Positions 1 to 47,315 of a stretch of DNA of 47,315 nucleotides are shown here, piece by piece. Position 1 is the stretch's first letter, and the number at the start of each line of letters is the position of its first letter. Both the position numbers and the translations under genes were made by a program. Origin of the DNA: a virus. Below the pieces are notes generated by a model. The model saw nothing but the letters and a program-made list of their open reading frames with translations, was not told the DNA's origin and made no database searches. The stretch spans positions 14,482 to 61,796 of the IMG/VR virus record IMGVR_UViG_3300033148_001550. The stretch is one strand, 5' to 3'.

Positions 1-192
1 TCTGAGGTTTTAGGAGTAGAAATTGTTGCTACTACGGCAGCCGACGCAGCTAAAACTAAAGAGCAGTTAAACAGTATTGTAGACGCTATTGAAATGGCTT
101 TACAAACAAGTTGGACAAATCCGTTTTATGTTCTTCAACCAAAATATGTTATCACAGCTGTGAACCAAATTGAAGTTGAGTATTCTGCATAA
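1..192 (+). CDS. virion protein, C-terminal 63 residues (possibly major capsid protein)
   Basis: Open from the first base to a TAA at 190-192, so only the C-terminus is present. It holds an Ala/Thr-rich helical stretch (TTAADAAKTKEQLNSIVDAI), then LQPKYVITAVNQIEVEYSA as a likely final beta strand. I recognise no family from this fragment. A strong terminator follows at once and connector-type genes start right after it. That position fits a highly expressed capsid gene, so a major capsid or other head protein is an inference from context only. Confidence 0.5.
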   Translation, partial: SEVLGVEIVATTAADAAKTKEQLNSIVDAIEMALQTSWTNPFYVLQPKYVITAVNQIEVEYSA

Positions 193-213
193 GCAAAATT
201 TACTAACAAAATT

Positions 214-251
214 AAGAGAGGTTACAAAAAAAAGTAGCCTCTTTTTTTTTT
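214..251 (+). terminator. rho-independent terminator after the partial capsid-type gene
   Basis: AGAGGTTAC (217-225) pairs with GTAGCCTCT (234-242) with one T-G wobble, across an eight-A loop. The stem can extend by three pairs, and the T run reaches 251. It separates the partial upstream gene from the next structural gene, which has its own promoter-like box. Confidence 0.85.
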
Positions 252-253
252 GC

Positions 254-261
254 TATCTTTG
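254..261 (+). promoter_or_regulatory. Bacteroidetes-type -7 box TATCTTTG
   Basis: TATCTTTG matches the TANNTTTG -7 consensus. It sits between a strong terminator and the ATG at 277. No clear TTTG is seen at the -33 position. Transcription would start near 265. Confidence 0.5.
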
Positions 262-276
262 TAAAAACAAGAAGTT

Positions 277-1254
277 ATGCCTATAAATGATGTAAGGAAT
301 ACGGTGTTAGCTATTGCTAATAAAAACAACTATGGATATATTTCTCCTCAAGATTTTAACCTGTATGCTAAACAGGCTCAGCTTGATATGTTTGAGAATT
401 ATTTTTACCAGTATAATAATCAATTAACTCAAGAAAACCTAAGACAGTCTGGAACTGGATATGCTGACATAACTAAAGGGCTTGCTGAAGTTATTGATAC
501 ATTTTATGTACTAGGGCCTTTATTAAACACCGCTACAACACCGCAGGGCGGTATTCTAACTAATTTTTATACTTTACCAGCAGACTATTATTTAATTAAT
601 AAAATGATGGTATATACAAAAGAGTTAGCGGCAGGAACTACAACATCAATAAATGGTGCATCTTTGGCTGTGAACGACACTACGGCAGATTTTATTGCAG
701 CAGGAGTATCGCCTGGAGATATAGTTTCTACTATTACAGGAGGAGTGGTTTATAATACAGTAATTTCTCAAGTTGTTAGCGCAACTAATCTTTTGGTTTT
801 TCCAACGACTGGTGCGCTGGTGTGGAATGCTGTGGGAAAAACATATAATATATATTCTGCAAATGATATTGTAGATGCTGAAAGAGTATCTCAAGCTAAA
901 ATAACTTTGTTGAATAACTCTATACTAACACAACCAACTATTGATTACCCTGCATATACTCAAGATGCATTAGTTGCTCAAGCGTATCCTAACAGTGTAA
1001 ATAAAATAGGTCAGTTTACTTCTCAGTACGTCAGATATCCTCTTGACCCTAACTGGACATATGCTTCATTAGTAGCAGGAGAGCCTTTGTTTGACCCTAC
1101 TCAAGCTGATTATCAAGATTTTGAATTACCTTTATCTGATGAGCCTACATTGGTTTATAAGATATGTCAATTTATAGGAATAGAAATAAGAGAGCAAGAT
1201 GTTTACGATTTTGGAAAAGACCAAGAGGTTTTAGAAAATGCTCAGCAACAATAA
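277..1254 (+). CDS. virion structural protein, head-tail connector/ring candidate (325 aa)
   Basis: First gene after the terminator. The N-terminus (about 1-60) is helical, with a YISPQDFNLYAKQAQLDMF segment. Residues about 118-195 form a beta-rich insert (DTTADF...GVSPGDIV...YNIYS) that resembles a stretch in the 174-aa protein at 40564 and may be a shared bead-like module. The C-terminus returns to helices (DEPTLVYKICQFIGIEI) and ends Gln-rich. Its place between a capsid-type gene and a probable adaptor suggests a neck or ring protein, as in crAss-like and other podovirus cassettes. No enzyme motif is seen. The function is inferred from gene order, not from a firm family match. Confidence 0.6.
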   Translation: MPINDVRNTVLAIANKNNYGYISPQDFNLYAKQAQLDMFENYFYQYNNQLTQENLRQSGTGYADITKGLAEVIDTFYVLGPLLNTATTPQGGILTNFYTLPADYYLINKMMVYTKELAAGTTTSINGASLAVNDTTADFIAAGVSPGDIVSTITGGVVYNTVISQVVSATNLLVFPTTGALVWNAVGKTYNIYSANDIVDAERVSQAKITLLNNSILTQPTIDYPAYTQDALVAQAYPNSVNKIGQFTSQYVRYPLDPNWTYASLVAGEPLFDPTQADYQDFELPLSDEPTLVYKICQFIGIEIREQDVYDFGKDQEVLENAQQQ

Positions 1255-1264
1255 AAAATAAACT

Positions 1265-2188
1265 ATGGCTTACATTACAGATTACGCATATTATCAAAAT
1301 TCTGGAAACAATCCAAATGATCAAAACTGGGGTTCTTATCAGTATGTTTCACTGTCAGATATAGTTAACAATTTTATGTTAATGTATCAAGGGAATCACG
1401 AATTGATAAACAATATAAATCGTTATCAAGTTTTATTTCACGCAAAAAGAGGAATACAGGAACTAAACTATGACGCAATGAAGGAAATAAAAATCCTTCA
1501 ATTAGACGTTACTAATCAATTAAGGTTTGTTTTACCTCAAGACTATGTTAATTGGGTTAGAATATCTCAGTTTGTGGACGGTGTATTAAAACCTTTAACT
1601 GAAAACATACAAACCACTTGGAGTAATGCTTATTTGCAAGACAATGATTCTAATATTTTATTTGACCAAGACGGAAATGTGCTTAGACCACAGGATTCGG
1701 AGTTGGATTTAAGCTCTATGTCTGCAACAGGGCGTAGTATATATTTAAATGAAAACAGCCCTTATAATGGAGCTGAGGGGTGGTGTATAGATGGATGTTG
1801 GTATTTTGATTACGCGATTGGATCTCGATTTGGATTAAACACAGAAACTGCAAATTCTAATCCTACGTTTAGTATTAATAAGCAAGCTGGAGTTATTAAT
1901 TTTAGCAATATGCTTGCGTCTTCTTCAGTTGTTTTAGAATATGTTTCTGACGGAATGGAGAATGGGAATAACAGTGATATAAAACTTAATAAATTATTTG
2001 AAGAATATATATATGCTTATATAAAATTTTCTATATTAAATTCAAGAATAGGAGTTACTGAATACGTTATAAATAGAGCTAGAAAAGATAAGTCATCCCT
2101 TTTAAGAAATGCAAAATTAAGATTAAGTAATATACACCCAGGCCGATTATTAATGAATATGAGAGGTCAAAATAAGTGGATAAAATAA
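1265..2188 (+). CDS. virion structural protein, head-tail adaptor/ring candidate (307 aa)
   Basis: Contains INRYQVLFHAKRGIQELNYD followed by LRFVLPQDYVNWVRIS (about residues 80-98). This 'LP.DYVNWVRI' type of motif recurs in neck and adaptor proteins of marine and Bacteroidetes phages. The middle carries a loop-rich stretch (LQDNDSNILFDQDGN). The C-terminus is basic and helical (INRARKDKSSLLRNAKLRLS) and ends with MRGQNKWIK. The gene lies 10 bp after the preceding structural gene and 1 bp before the tail hub gene, so the three are probably one transcript. Adaptor or ring protein is the likely role; the motif match is from memory. Confidence 0.65.
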   Translation: MAYITDYAYYQNSGNNPNDQNWGSYQYVSLSDIVNNFMLMYQGNHELINNINRYQVLFHAKRGIQELNYDAMKEIKILQLDVTNQLRFVLPQDYVNWVRISQFVDGVLKPLTENIQTTWSNAYLQDNDSNILFDQDGNVLRPQDSELDLSSMSATGRSIYLNENSPYNGAEGWCIDGCWYFDYAIGSRFGLNTETANSNPTFSINKQAGVINFSNMLASSSVVLEYVSDGMENGNNSDIKLNKLFEEYIYAYIKFSILNSRIGVTEYVINRARKDKSSLLRNAKLRLSNIHPGRLLMNMRGQNKWIK

Positions 2189-2189
2189 T

Positions 2190-5100
2190 ATGGCAATAAC
2201 TACTACAAACTTTGTGGCAGGAAGAATGAACAAGTCTATTGACGAAAGACTTCTTCCGCCTGGAGAATATATAGACGCGATGAATGTTCGCTTGGGAGCT
2301 ACTGAAACAACAGAGATTGGAGCGGTAGAAAACTCTATAGGTAATGAGCAACTAACTACTTTACAGTTTGCCGGTCAGCCTTTATCTTCTAGTGCAACTT
2401 GTATTGGAGCTTTCCAGGATGGTCAAAATGAAACCGTATATTGGTTTGTTCACGACCCTGCAAATACAGTTTTTCAAAAGTTCCCAGTGGTAGACTTAAT
2501 AGTGTCTTTTAATACTGCAAGCCAAATTATTCAATATCATGTTATATCTACAAGTGTTTTAAATTTTAATCCAGAATATTTAGTAACTGGTGTAAATTTA
2601 GTAGAGGCTAAGTTTTTATATTTCACAGATGACTACAACGCTCCTAGATTTATAGATGTAACAAAAAGCTATCCTTATCCAGATCAAAATGGAGCTGACC
2701 AAATAGTAGATGAAGATATAAACGTAATACTTAAACCGCCTGGGTTTGAAGATGTGGTAGGAACAAATGTGCCTTTACCTGTACCTGGTGTAGAGTTAAT
2801 AACTCTACCTGGAGAAGAAAATTATATGAAAGAAAGATTTATATGTTTTGCATATAGATACAGATATTCAAATGGAGGATACAGTGCTACCTCCTTGTTT
2901 ACCGAACCGGCTTTTGCTACTTCAGATTTTGTATTTGATACCAGAAACTACATAAATGCAGGTATGGTAAATAGATTTAATGGAGCGATAATTAGCTTTA
3001 GTACCGGTAGTAAAAGAGTTACTGAAATTGACTTACTATATAAAGACACAACGTCTAATGTTATATATGTTATTGAAAGATTTAAAAAAGAAGACTACGG
3101 TTGGGCTGATAACACTCAAAGAACATATACTTTTACAAATAGTAAAATATATACAGTATTAGGTAATGATGAACTTTTAAGGCTGTATGATAATGTGCCT
3201 AGGTTTGCAAAAGCTCAAACCATGATGGGTAACAGGTTGATATATGGTAATTATGTGGACGGATATAATTTTACAAGAAATTCAGCTGATGGCCCAAATA
3301 TATCTTTAGATTATAGCACGAGCTATTTACCTCTTAATATTGAATTTCAAGAATTACCCTTTGGTACTCCTGGAGATGGAGAAACATATACAATTTCTGG
3401 CAGCAATGTTAGCATAGAAAATTGTAAGGTAACAATAGACTTAGCGGAGATAGAAAGTAAGTTAAAAGCCTCTTCAACTATTCAGTTTAACATAAGAATT
3501 GAACATGCTGAGCTTACAGTGGATGACTCTTCTACTGATTGCTGGGATGCTAATCAAGAGTTTTCTAATGGAGTTATTGACTTAACTTTTTCAATGGTTT
3601 TAGACCAGGATTATCAAACCGTATATGACTTGTGTTCATCAGCATTATTTTTAGATGCGGTTGGTACAGGTACGTTGGCAGAGGGAAGGTTTAATCCTTT
3701 AGCAACTGCTGACCAAGGGAGTTCATTTACCGATATATTTAATAATGAATTAAGCTCTCCAGCTTTAGAGTGTACGTTTAGCAAGTTTAATAGTAGTATA
3801 ACCGACACAACTCAGCAACAAGGAATTGCACTTACTGGAGTGTCGCCAGGAAGCACTACGTTTGAGTTGCAGCTTATTGCAATGAATTATAGAGCTACAG
3901 ATCAAACTCAAACCCCTCCGGTGGTGACCAACATTTTTGAATATTTCAGATTTGTAATGGTTGAAACTTCATTTACTTCTGATATAGACACCTCTAGCTT
4001 GCATAGTAATAGAGATTTTGAAACAGGCATAGTGTATATGGATGAGTACGCTAGAGCATCTACAGTTTTGGTTTCTGAGTACAATACAGTTTACATATCT
4101 CCAGCCAATTCAGTAAACGTAAATAAGATTCAAGTTCAACTAAGCAGTCTACCTCCTTACTGGGCTAGTAAATATAAATTTGTTGTAAAACCAAGTTTAG
4201 GTACTTATAACACTATATTTAGCAACTTTTATTATGTTAGACCTTCTGATAATATGATATTTTTTAAGTTAGAAGGTGATAACGCTAATAAGGTTGAAAA
4301 AGGAGAAACCTTAATTGTTAAAGCAGATGTTGACGGCCCTTTAACAAGAGTTGAAAAAGTAAAGGTTTTAGAAGTAGCTCCTCAGTCTACAGACTTTTTA
4401 AAAGATGCTGGTGAGGCTGGTTTTGATGAAAGCAGTCAGTTATCTGGTTTATACATGGAGGTTAAAAATCAAAACTTTAATGTAACTATACCAGATGACT
4501 CTGTCGTGGAGTTTGGAAACCAAAAGGCCGGAGCTGGTAGCACCTCTGGGTGTGGAAGTATAACGATACTAAAAAATGTTGGATACCCATGTTTTTTAAC
4601 AGATGCAGACGGAAACACAACAAACTATGATGTACCAGGTGGGTCGGTTATAAAATTATATTTTAGACACCATAGAAGACAAGGCTCTCGAAGTTGTGAG
4701 GAAAGAACCTGGACTTGGGAACAACAGTTTGTAGCAACAAGAGATTATGCTGATTTAAAAAGATGGTACGATGGAGATAATATAAATATTAATTTAGCTG
4801 AGCCTGGAGCTACAGCAGGATGGGATACGGATGAAACTCCTGCTGTTTATAATTCACAATATTTTCCAGTTAGCACACCTCCTGGACTTCCATTTTTTAA
4901 CAACCCTTACGGTTTTGCAAATAACCTTCCTTGCTCTTGGCAATCAAATTTAGGTTTTTGTCAAGACATTCCAGGCGACCCTTCTTCACCTCTTTATTTT
5001 GGTATTAAGAATGGTACTCCAGGATGTAATAGACTTTTTGGTAGTAACAGAAAGTCTTCAGTTGAAGTTGAAATAGTTGTTTTTAGAGCTAATACTTTAA

Positions 5101-7010
5101 TGGTTTTTGAAAGCGAGCCAGACGATGCTAATCCAGAGCTTTACTATGACGCAAGTGAAATGTATGATATTGAGGGAGGTTTTCATATGTCTGGAACAGA
5201 TGTGGATAATGGAGATCAAAATCAAACAGCTACGCAGGATGCGGTAATTACTTTAAATTTTTCGGATTGCTACACTTTTGGAAATGGAGTAGAAAGTTAT
5301 AAAATAAAAGACCAGTTAGCCGCTAAAGAGATGCAGCTTGGCGAAAGAACTTTAGCTGTTTCTAATCAAGACTATAAAGAGTCTGATAGATTTGAAGGCT
5401 TAACATATAGCGGTATATTTAGCAGTAATTCTGGAACTAACAACTTAAACGAATTTAATTTAGGGCTTGTTAATTTTAAAGATTGTGAAACATCTTTTGG
5501 GCCGATACAGGTATTGCACGCAAGAAAAACAGATATACTAACTCTTCAAGAGGATAGAATTAGTTATGTGTATGCTGGTAAAAATATTTTAACTGATGCT
5601 GTTGGAGGAGGTGTTGTAACCTCTGTTCCTCAAGTTTTAGGAGAGCAAGTTGCTCGTATAGAAGAGTTTGGAATAAGTTTTAATCCAGAAAGTTTTGTTG
5701 CATACGGTTATGATATGTACTTTACTGATACTAAACGAGGAGCTGTTATACAGCTCAGTGGCTCAAATCCAGAAAGCGATAGATTAAATGTTATTTCCGA
5801 TACAGGTATGAGATCTTGGTTTAGAGATAGGTTTTTTGAAAACTTAAATACTCAAAAATTAGGAGGATACGACCCTTACATGGATGAATATGTTTTGGGA
5901 ATGAACACAATACCAGTTCCTATACCTCCTGTTGTAATAAGCTGTGGAACTCAAATTAACAGAGGGCTATTACCTACTGGAGAATCTATTGTAGCTACAG
6001 TTGATTTTGGTCAAGTTATAGGGGATGTTGTATTTCCTTACACTATATCTAATGGTTCTATTACTATTAGTGTTTTATGGAACGGAACAACAACAACAAG
6101 CGGTACGCTAACAGGCTCTGGAAACTTTACTTGGTCAAAAGGATTAAATACACCAACAAATGCGGTAGTTACTATTACTGCTGTTTCAAGTGCATCTTTC
6201 TTTACAACACTATCTTGTCCAACAGAACAAAATATCACTGTAGTAAAAGTCGTGATGAACTCTTCTCAAGAATCTGGAAAATTTATTCACGCTGAATATT
6301 TTTGGGATGACGGCAGTAATATAAGCCCTGTAGATAGTGACCAAGTTGAATTTGCAAGTAATCCATTAGTAGCTTCTTTTTATGACACTCAAGTTGGCGT
6401 TAGGTCTTTAGGTGTTTTCCCTTATGATGGTGTAGATGTTACGTTAAGGTCTAATAAGATAAACTTTGACGACTATGATTGGGGTTATCCAGATGATAAT
6501 TTTAAATATTTATCTTCAAACACTCTGTACGAAAACAATCAAACAGACATTGCGGCTTTATTGACTGCTGCGACTACAATACCAAATAGTAGTGTAACAA
6601 GTCCATCGGCTGATTTATATCAAGCTACTGTGGCTAATTTGTCTTTACCAACCAATAATCAGTATTTATATTTAATATATGACTACAGAAAAACTTCTTG
6701 TCAGCAATTTTGTTATGACGCAACTAGCGCTGAAGATGCTTGCTGTGAGTGTGATATTAATTGCGTGGCTTTTCCATGTAGCTTGGTTCAGTTTACTACA
6801 AGTGTTATATGTGACCAACCATTAAGTCAAACGTATTATCATACTGGGTCTGGCACTTATCCAGCTGTAGGAGATTTTTGTTATTCATCTAGTACTTGCC
6901 AGAGCAGTCAAGCTGTTCCTTTAGAGGCTGGGTATTATAAGTCAGAATCTGATAAATATATTAGATGTGCATCAAACGGAATAGTAACAGAATTAGTAAC
7001 TTGCACTTAA
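2190..7010 (+). CDS. large tail hub / muzzle ('stabilization') protein (1606 aa)
   Basis: Residues 11-51 read GRMNKSIDERLLPPGEYID, then MNVR, GAVEN and GN. This N-terminal signature is seen in the large tail proteins called stabilization or muzzle proteins in crAss-like and flavobacterial podoviruses. Later landmarks of the same family type include EEFGISFNPESFVAYG (about 1155-1170), GMRSWFRDRF (about 1206) and GGYDPYMDEYVLGMN (about 1225-1240). A Ser/Thr-rich beta domain, probably Ig-like, follows at about 1250-1345. The last 100 residues are Cys-rich (CQQFC, CCECDINC, CSL, GDFCYSSSTC, YIRCASNG). The role would be the tail tube/nozzle closing the short tail. The Cys-rich tail is unusual and shares a pattern with the next gene. 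Confidence 0.78.
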   Translation: MAITTTNFVAGRMNKSIDERLLPPGEYIDAMNVRLGATETTEIGAVENSIGNEQLTTLQFAGQPLSSSATCIGAFQDGQNETVYWFVHDPANTVFQKFPVVDLIVSFNTASQIIQYHVISTSVLNFNPEYLVTGVNLVEAKFLYFTDDYNAPRFIDVTKSYPYPDQNGADQIVDEDINVILKPPGFEDVVGTNVPLPVPGVELITLPGEENYMKERFICFAYRYRYSNGGYSATSLFTEPAFATSDFVFDTRNYINAGMVNRFNGAIISFSTGSKRVTEIDLLYKDTTSNVIYVIERFKKEDYGWADNTQRTYTFTNSKIYTVLGNDELLRLYDNVPRFAKAQTMMGNRLIYGNYVDGYNFTRNSADGPNISLDYSTSYLPLNIEFQELPFGTPGDGETYTISGSNVSIENCKVTIDLAEIESKLKASSTIQFNIRIEHAELTVDDSSTDCWDANQEFSNGVIDLTFSMVLDQDYQTVYDLCSSALFLDAVGTGTLAEGRFNPLATADQGSSFTDIFNNELSSPALECTFSKFNSSITDTTQQQGIALTGVSPGSTTFELQLIAMNYRATDQTQTPPVVTNIFEYFRFVMVETSFTSDIDTSSLHSNRDFETGIVYMDEYARASTVLVSEYNTVYISPANSVNVNKIQVQLSSLPPYWASKYKFVVKPSLGTYNTIFSNFYYVRPSDNMIFFKLEGDNANKVEKGETLIVKADVDGPLTRVEKVKVLEVAPQSTDFLKDAGEAGFDESSQLSGLYMEVKNQNFNVTIPDDSVVEFGNQKAGAGSTSGCGSITILKNVGYPCFLTDADGNTTNYDVPGGSVIKLYFRHHRRQGSRSCEERTWTWEQQFVATRDYADLKRWYDGDNININLAEPGATAGWDTDETPAVYNSQYFPVSTPPGLPFFNNPYGFANNLPCSWQSNLGFCQDIPGDPSSPLYFGIKNGTPGCNRLFGSNRKSSVEVEIVVFRANTLMVFESEPDDANPELYYDASEMYDIEGGFHMSGTDVDNGDQNQTATQDAVITLNFSDCYTFGNGVESYKIKDQLAAKEMQLGERTLAVSNQDYKESDRFEGLTYSGIFSSNSGTNNLNEFNLGLVNFKDCETSFGPIQVLHARKTDILTLQEDRISYVYAGKNILTDAVGGGVVTSVPQVLGEQVARIEEFGISFNPESFVAYGYDMYFTDTKRGAVIQLSGSNPESDRLNVISDTGMRSWFRDRFFENLNTQKLGGYDPYMDEYVLGMNTIPVPIPPVVISCGTQINRGLLPTGESIVATVDFGQVIGDVVFPYTISNGSITISVLWNGTTTTSGTLTGSGNFTWSKGLNTPTNAVVTITAVSSASFFTTLSCPTEQNITVVKVVMNSSQESGKFIHAEYFWDDGSNISPVDSDQVEFASNPLVASFYDTQVGVRSLGVFPYDGVDVTLRSNKINFDDYDWGYPDDNFKYLSSNTLYENNQTDIAALLTAATTIPNSSVTSPSADLYQATVANLSLPTNNQYLYLIYDYRKTSCQQFCYDATSAEDACCECDINCVAFPCSLVQFTTSVICDQPLSQTYYHTGSGTYPAVGDFCYSSSTCQSSQAVPLEAGYYKSESDKYIRCASNGIVTELVTCT

Positions 7011-7020
7011 AATTAAATTT

Positions 7021-8043
7021 ATGGCACAATTAGGAACATATTGTTTTGATGGAGATACATTTGCTCAAGCTTATGCTTTATATACTGACAATGCTTTAAC
7101 CAACTTAGCTCCAGACGGATTTTACGCTCAAGGACAGATAGTTAGACAGCAATTAAATGGTATATTGTTAAATGCTCAACCTTGCAGCGCTTGTCTAGTT
7201 CCATGTGGTGAGGGCGTAGCGGCATCAATTAGCGACCAGAATGGTTTATTTACAGTTGATATTGACGTTGCTAATAGTACTGGAGCAATAATTTTATACT
7301 TTTATATGGGAGCTTCTATTCCAGACGGTGTGGATGTTATTTGGAACTCAACACATTACAACAGATTAACTTGCGCTGGTAATAATGGGTCTACATTAAT
7401 AGATGGAGCTGGCAATAATGTTGATTATGCAGGTATAAATAATCAAGGCACAGGATTGCCTACATACGTTGGAAATTCAAATAATAACTTACTAGGTGAT
7501 AGCCCTTATAATACCACTGCAACTTGCCCTACAGCGGGTGGTGCGCCAGAAAATTATACTTATATTTCTGGTAGTTATGTTGCTCAAGGGACAACTACTA
7601 ATGTAACTGTAGTAAGTAACCAAATAGGATATGCTGCTACCGGAAGCCCAGTTTTTACCGCTGTAATTCCTAAAGGGTCAGCTACACCAACTACACTAAG
7701 GTTAGATATTTATGCTCCCATGTGTGGTACTGCTTTTCGGTATGAAGTTGACTGCCCTATAACACTACCCACATTTACAGCTAGTGTTGCACAAGCAGGG
7801 ATTGGTTGTTCTAACGCAACAGTAGATTATTATTTTGCTAGAAACGCAACAGGTAGTACTTTACCTTTTACTCAAGATACAAACGAAAGACCAGTTGTTG
7901 GTAACTTTGTTTTTACTACAAGCGATGGGTCTACTTATTTAAACGACACAAACGTAATAGCGTATTATAATATGGACAACAATCAAGTTATAGGTGTTAG
8001 GAATGGTGTAGTAATTAGCATTCAAGCTTGTGATCCAACTTAA
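7021..8043 (+). CDS. tail-associated protein with Cys-containing repeat modules (340 aa)
   Basis: No known family recognised. Residues 3-62 (GTYCFDGDTF, PDGFYAQGQIVRQQLNG, then CSAC and PC) and residues about 292-338 (VVGNFVFTT, YYNMDNNQVIGVRNGVVIS, final C) follow the same pattern as the last 47 residues of the preceding tail hub protein. The pattern is G-aromatic start, a Y/F-Y pair, an R or V before an N-G, and a closing Cys. The centre is Thr/Gly/Asn-rich beta sequence. It lies 10 bp after the hub gene. It is probably an exposed tail or receptor-contact protein; this is inference. Confidence 0.6.
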   Translation: MAQLGTYCFDGDTFAQAYALYTDNALTNLAPDGFYAQGQIVRQQLNGILLNAQPCSACLVPCGEGVAASISDQNGLFTVDIDVANSTGAIILYFYMGASIPDGVDVIWNSTHYNRLTCAGNNGSTLIDGAGNNVDYAGINNQGTGLPTYVGNSNNNLLGDSPYNTTATCPTAGGAPENYTYISGSYVAQGTTTNVTVVSNQIGYAATGSPVFTAVIPKGSATPTTLRLDIYAPMCGTAFRYEVDCPITLPTFTASVAQAGIGCSNATVDYYFARNATGSTLPFTQDTNERPVVGNFVFTTSDGSTYLNDTNVIAYYNMDNNQVIGVRNGVVISIQACDPT

Positions 8044-8053
8044 AAAATAAATT

Positions 8054-8890
8054 ATGCCAGAAGTATATACATTATCATATAATAAAGATTCATCAGCGAT
8101 ACTTGATAGACAAGGTACTGGTGGTTGGCCTTCATTCTATTCTTATTATCCAGAGTTTATGATAGGCATGAATAGTTATTTTTACAGTTTTAGCGGTGGC
8201 AACCTTTATAGACACAATACTAATTCTCAAAGAAATGTATATTACGGTGTTTTTTCTCCGTCTACAATTACAAGCGCTTTCAACCCAGAGCCAACATTAA
8301 GTATTAAGTTATTTAAAACTTTATCTTACGAATCCAATACAACAGTCCCAGACACCGAGCAGGCAAGATGGGCTTGTACGGAGTTGTTTACAGATATTAC
8401 GGACGGAACGCCAGGGGGTATGTTAGAAACTTATTTTGTACAAAAAGAAGGTGAATGGTTTAGTTTCTTAAGAACAAATGCAGGACAAACAAACTGGTTA
8501 ATGAGGTCAGCAAATGGTTTAGGTTCTACAAATTCATTTACTGTTCAAGGTACTACCACAACTATAAACTTTTCAGTACCTGTAGGGTCTATAATATCTA
8601 TAGGTGACTTTGTTTATTTTGTTGAATTAACAGGCACGCCTCCGGTAGCAACTGGAGATCCTCAGCTAGCAGGAGTTGTTACAGGATTAACAAGTACTAG
8701 CGTTATAATTGACAATTCAACAGGAACTACGCCTCCAGGGACAGGAGCATTTTTTATGTACATAAAAGACTCTATGGCTGAGTCCCATGGAGCAAGAGGT
8801 TACTTCTTACAATTTAAGTTAGAAAACGACTCAAGAGATCCAGTAGAGCTATTTTCTGTCGGTAGTAGTGTGATGAAAAGTTATCCATAG
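8054..8890 (+). CDS. conserved virion/tail protein with GWPSFYSYYPEFMIGMNS motif (278 aa)
   Basis: Residues 24-56 contain GWPSFYSYYPEFMIGMNS, then YFYSF, LYRHN and NVYYG. I associate this signature with tail or muzzle-region proteins of Bacteroidetes and marine phages. The next segment (PSTITSAFNPEPTLSIKLFK) belongs to the same signature. Residues about 165-235 form a beta-rich insert with GDFVYFV and GVVTGLTSTSVIIDN, resembling the 'GDIV...V..V.s.t.L' module of other virion proteins here. The gene ends in TAG, 10 bp after its neighbour begins the cluster spacing. The structural role is fairly secure; the exact location in the virion is not. Confidence 0.62.
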   Translation: MPEVYTLSYNKDSSAILDRQGTGGWPSFYSYYPEFMIGMNSYFYSFSGGNLYRHNTNSQRNVYYGVFSPSTITSAFNPEPTLSIKLFKTLSYESNTTVPDTEQARWACTELFTDITDGTPGGMLETYFVQKEGEWFSFLRTNAGQTNWLMRSANGLGSTNSFTVQGTTTTINFSVPVGSIISIGDFVYFVELTGTPPVATGDPQLAGVVTGLTSTSVIIDNSTGTTPPGTGAFFMYIKDSMAESHGARGYFLQFKLENDSRDPVELFSVGSSVMKSYP

Positions 8891-8898
8891 ATTTTTAT

Positions 8899-8906
8899 TA
8901 TCTTTG
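8899..8906 (+). promoter_or_regulatory. Bacteroidetes-type -7 box TATCTTTG before the acetyltransferase gene
   Basis: TATCTTTG fills most of the 22-bp gap between the TAG at 8888-8890 and the ATG at 8913. If used, the transcript would start at or within a few bases of the start codon, so the mRNA would be leaderless or nearly so. Confidence 0.4.
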
Positions 8907-8912
8907 CTTTAA

Positions 8913-9323
8913 ATGGAATTAAATATACAGCCTTTAAAAGTAACGGATTATGATGCTATTTTAGTCGACTGGTGGAATGACTGGAGGTGGACTCCTCCGG
9001 CAAAAGATTTTTTACCAGAAAACGGAACTGGTGGGTATATGGTTTATGACGGAAAGATACCTATTTGTGCAGGTTTTATGTACACAACTAATTCTACGGC
9101 TGTATGGTGCGATTGGATAATATCAAATATTCACTATAAAGATAGGGATAACAGAAAAAAAGCTTTAGCTTTATTGGTACAAACTATTACCGACCAAGCT
9201 AAAAATTTAAATAAAAAATATGTATACGCTTTAATAAAAAACAAACCTCTTATAAATGTTTACAAGAAGGTGGGTTATAAGGAAGCGTCTACTTACTCAA
9301 CAGAAATGATTAAAAAATTATAA
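8913..9323 (+). CDS. GNAT-fold N-acetyltransferase (136 aa)
   Basis: Fits the small phage GNAT type. It has an N-terminal strand and helix (PLKVTDYDAILVDWWNDW), a GGYMVYDGKIPICAGFMY hairpin at about 40-57, and WCDWIISNIHYKDRDNRKKALALL at 65-88. In that last stretch DNRKKA takes the place of the usual R/Q-x-x-G-x-G/A acetyl-CoA loop. The C-terminal strand and helix are YVYALIKNKPLINVYKKVGYKEA, the typical 'N..a...YeklGF' end. It would transfer an acetyl group from acetyl-CoA to an unknown amine. It lies between tail and ejection genes with its own promoter-like box, as in several marine phages. Acceptor unknown. Confidence 0.7.
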   Translation: MELNIQPLKVTDYDAILVDWWNDWRWTPPAKDFLPENGTGGYMVYDGKIPICAGFMYTTNSTAVWCDWIISNIHYKDRDNRKKALALLVQTITDQAKNLNKKYVYALIKNKPLINVYKKVGYKEASTYSTEMIKKL

Positions 9324-9324
9324 T

Positions 9325-9933
9325 ATGGCAGTTACAACAGCAGCAGTAGTGGGAGTAGCTTCTTCCGCGGCAGGAACAATAGGGTCTTTTAGTCAAGCGT
9401 CTAAGCAAGCAGATATGGCTGCTAAAGCTCAAAGAGAATCTGAAAGAGCTATGGCGGCAGCTAGAAAAAAAGCAGAAAAAGATTTTTATGCTGGATTAAA
9501 CGTTTCTAGAGAAGCTTATCAATTTGCTAAGGACACAAACTTAGCTACTCAAAATCAGAACATACAGGCTCTTCAAGAAGGTGACCCTAGAAATTTAGCG
9601 GCCGGTATAGGTCTTGTGCAACAAGAAGCCGACGCAAACACAGAGAAAACTAGGCTTACAATGCAGAAGGATTTAGAGAAAAATGCAAAAATGAAAGCCG
9701 ACGCTAAAGATGCTATAAATCAAGATTTAAAAGCAATGGATTTAGGTTACGCTAAAGATCAAGAGTTAATAGCGAAAGAGTCAGCACAAAACGCTGCCAA
9801 AGCTAGGATGGAAGGTTTTCAAGGCGTAGCTGACACCGCTTTAGGTGTAGCTAATTTAGCTCCTTTATTTGGTAATAATCAAACTGATGCGGATAAAGCA
9901 TACCTAGACAGAATGAGTAATTCTACAGTTTAA
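9325..9933 (+). CDS. internal virion / ejection protein, small subunit candidate (202 aa)
   Basis: Starts 2 bp after the acetyltransferase gene. The N-terminus is small-residue and hydrophobic (AVTTAAVVGVASSAAGTIGSF), which could insert in a membrane. Long Ala/Lys/Gln/Glu-rich helix follows (about 25-165), and a second small hydrophobic stretch (GVADTALGVANLAPLFG) lies near the C-terminus. This composition and the position ahead of two larger helical proteins match the small ejection protein of podoviruses (compare T7 gp14 or P22 gp7). It would be released into the cell envelope with the DNA. The call rests on architecture and synteny. Confidence 0.6.
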   Translation: MAVTTAAVVGVASSAAGTIGSFSQASKQADMAAKAQRESERAMAAARKKAEKDFYAGLNVSREAYQFAKDTNLATQNQNIQALQEGDPRNLAAGIGLVQQEADANTEKTRLTMQKDLEKNAKMKADAKDAINQDLKAMDLGYAKDQELIAKESAQNAAKARMEGFQGVADTALGVANLAPLFGNNQTDADKAYLDRMSNSTV

Positions 9934-9942
9934 AAAAAAATT

Positions 9943-12222
9943 ATGGCAAACGAATTTAGCAGAACCCAAACCGTATCTGACTACCAGATATATCAAGGAA
10001 GAGAAAATACCCAGGTTAACTGGAATCAAATGTCGAGAGGCATAAATCAAACTTTTAATAAAATAGCTGAAGATAGAGAGGCTAGAAAGAAGGAGATTGA
10101 TGATGAAACAGACGCGGTATTAAACCAACTTGAAAAAGCAGATGCATATAACTCCCAAACCATGGGGGATACTGTGGCTATGCTTGCAAATCAAATGAGA
10201 GAGCAGGTAACCACACTGAATGGTATCGTTAAGCGAGGAGGTATGAGGCCTAATGAATTTTTAAAATTTATTCAAAAAGCAAAAGACAATATTGCTAACT
10301 GGGGTATCGCTGCTAAAGATTGGGATAGCGCTTATAAAGTAGCTGAGGACAGGCAAAAACTAGGAGAAGACGGAGTTAAAATAGCATCTGGTGTTGAAAC
10401 ATTTACAAAAAAACAACTTCAAGCTTTTGGTAATTTAAATAACATGGTTCCTTGGGTTTCACCAAAGGGTAATGTTTATCAAGTAAGAATGATTGAGGAT
10501 GAAAATGGCAATCAAATTATGCCAGATTACGAAACTCATCCAGAGAATTACTTACCATTTAGTAGTGTTAATGAAAGATTGAACTACATGGACGATGGTA
10601 ATAAATACGATACCAAAACTTTAATAGCTAACAATGTAGATAAAATAGGTACGTTCATTACATCTTATGCAGAGGGATACGAAACACTTGAGGGTGGTGG
10701 CGCTGTAGTAACTACAGAAGGCGCAAGACAAATGAATGCTTTACTTAAAGACGAGGATGGTGAGGCTTACAAAGCTTTTGATAAATTAAGAGAGGGTATT
10801 GTAAATGAAGTGGTGTTAACCACTTTAAACGAATCTGGTGAAAGCGATATACCAAATGTTGCAAACATATTAATACAGCATGGAATTGGAGAATTTGAAC
10901 TAGCTCAAAGCGAAGAGCAGTTTAGAGAAATGTATCCAGGTAGAAGCTTGGATAAAATGATAAAAGTAGATTACACAACTGCTCCTCCAACATTTACTTA
11001 TACAGAAGAAATGATTGAGGCGGCTCAAGACCATGTTAGATTACAGGTTGAAAGCCAGGTTGGTTATAAGAGAACTCGAACTGAAGGTAAGAGTGGTCAA
11101 CAAGAAAGCCAAGCAACAACTGGAAACAGAGAGAAAATAGTAAAAGTAGGAGGTTTCGCTGCGCAAATTGCAGACGCTCTTACTGCTGATCCAGCAAATG
11201 CTGATGCTATTGTAAGAGGATTGATAACGGATATTAATCAAACTAATGCAAATACAGAGTTGGCTGAGATAGTAGACTACAGAATTGATGATGATGAAAT
11301 TACATTCTTTAGAGAAGGTGATAAACCTATCACGCTTCCTAGAAGAAGTATAACTGGCGAAATAGATGATTTAGCTACTCCAGACAAAAATGAAGCTTAT
11401 ACTGATGTTGATTTAATAAACGAAATAACAGGTGTTTATAAATCTTTAACTGGAGAGAAAGGTGTTAACAGAACTCAAATAGAAGAAGGTTTAGCAGAAG
11501 TTGATTATAACTTAGGTGACAAAGATAAGCGTCGTGGAACTCTTCAAGGAGGAACACCTAGAGAAGCATTTGGATTAATTACTGAAACCGACAATATAAA
11601 TAAAAAAGGTGACACTGTTAAGTCATTAGTAGTAGATGAGTTTGACGGATGGCTTGACGGAGAAGGTAATACTGGTGGTATAATTGACTGGTTATCCGGA
11701 GATTCTAGTTCAATGAGATCTATTAATGATGTTGTTATGAAAGCTATTAAGCCAGCCGTTAAAAGGAATATTGCTAACAATGACGAGTTAGCTAATGTAA
11801 GCACTTCTTTGATTGAGGATGAAAAAGCAGACCAAGCTCTTGAAGCGTGGAAGCAAACAGAATATGGTAAAAAATTCATGGCAGAGAATCCTAACTTCTT
11901 AGACGGTAGAGATAGTGAAGAAGAAGTAGTTATGATAAGAGGAGCTGGTGTCGCAGTTCCTATACTGTTAGACCAAAGTATGTCTACTGGACAGATTTCT
12001 GAATTAATAACTCGAGCAGTAAATGATATGACTCAAGCAGTAAATGCAGAGAGAGCTAAAACAGATAACAGAAGAGCTAAATCAACAAAAAAACTGTCAG
12101 TAAATGAGATTCAAGCAAAAAATAGCTATAATAAATATCTTACAGATAAGGGATTAACGGATTCTCGTAGAAACCAGATGGCTTATAAAAAGTTTATTAT
12201 AGATAAGTGGAATGCTCAATAA
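9943..12222 (+). CDS. internal virion / ejection protein, middle subunit candidate (759 aa)
   Basis: Almost wholly helical and charged, without a signal peptide or membrane span. It opens with FSRTQTVSDYQIYQGR, then coiled-coil-like sequence (FNKIAEDREARKKEIDDE) at about 35-65. A region at 170-220 with WVSPKGNVYQVRMIEDENG reads as a small beta domain. The C-terminus (MAYKKFIIDKWNAQ) is basic. It sits 10 bp from both neighbours, as the middle member of a 202/759/2597-residue trio like podovirus internal core proteins. I see no lytic or protease motif. Its function is inferred from position. Confidence 0.58.
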   Translation: MANEFSRTQTVSDYQIYQGRENTQVNWNQMSRGINQTFNKIAEDREARKKEIDDETDAVLNQLEKADAYNSQTMGDTVAMLANQMREQVTTLNGIVKRGGMRPNEFLKFIQKAKDNIANWGIAAKDWDSAYKVAEDRQKLGEDGVKIASGVETFTKKQLQAFGNLNNMVPWVSPKGNVYQVRMIEDENGNQIMPDYETHPENYLPFSSVNERLNYMDDGNKYDTKTLIANNVDKIGTFITSYAEGYETLEGGGAVVTTEGARQMNALLKDEDGEAYKAFDKLREGIVNEVVLTTLNESGESDIPNVANILIQHGIGEFELAQSEEQFREMYPGRSLDKMIKVDYTTAPPTFTYTEEMIEAAQDHVRLQVESQVGYKRTRTEGKSGQQESQATTGNREKIVKVGGFAAQIADALTADPANADAIVRGLITDINQTNANTELAEIVDYRIDDDEITFFREGDKPITLPRRSITGEIDDLATPDKNEAYTDVDLINEITGVYKSLTGEKGVNRTQIEEGLAEVDYNLGDKDKRRGTLQGGTPREAFGLITETDNINKKGDTVKSLVVDEFDGWLDGEGNTGGIIDWLSGDSSSMRSINDVVMKAIKPAVKRNIANNDELANVSTSLIEDEKADQALEAWKQTEYGKKFMAENPNFLDGRDSEEEVVMIRGAGVAVPILLDQSMSTGQISELITRAVNDMTQAVNAERAKTDNRRAKSTKKLSVNEIQAKNSYNKYLTDKGLTDSRRNQMAYKKFIIDKWNAQ

Positions 12223-12231
12223 ATATAGTAT

Positions 12232-15200
12232 ATGTTTGAAATAGAAGATTTATTTGAATTAGACCTTTTGCAAGAGGGGTTATTTAACTCTGGTAGTGAG
12301 TTTAAAGAATTTGTTTCCGGTGCTGATGACGAAACTATTTATGGTTTGGTTAAAGAAGGGGTGTTTGAATCTTTAGAAGATTTTCAAAGCCAGGTTAATT
12401 TAAAAAAAAAAGAAGAGGAATTACCTGGTACTGGGGACGAGGGCGATACGGATGCAGATACTACAACGCCTTCGGTGGGGGATGGATCTTCGGATACTTC
12501 ACCAGTAACTCCAGAAAGTAATCTTCTAAATAGAACTGTTCAAGATGTAAATCCAGAGGATGTTCCGACTGAAGAGGTTGAGGAAGTGGTGGTTGAGCAG
12601 GAGGATGTTATCCCTCCGGTTGTTGAGCAGGAAGAACAAACCGTAGTTCAAGGAGCGGACGAATTAACATTAACTCCAGAAGAAGCACAAGCAAGACTAG
12701 ATAATTTACTTCAAGCAGGTGATGATGTTACTGTATCTACCTCTATTACAGATGGTAAAGAAGAGAGTGGAGAAGATGAAACTTGGCTAGAAGAAAGCTG
12801 GCTCGGTCAAGCCCTGGACTGGGCTTTTGACGATGTGCCTATCCTTGGTGTTTTAAGTGCTGATTTTTGGGGAGATATGTATAGAGCTATTGGTAATGGA
12901 TTTACCAAAGGGCAATCTGTAGATGAAGCTATTGAATTATTCGCTAAAGGCAAAAACATATCAGACTCTGATTTACAAGAATACATACAGGCTGTAAAGA
13001 GAAGTGATGGTGTTGCTATGTCTGACGAAATGAAAAGCTTTCAAAAGATATACGAAGATAATGGTGGTGGTTTCTTAGGATTTATATTAGGCTTTGGTTC
13101 TAACCTTTCTATTGCTCCAGAATTATTAATTGATTCTTTTTCATCTATGCTTAATCCTGCGTCAGTTGCGGCTGCCGGAGTAGGAGCAGGTACAGGTGCT
13201 GCGACAGGTGCTGCTTTAACAGCGGTGTCTGGGCCAGGTGCTTTATTTGGAGCAGGAGCAGGAGCGGTTGGTGGCGCATTTGGTGGTGCGTCTTTAGCGT
13301 TAGAGTTCGGTATGTCTTATACTGAATTTATGAAAGAAGAAGTTGAGTCAAAGGGTGGTAAGTTTGATGCAGAAGGTATAAGGCTTGTTCTTGAAGATCC
13401 AGAAGCGTTGCAAAGAATAAGAAACAAGGCAGCAACTAGAGGTATTGCTATCGGTATGATTGACGCAATAACAGCTGGTGTGGCAGGTAAAGTGGTAGGT
13501 ACTACCGGTAAAGTAATAGCTAAAGGAACTGCCAAGCAGTTAGCTAAAGCTGGTAAAGGAGCTGTAACTAAAAACGCTGTTCAAAAAGGAGTTGAGGTTG
13601 CGGCTAGATACGGAAAAAGAATAGCTCCAGTAGCCAGTGGTTTAGGTGTTGAGATTGGTGGGGGTAGTCTTGGTGAAGCAACCGCAAGAGCTTTAGCTGG
13701 ACAGGAAATGGATATTGCTGAAATAGGTTTAGAAGGGTTTGCTGGAGCTGGTTCAGCTCCGATAACTTTAGCGCGTGGTGCATTCATTACACCACAATAC
13801 AGACTTGGTAAAGACTTTGTTACTAAAGATTATATATTAGCGACTATTGGTACAGCTACGCCACAGCAAATAGCAGATATGGATATAGATATAACCAATG
13901 ATCCAGATTTAAAAGCAGTTGTTACTGATATAAAAGCAGAATCTCAATTTGCTTTAGAGATAGAAAAAACCTATCCTATGATACCAGATGGTGAGGCTAA
14001 GAGTGAAATAATTAAACTGCAAATAGAAAGAAGTAAATTACCGGATACTGCCTCTGAAACAACAAAGCTTAGAAAAAGACAGATAGACCAAAGGATAGCA
14101 GAAATCGTAGATGACTATAGCCAAGTCATGACAGAGGAGGTTAGAGTAGAGCAGGATGGAAATACCTTTAGCGAAGTTATTACTGTAACAAAAGGTGATG
14201 CTAAAAAACAACTCGCTAAAGATGGTATTGAAGACCCTACTCAACGTCAAATAAGTGATATGCAAAAAGCTCTCATGGAGAGAGAAAAATCTAGAGATAG
14301 ATCAGCAGAAAAAGCTTTAGCCGACGCTGAAGCAGAAGCGCAAGCGCAAGCTGAAGCATTAGTGACTGACCAGGAGGTAATGGATAGATTAAATGAAACA
14401 GGGACGGTTTATACAGACCAAGAGTTTAGTAATGTAAAAAAAATATTAATTAAAGAGAAAAAAGATGCCATTCAAAAGTCAAGCACAGAGGGCGTGGATG
14501 TACAAGAATCTTCCAGAGATGGCGAAGGAGTGGGAGAAGGTAACATCCAACAAGAGGCTACCCAAGAGGGTAACCAAGAAGCTCAAACCAAAGAAACAAA
14601 GAAAATTGCCGAGAAGGAGAAAGCGGAAGTAGTTGAAACTAAAAGGGTTGAAGATTACGATGTTATTTTAAAGGAAGAAACATTTACTATAACTGATGAA
14701 TTTGGTGCTAAAAGCGTAATAACAGTAGAAACAAATTTAGATGGTTCTTTAAGAAAGGCGCTAGTTGAAAATTTTGATGAAAACGGAAATAGCACTAGGG
14801 GTGAGTTTGTTAAACTTGCTGACAATGATATCGTTGTTAGAGATGGATTAACCGCAGAACAGTTACTAACACAGAGATTACAAGAGGGTGAGGTAATTGA
14901 AAAGACATCAGAGAAAAGTGGTAATGAAATAATCAATCCTAAAAAGATAGCGCGATTAACTACTGACCAAAAACAAAAGCTAGGTATAGAAACCGAAACG
15001 CAGGGAGTAGATAAGCAATCTAGAATAGATTCTGCTCCTAAAATATTTGGTAAATCTCATACTGATAAAAAACTACCTTATGGTAAAGCTGTTATCTCTG
15101 ACATAACAAGTCCAGACTCTAAGGGTGTACAGACGGCTAAATATAATAATCCACAGACAGGCGAGTTAGATGTTATTATAAGTAGCAGTGGCGATTCCGC

Positions 15201-18200
15201 TAATTTTGTTGGCTTCACAAGAGTTTACGAAAACGGTAAACCCACAAATCAGTTTACCGCTAAAATGGAGTCTACCGGAGATGCTTTTAAGAACATGATT
15301 ACTGAGGCGGAAAACGCCCTACCAGACGGAGCAGAAGTAATAGAGGTAACCACTATATCTATAGGTGGTTTAAAAACATATAATAAGTCTAAAACCTTAA
15401 GTGAAAAGGTAGATGCTGATGGTAATGTTGTTACAAAAACAACAAAGTATAGCGATGCAACGCAACAATCTGTAAAAGAGAAGGGTAACGAAGCGGCTTT
15501 TAGTGCTTTTCAAACTGACGATAAAGCTAAGGCTGAAGCTGAGGTTGATAAAATAAAAAAAGCATATCCAGGGATTGACGTTAAAATAAAAAGGCGAGGA
15601 TCTAAAAGGGGTAAAAAAACTTACACTATAGATTTAGAGTTGCCGGTTTTAGTTAAAACACCAAAAGCTCCTAAAAATTTTCAAACCATACCTCCATCTC
15701 AACGTAAAGGAGGGCCTCAAGTATTTAGAGTTCCTGGCAGTAGAACTGTAGATGTTCAGTTAAATGAAGACGGAACTGTGCAGGCTATCAATAGAAAAAC
15801 AGGCAGACCTTTAAAAAAGATACCAAAAAAGATTGAAAGATTTATTTTGGAAACGGTAGTAGATGTTAATGAGGGTAAGAAGGCTGATTTAGAGGGTGTA
15901 AGCAATCCTCGTGAGGTTGATCAACGAATAATAGATACTTCAGAAAACCCAAAAGAAGTAGCTGATGCTATATCTGCTCTTAAAAATGAAGAGCAAACAC
16001 AACTAGAAGCAAGGGATTTGGAGTTTGGGTTAGATGCCTTAATAAATAAAACTAAAAAAGGCGCAGCTCCTGTTGTAAAATTTACTCCAGAAAGCTGGAA
16101 ACGAGTAACTGGATTATCGCCTAGAGAAAGTGGTGTGTCAAGTATATGGATAGCTTCCAAAGAAAGGGGAGGAGTAAGTTTAGAGGATGGATATTTATCT
16201 TATGTCACTGATCCAGATCAAATCGCTGTAGATGTAGAAATCACACCTAGTGAAGTAGCGGAGTTTGTTAAGGCGAATCCGAATAAAGAAGCTATGAATG
16301 CATTAAAGCTGGATGCAGAGTCAAGCACTTTAGCTGACTTAAGACTGAAATTTACAGAGTTAACAGGAATGCCAGCTACTGATGCTAACATAGATGTAGT
16401 AAATAAAATTGATCCGGACAGAGCGCCTAATGTAGATGTTCAGCAACAAAGTCAAGAGCGACTAGAAAAACAATCTACAGAACCTGGTATTTTTGGAAAG
16501 AAAAGAGGGCCATCAGCTAAGCGAATTACTCAAGGTAAAAATAAAAAGACAGTTGAGGTTAATGACTCTAAAGCGCTGGCTGAACAAATACGTTTAGAAT
16601 CTAAGGCTGCAAGAGAGTCTGAAACGGCTTACAGAAAATCTCAAAGAAAAGTTCTTGACTTAATATCAAGCTTAAAAACTAGAGGTATAATAAAATCAAA
16701 ACAATCTTTAGTAATGACTCGAAAAGTTTTAAGCACCAACTATTCTAGTGATGTTCAAGTAAAAAAACTTGTAGATTATGTAACTAAAGTAATGGATGAC
16801 GCTTCTATAAACCAAACAATAAAAGATATTCAAACCGCTATTGGTAATCCTAAAAAGAATGGTGTTAAGTATAACATTAGAAAAGGTAAGTTTGGAGCTA
16901 ACAGCGATGCTTTGGTAGATGTTTTAACGGCTTTAGCTGACGCTGACATAAGCAACATACCATTAGAAAAATTAAACGCCACAAAACAGCTCTTAGAGTT
17001 TTATGGGAAAAGAGGGAAGCTGGAGTTTACAAATATTGGAGGCGATTTAAAAACAGGGTTAGATATTTTAAACTCCATGGATAAGTCTATGGAGCAGAAC
17101 ATTGATTTAGAAGCTGAAGGTAAGAAGAAAAAGAAAAAGAAAACTAAACAGTACGATGTGGCTAAGGCTATAAGTGAAATAAAAACTAAAAAGCCAGACT
17201 TAAGTAAGCTTACAGACGATAATGATATAGAGATTGCAAAGCAATTTAGAAACCTAACCAGAGAAGATATAAAAAGTCTTATCAAAGAAAAGGATGGTGA
17301 GTTTGATTATAGCAACCTTGAAACCCTTAGAGTAGTAATGCAGAACCTTACTCAAGGTGTTGTAAATGTGGATACAAATAATGTTTTAAATGAAATAATT
17401 AGTAACAGAGCGTCTAAGCCTGTTTCTTCTGTTGTAAAAAAAGTAACTAAAAACGGAATACTAAAACATTTTAAAAACGTAAGTTCTTCAATAAAGCTAG
17501 CTCTTACAAACTCAAGGTCTGGTAAGAATTTAATCTTAGATAAAATAAGATCTAACGTAGCTACTGCTGTTGATAATGCTTTTGGCAACCTTAACAGTAC
17601 TGTTATATACGATAATACTTTTGGTAAGTTAGCTAAAGCATCTGAAAATATGAATGTATTTATATCTAAAATAAGAGCTGAGGTTGATACTGCCAGAAAT
17701 TTATTAGAAACTGATGGTGTGAACAAGGTTAGAAAATTTTTAGGAGGAAGAAATACGGATAATAAAGTTGTTAAAAAAGCTTATAAATTAAGACTGTTGC
17801 AATTAACCAGGGAGTATTTAAATAATTTTGTTGACGGAGAACCAAACCCTAAAGCTCCAAACCCTAAAGATTTTTTAGATTTAACTATAAAAGATATAAG
17901 AAATAAAAAAGGGACACAGCAGTTGAGTGAATTAGATGCAAAAACCCTTGAGTCGTTACAAAAAGAATTTACTGTTGATGGCGAGATAAGCTTAGAAAAG
18001 CTGGAAAAAAGCCTAACTAAAAATGAAAAGAAAGCTTTAAAAATATTAGATGCGCAAAATGCAAAACTTGCTCCGTTATCTAAATTTACTTCTGGAGTTT
18101 TAAGAGGCAACAGAGTTGAGCTTTATAACTCCTATTCTCATAGGGTTGTTTTAAGGTCTGGCGTAGACCAAAATGCAGACTTAACACAAAGAGGTAAAGA

Positions 18201-20025
18201 GTATTCTCAAGCCTCAACTAAAGGTGGAGCTAACCTTAGCCGAACAAAAGGAGCAAAACCTATTAGCTTTGATCCATTCTATTCTTTAGAGAGAGGTTCT
18301 ACAGAGGTGGCTTTGGATTATTTTATGACTAATGAGGTTAGAAGAGTAAAGAAAACCATAAATAAAGTTACCGCTGAGATAGATGCAGACCCTAATAGCA
18401 CTGACGCTCAAAAGTCAGCAGTGTCTGCTTTAGATAAATCAGTTACTGAAATATTAGAAGTTACTTTTGGAGAGCAGCTTAGAGATGTAAGTTTCCTTGG
18501 AAATTTTGCCAACAAAGTTAAAAGAATTGCTTATCAAGCTATACTTGGCTCAGTCACCAGAATGGGTAGTGAAATTATTACAAATATGTCTATGATTATA
18601 GCTGACCCAAAAGCCGCTGCAAGAGGGTTTTCTGAATTTTCAAAATTATCTTTTTTAAGCAGAAAAGAAGGTACGGACATACTTAATAACTTAGGGTCAA
18701 GAATGACAACCAGATTGTTTGACACTAAAAGTTTATCTAGTAGGTTTGCTGACATGACAGGTTTCTTTCAAAGCACCCCCTCGGACGGTACTGCAAGAGG
18801 TCGTGTCGCTAATATTATGGGGATTATAATGAGAATGGGTATAAAGCAAACTGCCGCTGTGGCGGATAAAATTGCTGGAACTATAATATCTTTTCCAGAC
18901 AAATCTCTTAGTATACCTATGTGGTATGGAAAGTTTGCTACAACTTTTGAGGCTGAAACAGGTATAAAATTAACATCTAAAGATTTAAAAGAAATAGGAA
19001 AAGGTGAGAGTAAATATTTAGGCGATAAATATAAAGCAGCCATAGCAGAGGCTACAAGAAAAGCAGACCAAACAGCTACTATGGTAGGTACTTCTAAAAA
19101 CTCTTTTGACACTGTAATTAAAAATCAATACAGACAAACCGGAAAGGGTGGAGGCGGAATGTTAAATGCTTATAGAGCTGCAAATAAATTTATGGCTAAT
19201 TTTAGTCTATTTGAATATGCTACCGCTAGGTTTGCTGTGGGTGCATTGCAAAGGCGAGGAGATATATCAAGGACACAAGCATTAGGAATATTAGCTGGAG
19301 TTGGTATGCGTATGACTATGTATCCTATACTATATGCTGCTCTAAGCCAGGCTTTCGACGATGAGCTTTTTGGAACAGATACAGAAGAGGATGAATCTGA
19401 TATAGAAGACATTATAACAAGACAAGTTGTGGGAACTATGTTAACTCTTATGACTAGAAAAAGTATGGGAAATATTCCTAACTTAGTACCATCAATGCTT
19501 ATAGAGCAGTTCAACGAACAAGCTTTAGAGGGATTAAGAAATGGCGAAGATTATAACCCATACAAACACTCTATTGTTTATAATCAGTTGAGCTTAGATA
19601 ATATTGAAGATAAAGGCTTAACCAGAACAGCTGTAGGTATTATGGCTGGACCATATGGGCCAATAATAAAAACCTTGGAGCGAATGACTGACTTATCATT
19701 TAGGTCTGTAAATAATAGAACAGAAGAGAGTAAAGAGAAAAATAAAAAAGAGCTAACCGATAGAATGGTTTTAGAATTATTAGGTAACAGTGGATTAGTT
19801 CCTTTTTATAAAGATATAAGACGTATTATTATTAAAGATATGTTTGAAGACCAAAGAAAGAGTGAGCAAAGAAGAAAAGAAGAAAAGGAGTATAAGGAAT
19901 ACTTAGAATTTTTAAAAGAAAATGATCCTGGAACATATAGAGAGGAGTTAAGAAATAAAGCTAATGATTCTTTTGAAGGAGAGTATTTTGAAGATAATAA
20001 TTTTGATCCAAGCGAATGGGAATAA
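12232..20025 (+). CDS. giant internal virion / ejection protein (2597 aa)
   Basis: Longest gene in the window. In order: an N-terminal helical domain (1-60, FNSGSEFKEFVSGADD...EDFQSQVNLKKK), an acidic Pro/Thr/Glu linker (60-170), a Trp-rich segment (185-220), and a Gly/Ala-rich hydrophobic stretch (about 305-362, GVGAGTGAATGAALTAVSG) that could cross a membrane. A charged coiled-coil region follows (about 683-783), then several mixed domains, a run of eight lysines near 1631 and a helical region at 1700-2150. A second hydrophobic/amphipathic zone lies at about 2170-2390, and the tail is very charged (EDQRKSEQRRKEEKEYKEYL). Size and order suit a gp16-like protein ejected through the envelope. 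I find no clear transglycosylase or polymerase motif. Confidence 0.6.
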   Translation: MFEIEDLFELDLLQEGLFNSGSEFKEFVSGADDETIYGLVKEGVFESLEDFQSQVNLKKKEEELPGTGDEGDTDADTTTPSVGDGSSDTSPVTPESNLLNRTVQDVNPEDVPTEEVEEVVVEQEDVIPPVVEQEEQTVVQGADELTLTPEEAQARLDNLLQAGDDVTVSTSITDGKEESGEDETWLEESWLGQALDWAFDDVPILGVLSADFWGDMYRAIGNGFTKGQSVDEAIELFAKGKNISDSDLQEYIQAVKRSDGVAMSDEMKSFQKIYEDNGGGFLGFILGFGSNLSIAPELLIDSFSSMLNPASVAAAGVGAGTGAATGAALTAVSGPGALFGAGAGAVGGAFGGASLALEFGMSYTEFMKEEVESKGGKFDAEGIRLVLEDPEALQRIRNKAATRGIAIGMIDAITAGVAGKVVGTTGKVIAKGTAKQLAKAGKGAVTKNAVQKGVEVAARYGKRIAPVASGLGVEIGGGSLGEATARALAGQEMDIAEIGLEGFAGAGSAPITLARGAFITPQYRLGKDFVTKDYILATIGTATPQQIADMDIDITNDPDLKAVVTDIKAESQFALEIEKTYPMIPDGEAKSEIIKLQIERSKLPDTASETTKLRKRQIDQRIAEIVDDYSQVMTEEVRVEQDGNTFSEVITVTKGDAKKQLAKDGIEDPTQRQISDMQKALMEREKSRDRSAEKALADAEAEAQAQAEALVTDQEVMDRLNETGTVYTDQEFSNVKKILIKEKKDAIQKSSTEGVDVQESSRDGEGVGEGNIQQEATQEGNQEAQTKETKKIAEKEKAEVVETKRVEDYDVILKEETFTITDEFGAKSVITVETNLDGSLRKALVENFDENGNSTRGEFVKLADNDIVVRDGLTAEQLLTQRLQEGEVIEKTSEKSGNEIINPKKIARLTTDQKQKLGIETETQGVDKQSRIDSAPKIFGKSHTDKKLPYGKAVISDITSPDSKGVQTAKYNNPQTGELDVIISSSGDSANFVGFTRVYENGKPTNQFTAKMESTGDAFKNMITEAENALPDGAEVIEVTTISIGGLKTYNKSKTLSEKVDADGNVVTKTTKYSDATQQSVKEKGNEAAFSAFQTDDKAKAEAEVDKIKKAYPGIDVKIKRRGSKRGKKTYTIDLELPVLVKTPKAPKNFQTIPPSQRKGGPQVFRVPGSRTVDVQLNEDGTVQAINRKTGRPLKKIPKKIERFILETVVDVNEGKKADLEGVSNPREVDQRIIDTSENPKEVADAISALKNEEQTQLEARDLEFGLDALINKTKKGAAPVVKFTPESWKRVTGLSPRESGVSSIWIASKERGGVSLEDGYLSYVTDPDQIAVDVEITPSEVAEFVKANPNKEAMNALKLDAESSTLADLRLKFTELTGMPATDANIDVVNKIDPDRAPNVDVQQQSQERLEKQSTEPGIFGKKRGPSAKRITQGKNKKTVEVNDSKALAEQIRLESKAARESETAYRKSQRKVLDLISSLKTRGIIKSKQSLVMTRKVLSTNYSSDVQVKKLVDYVTKVMDDASINQTIKDIQTAIGNPKKNGVKYNIRKGKFGANSDALVDVLTALADADISNIPLEKLNATKQLLEFYGKRGKLEFTNIGGDLKTGLDILNSMDKSMEQNIDLEAEGKKKKKKKTKQYDVAKAISEIKTKKPDLSKLTDDNDIEIAKQFRNLTREDIKSLIKEKDGEFDYSNLETLRVVMQNLTQGVVNVDTNNVLNEIISNRASKPVSSVVKKVTKNGILKHFKNVSSSIKLALTNSRSGKNLILDKIRSNVATAVDNAFGNLNSTVIYDNTFGKLAKASENMNVFISKIRAEVDTARNLLETDGVNKVRKFLGGRNTDNKVVKKAYKLRLLQLTREYLNNFVDGEPNPKAPNPKDFLDLTIKDIRNKKGTQQLSELDAKTLESLQKEFTVDGEISLEKLEKSLTKNEKKALKILDAQNAKLAPLSKFTSGVLRGNRVELYNSYSHRVVLRSGVDQNADLTQRGKEYSQASTKGGANLSRTKGAKPISFDPFYSLERGSTEVALDYFMTNEVRRVKKTINKVTAEIDADPNSTDAQKSAVSALDKSVTEILEVTFGEQLRDVSFLGNFANKVKRIAYQAILGSVTRMGSEIITNMSMIIADPKAAARGFSEFSKLSFLSRKEGTDILNNLGSRMTTRLFDTKSLSSRFADMTGFFQSTPSDGTARGRVANIMGIIMRMGIKQTAAVADKIAGTIISFPDKSLSIPMWYGKFATTFEAETGIKLTSKDLKEIGKGESKYLGDKYKAAIAEATRKADQTATMVGTSKNSFDTVIKNQYRQTGKGGGGMLNAYRAANKFMANFSLFEYATARFAVGALQRRGDISRTQALGILAGVGMRMTMYPILYAALSQAFDDELFGTDTEEDESDIEDIITRQVVGTMLTLMTRKSMGNIPNLVPSMLIEQFNEQALEGLRNGEDYNPYKHSIVYNQLSLDNIEDKGLTRTAVGIMAGPYGPIIKTLERMTDLSFRSVNNRTEESKEKNKKELTDRMVLELLGNSGLVPFYKDIRRIIIKDMFEDQRKSEQRRKEEKEYKEYLEFLKENDPGTYREELRNKANDSFEGEYFEDNNFDPSEWE

Positions 20026-20048
20026 AAAATTTTAACGAACACACAAGT

Positions 20049-20279
20049 ATGCTTAATAGCTATAAGGTTTTAACTGGAAAGCAAACCTATCGCGATATGC
20101 TTGAAAAAAACGAAGAGGTATATTTTGTATTTAATCCTACAATACCTGTTATCCCTATGGATAATGATGTATACGACCAAGTTAGATTATACTTTGAAGA
20201 GATTGAGGATTACCGCAAGTGCGCTGAAATACACTGGGCTAAATGCAAGGCATTAGCTGAAGATTCCTATAATTACTAA
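20049..20279 (+). CDS. small hypothetical protein (76 aa)
   Basis: Begins MLNSYKVLTGKQTYRDML and continues with a Pro-rich NPTIPVIPMDND turn, then a helix (VYDQVRLYFEEIEDYRKCAE). An in-frame ATG at 20016 would overlap the giant ejection gene by 10 bp and add 11 residues; I prefer 20049. It is the last gene of the rightward virion block. Its final 27 bases overlap, tail to tail, a small leftward gene. Function unknown. Confidence 0.55.
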   Translation: MLNSYKVLTGKQTYRDMLEKNEEVYFVFNPTIPVIPMDNDVYDQVRLYFEEIEDYRKCAEIHWAKCKALAEDSYNY

Positions 20280-20384
20280 AAGCACGAGCAACCCAACGTA
20301 AGCAGCTAAAAGCATAATTGAGCTATGTTTGTATTGCTCTTCAGACCTACCTTGTCTATCGATATATTTGTTATTTTTTTTCAT
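20253..20384 (-). CDS. small single-span membrane protein (43 aa)
   Basis: Reads MKKNNKYIDRQGRSEEQYKH, then a hydrophobic segment at about 24-43 (IMLLAAYVGLLVLLVIIG) and a TAA at 20253. A charged N-terminus followed by one apolar helix is typical of a small inner-membrane protein. Its start overlaps the metallophosphoesterase stop by 14 bases, in keeping with the tight packing of this operon. It also overlaps the rightward 76-aa gene at its end. It is short, so it is easily missed. Function unknown. Confidence 0.6.
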   Translation of the reverse strand: MKKNNKYIDRQGRSEEQYKHSSIMLLAAYVGLLVLLVIIGIFS

Positions 20385-21114
20385 TTTTACCTAAATTCAT
20401 CATACAGTTTATAGCGGTGTGACCACCTATAACAACCCCACATGATATAGCTTGTTTTTTAAAATTTCTAGCGTATGCTGCTGCGTAAGATTTAGCATCA
20501 ACTCCACACCCCACTTGCATACCGAACACTCTAAACTTTTTCCCAACAAACCATATTGTATATGATTCTGTGTGTGTATGCCCACAAACACTTGACATCA
20601 TATTGTTTTTCGCTTTAGTTTTTGCTTGACCGCCTTCTCCATGTTCATATAAAACATTGTCGTATACAATAGTTTCAACCCAATTCCATTTATGAGTTCC
20701 TAATACATCGTTATAAGATTTAATCCACTCAGCTGGTATACCTCCGGTCATTGCTTTTCGCGAAGCCATTCTATCGTGATTTCCAATGCAAACGTCTGCA
20801 ACAGGGAATGCTTTATACCACTTTTTAACGTACTTTTTAGCTAGTTTAAGCTCGTTTCCAGCAGACAACCCAGAAGGGTCTGGTTCGTGGTAGCTAAAGG
20901 CGTGATTGTCTAATATATCGCCTATAAATATTACTTGATTACAATTATATTTACTATAAACTTCTTGGCAAAATTCTAAATATCCGTCTAAAGTAAAAGG
21001 AGCGTGAAGATCCCCAATGATTAGAATCCTACGCTCCTTCTTATTTAAGTTTTGAAAGGCTATTCTTTTGTTTCCAGAAAGTCGTGGTCTTATTTCGTCT
21101 GCATTATATTTCAT
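20371..21114 (-). CDS. calcineurin-like metallophosphoesterase (247 aa)
   Basis: All five metal-binding blocks are visible: GDLHAP (D35, H37), GDILDNH (D66), GNHDR (N112, H113, D114), YEHGEGG (H158) and CGHTHT (H178, H180). This is a dimetal phosphatase/phosphodiesterase fold, active on phosphoester bonds. Without a search I cannot name the substrate: nucleic acid end, cyclic nucleotide or protein. The product is cytosolic, with no signal peptide. It lies at the 3' end of the leftward replication operon, overlapping the next gene upstream by 11 bases. The N-terminal 27 residues are extra and basic. Confidence 0.85.
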   Translation of the reverse strand: MKYNADEIRPRLSGNKRIAFQNLNKKERRILIIGDLHAPFTLDGYLEFCQEVYSKYNCNQVIFIGDILDNHAFSYHEPDPSGLSAGNELKLAKKYVKKWYKAFPVADVCIGNHDRMASRKAMTGGIPAEWIKSYNDVLGTHKWNWVETIVYDNVLYEHGEGGQAKTKAKNNMMSSVCGHTHTESYTIWFVGKKFRVFGMQVGCGVDAKSYAAAYARNFKKQAISCGVVIGGHTAINCMMNLGKNEKK

Positions 21115-21298
21115 CTGTTAAAGCGTAAATTAGCTCATTCATAATAGATATAATGTTTTTAGCTTTTAGTTTAGCTTGCTCATGATCCCTTTCCATTAGG
21201 TCTTCATAAAGCTCATTAGTGAGGTCGTGCATTTCATCCGCAACATAAGTTATGTGCTTTATAGCTTGAATGTCGTTCGGTGAAATTTTTGAAGTCAT
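21104..21298 (-). CDS. small acidic helical hypothetical protein (64 aa)
   Basis: Wholly helical and acidic (YVADEMHDLTNELYEDLMERDHEQAKLKAKNI). It overlaps the phosphoesterase start by 11 bases and shares one base (TAATG) with the gene upstream, which argues for real, coupled translation. No family recognised. Confidence 0.6.
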   Translation of the reverse strand: MTSKISPNDIQAIKHITYVADEMHDLTNELYEDLMERDHEQAKLKAKNIISIMNELIYALTDEI

Positions 21299-21555
21299 TA
21301 ATCCATTGTGAATAAAAATTGTGTTCCAATCGTGGAGTTTAGTTTTTTGATTGCTCGATAAATAACTCTTGATTTAGACTTTACCGCTTTTCTTTCTGAA
21401 GTAGTAGAGTCTTGACCAAGCCACATATACAATCCACTATCGATGTGTAAAAGAGTATCTATTTTTTTTTCATCACTCCAGGAAGTGAAAGACATAATCT
21501 TTTCTACATCATCAAAATTATATTTGCATTTTTCAGTATATATACCCATTATCAA
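21298..21555 (-). CDS. small hypothetical protein (85 aa)
   Basis: Contains YNFDDVEKIMSFTSWSDEKK followed by a helix pair ending AIKKLNSTIGTQFLFTMD. The first two codons are MIM; starting at the second Met (21549) would shorten the overlap with the DnaA-like gene. Not recognised. Its neighbours suggest a replication or regulatory accessory role. Confidence 0.6.
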   Translation of the reverse strand: MIMGIYTEKCKYNFDDVEKIMSFTSWSDEKKIDTLLHIDSGLYMWLGQDSTTSERKAVKSKSRVIYRAIKKLNSTIGTQFLFTMD

Positions 21556-21943
21556 TTAACTTTAACTTATTTTTAAGTTCTGTTATCTCCAAATTTAACA
21601 AAAAATTTTGTTCTTGCAAGTGCTTAATTTTTAAATTGCGCTCTTTTTCTTCTGAATAATCTTCTTTTGATAGCCAGTAAAGCTCTATTTTTTGCTTTAA
21701 ATTAGCCATCTGAGGGTTGTATCTAACCATATATGGATATTCTTTTTGACCATGTATTATAGTTGCGTGGTTCTTGTTGAAAACTTGTGCAATTTGTGGA
21801 TAAGTCATGTAGAGATTATCCCTAAGTAATGTGTAAAGAATTGCCCTAAGCTCTATATACTCCCTTTTTCGAGTCTTGCTCAGTGGATTTAGTCCGGTCA
21901 TTTCTGTCGATAAAGATATCAGACTTTTTACTGCTAGGTTCAT
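21533..21943 (-). CDS. DnaA domain-IV-like DNA-binding protein (136 aa), copy 1
   Basis: Residues 22-70 follow the DnaA C-terminal domain pattern. There is a basic helix with KTRKREYIELRAILYTLLR, then MTYPQIAQVF and the signature helix NKNHATIIHG (58-66; DnaA has D-H-[ST]-T-V-x-H). This domain alone binds DnaA boxes through a helix-turn-helix. The AAA+ domain of DnaA is absent. The C-terminal 50 residues form a coiled coil (EEKERNLKIKHLQEQNFLL), which may dimerise it. The start could also be Met15 (21901), as the upstream gene overlaps the first 98 bases. It is probably an origin- or promoter-binding protein of the phage. Confidence 0.72.
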   Translation of the reverse strand: MNLAVKSLISLSTEMTGLNPLSKTRKREYIELRAILYTLLRDNLYMTYPQIAQVFNKNHATIIHGQKEYPYMVRYNPQMANLKQKIELYWLSKEDYSEEKERNLKIKHLQEQNFLLNLEITELKNKLKLIDNGYIY

Positions 21944-22259
21944 ATGGCTTTATGTGTAAATTTAAATTTATTAAATCAAGATACTCATTTAAATCGATTA
22001 AACAAATGTCTGTGAGTATTAAAAATGATCCTCTTATTTTTATCATCTCTAATGCATACGGATAAGCCACCCCTTCGTGGTGTACAATACCTCCTCGAAT
22101 CTCACTAATATCACTAGTGGGTTCTATATCTATTACGTTGTCGTCTATGTGTTTTGATATTACAAGGGACAACTCAAAATCCATTTCATCTAAAGCTTGT
22201 AAGTATTCATCACTCACATCATAACCATTATCCTTTATATACTTCGGTTTGAAATCCAT
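21846..22259 (-). CDS. hypothetical protein (137 aa)
   Basis: Contains SDEYLQALDEMDFELSLVISK, then a beta-rich core (GIVHHEGVAYPYALEMIKIRGSF) with HH and YPYA. The polar C-terminal tail (SSKKSDIFIDRNDRTKSTEQ) lies in the stretch that overlaps the DnaA-like gene. No family recognised. It overlaps the VRR-NUC gene upstream by 32 bases. Confidence 0.55.
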   Translation of the reverse strand: MDFKPKYIKDNGYDVSDEYLQALDEMDFELSLVISKHIDDNVIDIEPTSDISEIRGGIVHHEGVAYPYALEMIKIRGSFLILTDICLIDLNEYLDLINLNLHIKPYEPSSKKSDIFIDRNDRTKSTEQDSKKGVYRA

Positions 22260-22467
22260 ACTCTTTTAATTCTTTTAATCTATATTTTTGTAATTCTGAT
22301 AGTTTGCCTTTGGGTTTTTTTATTTCTGAAAACAATACATCGCAATTTTTTGGAAGTGCTATTAAATCTGGTATCCCATTTTTATTTGTTAGTTTTAACT
22401 TTATAACATAGTAACCCTCTGACTCTAACTCTTTTATTCTTTTGTTTTGTATTTGTTGTTCAGTCAT
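22228..22467 (-). CDS. VRR-NUC domain nuclease (79 aa)
   Basis: Nearly the whole protein is the VRR-NUC form of the PD-(D/E)XK fold: helix, then GIPDLIAL (D34), a strand with LFSEIKKPKGKLSELQ (E48, K50, Q60), and a closing helix YRLKELKEYGF. Stand-alone VRR-NUC proteins are common in phages and act as structure-specific nucleases. They cut branched DNA and need a divalent metal. It has an ATGA overlap with the gene upstream, so it is translationally coupled to another nuclease-like gene. Confidence 0.85.
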   Translation of the reverse strand: MTEQQIQNKRIKELESEGYYVIKLKLTNKNGIPDLIALPKNCDVLFSEIKKPKGKLSELQKYRLKELKEYGFQTEVYKG

Positions 22468-22925
22468 ATTTTATTTAGTTTATCTCTGCTTAAAAAATAA
22501 CCATCTCCATGGCCTAAATTTTTTATGTTTTCTTCTTTTATTAACTCATCTTTGGTAGCCCAGCCCACAAACTCCACAATATTTTGGTTTACATAAGCCA
22601 AAACATAGATGTCTATATCTTGATTTACTTTTAATGTAGATAGTAGGTTTCCAGTTTTATAGTGAGTAGATTTTATATCATACCGATTGTTGTTTCGCGT
22701 TACCCCATCAGCGCTACCGCTTCTTGGTGATAAGCCAAAATCTGGAAATAAATTATTAGCTTTAGCGAAAGCGTACTCAGCTTTAAATCCTTGGATATCA
22801 CCTTGCTCTCCACTGTGTTTTCCTATTTTAGCATCAATCACATTGTTTGACCTTGCTATTTTTGATCTTAGTTTTCCTATGTACTCACATAGCTCTACCT
22901 CTAGGTTATCTAATTCAACTATCAT
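22464..22925 (-). CDS. PD-(D/E)XK-like nuclease candidate (153 aa)
   Basis: Has GFKAEYAFAKANNLF (E50), then RSGSADGVTRNNNRYDIKST (D73; D83-x-K85) and TGNLLSTLK. This layout, helix glutamate, then D, then D/E-x-K on a strand, fits the restriction-endonuclease-like fold. The rest is beta sequence with VEFVGWATKDEL. It lies between a helicase and a VRR-NUC nuclease. The fold call is by eye; the substrate is unknown. Confidence 0.58.
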   Translation of the reverse strand: MIVELDNLEVELCEYIGKLRSKIARSNNVIDAKIGKHSGEQGDIQGFKAEYAFAKANNLFPDFGLSPRSGSADGVTRNNNRYDIKSTHYKTGNLLSTLKVNQDIDIYVLAYVNQNIVEFVGWATKDELIKEENIKNLGHGDGYFLSRDKLNKI

Positions 22926-22933
22926 TTAATTAA

Positions 22934-24163
22934 TTATAAAGTTAATAAATCTCTTTTAAAATGTCTTAGGGTATAATCTTTCTTTTTACTAACCGCCTTG
23001 TATATCTCCTTTTCTATACCACCTTTTGAGAATATCCAATAAACATCAGATTCTAACCGGTCTTTTGTTGTCATCCTATCTCTACTCTGCCAATAAGACG
23101 TAGCTGAAAAATCTATGTTATAATACACAAGAGCTTTAGCACTTCTTAAAGATATGCCTTCTCGTCCACTAACTATCTGAAGGGCTATGCTTTTATTGGT
23201 GTTGTTAAATTCGTTAAGATCTGTACATAAGTCATCACCAAATACTTCTTTGAGGGCTTTTAGCTCTTCTTTAAATTTATAAAAGATACCTATCTTTATA
23301 TCAAAAAACTGCTTTCGTATAAACTTAGCTTTACTAGTATCAACCACCATTGATTTACCAGACTCAAACTTTACAGTTCCAGAGCATAATTGGTGTATTT
23401 TTGACATCATCTTTACTGGAGTGTCGGCTAAAACCACCTCAACCGAGCCATCCAGTAGTCTATCTTTTTTTAATTTTTTAATCATGCGTATGGTCTTAGG
23501 GTCTAAATCTACCTCTAATATATGCTCAGTGGTTTTTACTTTGAATCCAGCCTCTTTCTGAGTATACGATATTGTGTGAGGTTTCATTTTGTCAATAATT
23601 GTATCAAGACCATTACTGTAATCGTTTATGTAAAGAGAATTGATTTTTCTTTGCACAACTTTCACATATTGTTTAGAAAACTTATAAAAGTTTACATATT
23701 CCTTGAAAGGATTAGACTTAATAACTGACACCTGGTGATACATTTGCGAATAAGACTCTGGTGTTGGAGTTCCAGACAAAAAAATAACGTAAGGATTGTT
23801 TTCTGATATAAGCGACTTAACCATTTTGGATCTTTTGTTTCGCTTTGGGAAAGCTCCCATCCCATGTGCTTCGTCACAAACAACCATGTCCCATCCAGTT
23901 GATTTTACTTTATGAAGGGACTCGTAGTTTATTACCTCTATATCGTATGATGGGTTTAAAAGCTGGTAGTCGTTCTCAACACTGCTGATAGCTTTTTTCT
24001 TGGTGATAAATAAAAGGTTTTTCACTGGCAGAAGCATACTCACACCCAAGCTCGTAAGCGTCTTGCCAGTTCTAACCTCCATCGCAAGATAAACAAATTT
24101 ATCTTTTTTTAATAAAGGCAGCGCTTTATTTATTATCTCCTTTTGATATGGTCTAAATTCCAT
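22934..24163 (-). CDS. SF2 (SNF2-like) DNA helicase/translocase (409 aa)
   Basis: Helicase motifs in order: Q-like start FRPYQ (3-7), Walker A variant MEVRTGKTLTS (RTGKT at 31-35), Walker B DEAH (97-100), motif III SGTPTP (130-135), motif V region SGREGISL (about 328-336) and motif VI QSRDRMTTKDR (about 356-366). The short, compact form matches phage SNF2-like helicases. It would use ATP to move on duplex DNA or remodel forks. It overlaps the primase-helicase stop by one base (TAATG). The glycine-poor Walker A (EVRTGKT) is shared with other phage members of this group. Confidence 0.85.
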   Translation of the reverse strand: MEFRPYQKEIINKALPLLKKDKFVYLAMEVRTGKTLTSLGVSMLLPVKNLLFITKKKAISSVENDYQLLNPSYDIEVINYESLHKVKSTGWDMVVCDEAHGMGAFPKRNKRSKMVKSLISENNPYVIFLSGTPTPESYSQMYHQVSVIKSNPFKEYVNFYKFSKQYVKVVQRKINSLYINDYSNGLDTIIDKMKPHTISYTQKEAGFKVKTTEHILEVDLDPKTIRMIKKLKKDRLLDGSVEVVLADTPVKMMSKIHQLCSGTVKFESGKSMVVDTSKAKFIRKQFFDIKIGIFYKFKEELKALKEVFGDDLCTDLNEFNNTNKSIALQIVSGREGISLRSAKALVYYNIDFSATSYWQSRDRMTTKDRLESDVYWIFSKGGIEKEIYKAVSKKKDYTLRHFKRDLLTL

Positions 24164-26574
24164 TAAAAATCTAATGAGCCGTTAACTTCAAGCTCGTGTT
24201 TATTTCTAAACCTTACCCATCTGCCACCAGCATCTCTCCCCTCCTCTGGATTGCAGTTGTATTTGTATATTGAATAAGCTGTTAGCCATTTATAATAACG
24301 AGTTCTTGATACAGTAAACTTTGACTTTGGCGCAAAGTCCGGATTATCATCACAAAAATCTAAATATAAATCGTTTTTATAAATCTTACCACCTGGCTTG
24401 AGTTTTTCGTTTTGTCCACCATCACCAATCAAACCACTCCACTCTAAAAATTCGTGGCAAGTTTCAGCAGATAATTGTCTTATTCTTAAATTTACAAATT
24501 CACTTTTTATCAAACCGAACTTCATATACATTTGAAGACATTCAATCATATAATTATCAAATCTACACCACTCATCATCATCCCATTCTCCAAACATCAA
24601 CTTACCAAATTCTTTTAATGGTGTAAACTCTTTAGTGTAATACTGAGTTAGCTCTAACTCCCATTTTCTTCTTTCAAAAGAAGATCCTTTTCCTTTGATA
24701 GCGTAGTTGGTAGTGATGGCTACTTTTGGAGATTTACTAAATGGAATTTTAATCGCATCTTTATTTTTTTTCTCCAAAGTTAATCCTTCAGTTACAACGC
24801 TGAATAATCTTTCAAAGTCAAAATGTTTTTTTACATCATCAAAACATAATATTTGAGTGTCAGCGCTTACTAATTGATATGCAAAACTTTTTTCAAAATT
24901 AAAAGACTTTCCGTCAATTACCACCAGCTTTTTCATATGAGATAATGCATTCATAAACAAACCCTTACCTGTTCCACCCTCCGGATTGTCTGATATAACC
25001 TCGTCATTTAATATCGTGGCTGGACAATAGGATAGGTTTTTCCAAGCGTGTAATAAATACCCAATAGTAGAACGCATGGAATTTGTTCTACTCGTGTTTT
25101 TACCACAAATATTTGAAACAAATTGTTTGTAATCACAATCCCCTCCATCACAAGTTGAAAACGTTCTATCTATAACGTGGTCTTTCCATACATATCCACC
25201 TAAGTCTAAGTAGTCTATCTTTATTACTTCGTCGTGAGTAACCTTTACTGCGCAATTTTTATAATACAAATACGCACTGCTCTTTGTGTCCTCTATAAAG
25301 TAAACTGCAATAGAAGATAATAACGTAAGGAACTCTTCTCTAAAGTATCGCGTGTGTTCGGCAAAATAATTATACACGCTTAAATCGTCTATTTCTAACA
25401 AATAGTTTAATATAAAATCTTTGATTTCTTTTTCTGAAGTATGGTCAATTAAATTGTTTGTCACTTTTACAAACACATAATTTTTACTACCCTCTGGATT
25501 AAATTTGTAAAATCCATTTTCTTCAAGAAACTGCTTGAATAAAATATGTACAATTTTTATTACGCCTTTGTCATTTTTTGTCCAAAACTGATTGTTAGCG
25601 TTTTCCTCATCAAGACGAGTCAAAACATTATCAACTGTACTGACCTCAATATCCGACTCAACTAATTGAGATCTAATTTCTTTTTTTGGCACACCGCGTT
25701 TTAGCTTCATCCGAACATTGTTTACTCGGTCTGTGTCTTCATAATACTTAGTTCCAAAATTTTGCCTTTGCGCGTATGCAGATTGTATAGTTCGTTTAAT
25801 TTCTGTTTGGTTGAAACTCTTTGTTTGGTAGTTGTTTAAAACATATTCAGCTAAAGATTGACTTACGCCAAAATCATTAAATGCTGAAGCTAATATGTAA
25901 GCGTTGTTGTTTCTCTCACCTTCAAGCATTGGATACTTCTTAGCCCACCATTTAACTAATATATCTACTATTTTGTTTTCGTCTGTTACTGGTATTGTAG
26001 GTATATCAGAATGTTTGCTTACCTCTGTGTACTCTTGCTCCTCTATTTTATCCCATAGACTTGACTGAGCGTTTATATAAATTAATGGATCATAAGACTC
26101 GTAACAAACCCTTGATACATTTTTACAGGTTTTATCGAAATACTCGCTATTAAAATACGTCTGAAGACTTAAAAAATAACTTTTATGGTCTTCAGTTGAT
26201 GGAGGTATTTTTACTAATACTTTTAATCCATTTCCGCTGGGAGATATAAATACAGAATAAACATACTTGTCTTTTGATAGCTTTTCTTTTTCTTGCAACA
26301 TATCTCTGTTGCTTTTATATCCATCAAAATCTAAACAAATTAAACCACTATGCTCTTTTATAGCTTTGTCACTTCGCTTTGTGAATTGACCACTAAAGCA
26401 AATGGCTGGTAGTTTTTGTTTTAATATGTTTCTATTGCTTTTATCTTTTTCAGCTCTAATTTTTTTTACTATTTCTTTTGATGCGCCGTCTTGTATGCGC
26501 TTTAAGACTAAATTTACATTTCTGTAAAACGGCTGGGATGTTTTTTTAATATCCTGGAATATTGTAATGTCCAT
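24163..26574 (-). CDS. primase-helicase: VirE_N/BT4734-type N-terminus with SF3-like helicase (803 aa)
   Basis: N-terminal part (about 50-165): LICLDFDGY (D82, D84), SVFISPSGNGLKVLVKI (109-123) and KTCKNVSRVCYESYDP (148-163). These are landmarks of the VirE_N/BT4734 primase-like domain found in Bacteroidetes elements. A helical linker follows (about 210-270, NNAYILASAFNDFG, PriCT-like). The C-terminal half is an SF3-type ATPase, with Walker A NPEGGTGKG (about 528-537), Walker B ILCFDDV (about 571) and motif C KVAITTNY (about 615), then ERRKWELELTQYY. It would make primers and unwind DNA at the phage origin. It is the first gene downstream of a terminator and a non-coding gap, so it probably has its own promoter. 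Confidence 0.82.
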   Translation of the reverse strand: MDITIFQDIKKTSQPFYRNVNLVLKRIQDGASKEIVKKIRAEKDKSNRNILKQKLPAICFSGQFTKRSDKAIKEHSGLICLDFDGYKSNRDMLQEKEKLSKDKYVYSVFISPSGNGLKVLVKIPPSTEDHKSYFLSLQTYFNSEYFDKTCKNVSRVCYESYDPLIYINAQSSLWDKIEEQEYTEVSKHSDIPTIPVTDENKIVDILVKWWAKKYPMLEGERNNNAYILASAFNDFGVSQSLAEYVLNNYQTKSFNQTEIKRTIQSAYAQRQNFGTKYYEDTDRVNNVRMKLKRGVPKKEIRSQLVESDIEVSTVDNVLTRLDEENANNQFWTKNDKGVIKIVHILFKQFLEENGFYKFNPEGSKNYVFVKVTNNLIDHTSEKEIKDFILNYLLEIDDLSVYNYFAEHTRYFREEFLTLLSSIAVYFIEDTKSSAYLYYKNCAVKVTHDEVIKIDYLDLGGYVWKDHVIDRTFSTCDGGDCDYKQFVSNICGKNTSRTNSMRSTIGYLLHAWKNLSYCPATILNDEVISDNPEGGTGKGLFMNALSHMKKLVVIDGKSFNFEKSFAYQLVSADTQILCFDDVKKHFDFERLFSVVTEGLTLEKKNKDAIKIPFSKSPKVAITTNYAIKGKGSSFERRKWELELTQYYTKEFTPLKEFGKLMFGEWDDDEWCRFDNYMIECLQMYMKFGLIKSEFVNLRIRQLSAETCHEFLEWSGLIGDGGQNEKLKPGGKIYKNDLYLDFCDDNPDFAPKSKFTVSRTRYYKWLTAYSIYKYNCNPEEGRDAGGRWVRFRNKHELEVNGSLDF

Positions 26575-26640
26575 TAGTGTTAATTTAATGTTGATTTGAA
26601 TTTACTTAACTTACTGATTAATAGTTATTTATATATAATT

Positions 26641-26654
26641 ATGTCGAAAATGTC
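26641..26654 (+). repeat. dispersed 14-bp element ATGTCGAAAATGTC, copy A
   Basis: Identical to 35418-35431 upstream of groEL. The flanks are also alike: ACTGATT, an AT spacer and TATTTATAT precede both copies by 10-45 bases. The two copies point the same way although the downstream genes point oppositely, so an operator or replication element is likelier than a promoter. Confidence 0.5.
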
Positions 26655-26744
26655 AATAATATATAAATATATAGGTAAAATTAAGTTTTGTTTTGTTTTG
26701 TTTAATGTATTGACTAATATAGGATATATTTCGTCATTTGACAC

Positions 26745-26779
26745 AAAAAAAAGCTAAAGAAAGGGAGCGTATGCTCCCT
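26745..26779 (-). terminator. rho-independent terminator after the SSB-like gene
   Basis: On the minus strand AGGGAGC-ATAC-GCTCCCT forms a perfect 7-bp stem (26762-26779). It is followed by TTCTTTAGC and then eight T (26752-26745). It ends the leftward early transcript 22 bases after the SSB-like stop. Confidence 0.8.
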
Positions 26780-26800
26780 ATCAATAACTTGGTTGTGTGG

Positions 26801-27070
26801 TTAAAACGGAAGGCCATCGCCTTCATTGTTGCTATTATTAGCAACCGGTTGAGGAGTGTTAGCACTCTCTTCTCTTTTGTAAGGTTCTTGCATTTTGCAT
26901 GAAAAATACTGAACTCCATTTTTACTTGTAGTTACCCAAGCAGAAACTTGAAATTCATTTCCATTTAAATCCTTACCATTACCATTGTAATGTGGTTGAT
27001 TGTTTTGATCGTTTCTCTTGTCATTTTTAAAAAGAGAAAAGCTACCAGGTTTTGTTTCGTAATTACTCAT
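26801..27070 (-). CDS. small SSB-like / DUF736-like ssDNA-binding protein (89 aa)
   Basis: Residues 9-17 (GSFSLFKND), then PHYNGNGKDLNGNEFQVSAW and KNGVQYFSCKM, follow the short beta-barrel pattern of DUF736 and small phage SSB-like proteins. The tail is disordered and Asn-rich and ends EGDGLPF, like the acidic D-D-I-P-F tip that bacterial SSB uses to recruit partners. It would coat single-stranded DNA in replication and annealing. It lies next to a recombination pair and ends at a strong terminator. Confidence 0.68.
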   Translation of the reverse strand: MSNYETKPGSFSLFKNDKRNDQNNQPHYNGNGKDLNGNEFQVSAWVTTSKNGVQYFSCKMQEPYKREESANTPQPVANNSNNEGDGLPF

Positions 27071-27071
27071 T

Positions 27072-27245
27072 TTACTTTATTTTAATAGTTTGCTCCAAAT
27101 GTTCTATAGCCGACATAATGATATCATCTTTATCTCGTCTTGTACTGCAAATGGTTGGAACTTCCATCCACAATACATTTGATTCTACTCTTATTTTAAA
27201 GTGTTTCTCTAAAAATGTAGTTATCAATATCTTCAGTTTTTTCAT
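27072..27245 (-). CDS. small hypothetical protein (57 aa)
   Basis: Taken from the Met giving MKKLKILITTFLEKHFKI; a longer form from 27305 would overlap the exonuclease gene by 110 bases. It contains VLWMEVPTICSTRRDKDD and a final helix. The stop is 1 base before the SSB-like start. Not recognised. Confidence 0.45.
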   Translation of the reverse strand: MKKLKILITTFLEKHFKIRVESNVLWMEVPTICSTRRDKDDIIMSAIEHLEQTIKIK

Positions 27246-27975
27246 CGCTAAAAAATTTATGATAAACCTCAATAGCTTTTTCAACCTTTTCTCTTCCAGA
27301 CTCAATGAAAGCTGGAGAGCAGTCTGCTATTTTTAATCTGCCATTGCGTTTATCTATTACTATAAAAAATAGTGGTTTATTAAACATACGTTGATAAATG
27401 TACGCTTGTGAATCGTAATTATATGACTTAGCGCTATATAAAAATTTATCAATATCAGAACTTGTCTTGATGTCAATTATTGCTCCATCTTCAAAATACC
27501 TAACCTCTCCACCCATATCTAATTCAAAACTATTATGATTGATAATATCAGCTTTACCTTTCCACTGCTCATTCATTATTGTAGCAAGTCCAGGAACTTC
27601 ATACTCATTACCTTCAGCATAAATTAGATCAAATAAAGTCATATTTGATGTCATTTTATCTGTTAAAAACTCCAGGTGTTGCATTTCTTTTGACAGTAAA
27701 ACATTTGGCTTTATATCATCGTCTAATTCCTTAAACGCTTTAGTTGTTCTGGATGATACGTCTAATACTTTAAATTCATCCAACTTATTTGGCTCAAGTA
27801 TTTTAGTGTGAAAGTATCTACCTTCAAGCATAGCTTTGGTCTGCTCTTTTGGTTTTCTAAATGATGATGGGTCTTTAAGTAAGTCAATTATATCGGAGTT
27901 TGATAAGTATTGTTTTCCGAACTCTCCGTAATAATTAGAATCATCTTTTAATTTTTCTAAAATATCTTTACTCAT
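27196..27975 (-). CDS. RecE/Cas4-like PD-(D/E)XK exonuclease (259 aa)
   Basis: Opens with YLSNSDIIDLLKDPSSFR (23-40), the typical 'lS.S.i..fl..P..f' start of phage RecE-type nucleases. Then come GRYFHTKILEP (H56), GKADIIN (D143), IIDIKTSSD (D168, K170) and YDSQAYIY (Q190), the catalytic core of the PDDEXK exonuclease fold. It would resect linear double-stranded DNA to give 3' single-stranded ends. It overlaps an annealing-protein gene by 8 bases, giving the classic exonuclease-annealase pair used for phage recombination and concatemer processing. Confidence 0.82.
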   Translation of the reverse strand: MSKDILEKLKDDSNYYGEFGKQYLSNSDIIDLLKDPSSFRKPKEQTKAMLEGRYFHTKILEPNKLDEFKVLDVSSRTTKAFKELDDDIKPNVLLSKEMQHLEFLTDKMTSNMTLFDLIYAEGNEYEVPGLATIMNEQWKGKADIINHNSFELDMGGEVRYFEDGAIIDIKTSSDIDKFLYSAKSYNYDSQAYIYQRMFNKPLFFIVIDKRNGRLKIADCSPAFIESGREKVEKAIEVYHKFFSDEKTEDIDNYIFRETL

Positions 27976-28561
27976 TTATCTTACCTTTTAATGCATTCTC
28001 AACTTTCTTTGTTACTTTATATTTAGTAGATAAATTTTTCACTATTGCCGCTAAACCTAAATTTTTATTTTTAGCTACATAAGTTAAAACCTTATCCCAA
28101 TTATCATCCCCTATGTCTAATGTAAATTTAGCTGAAGTCTTTGGCTTCTTTACCACTGCTTGAGGAGTTGTCGCCTGGACTATATCTTCTCCTACCCATA
28201 ATGACAGACCAAGCCCATGCATAGCAACTGCTTTAGCAGTAGATCTCTGTATGGCAGTATTAACATCCATAGAAGTAATTTTGTCCAGCGTTATGCTTTT
28301 ATTTCTGTAGTCCATAATAGGTAAATAATCTATGTGTTCAATATCATTAACTATTACGCCTACCTTTACATAAGCAGTTGTTCCGTCTGAAAAAAAGTTT
28401 AAACCGGTATGTTCCGACTCATAGACTACGCGCTGGGCGTTTGGATATTTCATCTTTATCATAGCCCAAGCATTTGCCCACGACAAATAATTAAAATTAC
28501 CTTTTTTCTCGATTTTGTCTTTTACGCTAATTGTAGCGAGTTGTTCGAAATAATTTTCCAT
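27968..28561 (-). CDS. DUF1071/Sak-type single-strand annealing protein (197 aa)
   Basis: The N-terminus (FEQLATISVKDKIEKK, then NYLSWANAWAMIKMKYP at 24-40) is the DUF1071 signature, a Rad52-like annealase group. Further matches are TAYVKVGVIVND, YLPIMDYRNKSI and MDVNTAIQRSTAKAVAMHGLGL. The last 60 residues are a separate basic helical end. It would anneal complementary single strands made by the adjoining exonuclease. It abuts the next gene upstream with no gap. Confidence 0.83.
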   Translation of the reverse strand: MENYFEQLATISVKDKIEKKGNFNYLSWANAWAMIKMKYPNAQRVVYESEHTGLNFFSDGTTAYVKVGVIVNDIEHIDYLPIMDYRNKSITLDKITSMDVNTAIQRSTAKAVAMHGLGLSLWVGEDIVQATTPQAVVKKPKTSAKFTLDIGDDNWDKVLTYVAKNKNLGLAAIVKNLSTKYKVTKKVENALKGKINE

Positions 28562-28966
28562 TTACTTTGTTTTTAAAATTTGATTTAATTTATTATTATA
28601 TTTAAAATGTTTCTTAATTAACTTTTCCCTTTTACTTTTTAAGTTCTGAATATGCTTATCATTTTTACGAGTGTTTACCTCAGTCTTAATTCTATCTTCA
28701 ATTATATCAAGTTTATAAACACAATTCAAAATTGCCATCTTTAAGCAACCAATCTCCCAGCCATAAGCAGAAAAAATACTATAATGAACTGGCTCAATAA
28801 CTTTGTAGTAATTACCGCCTCTGTTTAGATCTAATATTTCAATTCTGTCTTCAAATTTTTGAATTTTTATACCCAAGTAAATAACATTTACACCCATAGG
28901 CATATCAGTTACCACTGCATACGGCTTATCAATCGCTTGTTGAAATATAGTTTCTAAGGAATACAT
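28562..28966 (-). CDS. hypothetical protein with basic coiled-coil end (134 aa)
   Basis: The N-terminal half is beta-rich (PYAVVTDMPMGVNVIYLGIKIQ; LDLNRGGNYYKVIEP). The C-terminal 50 residues are basic helix (HIQNLKSKREKLIKKHFKYN). It starts one base before the DnaA-like gene stop region and abuts the annealase gene. The basic end would suit nucleic-acid binding, but no family is recognised. Confidence 0.6.
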   Translation of the reverse strand: MYSLETIFQQAIDKPYAVVTDMPMGVNVIYLGIKIQKFEDRIEILDLNRGGNYYKVIEPVHYSIFSAYGWEIGCLKMAILNCVYKLDIIEDRIKTEVNTRKNDKHIQNLKSKREKLIKKHFKYNNKLNQILKTK

Positions 28967-28967
28967 A

Positions 28968-29264
28968 TTAATCAGCGTTAAGTATGTTACTTACTAAATT
29001 GTTTACGTCAACATCTGTTTCAATCAGCTCTTTCGCTTTATTATAGCCATGTATTATTGTTGAATGCGTTACAGTGAATCCATACTGCGCCAAAAATCTT
29101 TGAATATAGGATATTCGTATTGGTCTTTCCATGCACAAATAGTAAAGCATCTGCCTGGCATCAACTACATCTCTTCGTTTTGTTGGTGTAAACATTTCAT
29201 CAAGTGTTAGATGAAATTGTTTAGCTACTCTTTTTGCATATCCGTCAAATATTTCTTTTTTCAT
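28968..29264 (-). CDS. DnaA domain-IV-like DNA-binding protein (98 aa), copy 2
   Basis: The second stand-alone DnaA C-terminal-like protein of the window. TKRRDVVDARQMLYYLC (28-44) matches the first helix with its conserved R. IRISYIQRFLAQYGF matches the 'S...Ig..fg' helix, and THSTIIHG (66-73) matches the recognition signature D/T-H-S-T-[IV]-x-H. No ATPase domain is attached. It differs strongly from the 136-aa copy, so recent duplication is unlikely. It would bind specific sites in the phage origin, phage promoters or the host oriC. It is coupled by ATGA to the gene upstream. Confidence 0.75.
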   Translation of the reverse strand: MKKEIFDGYAKRVAKQFHLTLDEMFTPTKRRDVVDARQMLYYLCMERPIRISYIQRFLAQYGFTVTHSTIIHGYNKAKELIETDVDVNNLVSNILNAD

Positions 29265-29503
29265 TTTCTATTTAGTTTGTTAAGTTCAAACTGCAAATGA
29301 TCTATTGCTTTTTGAATGTCTTCATTTGGCGCTGGGTGCTTACTATACGCTCTAAGTATATAAGTACACGCAGTTCCTAAATGATAGTTTAAATTAAAGT
29401 TCTCAACTACCTCTCTCGCGGTGTAGTTGTTTTGTCCGTTATAATACTCTGGAGTGTCTACAAATTTTACACCTCCTGTATTGTTTTGTTCCCATTTACT
29501 CAT
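29261..29503 (-). CDS. DUF3310-like small protein (80 aa)
   Basis: VDTPEYYNGQNNYTAREVVENFNLNYHLGTACTYILRA then KHPAPNEDIQKAIDHL gives the DUF3310 layout: Y-G, E-V-x-x-x-F, a helix with G-x-A-x-x-Y-I-x-R-x-x-K, and E-D-x-x-K-A-x-x-H-L. The family is widespread in phages and has been linked to nucleotide metabolism, but its activity is not established. ATGA overlaps lie at both ends. Confidence 0.65.
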   Translation of the reverse strand: MSKWEQNNTGGVKFVDTPEYYNGQNNYTAREVVENFNLNYHLGTACTYILRAYSKHPAPNEDIQKAIDHLQFELNKLNRK

Positions 29504-29610
29504 AATATAAGTTTATATAAAAGATTAAAAATGTTATAAGCTAAAAAAAGGGAAACTAAAGTTATCCCCAACCAAGTAAAAAATTTTATAAAACGCCACT
29601 TATTTTTCAT
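29500..29610 (-). CDS. tiny single-span membrane protein (36 aa)
   Basis: MKNKWRFIKFFTWLGIT followed by LVSLFLAYNIFNLLYKLIL is basic at the start and apolar after. Its TGA overlaps the next ATG as ATGA, and its own start overlaps the 37-aa gene by 11 bases. This spacing is what the rest of the operon shows, which supports a real gene. Function unknown. Confidence 0.5.
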   Translation of the reverse strand: MKNKWRFIKFFTWLGITLVSLFLAYNIFNLLYKLIL

Positions 29611-29713
29611 CTTTATTGTGGCTTTCGTTGATAATTAACGAGCAGTTAGCTAAGTGCGTAAGCTGTATCTCGTCACACTCTTCGTCTAAGAGTTGTATAA
29701 GGTTATAGTGCAT
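29600..29713 (-). CDS. tiny acidic protein (37 aa)
   Basis: MHYNLIQLLDEECDEIQLTH then LANCSLIINESHNKDEK. It begins 44 bases after the previous gene's stop and overlaps the 36-aa membrane protein gene by 11 bases. Too short for family recognition; the coding call rests on operon packing. Confidence 0.4.
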   Translation of the reverse strand: MHYNLIQLLDEECDEIQLTHLANCSLIINESHNKDEK

Positions 29714-29757
29714 AATATTATTATATTTTATTTAATTAATGTTTACAAACATAATGA

Positions 29758-29976
29758 TTATTTGTGATAATATCTAATTACTTTAAAGTTTTTTGCTCCA
29801 ATAGGTAATAAATATTTCCGCTCGGACTTTACTTTTTTAATAGCAGAAGCTGGGCTAATCGCTTGAACTTCAACTTGTTCAAAATCATAACCCATATCTT
29901 CTCCATTCATAAACAAAAGAAACCAATATTCAACAACATAAGTTTTAGTATTATTTTTTTCTTTAATTTTTTTCAT
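29758..29976 (-). CDS. small hypothetical protein (72 aa)
   Basis: TYVVEYWFLLFMNGEDMGYDFEQVEVQAISPASAIKKVK reads as a beta-alpha-beta small domain with a central helix, then a KNFKVIRYYHK strand. Coupled by an ATGA overlap to the 104-aa gene upstream. Not recognised. Confidence 0.55.
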   Translation of the reverse strand: MKKIKEKNNTKTYVVEYWFLLFMNGEDMGYDFEQVEVQAISPASAIKKVKSERKYLLPIGAKNFKVIRYYHK

Positions 29977-30287
29977 ATCCCTATGTGTATTTTAAGCTGA
30001 ATATCCAGCCAATACCAATACTCTCCTATCTCGCTATGTAAGGCAAAATCCTCTCCTAAAGCCACTATAAACGCATCTTCTCCAATAGCAACCAAGTTTT
30101 CTATGAACTCAACAATATTGTCTACTTCTTCATAGTTCCCTTTATACCACTTTAGCCAATCAGCATAGTAAATAGCTATATTGTCATTTTCTTTTTCAAG
30201 GTAGAATAAACCAGAATTATCAACCTCTTCAAAATCTTGCTTTCTGTCGTTGGGTACGCCTATCCACACTTCGCTTCTATATCCCAT
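29973..30287 (-). CDS. acidic hypothetical protein (104 aa)
   Basis: I take the start at MGYRSEVWIGVPND (30287), which gives an 11-base overlap with the gene upstream; an earlier Met adds 21 unlikely residues. The sequence has YYADWLKWYKGNYEEVDNIVEFI and ALGEDFALHSEIGEYWYW, rich in aromatic and acidic residues. This MGYRSEV-type protein recurs in phages, but its function is not known to me. It is part of a run of acidic early proteins. Confidence 0.6.
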   Translation of the reverse strand: MGYRSEVWIGVPNDRKQDFEEVDNSGLFYLEKENDNIAIYYADWLKWYKGNYEEVDNIVEFIENLVAIGEDAFIVALGEDFALHSEIGEYWYWLDIQLKIHIGI

Positions 30288-30486
30288 TGCCACCCCAATT
30301 ATCAGCATACTCACACGCCTCGTTATACAAACTTGGATCAACCTCTTCAATAAAGTCTACAAAAAAATTAAACCACTCTACTAAATTATCTTTCTTTTTT
30401 AATTCTGTGCGTAGTGCATCAATCTGAGCATCTTTAAACTCTTTCATGTCGTCAGCACCCATTCGCCACTCTTCTTTATATCCCAT
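30277..30486 (-). CDS. small acidic helical hypothetical protein (69 aa)
   Basis: MGYKEEWRMGADDMKEFKDAQ, then a Lys/Glu helix and VEWFNFFVDFIEEVDPS. Overlaps of 11 bases at each side. Not recognised. Confidence 0.55.
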   Translation of the reverse strand: MGYKEEWRMGADDMKEFKDAQIDALRTELKKKDNLVEWFNFFVDFIEEVDPSLYNEACEYADNWGGNGI

Positions 30487-30862
30487 CTGTATCCTCTTTA
30501 TATAATTCTAAATTACTCTCCTCGACTAATTGCTGGACACTAATTTCATAAGCTCCCACTTCATACAGAAACGACATAACTGATTCTCCAATTCTAATTA
30601 GTGTCTGTTCTTTTTCTTGGTCTGAGCCACCAAAATACCAATTCAAAAACTTTTCTCTATCAACGTCGCTATTGTACGTTAGGCAATAGCTTTCAGCTTC
30701 AGACTCTAATTCAAAATATTTCCAAGACGTTCCTTGTTCAACATAGTTTCCGTCCAAATCGTAAACGTCGTGAACTACTGCGTAAGGTGTTTCTCCATAA
30801 TTTTCATCCCCAACACAATCAAATGATGGGACTCTAACTGCTTTAATTTTGTACTTTTTCAT
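30476..30862 (-). CDS. acidic hypothetical protein (128 aa)
   Basis: The N-terminal half is beta-rich (YKIKAVRVPSFDCVGDENYG, then VVHDVYDLDGNYVEQG). The C-terminal half is helical and acidic (SVQQLVEESNLELYKEDTDG). It overlaps the Api92-like gene by 20 bases. No family recognised; probably an early cytosolic protein. Confidence 0.6.
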   Translation of the reverse strand: MKKYKIKAVRVPSFDCVGDENYGETPYAVVHDVYDLDGNYVEQGTSWKYFELESEAESYCLTYNSDVDREKFLNWYFGGSDQEKEQTLIRIGESVMSFLYEVGAYEISVQQLVEESNLELYKEDTDGI

Positions 30863-31526
30863 TGTTTTCTATTATATAATTTCTATTAACTTCTATTTGA
30901 CTATAAATCTCTTTTATATCTTCGTCTGTGCAGAATGGATATAAATTTTTTAAATGCTCTATTGACATATCCTCCAACTCCTTAATACTAAACGTATCAG
31001 TTGTGGTATAATCTAAATCTTCGTAATACTCCACGACATAATCTATAAAAGACCATCTATCCTCAATATATCTCCACTCATCATAACAATAATCTTCCTC
31101 TGACACAATCTCGCCTTTATTATTAAATACAGAGCGACCAGCAAAATCATTTCCACTTTCTTCATATTCAATAATTCCATCGAGCTGGTAATGTTCACAT
31201 ATTTTTTGGACTAACGGAATCATAGGCGACCAAGCTGAGTCCCCCATTATAATAAGCTCTTCCAAATCATTGCCGTCATACTCTAAATGAAAGTCAAACC
31301 AACGAGCGCCATAAATGTCCCTCAATGATCTTTTGTACCCTGCCCATCTTTGATGTCTTTCCAGCAGAACTTTTTCGGAATCTCCTATTTTACCTTTTTC
31401 CAAAACATAATCTCCCCACTCAGCTACATAATTAGTTTGCTCATAAGTTTTTAATCTTGGAATTAATTTTTCAATGGATTCTTTTTTTCCGTTTAACCGA
31501 ATCCAATTATAACAGTGATTTGCCAT
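30843..31526 (-). CDS. Api92/YubB ferredoxin-like-domain protein (227 aa)
   Basis: Starts MANHCYNWIRLNGKKESIEKL, as these phage/plasmid proteins do (M-A-N-x-C-x-N). It continues with GARWFDFHLEYD, MGDSAWSPMIPLVQKICEHY and IEYEESGNDFAG, which match the later blocks of the fold (W-G-x-x-W, S-A-W-x-P, E-x-G-x-D-F-A-G). The C-terminal 80 residues are very acidic and Tyr-rich. The family is common in mobile elements with no settled activity. It heads the acidic early cluster. Confidence 0.65.
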   Translation of the reverse strand: MANHCYNWIRLNGKKESIEKLIPRLKTYEQTNYVAEWGDYVLEKGKIGDSEKVLLERHQRWAGYKRSLRDIYGARWFDFHLEYDGNDLEELIIMGDSAWSPMIPLVQKICEHYQLDGIIEYEESGNDFAGRSVFNNKGEIVSEEDYCYDEWRYIEDRWSFIDYVVEYYEDLDYTTTDTFSIKELEDMSIEHLKNLYPFCTDEDIKEIYSQIEVNRNYIIENNEKVQN

Positions 31527-31553
31527 AGTATTTAATTTTAATTTATATTTAAT

Positions 31554-31799
31554 TTATATTTCTAATAATATTTCTAAAACCTCGTCAGAGTTATCTCTAT
31601 CGAAATCGTGAAACGCATTCTGTATTTCTATTGTTCTTACGCCAACGCTTTTTAATACTTTTAGTGCTGGTTTTAATCCAAATCTGTGGCAAGACAAAAC
31701 AATATCTAAACTATGATATTTAACTTTATGCGCGTTTTGTTTGCAGAATGTAATGTTCCCATTTAGATAACATTCAATAAGCTCGTTTAAGTTTTCCAT
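31554..31799 (-). CDS. small hypothetical protein (81 aa)
   Basis: ENLNELIECYLNGNITFCKQ, then LDIVLSCHRFGLKPALKVL and FHDFDRDNSDEVLEILLEI. Helical, with three Cys. It follows a perfect inverted repeat on its promoter side (31820-31856), which may control it. Not recognised. Confidence 0.55.
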   Translation of the reverse strand: MENLNELIECYLNGNITFCKQNAHKVKYHSLDIVLSCHRFGLKPALKVLKSVGVRTIEIQNAFHDFDRDNSDEVLEILLEI

Positions 31800-31819
31800 A
31801 TTTTTTAATTTTAAACAAA

Positions 31820-31856
31820 TTTACACAATTTGAACATTATATCCAAATTGTGTAAA
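31820..31856. repeat. perfect 13-bp inverted repeat with 11-base spacer
   Basis: TTTACACAATTTG (31820-31832) and CAAATTGTGTAAA (31844-31856) are exact complements, sitting in the 69-bp gap between two leftward genes. No uninterrupted T run follows on either strand, so an operator or an mRNA hairpin fits better than a terminator. Confidence 0.7.
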
Positions 31857-31868
31857 CATTTTTTAATT

Positions 31869-32165
31869 CTAATCATTAAGCATATCTAATTTTTGAATCA
31901 GATCATTTGACTTTTTTTTCACCATTTTTTTTAAATGTCTATCAACTAATCCAGAGTAGATTATATTTTCCAGCATTTTTATCGTTACCAACTCTTTTAC
32001 TTTCCCTGGGCTTGAGCGAACATAAAAAGAGTCATTTGACATTATGCCACCATACTTTTTGTTTAGGTTTTTGTCCACGTCATCAAGAAAATTTTCTACT
32101 AATTCCCTAATTTCTTTTTTTGAATTGGACTTCAATTTTTCTTCAATTTGATTTAATGCTTCCAT
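31869..32165 (-). CDS. small basic helical hypothetical protein (98 aa)
   Basis: EALNQIEEKLKSNSKKEIRE, then FLDDVDKNLNKKYGGIM, VRSSPGKVKELVTIKMLEN and HLKKMVKKKSNDLIQKL. Mostly charged helices with a basic C-terminal half. No family recognised. Confidence 0.55.
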   Translation of the reverse strand: MEALNQIEEKLKSNSKKEIRELVENFLDDVDKNLNKKYGGIMSNDSFYVRSSPGKVKELVTIKMLENIIYSGLVDRHLKKMVKKKSNDLIQKLDMLND

Positions 32166-32178
32166 AATTTTAATTTTA

Positions 32179-32532
32179 TTATTGTGTTTTTAAGTCGTTT
32201 AATATTTCTTTTAATTCGTCTGCTGAAAACTCTTGCAAGTCTTTATAATCTTGGTCGTTATGGGTGTGCTTACAATAACCCCAAATTTTTTCAAGTAATT
32301 TTTTTGATGCCGTTTGCTGGAATTCATAGTCATCAATTAGATTTTCCAACTGCTCCTCATTGTATGGCTGAGGAAGGCGTTTTGTATCAACATACCCAAC
32401 TAAGTATGTTCCACCTCCGTTGCCATCATTCCAAATCTCAATGCTTTTTATATTGGTGCTACATTTATACCCCAAACCTCTTCGAGTTTCGAAATATCTT
32501 ATTGAAGTTACTTTTAAATCTTCTTTTTTCAT
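32179..32532 (-). CDS. hypothetical protein (117 aa)
   Basis: KVTSIRYFETRRGLGYKCST, then IEIWNDGNGGGTYLVGYVD gives a beta-rich N-terminus of a type seen in phage accessory proteins (TRRG-x-x-Y, then N-D-G-x-G-G-x-T). The C-terminus is acidic helix. ATGA-coupled to the 51-aa gene upstream. Confidence 0.6.
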   Translation of the reverse strand: MKKEDLKVTSIRYFETRRGLGYKCSTNIKSIEIWNDGNGGGTYLVGYVDTKRLPQPYNEEQLENLIDDYEFQQTASKKLLEKIWGYCKHTHNDQDYKDLQEFSADELKEILNDLKTQ

Positions 32533-32684
32533 TTTATTAATTGATTAATTATACTTATGTCTATTGTTCCGTATTTACTATGCACCTTATTTAGATGCTT
32601 TCTCGCGCGTTCAAACTCTTGTTTGTTAGCTGGATACTTATATAAATAAATCATCCGTCTGAGTAAGGTTATTTCGTTTATCAT
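32529..32684 (-). CDS. small basic protein (51 aa)
   Basis: MINEITLLRRMIYLYKYPAN, then KQEFERARKHLNKVHSKYG and a short end. It fills the gap between the 117-aa gene and the lipoprotein with ATGA overlaps at both ends, which is strong evidence for translation. Function unknown. Confidence 0.62.
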   Translation of the reverse strand: MINEITLLRRMIYLYKYPANKQEFERARKHLNKVHSKYGTIDISIINQLIK

Positions 32685-32833
32685 CTGCGTTTATGTTTTT
32701 TAGGTTTCCAATAGTTTTTCTTCGCCCATTTCTTTTTCATTTTAACGGCTTTACATTTTCGGTTTGTCGCACAACTGCTAACGCTTGGCGTTACCACCAG
32801 CAGACAAAGGATCATTAGAACTATTTTTCTCAT
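32681..32833 (-). CDS. small lipoprotein with very basic mature part (50 aa)
   Basis: MRKIVLMILCLLVVTPSVSS followed by C21 is a clear signal peptide with a lipobox (SVSSC). The mature 30 residues are Lys/Arg/Trp-rich (KMKKKWAKKNYWKPKKHKRR). It would sit on the inner or outer membrane as an early envelope protein. ATGA overlaps with both neighbours support it. Possible roles are superinfection exclusion or lysis help; neither is shown by the sequence. Confidence 0.7.
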   Translation of the reverse strand: MRKIVLMILCLLVVTPSVSSCATNRKCKAVKMKKKWAKKNYWKPKKHKRR

Positions 32834-33054
32834 TCTTCTATATTAAAGTTAATAAATTGGTCGTGCCTCTCCTCAATCATTTCGCCAACTTCTTGCTGGA
32901 TAAATGATTCAATTCGGTCGATTAACTCGCTGGTTTCATTTTCGTCCAGCAATTCATTTTCTACAAAGAAATTAACAAATCTTTCGTAGTAGCTTTGCGA
33001 TTGGTTGCGCTCGTTTCCGAGGTCTGACATTTCAATAAATTTTTCGTGTTGCAT
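32830..33054 (-). CDS. small acidic hypothetical protein (74 aa)
   Basis: QHEKFIEMSDLGNERNQSQS, YYERFVNFFVENELLDENET and IESFIQQEVGEMIEERHDQF. Very acidic helices, ending FNIEE. ATGA overlap with the lipoprotein gene. Not recognised. Confidence 0.6.
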   Translation of the reverse strand: MQHEKFIEMSDLGNERNQSQSYYERFVNFFVENELLDENETSELIDRIESFIQQEVGEMIEERHDQFINFNIEE

Positions 33055-33060
33055 GATTTT

Positions 33061-33327
33061 TTAATTAAATTTAAATTCTCTTATTGTTTTGCTTTGTTTG
33101 TTTGGGCTGGTGCTTGTCAGCTTGACAACTCTGTAACCTCTGCAAGTGTATCCACGCTGAGCAGATTCAGAGCCACCTAAACGCCTAAACCATTTCAATG
33201 TATCATCAGAACAAATATTTTTGTATTGCGTTTCTGTGATTTCTTCAACGCCTCGAGATTCTTCGAGGTAGGTTGTTTTTGTGTTTGGGTTTTTTACTAA
33301 TTTGATTTTTAACATTTCAATTTGCAT
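33061..33327 (-). CDS. small basic hypothetical protein (88 aa)
   Basis: The start may be Met5 (33315, MLKIKLVKNPNTKTTYL). It contains EITETQYKNICSDDTLKWFRRLGGSE and YTCRGYRVVKLTSTSP, a possible beta domain with two Cys. No family recognised. Confidence 0.58.
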   Translation of the reverse strand: MQIEMLKIKLVKNPNTKTTYLEESRGVEEITETQYKNICSDDTLKWFRRLGGSESAQRGYTCRGYRVVKLTSTSPNKQSKTIREFKFN

Positions 33328-33337
33328 AGTTTTAGAA

Positions 33338-33817
33338 TTATGCGAACAAACTTAATTGTTCGCTGGTTTGTATTTGTTTTGTTTCTTTATTTGTGAATTT
33401 TGAATAGTCGAAGCTTTTAGGGTTTGGATTCTCTCGCTCGTATGCTTTTTTGTTCTCTCTCTGCAATCTCAAAACCTCAGCATCTGAAGAAATTAATTTC
33501 TCAATCTTATTTATATATTTTGCTTTGTAGAATTTTTCTTCTCCTATCTGATTTTTTAGGCGCGTTTCCACTCGTTTACGCTCCAGCCAATAGGCAAGGC
33601 AAAAATCATTTTGCACCCAATATTTTTCGCCGTAGGTCGGTAACCCTTGCGCGTGTGCCTCTGCTTCGTCTTTGTAAAATTCCTCAACGTGCTGAGTAGT
33701 ATCAAAATTATTGATATAACGCGCGTCAGTTTCTGAGCGCTGGAGGTGTGGTCTGTGCTGGGTAGAATCTGCACACAACCAATTTAAATGATTGTCTTTG
33801 TCTATGGTTTTAAACAT
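33338..33817 (-). CDS. hypothetical protein ending in a sliding-clamp-binding motif (159 aa)
   Basis: Polar helical protein. It has LNWLCADSTQHRPHLQRSET near the start and YWVQNDFCLAYWLERKRVET in the middle. The final residues TSEQLSLFA contain QLSLF, the canonical beta-clamp-binding pentapeptide (QL[SD]LF). A free C-terminal clamp motif suggests that it docks on the host DnaN clamp; this is inference from a short motif. It overlaps the gene upstream by 8 bases. Confidence 0.62.
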   Translation of the reverse strand: MFKTIDKDNHLNWLCADSTQHRPHLQRSETDARYINNFDTTQHVEEFYKDEAEAHAQGLPTYGEKYWVQNDFCLAYWLERKRVETRLKNQIGEEKFYKAKYINKIEKLISSDAEVLRLQRENKKAYERENPNPKSFDYSKFTNKETKQIQTSEQLSLFA

Positions 33818-34175
33818 TGTAACGGCTTTTAATTTTCAAAATGTGGTACGCCATAAAATTGTAAAAGTTGTTTAAAATTTGGGACTCTGTGCGCTTTGGG
33901 TATTCGTCCACCTCTTGCAACCATTTTGCAAGGTCTAAAATCTCAGAGTAATAGCAAGGCAAAGAAATTGCAGAAGGCAAACCAGCCAACCAATTAGCAA
34001 AACGCTCTTGGGCGTTGGGGTGTCTGCGCTTGTTATATTCGTGATTAAATTCGGATTCGTAGCACTCAAATAAAAATTTGATTTTGTCCGCTGGTTTTGT
34101 TGCTGGGCAATCAATCGCAGAGCAAACAAAATTGTGCATATTTTCTAAATACTTTTTTGAATTTGTTTTCAACAT
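33810..34175 (-). CDS. hypothetical protein (121 aa)
   Basis: Helical, with HNFVCSAIDCPATKPADKIK, ERFANWLAGLPSAISLPCYY and ILDLAKWLQEVDEYPKRTES. Four Cys. This gene and its neighbour at 33338 have more GC-rich codons than genes further left. No family recognised. Confidence 0.58.
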   Translation of the reverse strand: MLKTNSKKYLENMHNFVCSAIDCPATKPADKIKFLFECYESEFNHEYNKRRHPNAQERFANWLAGLPSAISLPCYYSEILDLAKWLQEVDEYPKRTESQILNNFYNFMAYHILKIKSRYNV

Positions 34176-34207
34176 ATTTTTAAAATTTAGTAATGTTATT
34201 TACCACC

Positions 34208-34235
34208 AAAACCCCGCATTTATTTCAGTGCGAGG
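34208..34235 (-). terminator. weak intrinsic terminator or attenuator
   Basis: On the minus strand CCTCGCA and TGCGGGG (34229-34235 and 34212-34218) pair with one wobble, across a 10-base loop, and are followed by four T. It lies 20 bases after the first leftward gene. A second inverted repeat, GAGGGTTT / AAACCCTC, precedes it at 34240-34266. Confidence 0.45.
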
Positions 34236-34255
34236 CGTTGAGGGTTTGAGAGTTA

Positions 34256-34495
34256 TTAAAACCCTCTTAGACGAGTTTTAACAAACCAATAAACGGCTTG
34301 AATCCCTTCTGCGTCAAGGGTTTGTTCACATTCTTGGGCGTGTCCGTTTCCATCTCTTTTCCAGCCAGTGTCGTAATGTTTTACGCTGATTTTATTAACG
34401 TGACCACTGAAATTTATAAACCAATGGTTTGAGGTGTCGCCGTTTTCCTTTGTCGCTTCTGCTAATACTTCGAATAAATCTTTTAATGTTTTCAT
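34256..34495 (-). CDS. first leftward early gene, small hypothetical protein (79 aa)
   Basis: Start taken at MKTLKDLFEVLAEATKENGD (34495), which leaves a 28-base leader after the promoter box at 34524. It continues HWFINFSGHVNKISVKHYDTG, then CEQTLDAEGIQAVYWFVKTR. Likely a small alpha/beta protein. Being promoter-proximal to the early operon, it is probably the earliest leftward product. Family unknown. Confidence 0.6.
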   Translation of the reverse strand: MKTLKDLFEVLAEATKENGDTSNHWFINFSGHVNKISVKHYDTGWKRDGNGHAQECEQTLDAEGIQAVYWFVKTRLRGF

Positions 34496-34523
34496 AATGT
34501 TCAAATAATGTTTAAATTTTGTC

Positions 34524-34531
34524 CAAAGATA
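34524..34531 (-). promoter_or_regulatory. Bacteroidetes-type -7 box for the leftward early operon
   Basis: CAAAGATA on the plus strand reads TATCTTTG on the minus strand, 28 bases before the first leftward ATG. A CTTG lies about 20 bases further upstream (34551-34554), a partial match to the -33 TTTG. Confidence 0.55.
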
Positions 34532-34619
34532 CAATACAAAATGACATTTCCAAGCTCATACAATAGATGCAAACAAACTGCGCTTGTAACTCATTGATTT
34601 ACAGCAACTTACAGATGAA

Positions 34620-34638
34620 ATTTAGAACGATTCTAAAT
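34620..34638. repeat. operator-like palindrome ATTTAGAA-CGA-TTCTAAAT
   Basis: Perfect 8-bp arms with a 3-base centre, about 90 bases upstream of the leftward -7 box. The size and symmetry suit a dimeric repressor or activator. Confidence 0.6.
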
Positions 34639-34700
34639 AGTAAATGTTTATTATTTGGGCGTTTCGCTGGGGTATAACCTTCAACCTGTTGCCTTGTGTT

Positions 34701-34736
34701 AAATGATCTAATGTTAAAATTTTAACAAATGATCTA
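34701..34736. repeat. 16-bp palindrome flanked by direct repeats AAATGATCTA
   Basis: AAATGATCTA at 34701-34710 and 34727-34736 bracket TGTTAAAATTTTAACA (34712-34727), which is a perfect palindrome. A symmetric AT-rich core between direct repeats is a common plan for operators and initiator sites. Confidence 0.6.
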
Positions 34737-34762
34737 TTTAAATACTCTCTTTTGTGTGGTGT

Positions 34763-34855
34763 GAGCTGGTGCGCTGGGGGTATCGTGGGACGGCTTCCCT
34801 CGTCTGAGCGTGAAACGTGGGACGGCTGGAGCTGGTGCAGTTGGACGGCTGGAGC
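34763..34855 (+). repeat. GC-rich direct repeats GGACGGCT and GAGCTGGTGC
   Basis: GGACGGCT occurs at 34788, 34820 and 34843. CGTGGGACGGCT occurs at 34784 and 34816, GGACGGCTGGAGC at 34820 and 34843, and GAGCTGGTGC at 34763 and 34829. No reading frame explains them. Confidence 0.6.
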
Positions 34856-35016
34856 GGTCGCGGTGCGTGAGAAAAAACGCTAAAAAGTTGGAAAAAAATT
34901 TTTTGAAAGTAGGAATTTTTTTTTAAAAAAAATCAGTTTCTGTGGGCGTGGCGCGCGCGTGATATGATATATTACCCTCACCCCCTACATATCTAAACCG
35001 AAAAAATAATTTTCAC

Positions 35017-35024
35017 TATATTTG
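35017..35024 (+). promoter_or_regulatory. Bacteroidetes-type -7 box TATATTTG
   Basis: TATATTTG lies 24 bases before the ATG at 35049, at the right edge of the divergent control region. It would drive a single short gene that ends at a terminator. Confidence 0.5.
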
Positions 35025-35048
35025 TAGTTGAACTTTAAATAGGAAGCT

Positions 35049-35261
35049 ATGCATTATAAAAACTTAAACCCAAATGATTTTGTAAACGGACTTTATGTAA
35101 AGAACGGTAGACTAATTAACGATAGACCGGATTCAATGACTGGTATTCAAAAAGCGGCTTCTATAAAAAGAGCTGTAAAGAATGACAGACGCATTAATCA
35201 AATTGCAGAAGGTATTCAAGTTGCAGAAAACAAAAAGAAATTTAACGAATTGTATTTTTAA
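35049..35261 (+). CDS. small basic hypothetical protein (70 aa), monocistronic
   Basis: HYKNLNPNDFVNGLYVKNGR then a basic helix (IKRAVKNDRRINQIAEGIQV). It has its own promoter-like box and a strong terminator 23 bases after the stop, so it forms a single-gene unit. Its position opposite the early operon suggests a regulator, but no HTH is clear. Confidence 0.6.
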   Translation: MHYKNLNPNDFVNGLYVKNGRLINDRPDSMTGIQKAASIKRAVKNDRRINQIAEGIQVAENKKKFNELYF

Positions 35262-35283
35262 TATACCTTTATTTTGTTTTGTT

Positions 35284-35315
35284 AAAGAGAGAATCTTAAT
35301 AGGTTCTCTTTTTTT
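35284..35315 (+). terminator. rho-independent terminator after the 70-aa gene
   Basis: AGAGAATC (35288-35295) pairs with GGTTCTCT (35302-35309) around TTAATA. Four more base pairs can extend the base, and six T follow. Confidence 0.85.
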
Positions 35316-35333
35316 ATACCCAATGTATTATAA

Positions 35334-35433
35334 TCGACACTACTATGCTAACTAAAATAAAAATCGACATTTCATAACTAACTGATTTATAACTATTTAT
35401 ATTACTTTTTTTTAATAATGTCGAAAATGTCGA
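35334..35433. repeat. TGTCGA element cluster upstream of groEL, including copy B of the dispersed 14-mer
   Basis: This is part of the 311-base gene-free stretch 35262-35572. TCGACA (reverse TGTCGA) occurs at 35334 and 35364, and TGTCGA at 35419 and 35428. ATGTCGAAAATGTC at 35418-35431 equals 26641-26654. The rest of the gap is very AT-rich with ATATAT runs (35461-35490). Iteron-like, but short. Confidence 0.5.
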
Positions 35434-35509
35434 AAAAATAATAAATTTATACAGCAAAAAAAATATATATAATGTATAAAATATATATGCTGTGTATTGA
35501 TAATTTTTT

Positions 35510-35522
35510 ATGACATCGTCAT
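35510..35522. repeat. small palindrome ATGAC-ATC-GTCAT before groEL
   Basis: Perfect 5-bp arms, 23 bases upstream of the groEL -7 box, where an operator could act. It is unlike the CIRCE heat-shock operator (TTAGCACTC-N9-GAGTGCTAA), which is absent. Confidence 0.4.
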
Positions 35523-35544
35523 ATATTATTTTAAAAATAATTTG

Positions 35545-35552
35545 TATATTTG
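35545..35552 (+). promoter_or_regulatory. Bacteroidetes-type -7 box TATATTTG for the chaperonin operon
   Basis: TATATTTG 20 bases before the groEL ATG (35573). No TTTG at -33. It would start a transcript covering groEL, the 50-aa gene and groES. Confidence 0.5.
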
Positions 35553-35572
35553 TTTAAATTAAATTTATTAAA

Positions 35573-37189
35573 ATGAGCAACTATATCCCTAAAGATTTAT
35601 CTTTCGATGAATCAGCACGAGCAAGATTAATTTCTGGAATCACAAAAATTTCTAAAGCAGTTAAAAGTACGTTAGGCCCACGCGGTAAAACTGTTTTAAT
35701 TGAATCTCCTAATCACACAAACGGAATAACTATTACTAAAGACGGTGTTACTGTAGCTGAGTCAATAGCTTTATTAGATCCGGTAGAGAACTTATCTATA
35801 CAGATGATGAAGGATGCCGCCAGGCGAACCGCAAATGCTGCTGGTGATGGAACAACTACAGCTATTGTATTAACAGAAGCATTAATAAAGGCTGGTGAAG
35901 AACATATAACTTCAGACAATAATGTAACGGAGCTTGTTAGATATATAAAATCTCATATCCCTTTTTTGTTTGAAGCATTAAAAAAGTGTAGTAAACAAAT
36001 AAATGATGACAGACTTAAAGACGTTGCTACTATATCATCTAATAACGATTCGTTTTTGGGAGGTATAATTGCAGACGCTTATAAAAAAGTTGGTCGTAAT
36101 GGTATTGTAACAGTAGAAAATTCTATGAATCATGAAACTTATGCTACTATTACTAACGGAATAAAAGTAGCCAGAGGTTACTCTTCTAATTTATTTATAA
36201 CAAATCAAAAAAACGACGAGTGTATTTTAGAGGATGTTCTTATATTAGTATGTGACCAAGAGATAAGCAACATACTTCAAATAGAGAATGTGCTAAAACC
36301 TATAATACAACAAAACAAAAAACTTCTCATCATTGGTTCTTGCTCTACCAATGTTGTGAATACCCTAGCAGCAAACGTAGTGCGTAACGGACTTAAGCTA
36401 TGTAATATTATACCGCCTAACTTTGGCTATAAACAACACGAGCTTATGCAAGACATTGCGTTGTCTGTTGGGGGAAAGTATTTTTCAGAAAAAACTGGAG
36501 ATGATTTGAGCTTGATAACTATGAGTGACCTTGGTCATGCTGATAAAATTATTGCTGGTAAAAACCAAACAGTAATAATTAAGAGCGATCAAATGACAAG
36601 TGAGATAGAAAAACGAATAGCAGAGCTTAGAGTTCAGCAAGAAAATACAGATATAGTTTCAGATAGAGAGTTTATAAACGAAAGAATAGCAAGCTTGTCT
36701 GGTTCTATAGGCGCTATATATGTAGGAGGTAACTCTGATGTAGAGCAAAAAGAAAAATTTGACCGCGTTGAAGACGCGGTGTGTGCAGTGCGTTCCGCAC
36801 TGGAAGAAGGAATAGTAGCCGGAGCAGGGTTGTCACTTTTCTATGTTTCTGAGTTATTAGGGTCTAATGGAAAGGGTAATAAAGATTTTGAAACAGCTAT
36901 TAAAATTTTAAAGCAAGCATTGAAAATACCGCTACTTCAAATATTAGAGAACGCTGGATTAGATTTTAAAGAATGTTACTCAAAAGCGCTTAACTCAAAG
37001 TCGAAAAAAATCAGTAATTTTAAAGGTTATGATGTTAAGAACGAAAAGTATGGAGATATGTTTAAGATGGGTGTAATCGATCCTTTAAAAGTAACTAAGA
37101 CAGCGCTACAAAACTCCATAAGCGTATCTACTACAATATTAACAACTAACGCAATAGTAACACACGCAAGAGTAGAAGATGGAAAGTAA
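35573..37189 (+). CDS. groEL: phage-encoded GroEL-type chaperonin (538 aa)
   Basis: A full-length group I chaperonin, against about 548 residues in E. coli. The ATP site is intact: TLGPRGKTVLIE (33-44), ITKDGVTVAESI (D57), GDGTTTAIVLTEAL (91-104, D92) and FDRVEDAVCAVRSALEEG (D401, the catalytic Asp equivalent). The apical domain keeps RGYSSNLFIT and EISNI, but the usual PGFGDRRK is PPNFGYKQH. The C-terminus stops at ARVEDGK, without the flexible Gly-Gly-Met tail. It should form a ring that folds phage proteins with ATP and its GroES. It is followed by an overlapping 50-aa gene and then groES, the reverse of the usual bacterial order. The divergent apical residues suggest special substrates. 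Confidence 0.95.
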   Translation: MSNYIPKDLSFDESARARLISGITKISKAVKSTLGPRGKTVLIESPNHTNGITITKDGVTVAESIALLDPVENLSIQMMKDAARRTANAAGDGTTTAIVLTEALIKAGEEHITSDNNVTELVRYIKSHIPFLFEALKKCSKQINDDRLKDVATISSNNDSFLGGIIADAYKKVGRNGIVTVENSMNHETYATITNGIKVARGYSSNLFITNQKNDECILEDVLILVCDQEISNILQIENVLKPIIQQNKKLLIIGSCSTNVVNTLAANVVRNGLKLCNIIPPNFGYKQHELMQDIALSVGGKYFSEKTGDDLSLITMSDLGHADKIIAGKNQTVIIKSDQMTSEIEKRIAELRVQQENTDIVSDREFINERIASLSGSIGAIYVGGNSDVEQKEKFDRVEDAVCAVRSALEEGIVAGAGLSLFYVSELLGSNGKGNKDFETAIKILKQALKIPLLQILENAGLDFKECYSKALNSKSKKISNFKGYDVKNEKYGDMFKMGVIDPLKVTKTALQNSISVSTTILTTNAIVTHARVEDGK

Positions 37190-37331
37190 GATAGAAAAAT
37201 ATGTAAGAACTCATTATCCTAAAATATTTAAGGATAAACCAGTTATTATAATGGAAAACGATGTTGTTTATTTTGTTTCCACACACAAAGACTCTTCTCC
37301 AATAGTTATAAATAAAAAATCAATAGAATGA
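37179..37331 (+). CDS. small protein encoded between groEL and groES (50 aa)
   Basis: MESKIEKYVRTHYPKIFKDK, then PVIIMENDVVYFVSTHKDSS and a polar end. It overlaps the groEL stop by 11 bases and the groES start by 4 (ATGA), so the three genes are translationally coupled. A strand-rich centre (VIIMENDVVYFVS) suggests a tiny beta domain. I know no such gene in chaperonin operons. It may be a chaperonin cofactor or simply a passenger. Confidence 0.68.
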   Translation: MESKIEKYVRTHYPKIFKDKPVIIMENDVVYFVSTHKDSSPIVINKKSIE

Positions 37332-37585
37332 AACCAGTAGGAAAATACATAATTATAAAAACTATTGCTGAAGAAATAAAATCTTCTTCCGGACTTTTAC
37401 TTTCAGCCACAGACGTAGGAGAGTTTAGGTATAAAAAAGGAATAATAGTTAAGCCAGGCACAGATGTTAATGTTGTAGATACAGACGACTTAATATATTA
37501 CGATAAAAATGCAGGGCATTCTATGATTATAAATCAAGAAACGTATACTATTATATCAGAAAGAGATGTTGTAATAGTTTTATAA
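37328..37585 (+). CDS. groES: GroES-type co-chaperonin (85 aa)
   Basis: KPVGKYIIIKTIAEEIKSSS, then GLLLS gives strand 1 and the mobile loop (about 14-26) that docks on GroEL. RYKKGIIVKPGTDVNVVDTD and LIYYDKNAGHSM form the beta-barrel, and IISERDVVIVL is the closing strand (usual cpn10 'i.E.dIla'). It is shorter than bacterial GroES (about 95), with a trimmed roof loop. It would cap the phage GroEL, and perhaps the host one. Coupled to the gene before by ATGA. Confidence 0.9.
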   Translation: MKPVGKYIIIKTIAEEIKSSSGLLLSATDVGEFRYKKGIIVKPGTDVNVVDTDDLIYYDKNAGHSMIINQETYTIISERDVVIVL

Positions 37586-37592
37586 TTTTATT

Positions 37593-37751
37593 ATGTCTAA
37601 AAAAAAGCCAAAAAAAAGAAACAAAAAATACACAGGTTCAGCCAATAAAGAGATTAAAAACAACCCCTCCCCTTTTTTTAATAAGCACGCGGTAGTAGGT
37701 AAGGTGTCTTCTTCTAAAGCATCTCAAATGGGCAGGCGAAGAAAAGTTTAA
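37593..37751 (+). CDS. small Lys/Arg-rich protein (52 aa)
   Basis: MSKKKPKKRNKKYTGSANKE, then NNPSPFFNKHAVVG and a basic end MGRRRKV. It starts 8 bases after groES, so it may be on the same transcript. Its stop overlaps the stop of a leftward gene (37748-37751). It belongs to the group of very basic small proteins in this arm. Confidence 0.62.
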   Translation: MSKKKPKKRNKKYTGSANKEIKNNPSPFFNKHAVVGKVSSSKASQMGRRRKV

Positions 37752-38209
37752 GACTTAATTTCTTTATTAATTTCTTTTATCATGTTTCTGTATACCTTAT
37801 CCATATAACTAGCATCATGCCTAAATAGAGGATTGGTTTGTGAAGATTCGGATATTTCTTCTCCGTTTAATTTTTTGTATATATTATTTATTGCTCTTTT
37901 AGCTTTGTATGTAAGTTCGTATAAAGTTGTTTCAGAGCCTTTTCTTTTTCTCCACACATGAATCCATTCTCTTTTTAATAAACTAGAAAACCTATTAACA
38001 TCCCAAGACATTATTTCTCCATATTCTTTAAACTGACTTTTATTGAATATTTGTTCGCTGTATAAGAAGAAAAGCATATCTAAGTCTGGAGTGCTTAGTT
38101 CGTATTTAGCTTTAGCCCAGTATCTTATGACCCTCCAGTATTTTAAAAAGTCATTATCTGGTGGAGTTCTTGTAGTATTCTTTCGAGGATACACACCTTT
38201 AAATTTCAT
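37748..38209 (-). CDS. putative winged-helix DNA-binding protein (153 aa), lone leftward gene
   Basis: After KFKGVYPRKNTTRTPPDNDF, helices about 22-110 (ELSTPDLDMLFFLYSEQIFN; MSWDVNRFSSLLKREWIHVW; TTLYELTYKAKRAINNIY) have the layout of a MarR-like winged helix: helix, HTH pair, then a basic wing before a Leu/Tyr strand. The C-terminus keeps NPLFRHDASYMDKVYRNMI. It is the only leftward gene in this arm and faces away from the promoter of the basic-protein array, the usual place for a local regulator. The HTH call is by eye. Confidence 0.55.
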   Translation of the reverse strand: MKFKGVYPRKNTTRTPPDNDFLKYWRVIRYWAKAKYELSTPDLDMLFFLYSEQIFNKSQFKEYGEIMSWDVNRFSSLLKREWIHVWRKRKGSETTLYELTYKAKRAINNIYKKLNGEEISESSQTNPLFRHDASYMDKVYRNMIKEINKEIKS

Positions 38210-38222
38210 TGAATTAAATTCT

Positions 38223-38230
38223 TATCTTTG
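38223..38230 (+). promoter_or_regulatory. Bacteroidetes-type -7 box TATCTTTG for the basic-protein array
   Basis: TATCTTTG lies in the 57-base divergent gap between the winged-helix gene and the ATG at 38267, leaving a leader of about 35 bases. An ATTG lies about 14 bases upstream. Confidence 0.5.
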
Positions 38231-38266
38231 TGTAAATATAAAACTAATTTTTTAAAACTTTATAAT

Positions 38267-38665
38267 ATGGCGAGAATGAGTAAGACTGCGGCTAAGTCTG
38301 CTGCTAAAAAAACAGCAAGAGCAAAAAAGCTTGCAGCAAAGGGTAAGACTAAAAGAGCTAAAAGAGTTGCAGCTAGAGCAGCAAAGATTAAAAAAACAGG
38401 CAAAACTGGAGCAGGTAGAGCTATTGTAAAGGGTAAAAACGTTGCAAATAAAGTAAAAAAGAAAGTTGACAAAATTAAAGGAAGCAAGCTGGGTAAAATC
38501 GCAAAGGCTGGATACGATGTTTATAAAAACGTCAAAAGCGGTAGAATTAGCGGAGCTGCTAAAGCTGTAGGTAATGTAGCTAAAGCTGTTACAGCAAAAA
38601 GATCTTATCCTAAAAAGAAGGTAGTTAAAAAAACACCAGCAAGAAGACTAAGAAAAAACAGTTAA
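38267..38665 (+). CDS. Lys/Ala-rich histone-H1-like protein (132 aa)
   Basis: Start at ATG 38267 (MARMSKTAAKSAAKKTARAK), after the promoter; an earlier in-frame ATG at 38228 lies inside the promoter box. About a third Lys/Arg and a quarter Ala, with KRAKRVAARAAKIKK, a Gly-rich KTGKTGAGRAIVKG turn and a KKKVVKKTPARR end. This composition is that of bacterial H1-like DNA-binding proteins. It would bind DNA or RNA through charge. No acidic partner domain. First of a run of similar genes. Confidence 0.72.
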   Translation: MARMSKTAAKSAAKKTARAKKLAAKGKTKRAKRVAARAAKIKKTGKTGAGRAIVKGKNVANKVKKKVDKIKGSKLGKIAKAGYDVYKNVKSGRISGAAKAVGNVAKAVTAKRSYPKKKVVKKTPARRLRKNS

Positions 38666-38685
38666 TAATTTAAAAATAAATAATC

Positions 38686-39021
38686 ATGCCACAAGGAAAA
38701 GGAACGTACGGAACAAAAGTAGGTAGACCGCCATCAAAAAAAGCTGCTCGTAAAGGAAAAGCTATTGATAGAAAAAAGAAAAAAATAGCTAAAGCCAATA
38801 AGGTTATTAGTAAGGGTTCAAAAAAACTATTAAAAGAGCTAGGCCCTGCTAAGTATAAAAAACTTAGAACAACAAAGGGGATGAAGTTAAGCTCTGGACA
38901 AAAAAGAACTGTGTCTAAAGTAAACAAAGCTTCTAAAAAAGTGGCAAGAAAAACAAAAGCTATTGCTAGAAAAGTTTTAAAAATGAGTAAAGGAGCAAAG
39001 TCTTCAAAGTATAAAAAATAA
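38686..39021 (+). CDS. basic Lys-rich protein with MPQGKGTYGTKVGRPP start (111 aa)
   Basis: The N-terminal PQGKGTYGTKVGRPPSKK is a distinct motif of a sort I associate with small basic phage proteins. The rest is Lys-rich helix with LLKELGPAKYKKLRTTKGMK in the middle. Probably binds nucleic acid or sits in the virion. Confidence 0.65.
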   Translation: MPQGKGTYGTKVGRPPSKKAARKGKAIDRKKKKIAKANKVISKGSKKLLKELGPAKYKKLRTTKGMKLSSGQKRTVSKVNKASKKVARKTKAIARKVLKMSKGAKSSKYKK

Positions 39022-39044
39022 ACTAACCCAAAAAACCATAAGAT

Positions 39045-39287
39045 ATGTCACGATATGATAGGCTCATGCGAAGAGCGGATAGAAAAAGTGCAAAAGCTTC
39101 TAAACTAAGAAGCAAAGGAAAATTTAAAAGAGCTGAAAGAAAGTCAGATAAGGCAAGAAAGCTTAGAAGTAAAGCAAGAGGAATTACTTGCGGAAGAGGA
39201 GCAAGACCTGTAAGAAACAGAAGCGGAAGGGTTACTGGATGTGCGGTTAATAAGCCTAAAAGAAGATCAAGAAGAAGAAGAAGATAG
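39045..39287 (+). CDS. Arg/Lys-rich protein with two Cys (80 aa)
   Basis: YDRLMRRADRKSAKASKLRS, then a repeat KFKRAERKSDKARKLRS. The segment GITCGRGARPVRNRSGRVTG then C has a Cys pair that could bind metal or form a disulfide. It ends in a run of Arg (RRSRRRRR). It lies 2 bases before the next gene. Nucleic-acid binding likely. Confidence 0.65.
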   Translation: MSRYDRLMRRADRKSAKASKLRSKGKFKRAERKSDKARKLRSKARGITCGRGARPVRNRSGRVTGCAVNKPKRRSRRRRR

Positions 39288-39289
39288 TT

Positions 39290-39502
39290 ATGGCAGACAA
39301 AAAAACTTGTGCGGAAAAATTTCCTAAAGACAAAACTAAGCGTAAAAAATGCATGATACAAACTAAAAGTAAAAATAGTTTGGAAAGAGCGAGTAGAATA
39401 CAAAAAGCTAAGGAGAGAAAGTCAAGGAAAAAAACAAAAGCAGGGAAAGTGTTAAAAAAAGTTGGCAAAGTTCTAAGTAGGTTTGATGGAACATGGAACT
39501 AA
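39290..39502 (+). CDS. Lys-rich small protein (70 aa)
   Basis: ADKKTCAEKFPKDKTKRKKC has a spaced Cys pair, followed by helical basic sequence and KVGKVLSRFDGTWN. Member of the basic array. Confidence 0.6.
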   Translation: MADKKTCAEKFPKDKTKRKKCMIQTKSKNSLERASRIQKAKERKSRKKTKAGKVLKKVGKVLSRFDGTWN

Positions 39503-39523
39503 ATTGCTAATGTTTTTTATTAT

Positions 39524-39531
39524 TATATTTG
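39524..39531 (+). promoter_or_regulatory. Bacteroidetes-type -7 box TATATTTG inside the basic array
   Basis: TATATTTG 31 bases before the ATG at 39562, with an ATTG about 17 bases upstream (39503-39506), the best -33-like spacing among these boxes. It would split the array into two transcripts. Confidence 0.5.
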
Positions 39532-39561
39532 TAAATAGTTATTAATTTAAAAAATTCAATC

Positions 39562-39756
39562 ATGAAACAAGGTTATAATGCAAGACTAGACGAGTCTTTA
39601 GGAGCTAGACATGGAAAAAAATCTCAATCTTTTAAAAGCAGAAGAGATGAAAGTAAAGCTATGTCAAAGAAAATGTACAAGCACGCTTATGGTGCTGACA
39701 AATCAATGTCATACAGACATTCATCTACTTGGAAAACTCACGATTATTTAAAATAA
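39562..39756 (+). CDS. small basic His/Ser-rich protein (64 aa)
   Basis: KQGYNARLDESLGARHGKKS, QSFKSRRDESKAMSKKMYKH and YRHSSTWKTHDYLK. Polar, with repeated DES-A/RR patterns. It follows its own promoter-like box. Family not recognised. Confidence 0.6.
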   Translation: MKQGYNARLDESLGARHGKKSQSFKSRRDESKAMSKKMYKHAYGADKSMSYRHSSTWKTHDYLK

Positions 39757-39760
39757 TATT

Positions 39761-40033
39761 ATGAGTTTTAAAAAAGTAGCGGCAAAAATTGCAAAAAAAG
39801 GAGGTTACTCAAAAAAAGCAGCCTCTGCTATTTTGGCTTCAGCTTCAAGAAAAGCGAGTGCTAAAGCTAAAAAGAAAAACCCTAAACTAAAAAAGGTAAA
39901 GGGTAAGGCTAAAAGGAGCAGTGCGCTAAGCCAATCTGTAACCAAAAGATACCCTCGTAAAGCTGCTGCTGTAAATGCAAGAATAAAAGCCGGTAGAGGA
40001 AAAGGCTCTAAGGGCGGCTTTAAGAGAAAGTAA
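39761..40033 (+). CDS. Lys/Ala-rich histone-like protein (90 aa)
   Basis: FKKVAAKIAKKGGYSKKAAS then AILASASRKASAKAKKKNPK. It starts with a helix pair 'KIAKKGGYSKKAASAILA' of a type seen in small phage and host proteins, then H1-like basic repeats and GKGSKGGFKRK. Likely binds DNA. Confidence 0.65.
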   Translation: MSFKKVAAKIAKKGGYSKKAASAILASASRKASAKAKKKNPKLKKVKGKAKRSSALSQSVTKRYPRKAAAVNARIKAGRGKGSKGGFKRK

Positions 40034-40048
40034 TTTAAATTAAATATA

Positions 40049-40216
40049 ATGGCAAAAAAGAAAGTAGTCAAAAAAACCGCTTCTAAATTAAAGAAGCCAG
40101 TAAAAAAAGAAGTAGTTAAAAAACACGATAAAACAAAACCTGTTGAGGTTAATTTAAAAGAAACCGTTCAGCATGTTAAAGTTTATCCAAAATACAATCC
40201 TTTAAGACATGGGTAA
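40049..40216 (+). CDS. small Lys/Val-rich protein (55 aa)
   Basis: MAKKKVVKKTASKLKKPVKK, then EVVKKHDKTKPVEVNLKETV and VKVYPKYNPLRHG. Its end overlaps the next gene by 8 bases. Member of the basic array. Confidence 0.58.
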   Translation: MAKKKVVKKTASKLKKPVKKEVVKKHDKTKPVEVNLKETVQHVKVYPKYNPLRHG

Positions 40217-40352
40217 ATTATTTATAAAAATAGGACAGTGGATGCAAGTTCAGTGGTGTAAATTTCAATGTTGGTGGAACGCTATACTTTTATGTATAAG
40301 TTTTAAGAATGTTGAAAAATGCCCTAACAAATTTTGCACTTGTAAAAAATAA
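40209..40352 (+). CDS. small Cys/Trp-rich protein (47 aa)
   Basis: MGKLFIKIGQWMQVQWCKFQ, then CWWNAILLC and a CPNKFCTC end. Six Cys (17, 21, 29, 38, 43, 45) and four Trp in 47 residues. This could be a membrane-associated or metal-binding peptide. It overlaps the preceding gene by 8 bases. Not recognised. Confidence 0.55.
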   Translation: MGKLFIKIGQWMQVQWCKFQCWWNAILLCISFKNVEKCPNKFCTCKK

Positions 40353-40355
40353 TAT

Positions 40356-40535
40356 ATGAAAACTAGTAAATCAAAAAACATTAGATCTAGAGGATTTGGT
40401 GACACTGTTCACAAAGTAGCGCACGCTGTAGGTGCGCATCATGTAGCCAAAGCTTATGAAAAAGCAACAGGTAAACCCTGTGGGTGCAGCGAAAGGAGAG
40501 ATTCTTTAAATAGAAAATTTCCATACAGCAAGTAA
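40356..40535 (+). CDS. small protein with CGCSERRDSLNRKFPY motif (59 aa)
   Basis: GFGDTVHKVAHAVGAHHVAK gives a short helix pair, then PCGCSERRDSLNRKFPYSK. The C-G-C-x-x-R-R-x-x-L-N-x-x-F-P-Y end is a motif I have seen in small phage-associated proteins. It may bind metal through the Cys pair. Starts 4 bases after the previous stop. Confidence 0.62.
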   Translation: MKTSKSKNIRSRGFGDTVHKVAHAVGAHHVAKAYEKATGKPCGCSERRDSLNRKFPYSK

Positions 40536-40563
40536 GAGATTTTTAACCCTCAAATAAAAAAAA

Positions 40564-41088
40564 ATGGCATATCCAAAAATTACCGTTAATACCGGTTTAA
40601 CAGAATCGCTTATAGCAAGTGATACTATTTTAATACCAGCACCTGGTATTGAAACTATTACAGGAACAACTACAGCAACTACTGCTAATAAATTAGTAGA
40701 CGTAGGAGCTGATTTTAGCTCTGTTAGAGTAAACGACGTAGTTTATAACACTTCAGACAACACCTCAGCTTTAGTTACAGAAGTAGAAACCTCTACAATT
40801 TTAGTTTTAAGCGCAGATATATTTACCTCTCCAGAAAATTATAAAATATTCTTAAACAATGGTGCTTCTTTAGATTCTTCAGAAGGATGCTTGTTATATG
40901 TAGGAAGCAGTGAATCAACAATGACAGTAGCAACTTCTTTTGTTGATGTTAAGGTAAAAACAACCGCTGGTAGTATAGTAACATTTAGTAATTTTCCTGT
41001 AGGAGATTATTTACCTGTTCAAGTATTACAATTATATAAAACTGGTACAGACGCTGCGGCTCAAAATAATTGTGTAGGAATCTGGTAA
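40564..41088 (+). CDS. beta-rich virion decoration-type protein (174 aa)
   Basis: All-beta, Thr/Ser/Val-rich: AYPKITVNTGLTESLIASDT, then a module at about 40-95 (LVDVGADF, VRVNDVVYNTSDNTSALVTE, NYKIF), and a C-terminal part YLPVQVLQLYKTGTDAA, then CVGIW. The module resembles the insert in the connector-type protein at 277. It could be a head decoration or fibre-base protein. Location after the basic array and before envelope genes. Confidence 0.6.
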   Translation: MAYPKITVNTGLTESLIASDTILIPAPGIETITGTTTATTANKLVDVGADFSSVRVNDVVYNTSDNTSALVTEVETSTILVLSADIFTSPENYKIFLNNGASLDSSEGCLLYVGSSESTMTVATSFVDVKVKTTAGSIVTFSNFPVGDYLPVQVLQLYKTGTDAAAQNNCVGIW

Positions 41089-41097
41089 TATAAAAAA

Positions 41098-41382
41098 ATG
41101 GCACAAAAAATTAGCGAAAACACAGAACTCACTTTAGATTTGAAAACTATCTCAATGATTGTAGGCTTTGCTGTTTCGTTGAGTAGTATGTATTTTATAT
41201 TAAAAGCAGACATAGCTAGGGCTATGGAAATGCCAAAACCAGAAGTTACTAAAACTGAATTTACATATAAAGATCAAATTATTCGTGACGCAATAATGAC
41301 AACTCAAGAAGATGTTAAGGAGATGAAAGAAAGTTTAAAGCTTTTAGAAACAAGAATATTTGAATTAACAAAAGAACGATGA
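41098..41382 (+). CDS. membrane protein with one span and coiled coil (94 aa), spanin-like candidate
   Basis: KISENTELTLDLKTI, then a transmembrane segment at about 18-35 (ISMIVGFAVSLSSMYFIL). A conserved-looking linker (KADIARAMEMPKPEVT) follows, then a coiled coil (about 66-94). N-in, single span and periplasmic coil fit an inner-membrane spanin or a holin accessory. It has an ATGA overlap with the secreted protein gene that follows. Confidence 0.55.
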   Translation: MAQKISENTELTLDLKTISMIVGFAVSLSSMYFILKADIARAMEMPKPEVTKTEFTYKDQIIRDAIMTTQEDVKEMKESLKLLETRIFELTKER

Positions 41383-41717
41383 GATTATGGACTTTATTTT
41401 TTGCTTTTTGCTTTTGCAGTCTTAATGCGCAAGAATACAAACAAGACATTTCGATTGTTCAATATAGCGCTCCGTTTACAAAAGATTCAGAAATATCTTT
41501 AAAATCGTTTAAAGATTATAACACACATAAGTTTTGCATTACAGAACACAAAAAGATTTTTGATAAAGAAAATATTAAATATCTTCCAACAGTTGTTTTA
41601 TATCATAACGAAGATGAAATAATTAGGATTGAAAGCGGAATATCATTAAAACTTCCAGAAAACACTATAGAATTAATAAATAAAAAAATTGATAAAATTA
41701 TTGAAAGTAAATTTTAA
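41379..41717 (+). CDS. secreted thioredoxin-like-fold protein without CxxC (112 aa)
   Basis: Signal peptide MRLWTLFFAFCFCSLNAQ (cut near 17-18). The mature part has IVQYSAPFTKDSEISLKSF, a helix, IKYLPTVVLYHN (a cis-Pro-like LPT strand) and DEIIRIESGISLKLPENT, the strand-strand-helix end of a thioredoxin fold. There is no catalytic CxxC, so redox activity is doubtful. Exported to the periplasm. It may bind or modify envelope proteins. Confidence 0.55.
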   Translation: MRLWTLFFAFCFCSLNAQEYKQDISIVQYSAPFTKDSEISLKSFKDYNTHKFCITEHKKIFDKENIKYLPTVVLYHNEDEIIRIESGISLKLPENTIELINKKIDKIIESKF

Positions 41718-41719
41718 AC

Positions 41720-41899
41720 ATGAAAAAATTTTTTATTATATTTTTAATGTTTTTTTTATTTACCTGCGGCTCTTCTAAGCCTTCCTGGGAAAGAAAAGAA
41801 AAACCTAAATACACACAGAATGACCATGCTGTGTTGGGGGTGTTGTTTTCAACATTAGTTTTGTTTTGCTTACATACATTTACAACCCCAAGGACATGA
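41720..41899 (+). CDS. small lipoprotein with second hydrophobic segment (59 aa)
   Basis: MKKFFIIFLMFFLFTCGSSK is a signal peptide with lipobox LFTC (C16). The mature part is polar (WERKEKPKYTQNDH), then apolar AVLGVLFSTLVLFCLHTF. A lipid-anchored protein with one further span could be an outer-membrane spanin-type partner or an exclusion factor. It has an ATGA overlap with the barrel gene. Confidence 0.62.
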   Translation: MKKFFIIFLMFFLFTCGSSKPSWERKEKPKYTQNDHAVLGVLFSTLVLFCLHTFTTPRT

Positions 41900-43125
41900 A
41901 AAGATATATAACTTTATTATTAATATTTTTAAGCTTCACACTTAACTCACAGGTTATTAAAGAAGACCCAAAGCTTGAAAAAAAATTAGTGCGTAATTAC
42001 AAATTTAAAGTTTTTACTGAAAAAATTTATAAAAAAATTTTTAAGTATGCTACAATATACGCAGCTGGAGATATAGGAAATTCTTTTGAAAGTCCATATC
42101 CAGATTATTTTGTCAGAACAAATCCAGACAATTTGTATGCTATACCGGAAGTTATTGATCAAACTCAATATAATCCTTTTGATTACAGAATAGGTTTTGG
42201 AATAAGAAAGCTTGCTAGATTTGATTACGAAATAAAACCAAAACAATATTACGATGGGACAGAAACTAATAAGGCTTTGTCAGCTCCAACAGCAGCGGTA
42301 CAAGGTTTTGAGTATCTTTTGCATTTTGAAAAAGAAAGACAAAGAGGTGATGAATTTACTAACTCAAGATTTTTTATCAGACACACCGGAAAACATCACA
42401 TTATCAAGCTCGAACAAAGAGAAGAGGGTAATGTTGATTTTAAGTATATGTCTGCTGAAGCTCGTTTTCGGTTACCGATTGGTAAAAAATTATCTATATC
42501 AGCAGGTGCAATATATAGAACGCATATTAAAGCTTATGGGTATAATCCAATAGAAGTATGGTTAAACGAAGTAGATGAAAACGGATTTCCATCAAACCCT
42601 TGGTACAGCTTAGGCTACCAGTATGGATATGAAGATATAGGCTACACACAAACAGACTCTTACGGAAACCAAACATATGATTGGTATTGGATAGATAGTA
42701 GTGGAGAAGTTGTAGCTAATACTGACGTTCAGTTTAGAGATTTAATTTTTGGTCAATTAATGAATGATTACAACCAACAAGTCTGGAGTACATTGGATGC
42801 TTTTGGAGAAATAGCTCCTATTGTTGGATTTGATTATTACACTTACACTAAAAACTTTTGGATGCACGCTTATGGAAATTGGATATTACCATATCATAAA
42901 TACATACAAGGAGATGAAAAATGTTCTTATTTAAATAGGAATAATTGGGGTGAAGGAGGTTTAGTTGAAGATTCTACTCTAGAACAGTGGAGCGATTATC
43001 AAGCAGGTATAATTTTTGGCTGGAAAATATCAAAAACATTGGGTATCTTTATAGAAGGAGAATACACTAAGTTTTGGGATTCAGAATTACACCAAAGCTC
43101 GGTTGGATTAAATTTTAGATTATGA
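41896..43125 (+). CDS. phage-encoded outer-membrane beta-barrel candidate (409 aa)
   Basis: Signal peptide MKRYITLLLIFLSFTLNSQ, cut near 18-19. The mature chain alternates aromatic/polar strands and Tyr/Trp/Asn-rich loops (FDYRIGFGIRKLARFDYEIK; RFRLPIGKKLSISAGAIYR; YQAGIIFGWKISKTLGIFIE) and closes with SSVGLNFRL as a last barrel strand. This is the layout of an outer-membrane porin-like barrel. It would be made in the host and placed in its outer membrane; it is not a normal virion type. Possible roles are receptor masking, release or transport. Preceded by a lipoprotein and a periplasmic protein. Confidence 0.6.
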   Translation: MKRYITLLLIFLSFTLNSQVIKEDPKLEKKLVRNYKFKVFTEKIYKKIFKYATIYAAGDIGNSFESPYPDYFVRTNPDNLYAIPEVIDQTQYNPFDYRIGFGIRKLARFDYEIKPKQYYDGTETNKALSAPTAAVQGFEYLLHFEKERQRGDEFTNSRFFIRHTGKHHIIKLEQREEGNVDFKYMSAEARFRLPIGKKLSISAGAIYRTHIKAYGYNPIEVWLNEVDENGFPSNPWYSLGYQYGYEDIGYTQTDSYGNQTYDWYWIDSSGEVVANTDVQFRDLIFGQLMNDYNQQVWSTLDAFGEIAPIVGFDYYTYTKNFWMHAYGNWILPYHKYIQGDEKCSYLNRNNWGEGGLVEDSTLEQWSDYQAGIIFGWKISKTLGIFIEGEYTKFWDSELHQSSVGLNFRL

Positions 43126-43445
43126 GTGATAAATACAAAGTAAGCAAGAGAAGCTTAGTAAAGATGAAGGGCAAGAAGGGAGGCAAAAACACTGAAAAAT
43201 TTAAAAGCAAATCTTATGTGTCAAAAAGTGACGGCTCTAAGATTAGCAAATTAAAATATAGAAGCAATAAAAAAGGAAGAGCAACTGAAAGATGGAAGCA
43301 AATTAAAAAAAATGCTGACGGAACTTATATACTGCAAAAGTGCAATTCAAAAGGAAAATGCACAAGAAAAAAGGTTAGCAAAATAAGAGGCAAATCCATT
43401 ACAAGTAAAATGAAGAAGGGTGAAAAAAGATTGCAGAATAAATAA
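43122..43445 (+). CDS. Lys-rich basic protein (107 aa)
   Basis: SDKYKVSKRSLVKMKGKKGG, then KLKYRSNKKGRATERWKQIK, KNADGTYILQKCNSKGKC and KMKKGEKRLQNK. Basic throughout, with a C-x5-C pair. ATGA overlap with the barrel gene. Resembles the other basic proteins. Confidence 0.6.
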   Translation: MSDKYKVSKRSLVKMKGKKGGKNTEKFKSKSYVSKSDGSKISKLKYRSNKKGRATERWKQIKKNADGTYILQKCNSKGKCTRKKVSKIRGKSITSKMKKGEKRLQNK

Positions 43446-43447
43446 TT

Positions 43448-43909
43448 ATGAAAAAAATATCTGAACATATAACTTATGCTGAAGCAATTCATTCAAATAC
43501 AGCAAAAAGAAAAGGCATAGATAATACGCCAAGTCCATCTCATGTTGAGGCTATGAAAATTACTGCTGAAAAAATATTTGAACCATTAAGAGAATGGGCT
43601 GGAGGGCCAATAAAAATTAGTAGTATGTTTAGGTCACCGGCTTTAAATGAAGCTATTAAAGGATCTTCTTCTAGCCAACACATAAAAGGTCAAGCTATGG
43701 ATTTAGATGATGTTTATGGGTATAAAACTAATTCTGAAATGTACCATTGGATAAAAGATAATTTAAACTTTGACCAATTAATATGGGAGTTCGGAACAGA
43801 CACTAACCCTAATTGGATTCATGTTTCATATGTTTCTGATGAAGATAATAGAAACAGGTGTTTAAAAGCTTATAAAGAAGGCGGTAAAACAAAATATAAA
43901 GTTATTTAA
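43448..43909 (+). CDS. M15 family zinc peptidase, endolysin (153 aa)
   Basis: Typical M15A core: FRSPALNEAIKGSSSSQHIK then GQAMDLD gives S-x-H-x-x-G-x-A-x-D (H78, D85). LIWEFG (E114) follows, and NWIHVSYV gives the W-x-H (H125). H78, D85 and H125 bind zinc. The enzyme cuts peptide cross-links of peptidoglycan (D-Ala or L-Ala-D-Glu type), for release of progeny. No signal peptide, so export would need the holin-like protein nearby. Confidence 0.88.
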   Translation: MKKISEHITYAEAIHSNTAKRKGIDNTPSPSHVEAMKITAEKIFEPLREWAGGPIKISSMFRSPALNEAIKGSSSSQHIKGQAMDLDDVYGYKTNSEMYHWIKDNLNFDQLIWEFGTDTNPNWIHVSYVSDEDNRNRCLKAYKEGGKTKYKVI

Positions 43910-43910
43910 T

Positions 43911-44063
43911 ATGGCAGGTAGAACTAAAAAAAAAGGAAATAAAATTTGTTCAGCTGGTATAGCTTGGGCTAAAAGAACATTTGATAAATATCCGTCTGCA
44001 TATGCAAACATGGCAGCAAGTAAATATTGTAAAGATCCAAATTACGCAAAAAAAAGTAAGTAA
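43911..44063 (+). CDS. small basic protein with KxCSAG and YCKDPNY pattern (50 aa)
   Basis: MAGRTKKKGNKICSAGIAWA, then KRTFDKYPSAYANMAASKYC and KDPNY. Two Cys frame a helical PSAYANMAASKYC segment. It shares one base with the next gene. A small conserved-looking phage protein of unknown role. Confidence 0.6.
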   Translation: MAGRTKKKGNKICSAGIAWAKRTFDKYPSAYANMAASKYCKDPNYAKKSK

Positions 44064-44293
44064 TGGGGGAGTTAAAAAAATGGAGAGAAGAGAAGTGGGT
44101 TCGTATTGGAACTGATGGTAAAATAAAAGGGCCATGTGGTACATCTAAAAACAAAAAGAACCCAGACCGTTGTTTGCCTTTGGCTAAAGCTCGTAGATTA
44201 TCTAAACGAAAGCTTGCGGCTACAGCAAAAAAGAAAAAGAAAGAGGGAGCAAAAGGAAAGCAGTTTGTTAGAAATGTTAAAGGTGTAAGGTAA
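44063..44293 (+). CDS. small basic DUF5872-like protein (76 aa)
   Basis: GELKKWREEKWVRIGTDGKI, then KGPCGTSKNKKNPDRCLPLAK and a Lys-rich tail. The W-x-x-I, G-P-C-G and P-x-R-C-L-P landmarks match, from memory, a small domain of marine phage proteins (DUF5872 type). The last base is shared with the next gene. Confidence 0.6.
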   Translation: MGELKKWREEKWVRIGTDGKIKGPCGTSKNKKNPDRCLPLAKARRLSKRKLAATAKKKKKEGAKGKQFVRNVKGVR

Positions 44294-44574
44294 TGGCAAT
44301 AAGAAAAACTACTAAAGGAAAAAACGCAAACTATCGCCCTACAAAAAAGGGCGCAGGTATGACTAAGAAAGGTGTAGCTGCATATAGAAGGGCTAATCCA
44401 GGCAGTAAGTTAAAAACTGCTGTTACTGGTAAGGTAAAACCTGGGAGCAAAAGAGCTAGAAGAAGAAAATCTTATTGCGCCAGAAGTTTAGGTCAATTAA
44501 AAAGATCAAGCGCTAAAACTAGAAATAATCCGAACTCGAGAATTAGACAAGCTCGTAGAAGATGGAAGTGTTAA
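44293..44574 (+). CDS. small basic phage protein with SYCARSLGQLK motif (93 aa)
   Basis: AIRKTTKGKNANYRPTKKGA, GMTKKGVAAYRRANPGSKLK, a KPGSKRARRRKSYCARSLGQ block and a PNSRIRQARRRWKC end. The pattern of G-x-T-x-K-G-x-x-x-Y-R and R-K-S-Y-C-A-R-S is shared by marine phage proteins from memory (DUF6321-like). Likely nucleic-acid-binding or virion-associated. Overlaps the preceding stop by one base. Confidence 0.62.
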   Translation: MAIRKTTKGKNANYRPTKKGAGMTKKGVAAYRRANPGSKLKTAVTGKVKPGSKRARRRKSYCARSLGQLKRSSAKTRNNPNSRIRQARRRWKC

Positions 44575-44576
44575 TT

Positions 44577-45035
44577 ATGGAAAAAAAGAAAAAAAAATTT
44601 AAAGAAACTACTGTTGGTAAATTATTACTAGGGGTTGCTTCTACCATAAATCCTACTTTGGGGAAGGTGCTTGAAGGGGTTACCTCTCCGCAAGAAGCAT
44701 TAGCAGAAATAACTAAAGCTGATGTTCCTGCTGAGGATAAGGTTAAGTTGCAGCAAATGATATATGACCATCAGCAAGTTGAAATGAAAGAAATTTCAGA
44801 AAGATGGAAGGCAGACATGACTTCTGACAGCAAGCTTTCTAAGTCAGTAAGGCCTTTAGTTTTAATATTTGTAATTGTATGCACTATGTTGCTTATATTT
44901 ATTGACTCTGGATTTATTACCTTTGCAGTAGACGACGAGTGGAAAGAGTTGCTTCAAATTGTTTTATTAACAGTAATAGCATCATACTTTGGTGGGCGTA
45001 GCTACGAGAAGGGAAAATCAATAGGAAAAAAATAA
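44577..45035 (+). CDS. holin-like membrane protein (152 aa)
   Basis: Start taken at MEKKKKKFKETTVGKLLLG (44577), 2 bases after the previous stop. The N-terminal region is amphipathic with VASTINPTLGKVLEGVTSP. A helix EMKEISERWKADMTSDSKLS follows, then spans at about 92-111 (VRPLVLIFVIVCTMLLIFID) and 123-140, and GGRSYEKGKSIGKK. This is the layout of the phage/GTA holin family with E-R-W-x-x-D and S-x-R-P-L. It would permeabilise the inner membrane for lysis. Confidence 0.72.
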   Translation: MEKKKKKFKETTVGKLLLGVASTINPTLGKVLEGVTSPQEALAEITKADVPAEDKVKLQQMIYDHQQVEMKEISERWKADMTSDSKLSKSVRPLVLIFVIVCTMLLIFIDSGFITFAVDDEWKELLQIVLLTVIASYFGGRSYEKGKSIGKK

Positions 45036-45038
45036 TAA

Positions 45039-45752
45039 ATGGCAAGAATAAGTACATATAAAAATGATGTAGACGTAGTAGCTGCTGACAAATGGATTGG
45101 TTCTGATTCTCAGAACAATATGCAAACTAAAAACTTTACAGCAGGAGCTGTTGCTAAGTTTATTAATAAAATTGGAGGGCAGGCGCAAAACTTACGTTAC
45201 ACTTACGATGACACTAGCACTTATAGTAGAGGTTCGATACAGTTTAACAATGGAGCAGCAGCATCTGTGCTTTTAAGCTCTATAACTACTTTTAATGTAA
45301 GTATATATGATACAAGAAGCCAAACAATAACTGTTACAGATTATTTTACAAATGCATTTGTTGGTTCAGACGTTTTATTAACTCAATGTGATGATATAAA
45401 AAACTGGGCAATATATACTTGGAACTCAGCTACTCAAAAAGGAACAAGTGAGCAATATGCTATAAATTTAACCTTTAAAGCTGGGGGTGGTAGCTTAACA
45501 GCAAGTAAAGATTATTTTATATCTTTGTTGGAGCATAATGCAGGGGGGAGTTCTGATAAGAATTTTACATTTAGCTTACCAGGGAATAACCTGTCTTATA
45601 TAATAACACATAATTTAAACAAATACCCAGCGGTATCTGTTTTTGAAAGTGGAACAAATAAGGAAGTTTTTGCAGAAGTAACGTACAATAGTTTAAATCA
45701 ATGTACTTTAACTTTTACAGACTTAATTACAGGAACAGTAACATTTAATTAA
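45039..45752 (+). CDS. tail-fibre or adhesin protein (237 aa)
   Basis: MARISTYKNDVDVVAADKWI, then GSDSQN and TKNFTAGAVAKFI is the usual N-terminus of phage tail-fibre anchor proteins. A beta-rich body follows. The C-terminal domain is YIITHNLNKYPAVSVFESGT, then VTYNSLNQCTLTFTD and GTVTFN, the 'H-N-L-x-x-x-P-x-V' fold found at ends of many fibres. It starts 3 bases after the holin-like gene. Confidence 0.7.
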   Translation: MARISTYKNDVDVVAADKWIGSDSQNNMQTKNFTAGAVAKFINKIGGQAQNLRYTYDDTSTYSRGSIQFNNGAAASVLLSSITTFNVSIYDTRSQTITVTDYFTNAFVGSDVLLTQCDDIKNWAIYTWNSATQKGTSEQYAINLTFKAGGGSLTASKDYFISLLEHNAGGSSDKNFTFSLPGNNLSYIITHNLNKYPAVSVFESGTNKEVFAEVTYNSLNQCTLTFTDLITGTVTFN

Positions 45753-45758
45753 AGAAAC

Positions 45759-47315
45759 ATGGCAATATCATATTTAGCAAATATTAATTTAAGCAATAAT
45801 CAATTAAAAGATTTTAAAGTAGACAACGTAACTTCTGATCCACAGGGGTTAGCCGGCGAAGGTCAATTAATATATAGAACTGATTTAGATATATTAAAGT
45901 ACCATACTGGTTCAAATAACTGGGTAACAATCGGTACAGGGTCTGGATCTGGTAGTGTTACTTCTGTAAATGTTGTTACAGACGGAACTTCTTTAAATGT
46001 TGCTTCCAACAATATTACTACGTTCGGAACATGCACAATGATTTGGCAAGGTAATTCATCTCAGTATGTAAATGGTGAAGGAGATTTAGTAACTTTCCCA
46101 GCTATTCCACAAGGTGATATTACGGCAGTAAATCCTGGGACTTATTTAAATGGTGGTGGTTCAAGTGGTGATGTAACTTTAAATCACGATCTTACCGCAA
46201 GAACTGACACAGCATCTTCAGTTAGCCCTGGTTATGGTGGTACAGTTACTGTTATTGGTAGTGTTACAACAAACTCTACTGGTCATGTCACATCTGTAGA
46301 TGTAGAAACTATTACTTTCCCAAGTGCAGAAAATTATTCATTTACATTAGACGGAGATAGCGGTACTTCACAGTTAATAGCAAGTGGTAACACTGTTACA
46401 ATAGCTGGAACTCCAGGCAATATATCAACTGTTGTAGGCGCAACAGATACTGTTACGATTGATTTAGATGACACCGCGGTAACTGCTGGCTCATATACGT
46501 CTGCTAATATTACAGTTGACGCAAAAGGTAGAATTACAGCGGCATCTGACGGTGGCGCAGGAACAATGACTTCCTGGACACTTGCTGGCTCAAGCGGTAC
46601 TTCGCAAACTATTACTAATGGTAATACAGCGTCATTTGTTCAAGGGAATGGTATTACTACTGTAGCAAGCGCAACAGACACTCTTACAATTACAAACGTT
46701 AAGCCTTTTGATAGTATAACATTAGCAGCATCGTCTGGTAGTAATTCTACAATCACAAACACAGACACTATAACTATAGCTGCTGGTTCTAATATATCTA
46801 CTACAAATAATGGTAGTGGAACGGTAACAATAGCTTATACTGGTGGTACTGGTTCAATGTCGTCATTCTTTTTAGCTGGTGACACTGGGACTACTCAAAC
46901 AATAACTAATGGAAATACTGTATCTATTTTAGGTTCAGCAGGTATTGACACTGTGGCAAGCGCAACAGACACTGTTACAGTTAATCTGGACTTATCTGAA
47001 TTAACTACAGTTACAACTATTGATCCTGCCGCAGACTTCTTAGTAGGTGTAGATGGAACTGCAAATGAAAAAATATTATATCAAAATGTACATCTAAACC
47101 AATGGGGTAAAGCTGAAGGTGTTGTAAACATGGGATCTTCTGGTAGTGAAAATAGAATTAAGCACTTACAAGCTGGTTCTGATTCTACAGACGCGGTCAA
47201 TGTTGCTCAGTTAGAGGCTGCTGTTGCTGGAGTTGGATTGTTCCAAGGAGGATATAATGCAAACACAGGTTTAACTACAGACCTTTCAACAAATGGTTCA
47301 TTAGATGGCGCAAGT
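45759..47315 (+). CDS. long repetitive tail-fibre protein, N-terminal 519 residues
   Basis: Starts at ATG 45759 (MAISYLANINLSNNQLKDFK) and is still open at the window edge. The N-terminus has GEGQLIYRTDLDILKYHTGS, a phage-fibre base segment. Then comes Gly/Ser/Thr-rich beta sequence with at least three degenerate 45-residue repeats (see next entry). Near the edge NRIKHLQAGSDSTDAVNVAQ then LEAAV recalls the neck of trimeric fibres and adhesins. It should be a receptor-binding fibre; length and tip are unknown because the gene is cut. Confidence 0.75.
   Translation, partial: MAISYLANINLSNNQLKDFKVDNVTSDPQGLAGEGQLIYRTDLDILKYHTGSNNWVTIGTGSGSGSVTSVNVVTDGTSLNVASNNITTFGTCTMIWQGNSSQYVNGEGDLVTFPAIPQGDITAVNPGTYLNGGGSSGDVTLNHDLTARTDTASSVSPGYGGTVTVIGSVTTNSTGHVTSVDVETITFPSAENYSFTLDGDSGTSQLIASGNTVTIAGTPGNISTVVGATDTVTIDLDDTAVTAGSYTSANITVDAKGRITAASDGGAGTMTSWTLAGSSGTSQTITNGNTASFVQGNGITTVASATDTLTITNVKPFDSITLAASSGSNSTITNTDTITIAAGSNISTTNNGSGTVTIAYTGGTGSMSSFFLAGDTGTTQTITNGNTVSILGSAGIDTVASATDTVTVNLDLSELTTVTTIDPAADFLVGVDGTANEKILYQNVHLNQWGKAEGVVNMGSSGSENRIKHLQAGSDSTDAVNVAQLEAAVAGVGLFQGGYNANTGLTTDLSTNGSLDGAS
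46338..47003 (+). repeat. degenerate fibre repeats inside the last gene
   Basis: Three copies begin near 46338, 46572 and 46863. Each reads roughly S-x-x-L-x-G-x-x-G-T-[ST]-Q-x-I, then NGNTV or NTV, then an I-x-TV-x-x-ATDT-x-T-I/V end. Spacing is 234 and 291 bases. Repeats of this type build beta-helical or beta-rod fibre shafts. Confidence 0.6.

Follow-up and report, generated by a model that had tools for sequence, protein, structure and literature searches.

The locus described here, in which a small gene lies between the groEL and groES genes of a virus, raises the question of whether that gene is a working part of the phage chaperonin or a passenger at its site. The window, i.e., the whole stretch of 47,315 nucleotides that was analysed, is contained in a 61.8-kb virus record, and its source is a marine virus of bacteria. 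Marks of a tailed phage were PHROG matches to virion proteins and Pfam matches to Sak-type annealing and primase-like proteins. No tRNA was found in the window, and Rfam returned 0 matches between 34000 and 39000. A preliminary description had read the segment as a groEL/groES operon of a phage in which an unrecognised 50-aa gene separates the two members; this anatomy was upheld, but the accompanying idea of the 50-aa gene as a functional part of the chaperonin was not.

The chaperonin genes and the frame between them

The groEL gene (35573..37189, + strand) encodes a group I chaperonin large subunit of 538 aa, which matched the full-length Cpn60 profile of Pfam (PF00118, Cpn60_TCP1; 3.5e-61 over residues 26-530) and phrog_5725 (1.3e-134), and for which the closest solved sequence was an ancestral Fibrobacteres-Chlorobi-Bacteroidetes chaperonin (4e-114). 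The ATP-site aspartates named in the preliminary description (D57, D92, and D401) are present and align with D52, D87, and D398 of GroEL; together with the GDGTTT motif they are invariant in 79/79 aligned phage sequences. The R197-E386 ion pair is represented in the alignment by R201 and D389, a conservative change, and the inter-ring contact positions 105, 109, 434, 452, 461, 463, and 464 vary within the family, which does not decide ring number. The missing GGM tail and the PPNFGYKQH in place of PGFGDRRK, previously suggested as a possible cause of a shifted substrate range, are both real; the 79-sequence alignment placed them family-wide, and since such traits are ordinary in the family, the absent tail and the PPxFGYK motif are uninformative on this phage in particular. 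In the apical binding groove, L234 aligned against an invariant glutamate and V263/V264 against alanines; because these groove positions differ, substrate or lid binding of the phage GroEL may be tuned.

The groES gene (37328..37585, + strand) encodes a co-chaperonin of 85 aa that matched Pfam PF00166 (Cpn10; 5.8e-11), and its model (pLDDT 87.5) matched solved Cpn10s at probability 1.00. The mobile loop with its hydrophobic GroEL-binding tripeptide is retained as the motif SGLLLS, in which, across 51 aligned sequences, G22 is invariant and L24 and L25 reach at least 90% conservation. The roof beta-hairpin is gone, with a deletion of 8-9 residues at the roof loop relative to Thermus Cpn10 and, in the model, a strandless stretch from residue 44 to residue 54; this hairpin is not needed for Cpn10 membership, and gp31 of phage T4 is also without one.

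The middle frame (37179..37331, + strand) was annotated as a 50-aa orphan gene in a variable groEL-groES junction; its codon usage is gene-like, and no relatives of it were found. The three frames lie as previously described, the 50-aa frame overlapping groEL by 11 bases and groES by 4 bases. These overlaps permit translational passage; a fixed ratio of the three products, as had been proposed, does not follow from overlap alone. The codon-usage score of the 50-aa frame was 0.192 bits/codon compared with 0.174 for groEL, and an AlphaFold2 single-sequence model gave an alpha-beta-beta-beta arrangement with a pLDDT of 84.6. Because its codon usage is gene-like, the gap is filled exactly, and the model is confident, the frame was taken as a gene, and it is very likely a real one. 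In favour of spacer DNA left open by chance is that no homologue was found; against it stand codon usage as in known genes, at a score reached by only 1/66 spurious frames of like length, the exact closing of the gap with overlap on both ends, and the confidence of a model built from a single sequence, and this explanation is considered very improbable.

Relatives of the 50-aa product were sought at several levels. Nothing significant was obtained with tblastn in phages and plasmids, or with peptide-pattern scans of IMG/VR and a genome set of 84,980 species. A profile search, recommended in the preliminary description, yielded no significant match in Pfam, PHROGs (best E-value 0.06), or PADLOC. 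Fold searches with the model gave nothing below E = 0.05, with LexA beta-hairpin fragments at the top of the PDB list (E = 0.18), and comparison with the profiles of the other gene families found at this junction gave no score above 0.5 bits and no convincing match. As far as these searches reach, the 50-aa protein is an orphan confined to its lineage. In one weak profile hit, its KDKPVIIMENDVV resembled the end of GroES, ETYTIIQERDVV, as might be seen in a decayed partial groES duplicate with a C-terminal hairpin like the GroES end. Such an origin was rejected by shuffling (p = 0.25 for the window GroES, 0.12 for the best-scoring family member, and 0.36 at the DNA level), and we regard it as extremely improbable.

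Upstream region and conserved neighbours

The segment delimited in the preliminary description begins at 35545 on a promoter-like element, TATATTTG (35545..35552, + strand), which is of the Bacteroidota -7 type (TAnnTTTG) and precedes the start codon of groEL by 28 bases. In 76/79 relatives, an element of this type is located 24-41 bases ahead of groEL, compared with 6% expected from shuffling, and because it is so placed in nearly all of them, a single promoter upstream of groEL is likely.

The same intergenic region (35262-35572) contains four of the seven copies of TGTCGA in the 47-kb window, and these copies cluster around a conserved core, TAACTAACTGATTTATAACT. In relatives the layout is that of the window, and the repeated word differs by lineage (TGGAAT, TGTCAC, AATGAC, GATGTC, ACGTCG, and TGACGA, among others). 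Clustering of hexamers above shuffles (p<=0.05) was found at 44/65 loci, compared with 1/79 coding controls. The array resembles an operator or a set of iterons that would co-evolve with a putative DNA-binding protein. It is a side finding of this work, and possibly the more interesting one.

Two neighbours are conserved. A 153-aa gene (37748..38209, - strand; phrog_17028, 8e-12), winged-helix-like by eye, was found in 80 related loci and is convergent to groES in almost every relative. It was considered as a reader of the hexamer array, but the helix likely to serve in recognition barely changes while the repeat words do, and on that ground this protein is probably not the reader. A 70-aa gene (35049..35261, + strand), found in 70 related loci, typically lies about 330 bases before groEL in relatives. 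Also observed was an intergenic G+C-rich island at about 34750-34890, with up to 63% G+C amid 15-40% and containing a 23-base tandem repeat.

Variability of the groEL-groES junction

The survey sample consisted of 81 related groEL loci, nearly all of them viral contigs, of which 80 were obtained from a scan of IMG/VR (GroEL 59-76% identical) and one was a GenBank podovirus; near-identical contigs recovered with other genes end short of groEL. The 85-aa groES is downstream of groEL on the same strand in every one of the 81 loci where the contig reaches that far. The preliminary description had stated that absence of the 50-aa frame from related phages keeping both chaperonin genes would speak against its proposal, and the neighbourhood survey that it suggested found the 50-aa gene in 0/81 related groEL loci. 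A maximum-likelihood GroEL tree (a quick tree with a single support measure) placed the window in a clade of 19 with a support of 100, and in the 18 other members of this clade the junction is empty and 2-68 bases long. The most parsimonious reading is a gain of the 50-aa gene in the lineage of the window.

Across the sample, the junction measured less than 75 bases in 46/81 loci and at least 75 bases in 35/81. All of the longer junctions occurred where GroEL was below 70% identical (35/62), compared with 0/19 above 70%. Over the GroEL tree, at least 12 switches of the slot between the occupied and the empty state were counted, and at least 19 switches of its content. As a control, tight junctions of the replication module were measured in comparably distant phages, where lengths of at least 75 bases were found in 12/33, 1/21, 0/21, 0/32, and 0/18 cases, at a depth of comparison that is matched only roughly because the control and groEL-groES sets share contigs only in part. 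Most tight junctions thus vary less than the one between groEL and groES. The value of 12/33 belongs to the junction of the SNF2-type helicase and primase-like genes (window position 24163; loci L122-L175; p = 0.085 versus groEL-groES), and since this junction is similarly variable, the groEL-groES site does not stand alone. Between the helicase and primase genes there is perhaps another insertion site.

The 35 longer junctions are occupied by small genes of at least eight kinds without detectable similarity to one another, and profiles of eight of these kinds gave no mutual matches. Recurrent families are A (MKKRKLNSKNPK.., 'SKNPK'), B (..NEIF..), C (MIEF..LG), D, E, and I, and several occupants are singletons. 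Occupant E is DUF3310-like (sub-threshold in Pfam, with significant PHROG matches), is also present close to the primase in dozens of relatives, and in the genomes L019 and L021 has 89% identical copies at a large distance from groEL. Relatives of occupant B are present elsewhere in the L041 and L035 genomes, those of D and G also lie outside the slot, and the occupant in L078 is a DUF1599 nucleotide-modification-associated protein. Because the occupants vary and several are found elsewhere, the junction is a variable site at which itinerant small genes of phages insert. By sequence, the other occupants look like ordinary mobile small phage genes tolerated at the site, unlike chaperonin parts, although their itinerant habit does not prove the same for the 50-aa gene. 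Families A and C, though mostly viewed with 3-kb flanks, were seen only in the slot, and for that reason some occupants may be chaperonin-linked.

These observations bear directly on the role of the 50-aa protein. A dedicated third chaperonin component, i.e., a cofactor or adaptor that is produced alongside GroEL and GroES and tunes the choice of substrate, would be in keeping with the tight overlaps on both sides, the compact predicted fold, and the confinement of families A and C to the slot. The frame is absent, however, from all related loci that keep both genes, the 18 other clade members included, as well as from 50 related whole records (0/50, in a search without a positive control) and from the phage, plasmid, and genome collections, and the other occupants differ, with several of them mobile. 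Since relatives carry nothing or different small genes at this position, the 50-aa gene is probably no dedicated part of the machine; a role as third component is improbable, and the cofactor, adaptor, and host-GroEL-blocker roles put forward in the preliminary description were not supported. A further reading, in which the junction is a dedicated cargo slot and its occupants, including the 50-aa protein, act as lineage-specific modulators, either of the phage chaperonin or of GroEL in the host, is given only a slim chance; were it true, such modulators would be exchanged as hosts or substrates change.

The explanation that we favour, and hold to be probable, is that of an ordinary Bacteroidota-phage chaperonin pair at whose junction small genes are exchanged, with the 50-aa gene as the present occupant and likely with a job of its own. 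The phage GroEL and GroES would assist the folding of abundant or large phage proteins, and one promoter upstream of groEL would drive the pair. Small phage genes would repeatedly have been gained, lost, and exchanged at the junction, where the 50-aa gene would be the occupant in the lineage of the window, presumably co-transcribed with the chaperonin genes and with translation able to pass from gene to gene. Its product would most likely serve as a small accessory protein in the infected cell, with no chaperonin job. A specific form of this explanation, rather than an exclusive alternative to it, is that the protein acts on the host in takeover or anti-defence (blocking of host GroEL included) and takes advantage of the groEL operon solely to be expressed at the right time. 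Being small and lineage-specific, the 50-aa protein resembles many early accessory proteins of phages, and the slot is common to different small genes; the protein nevertheless has no PADLOC match and no significant fold match, and this form is regarded as possible but doubtful.

The finding is mostly an ordinary one: chaperonin pairs have been described in phages before, and the third gene is an insert specific to one lineage. A conserved two-gene machine in which the junction occupant has been swapped at least a dozen times nevertheless offers a natural comparison for separating parts from passengers.

Comparison with known phage chaperonins

The preliminary description had singled out the reversed gene order and the presence of both chaperonin genes. 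Both features are present, but they are the rule in this phage group and are also seen in cultivated elemoviruses. The virioplankton chaperonin study of Marine et al. (ISME J 2017) reportedly found divergent viral GroELs to be common in the sea and the order of the subunit genes to track GroEL phylogeny, and is said to cover the reversed order already.

The closest annotated record is Podoviridae sp. ctfjg026 (MW202828, Manatee Spring), with a 60.9-kb genome and a GroEL 57% identical to that of the window. Its groES is likewise directly downstream of groEL, but starts 4 bases after it, with an empty junction. The elemovirus Flavobacterium phage vB_FspP_elemoC_15-9A (MT497098), also of about 60 kb, has groEL followed by groES, both on one strand and overlapping by 1 base with no gene between, and its GroEL is strongly divergent (36.9% identical to the window GroEL over 98%). 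Immutoviruses differ in having the order groES-groEL. The callevirus Cellulophaga phage Calle_2 (MT732433) is alike by position, with a small gene between both chaperonin genes, but in the opposite order, groES-90 aa-groEL (90-aa gene at L084 2223-2495); because of this arrangement, a junction gene is not restricted to the group of the window.

Phages EL, OBP, and AR9 also encode GroEL relatives, and their chaperonins were reported to work without a co-chaperonin (PMC9598537), whereas the window encodes a GroES; the AR9 chaperonin is only about 25% identical to the window GroEL. Possession of GroEL together with GroES is stated for some phages, whereas those encoding GroEL without GroES are few (PMC7185714). 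The T4 protein gp31 is without the GroES roof loops, which results in a wider opening that is thought to aid folding of the large capsid protein (PMC6318259), and the roof hairpin is likewise absent from the window GroES. The two differ in that gp31 uses host GroEL, is larger (12 kDa), and has a longer mobile loop, whereas the window GroES is 85 aa and has its own phage GroEL alongside. By analogy, a gp31-like folding role may be suggested for the window GroES, and the loss of the roof hairpin throughout this family, whose phages also bring their own GroEL, constitutes a testable parallel to T4 gp31.
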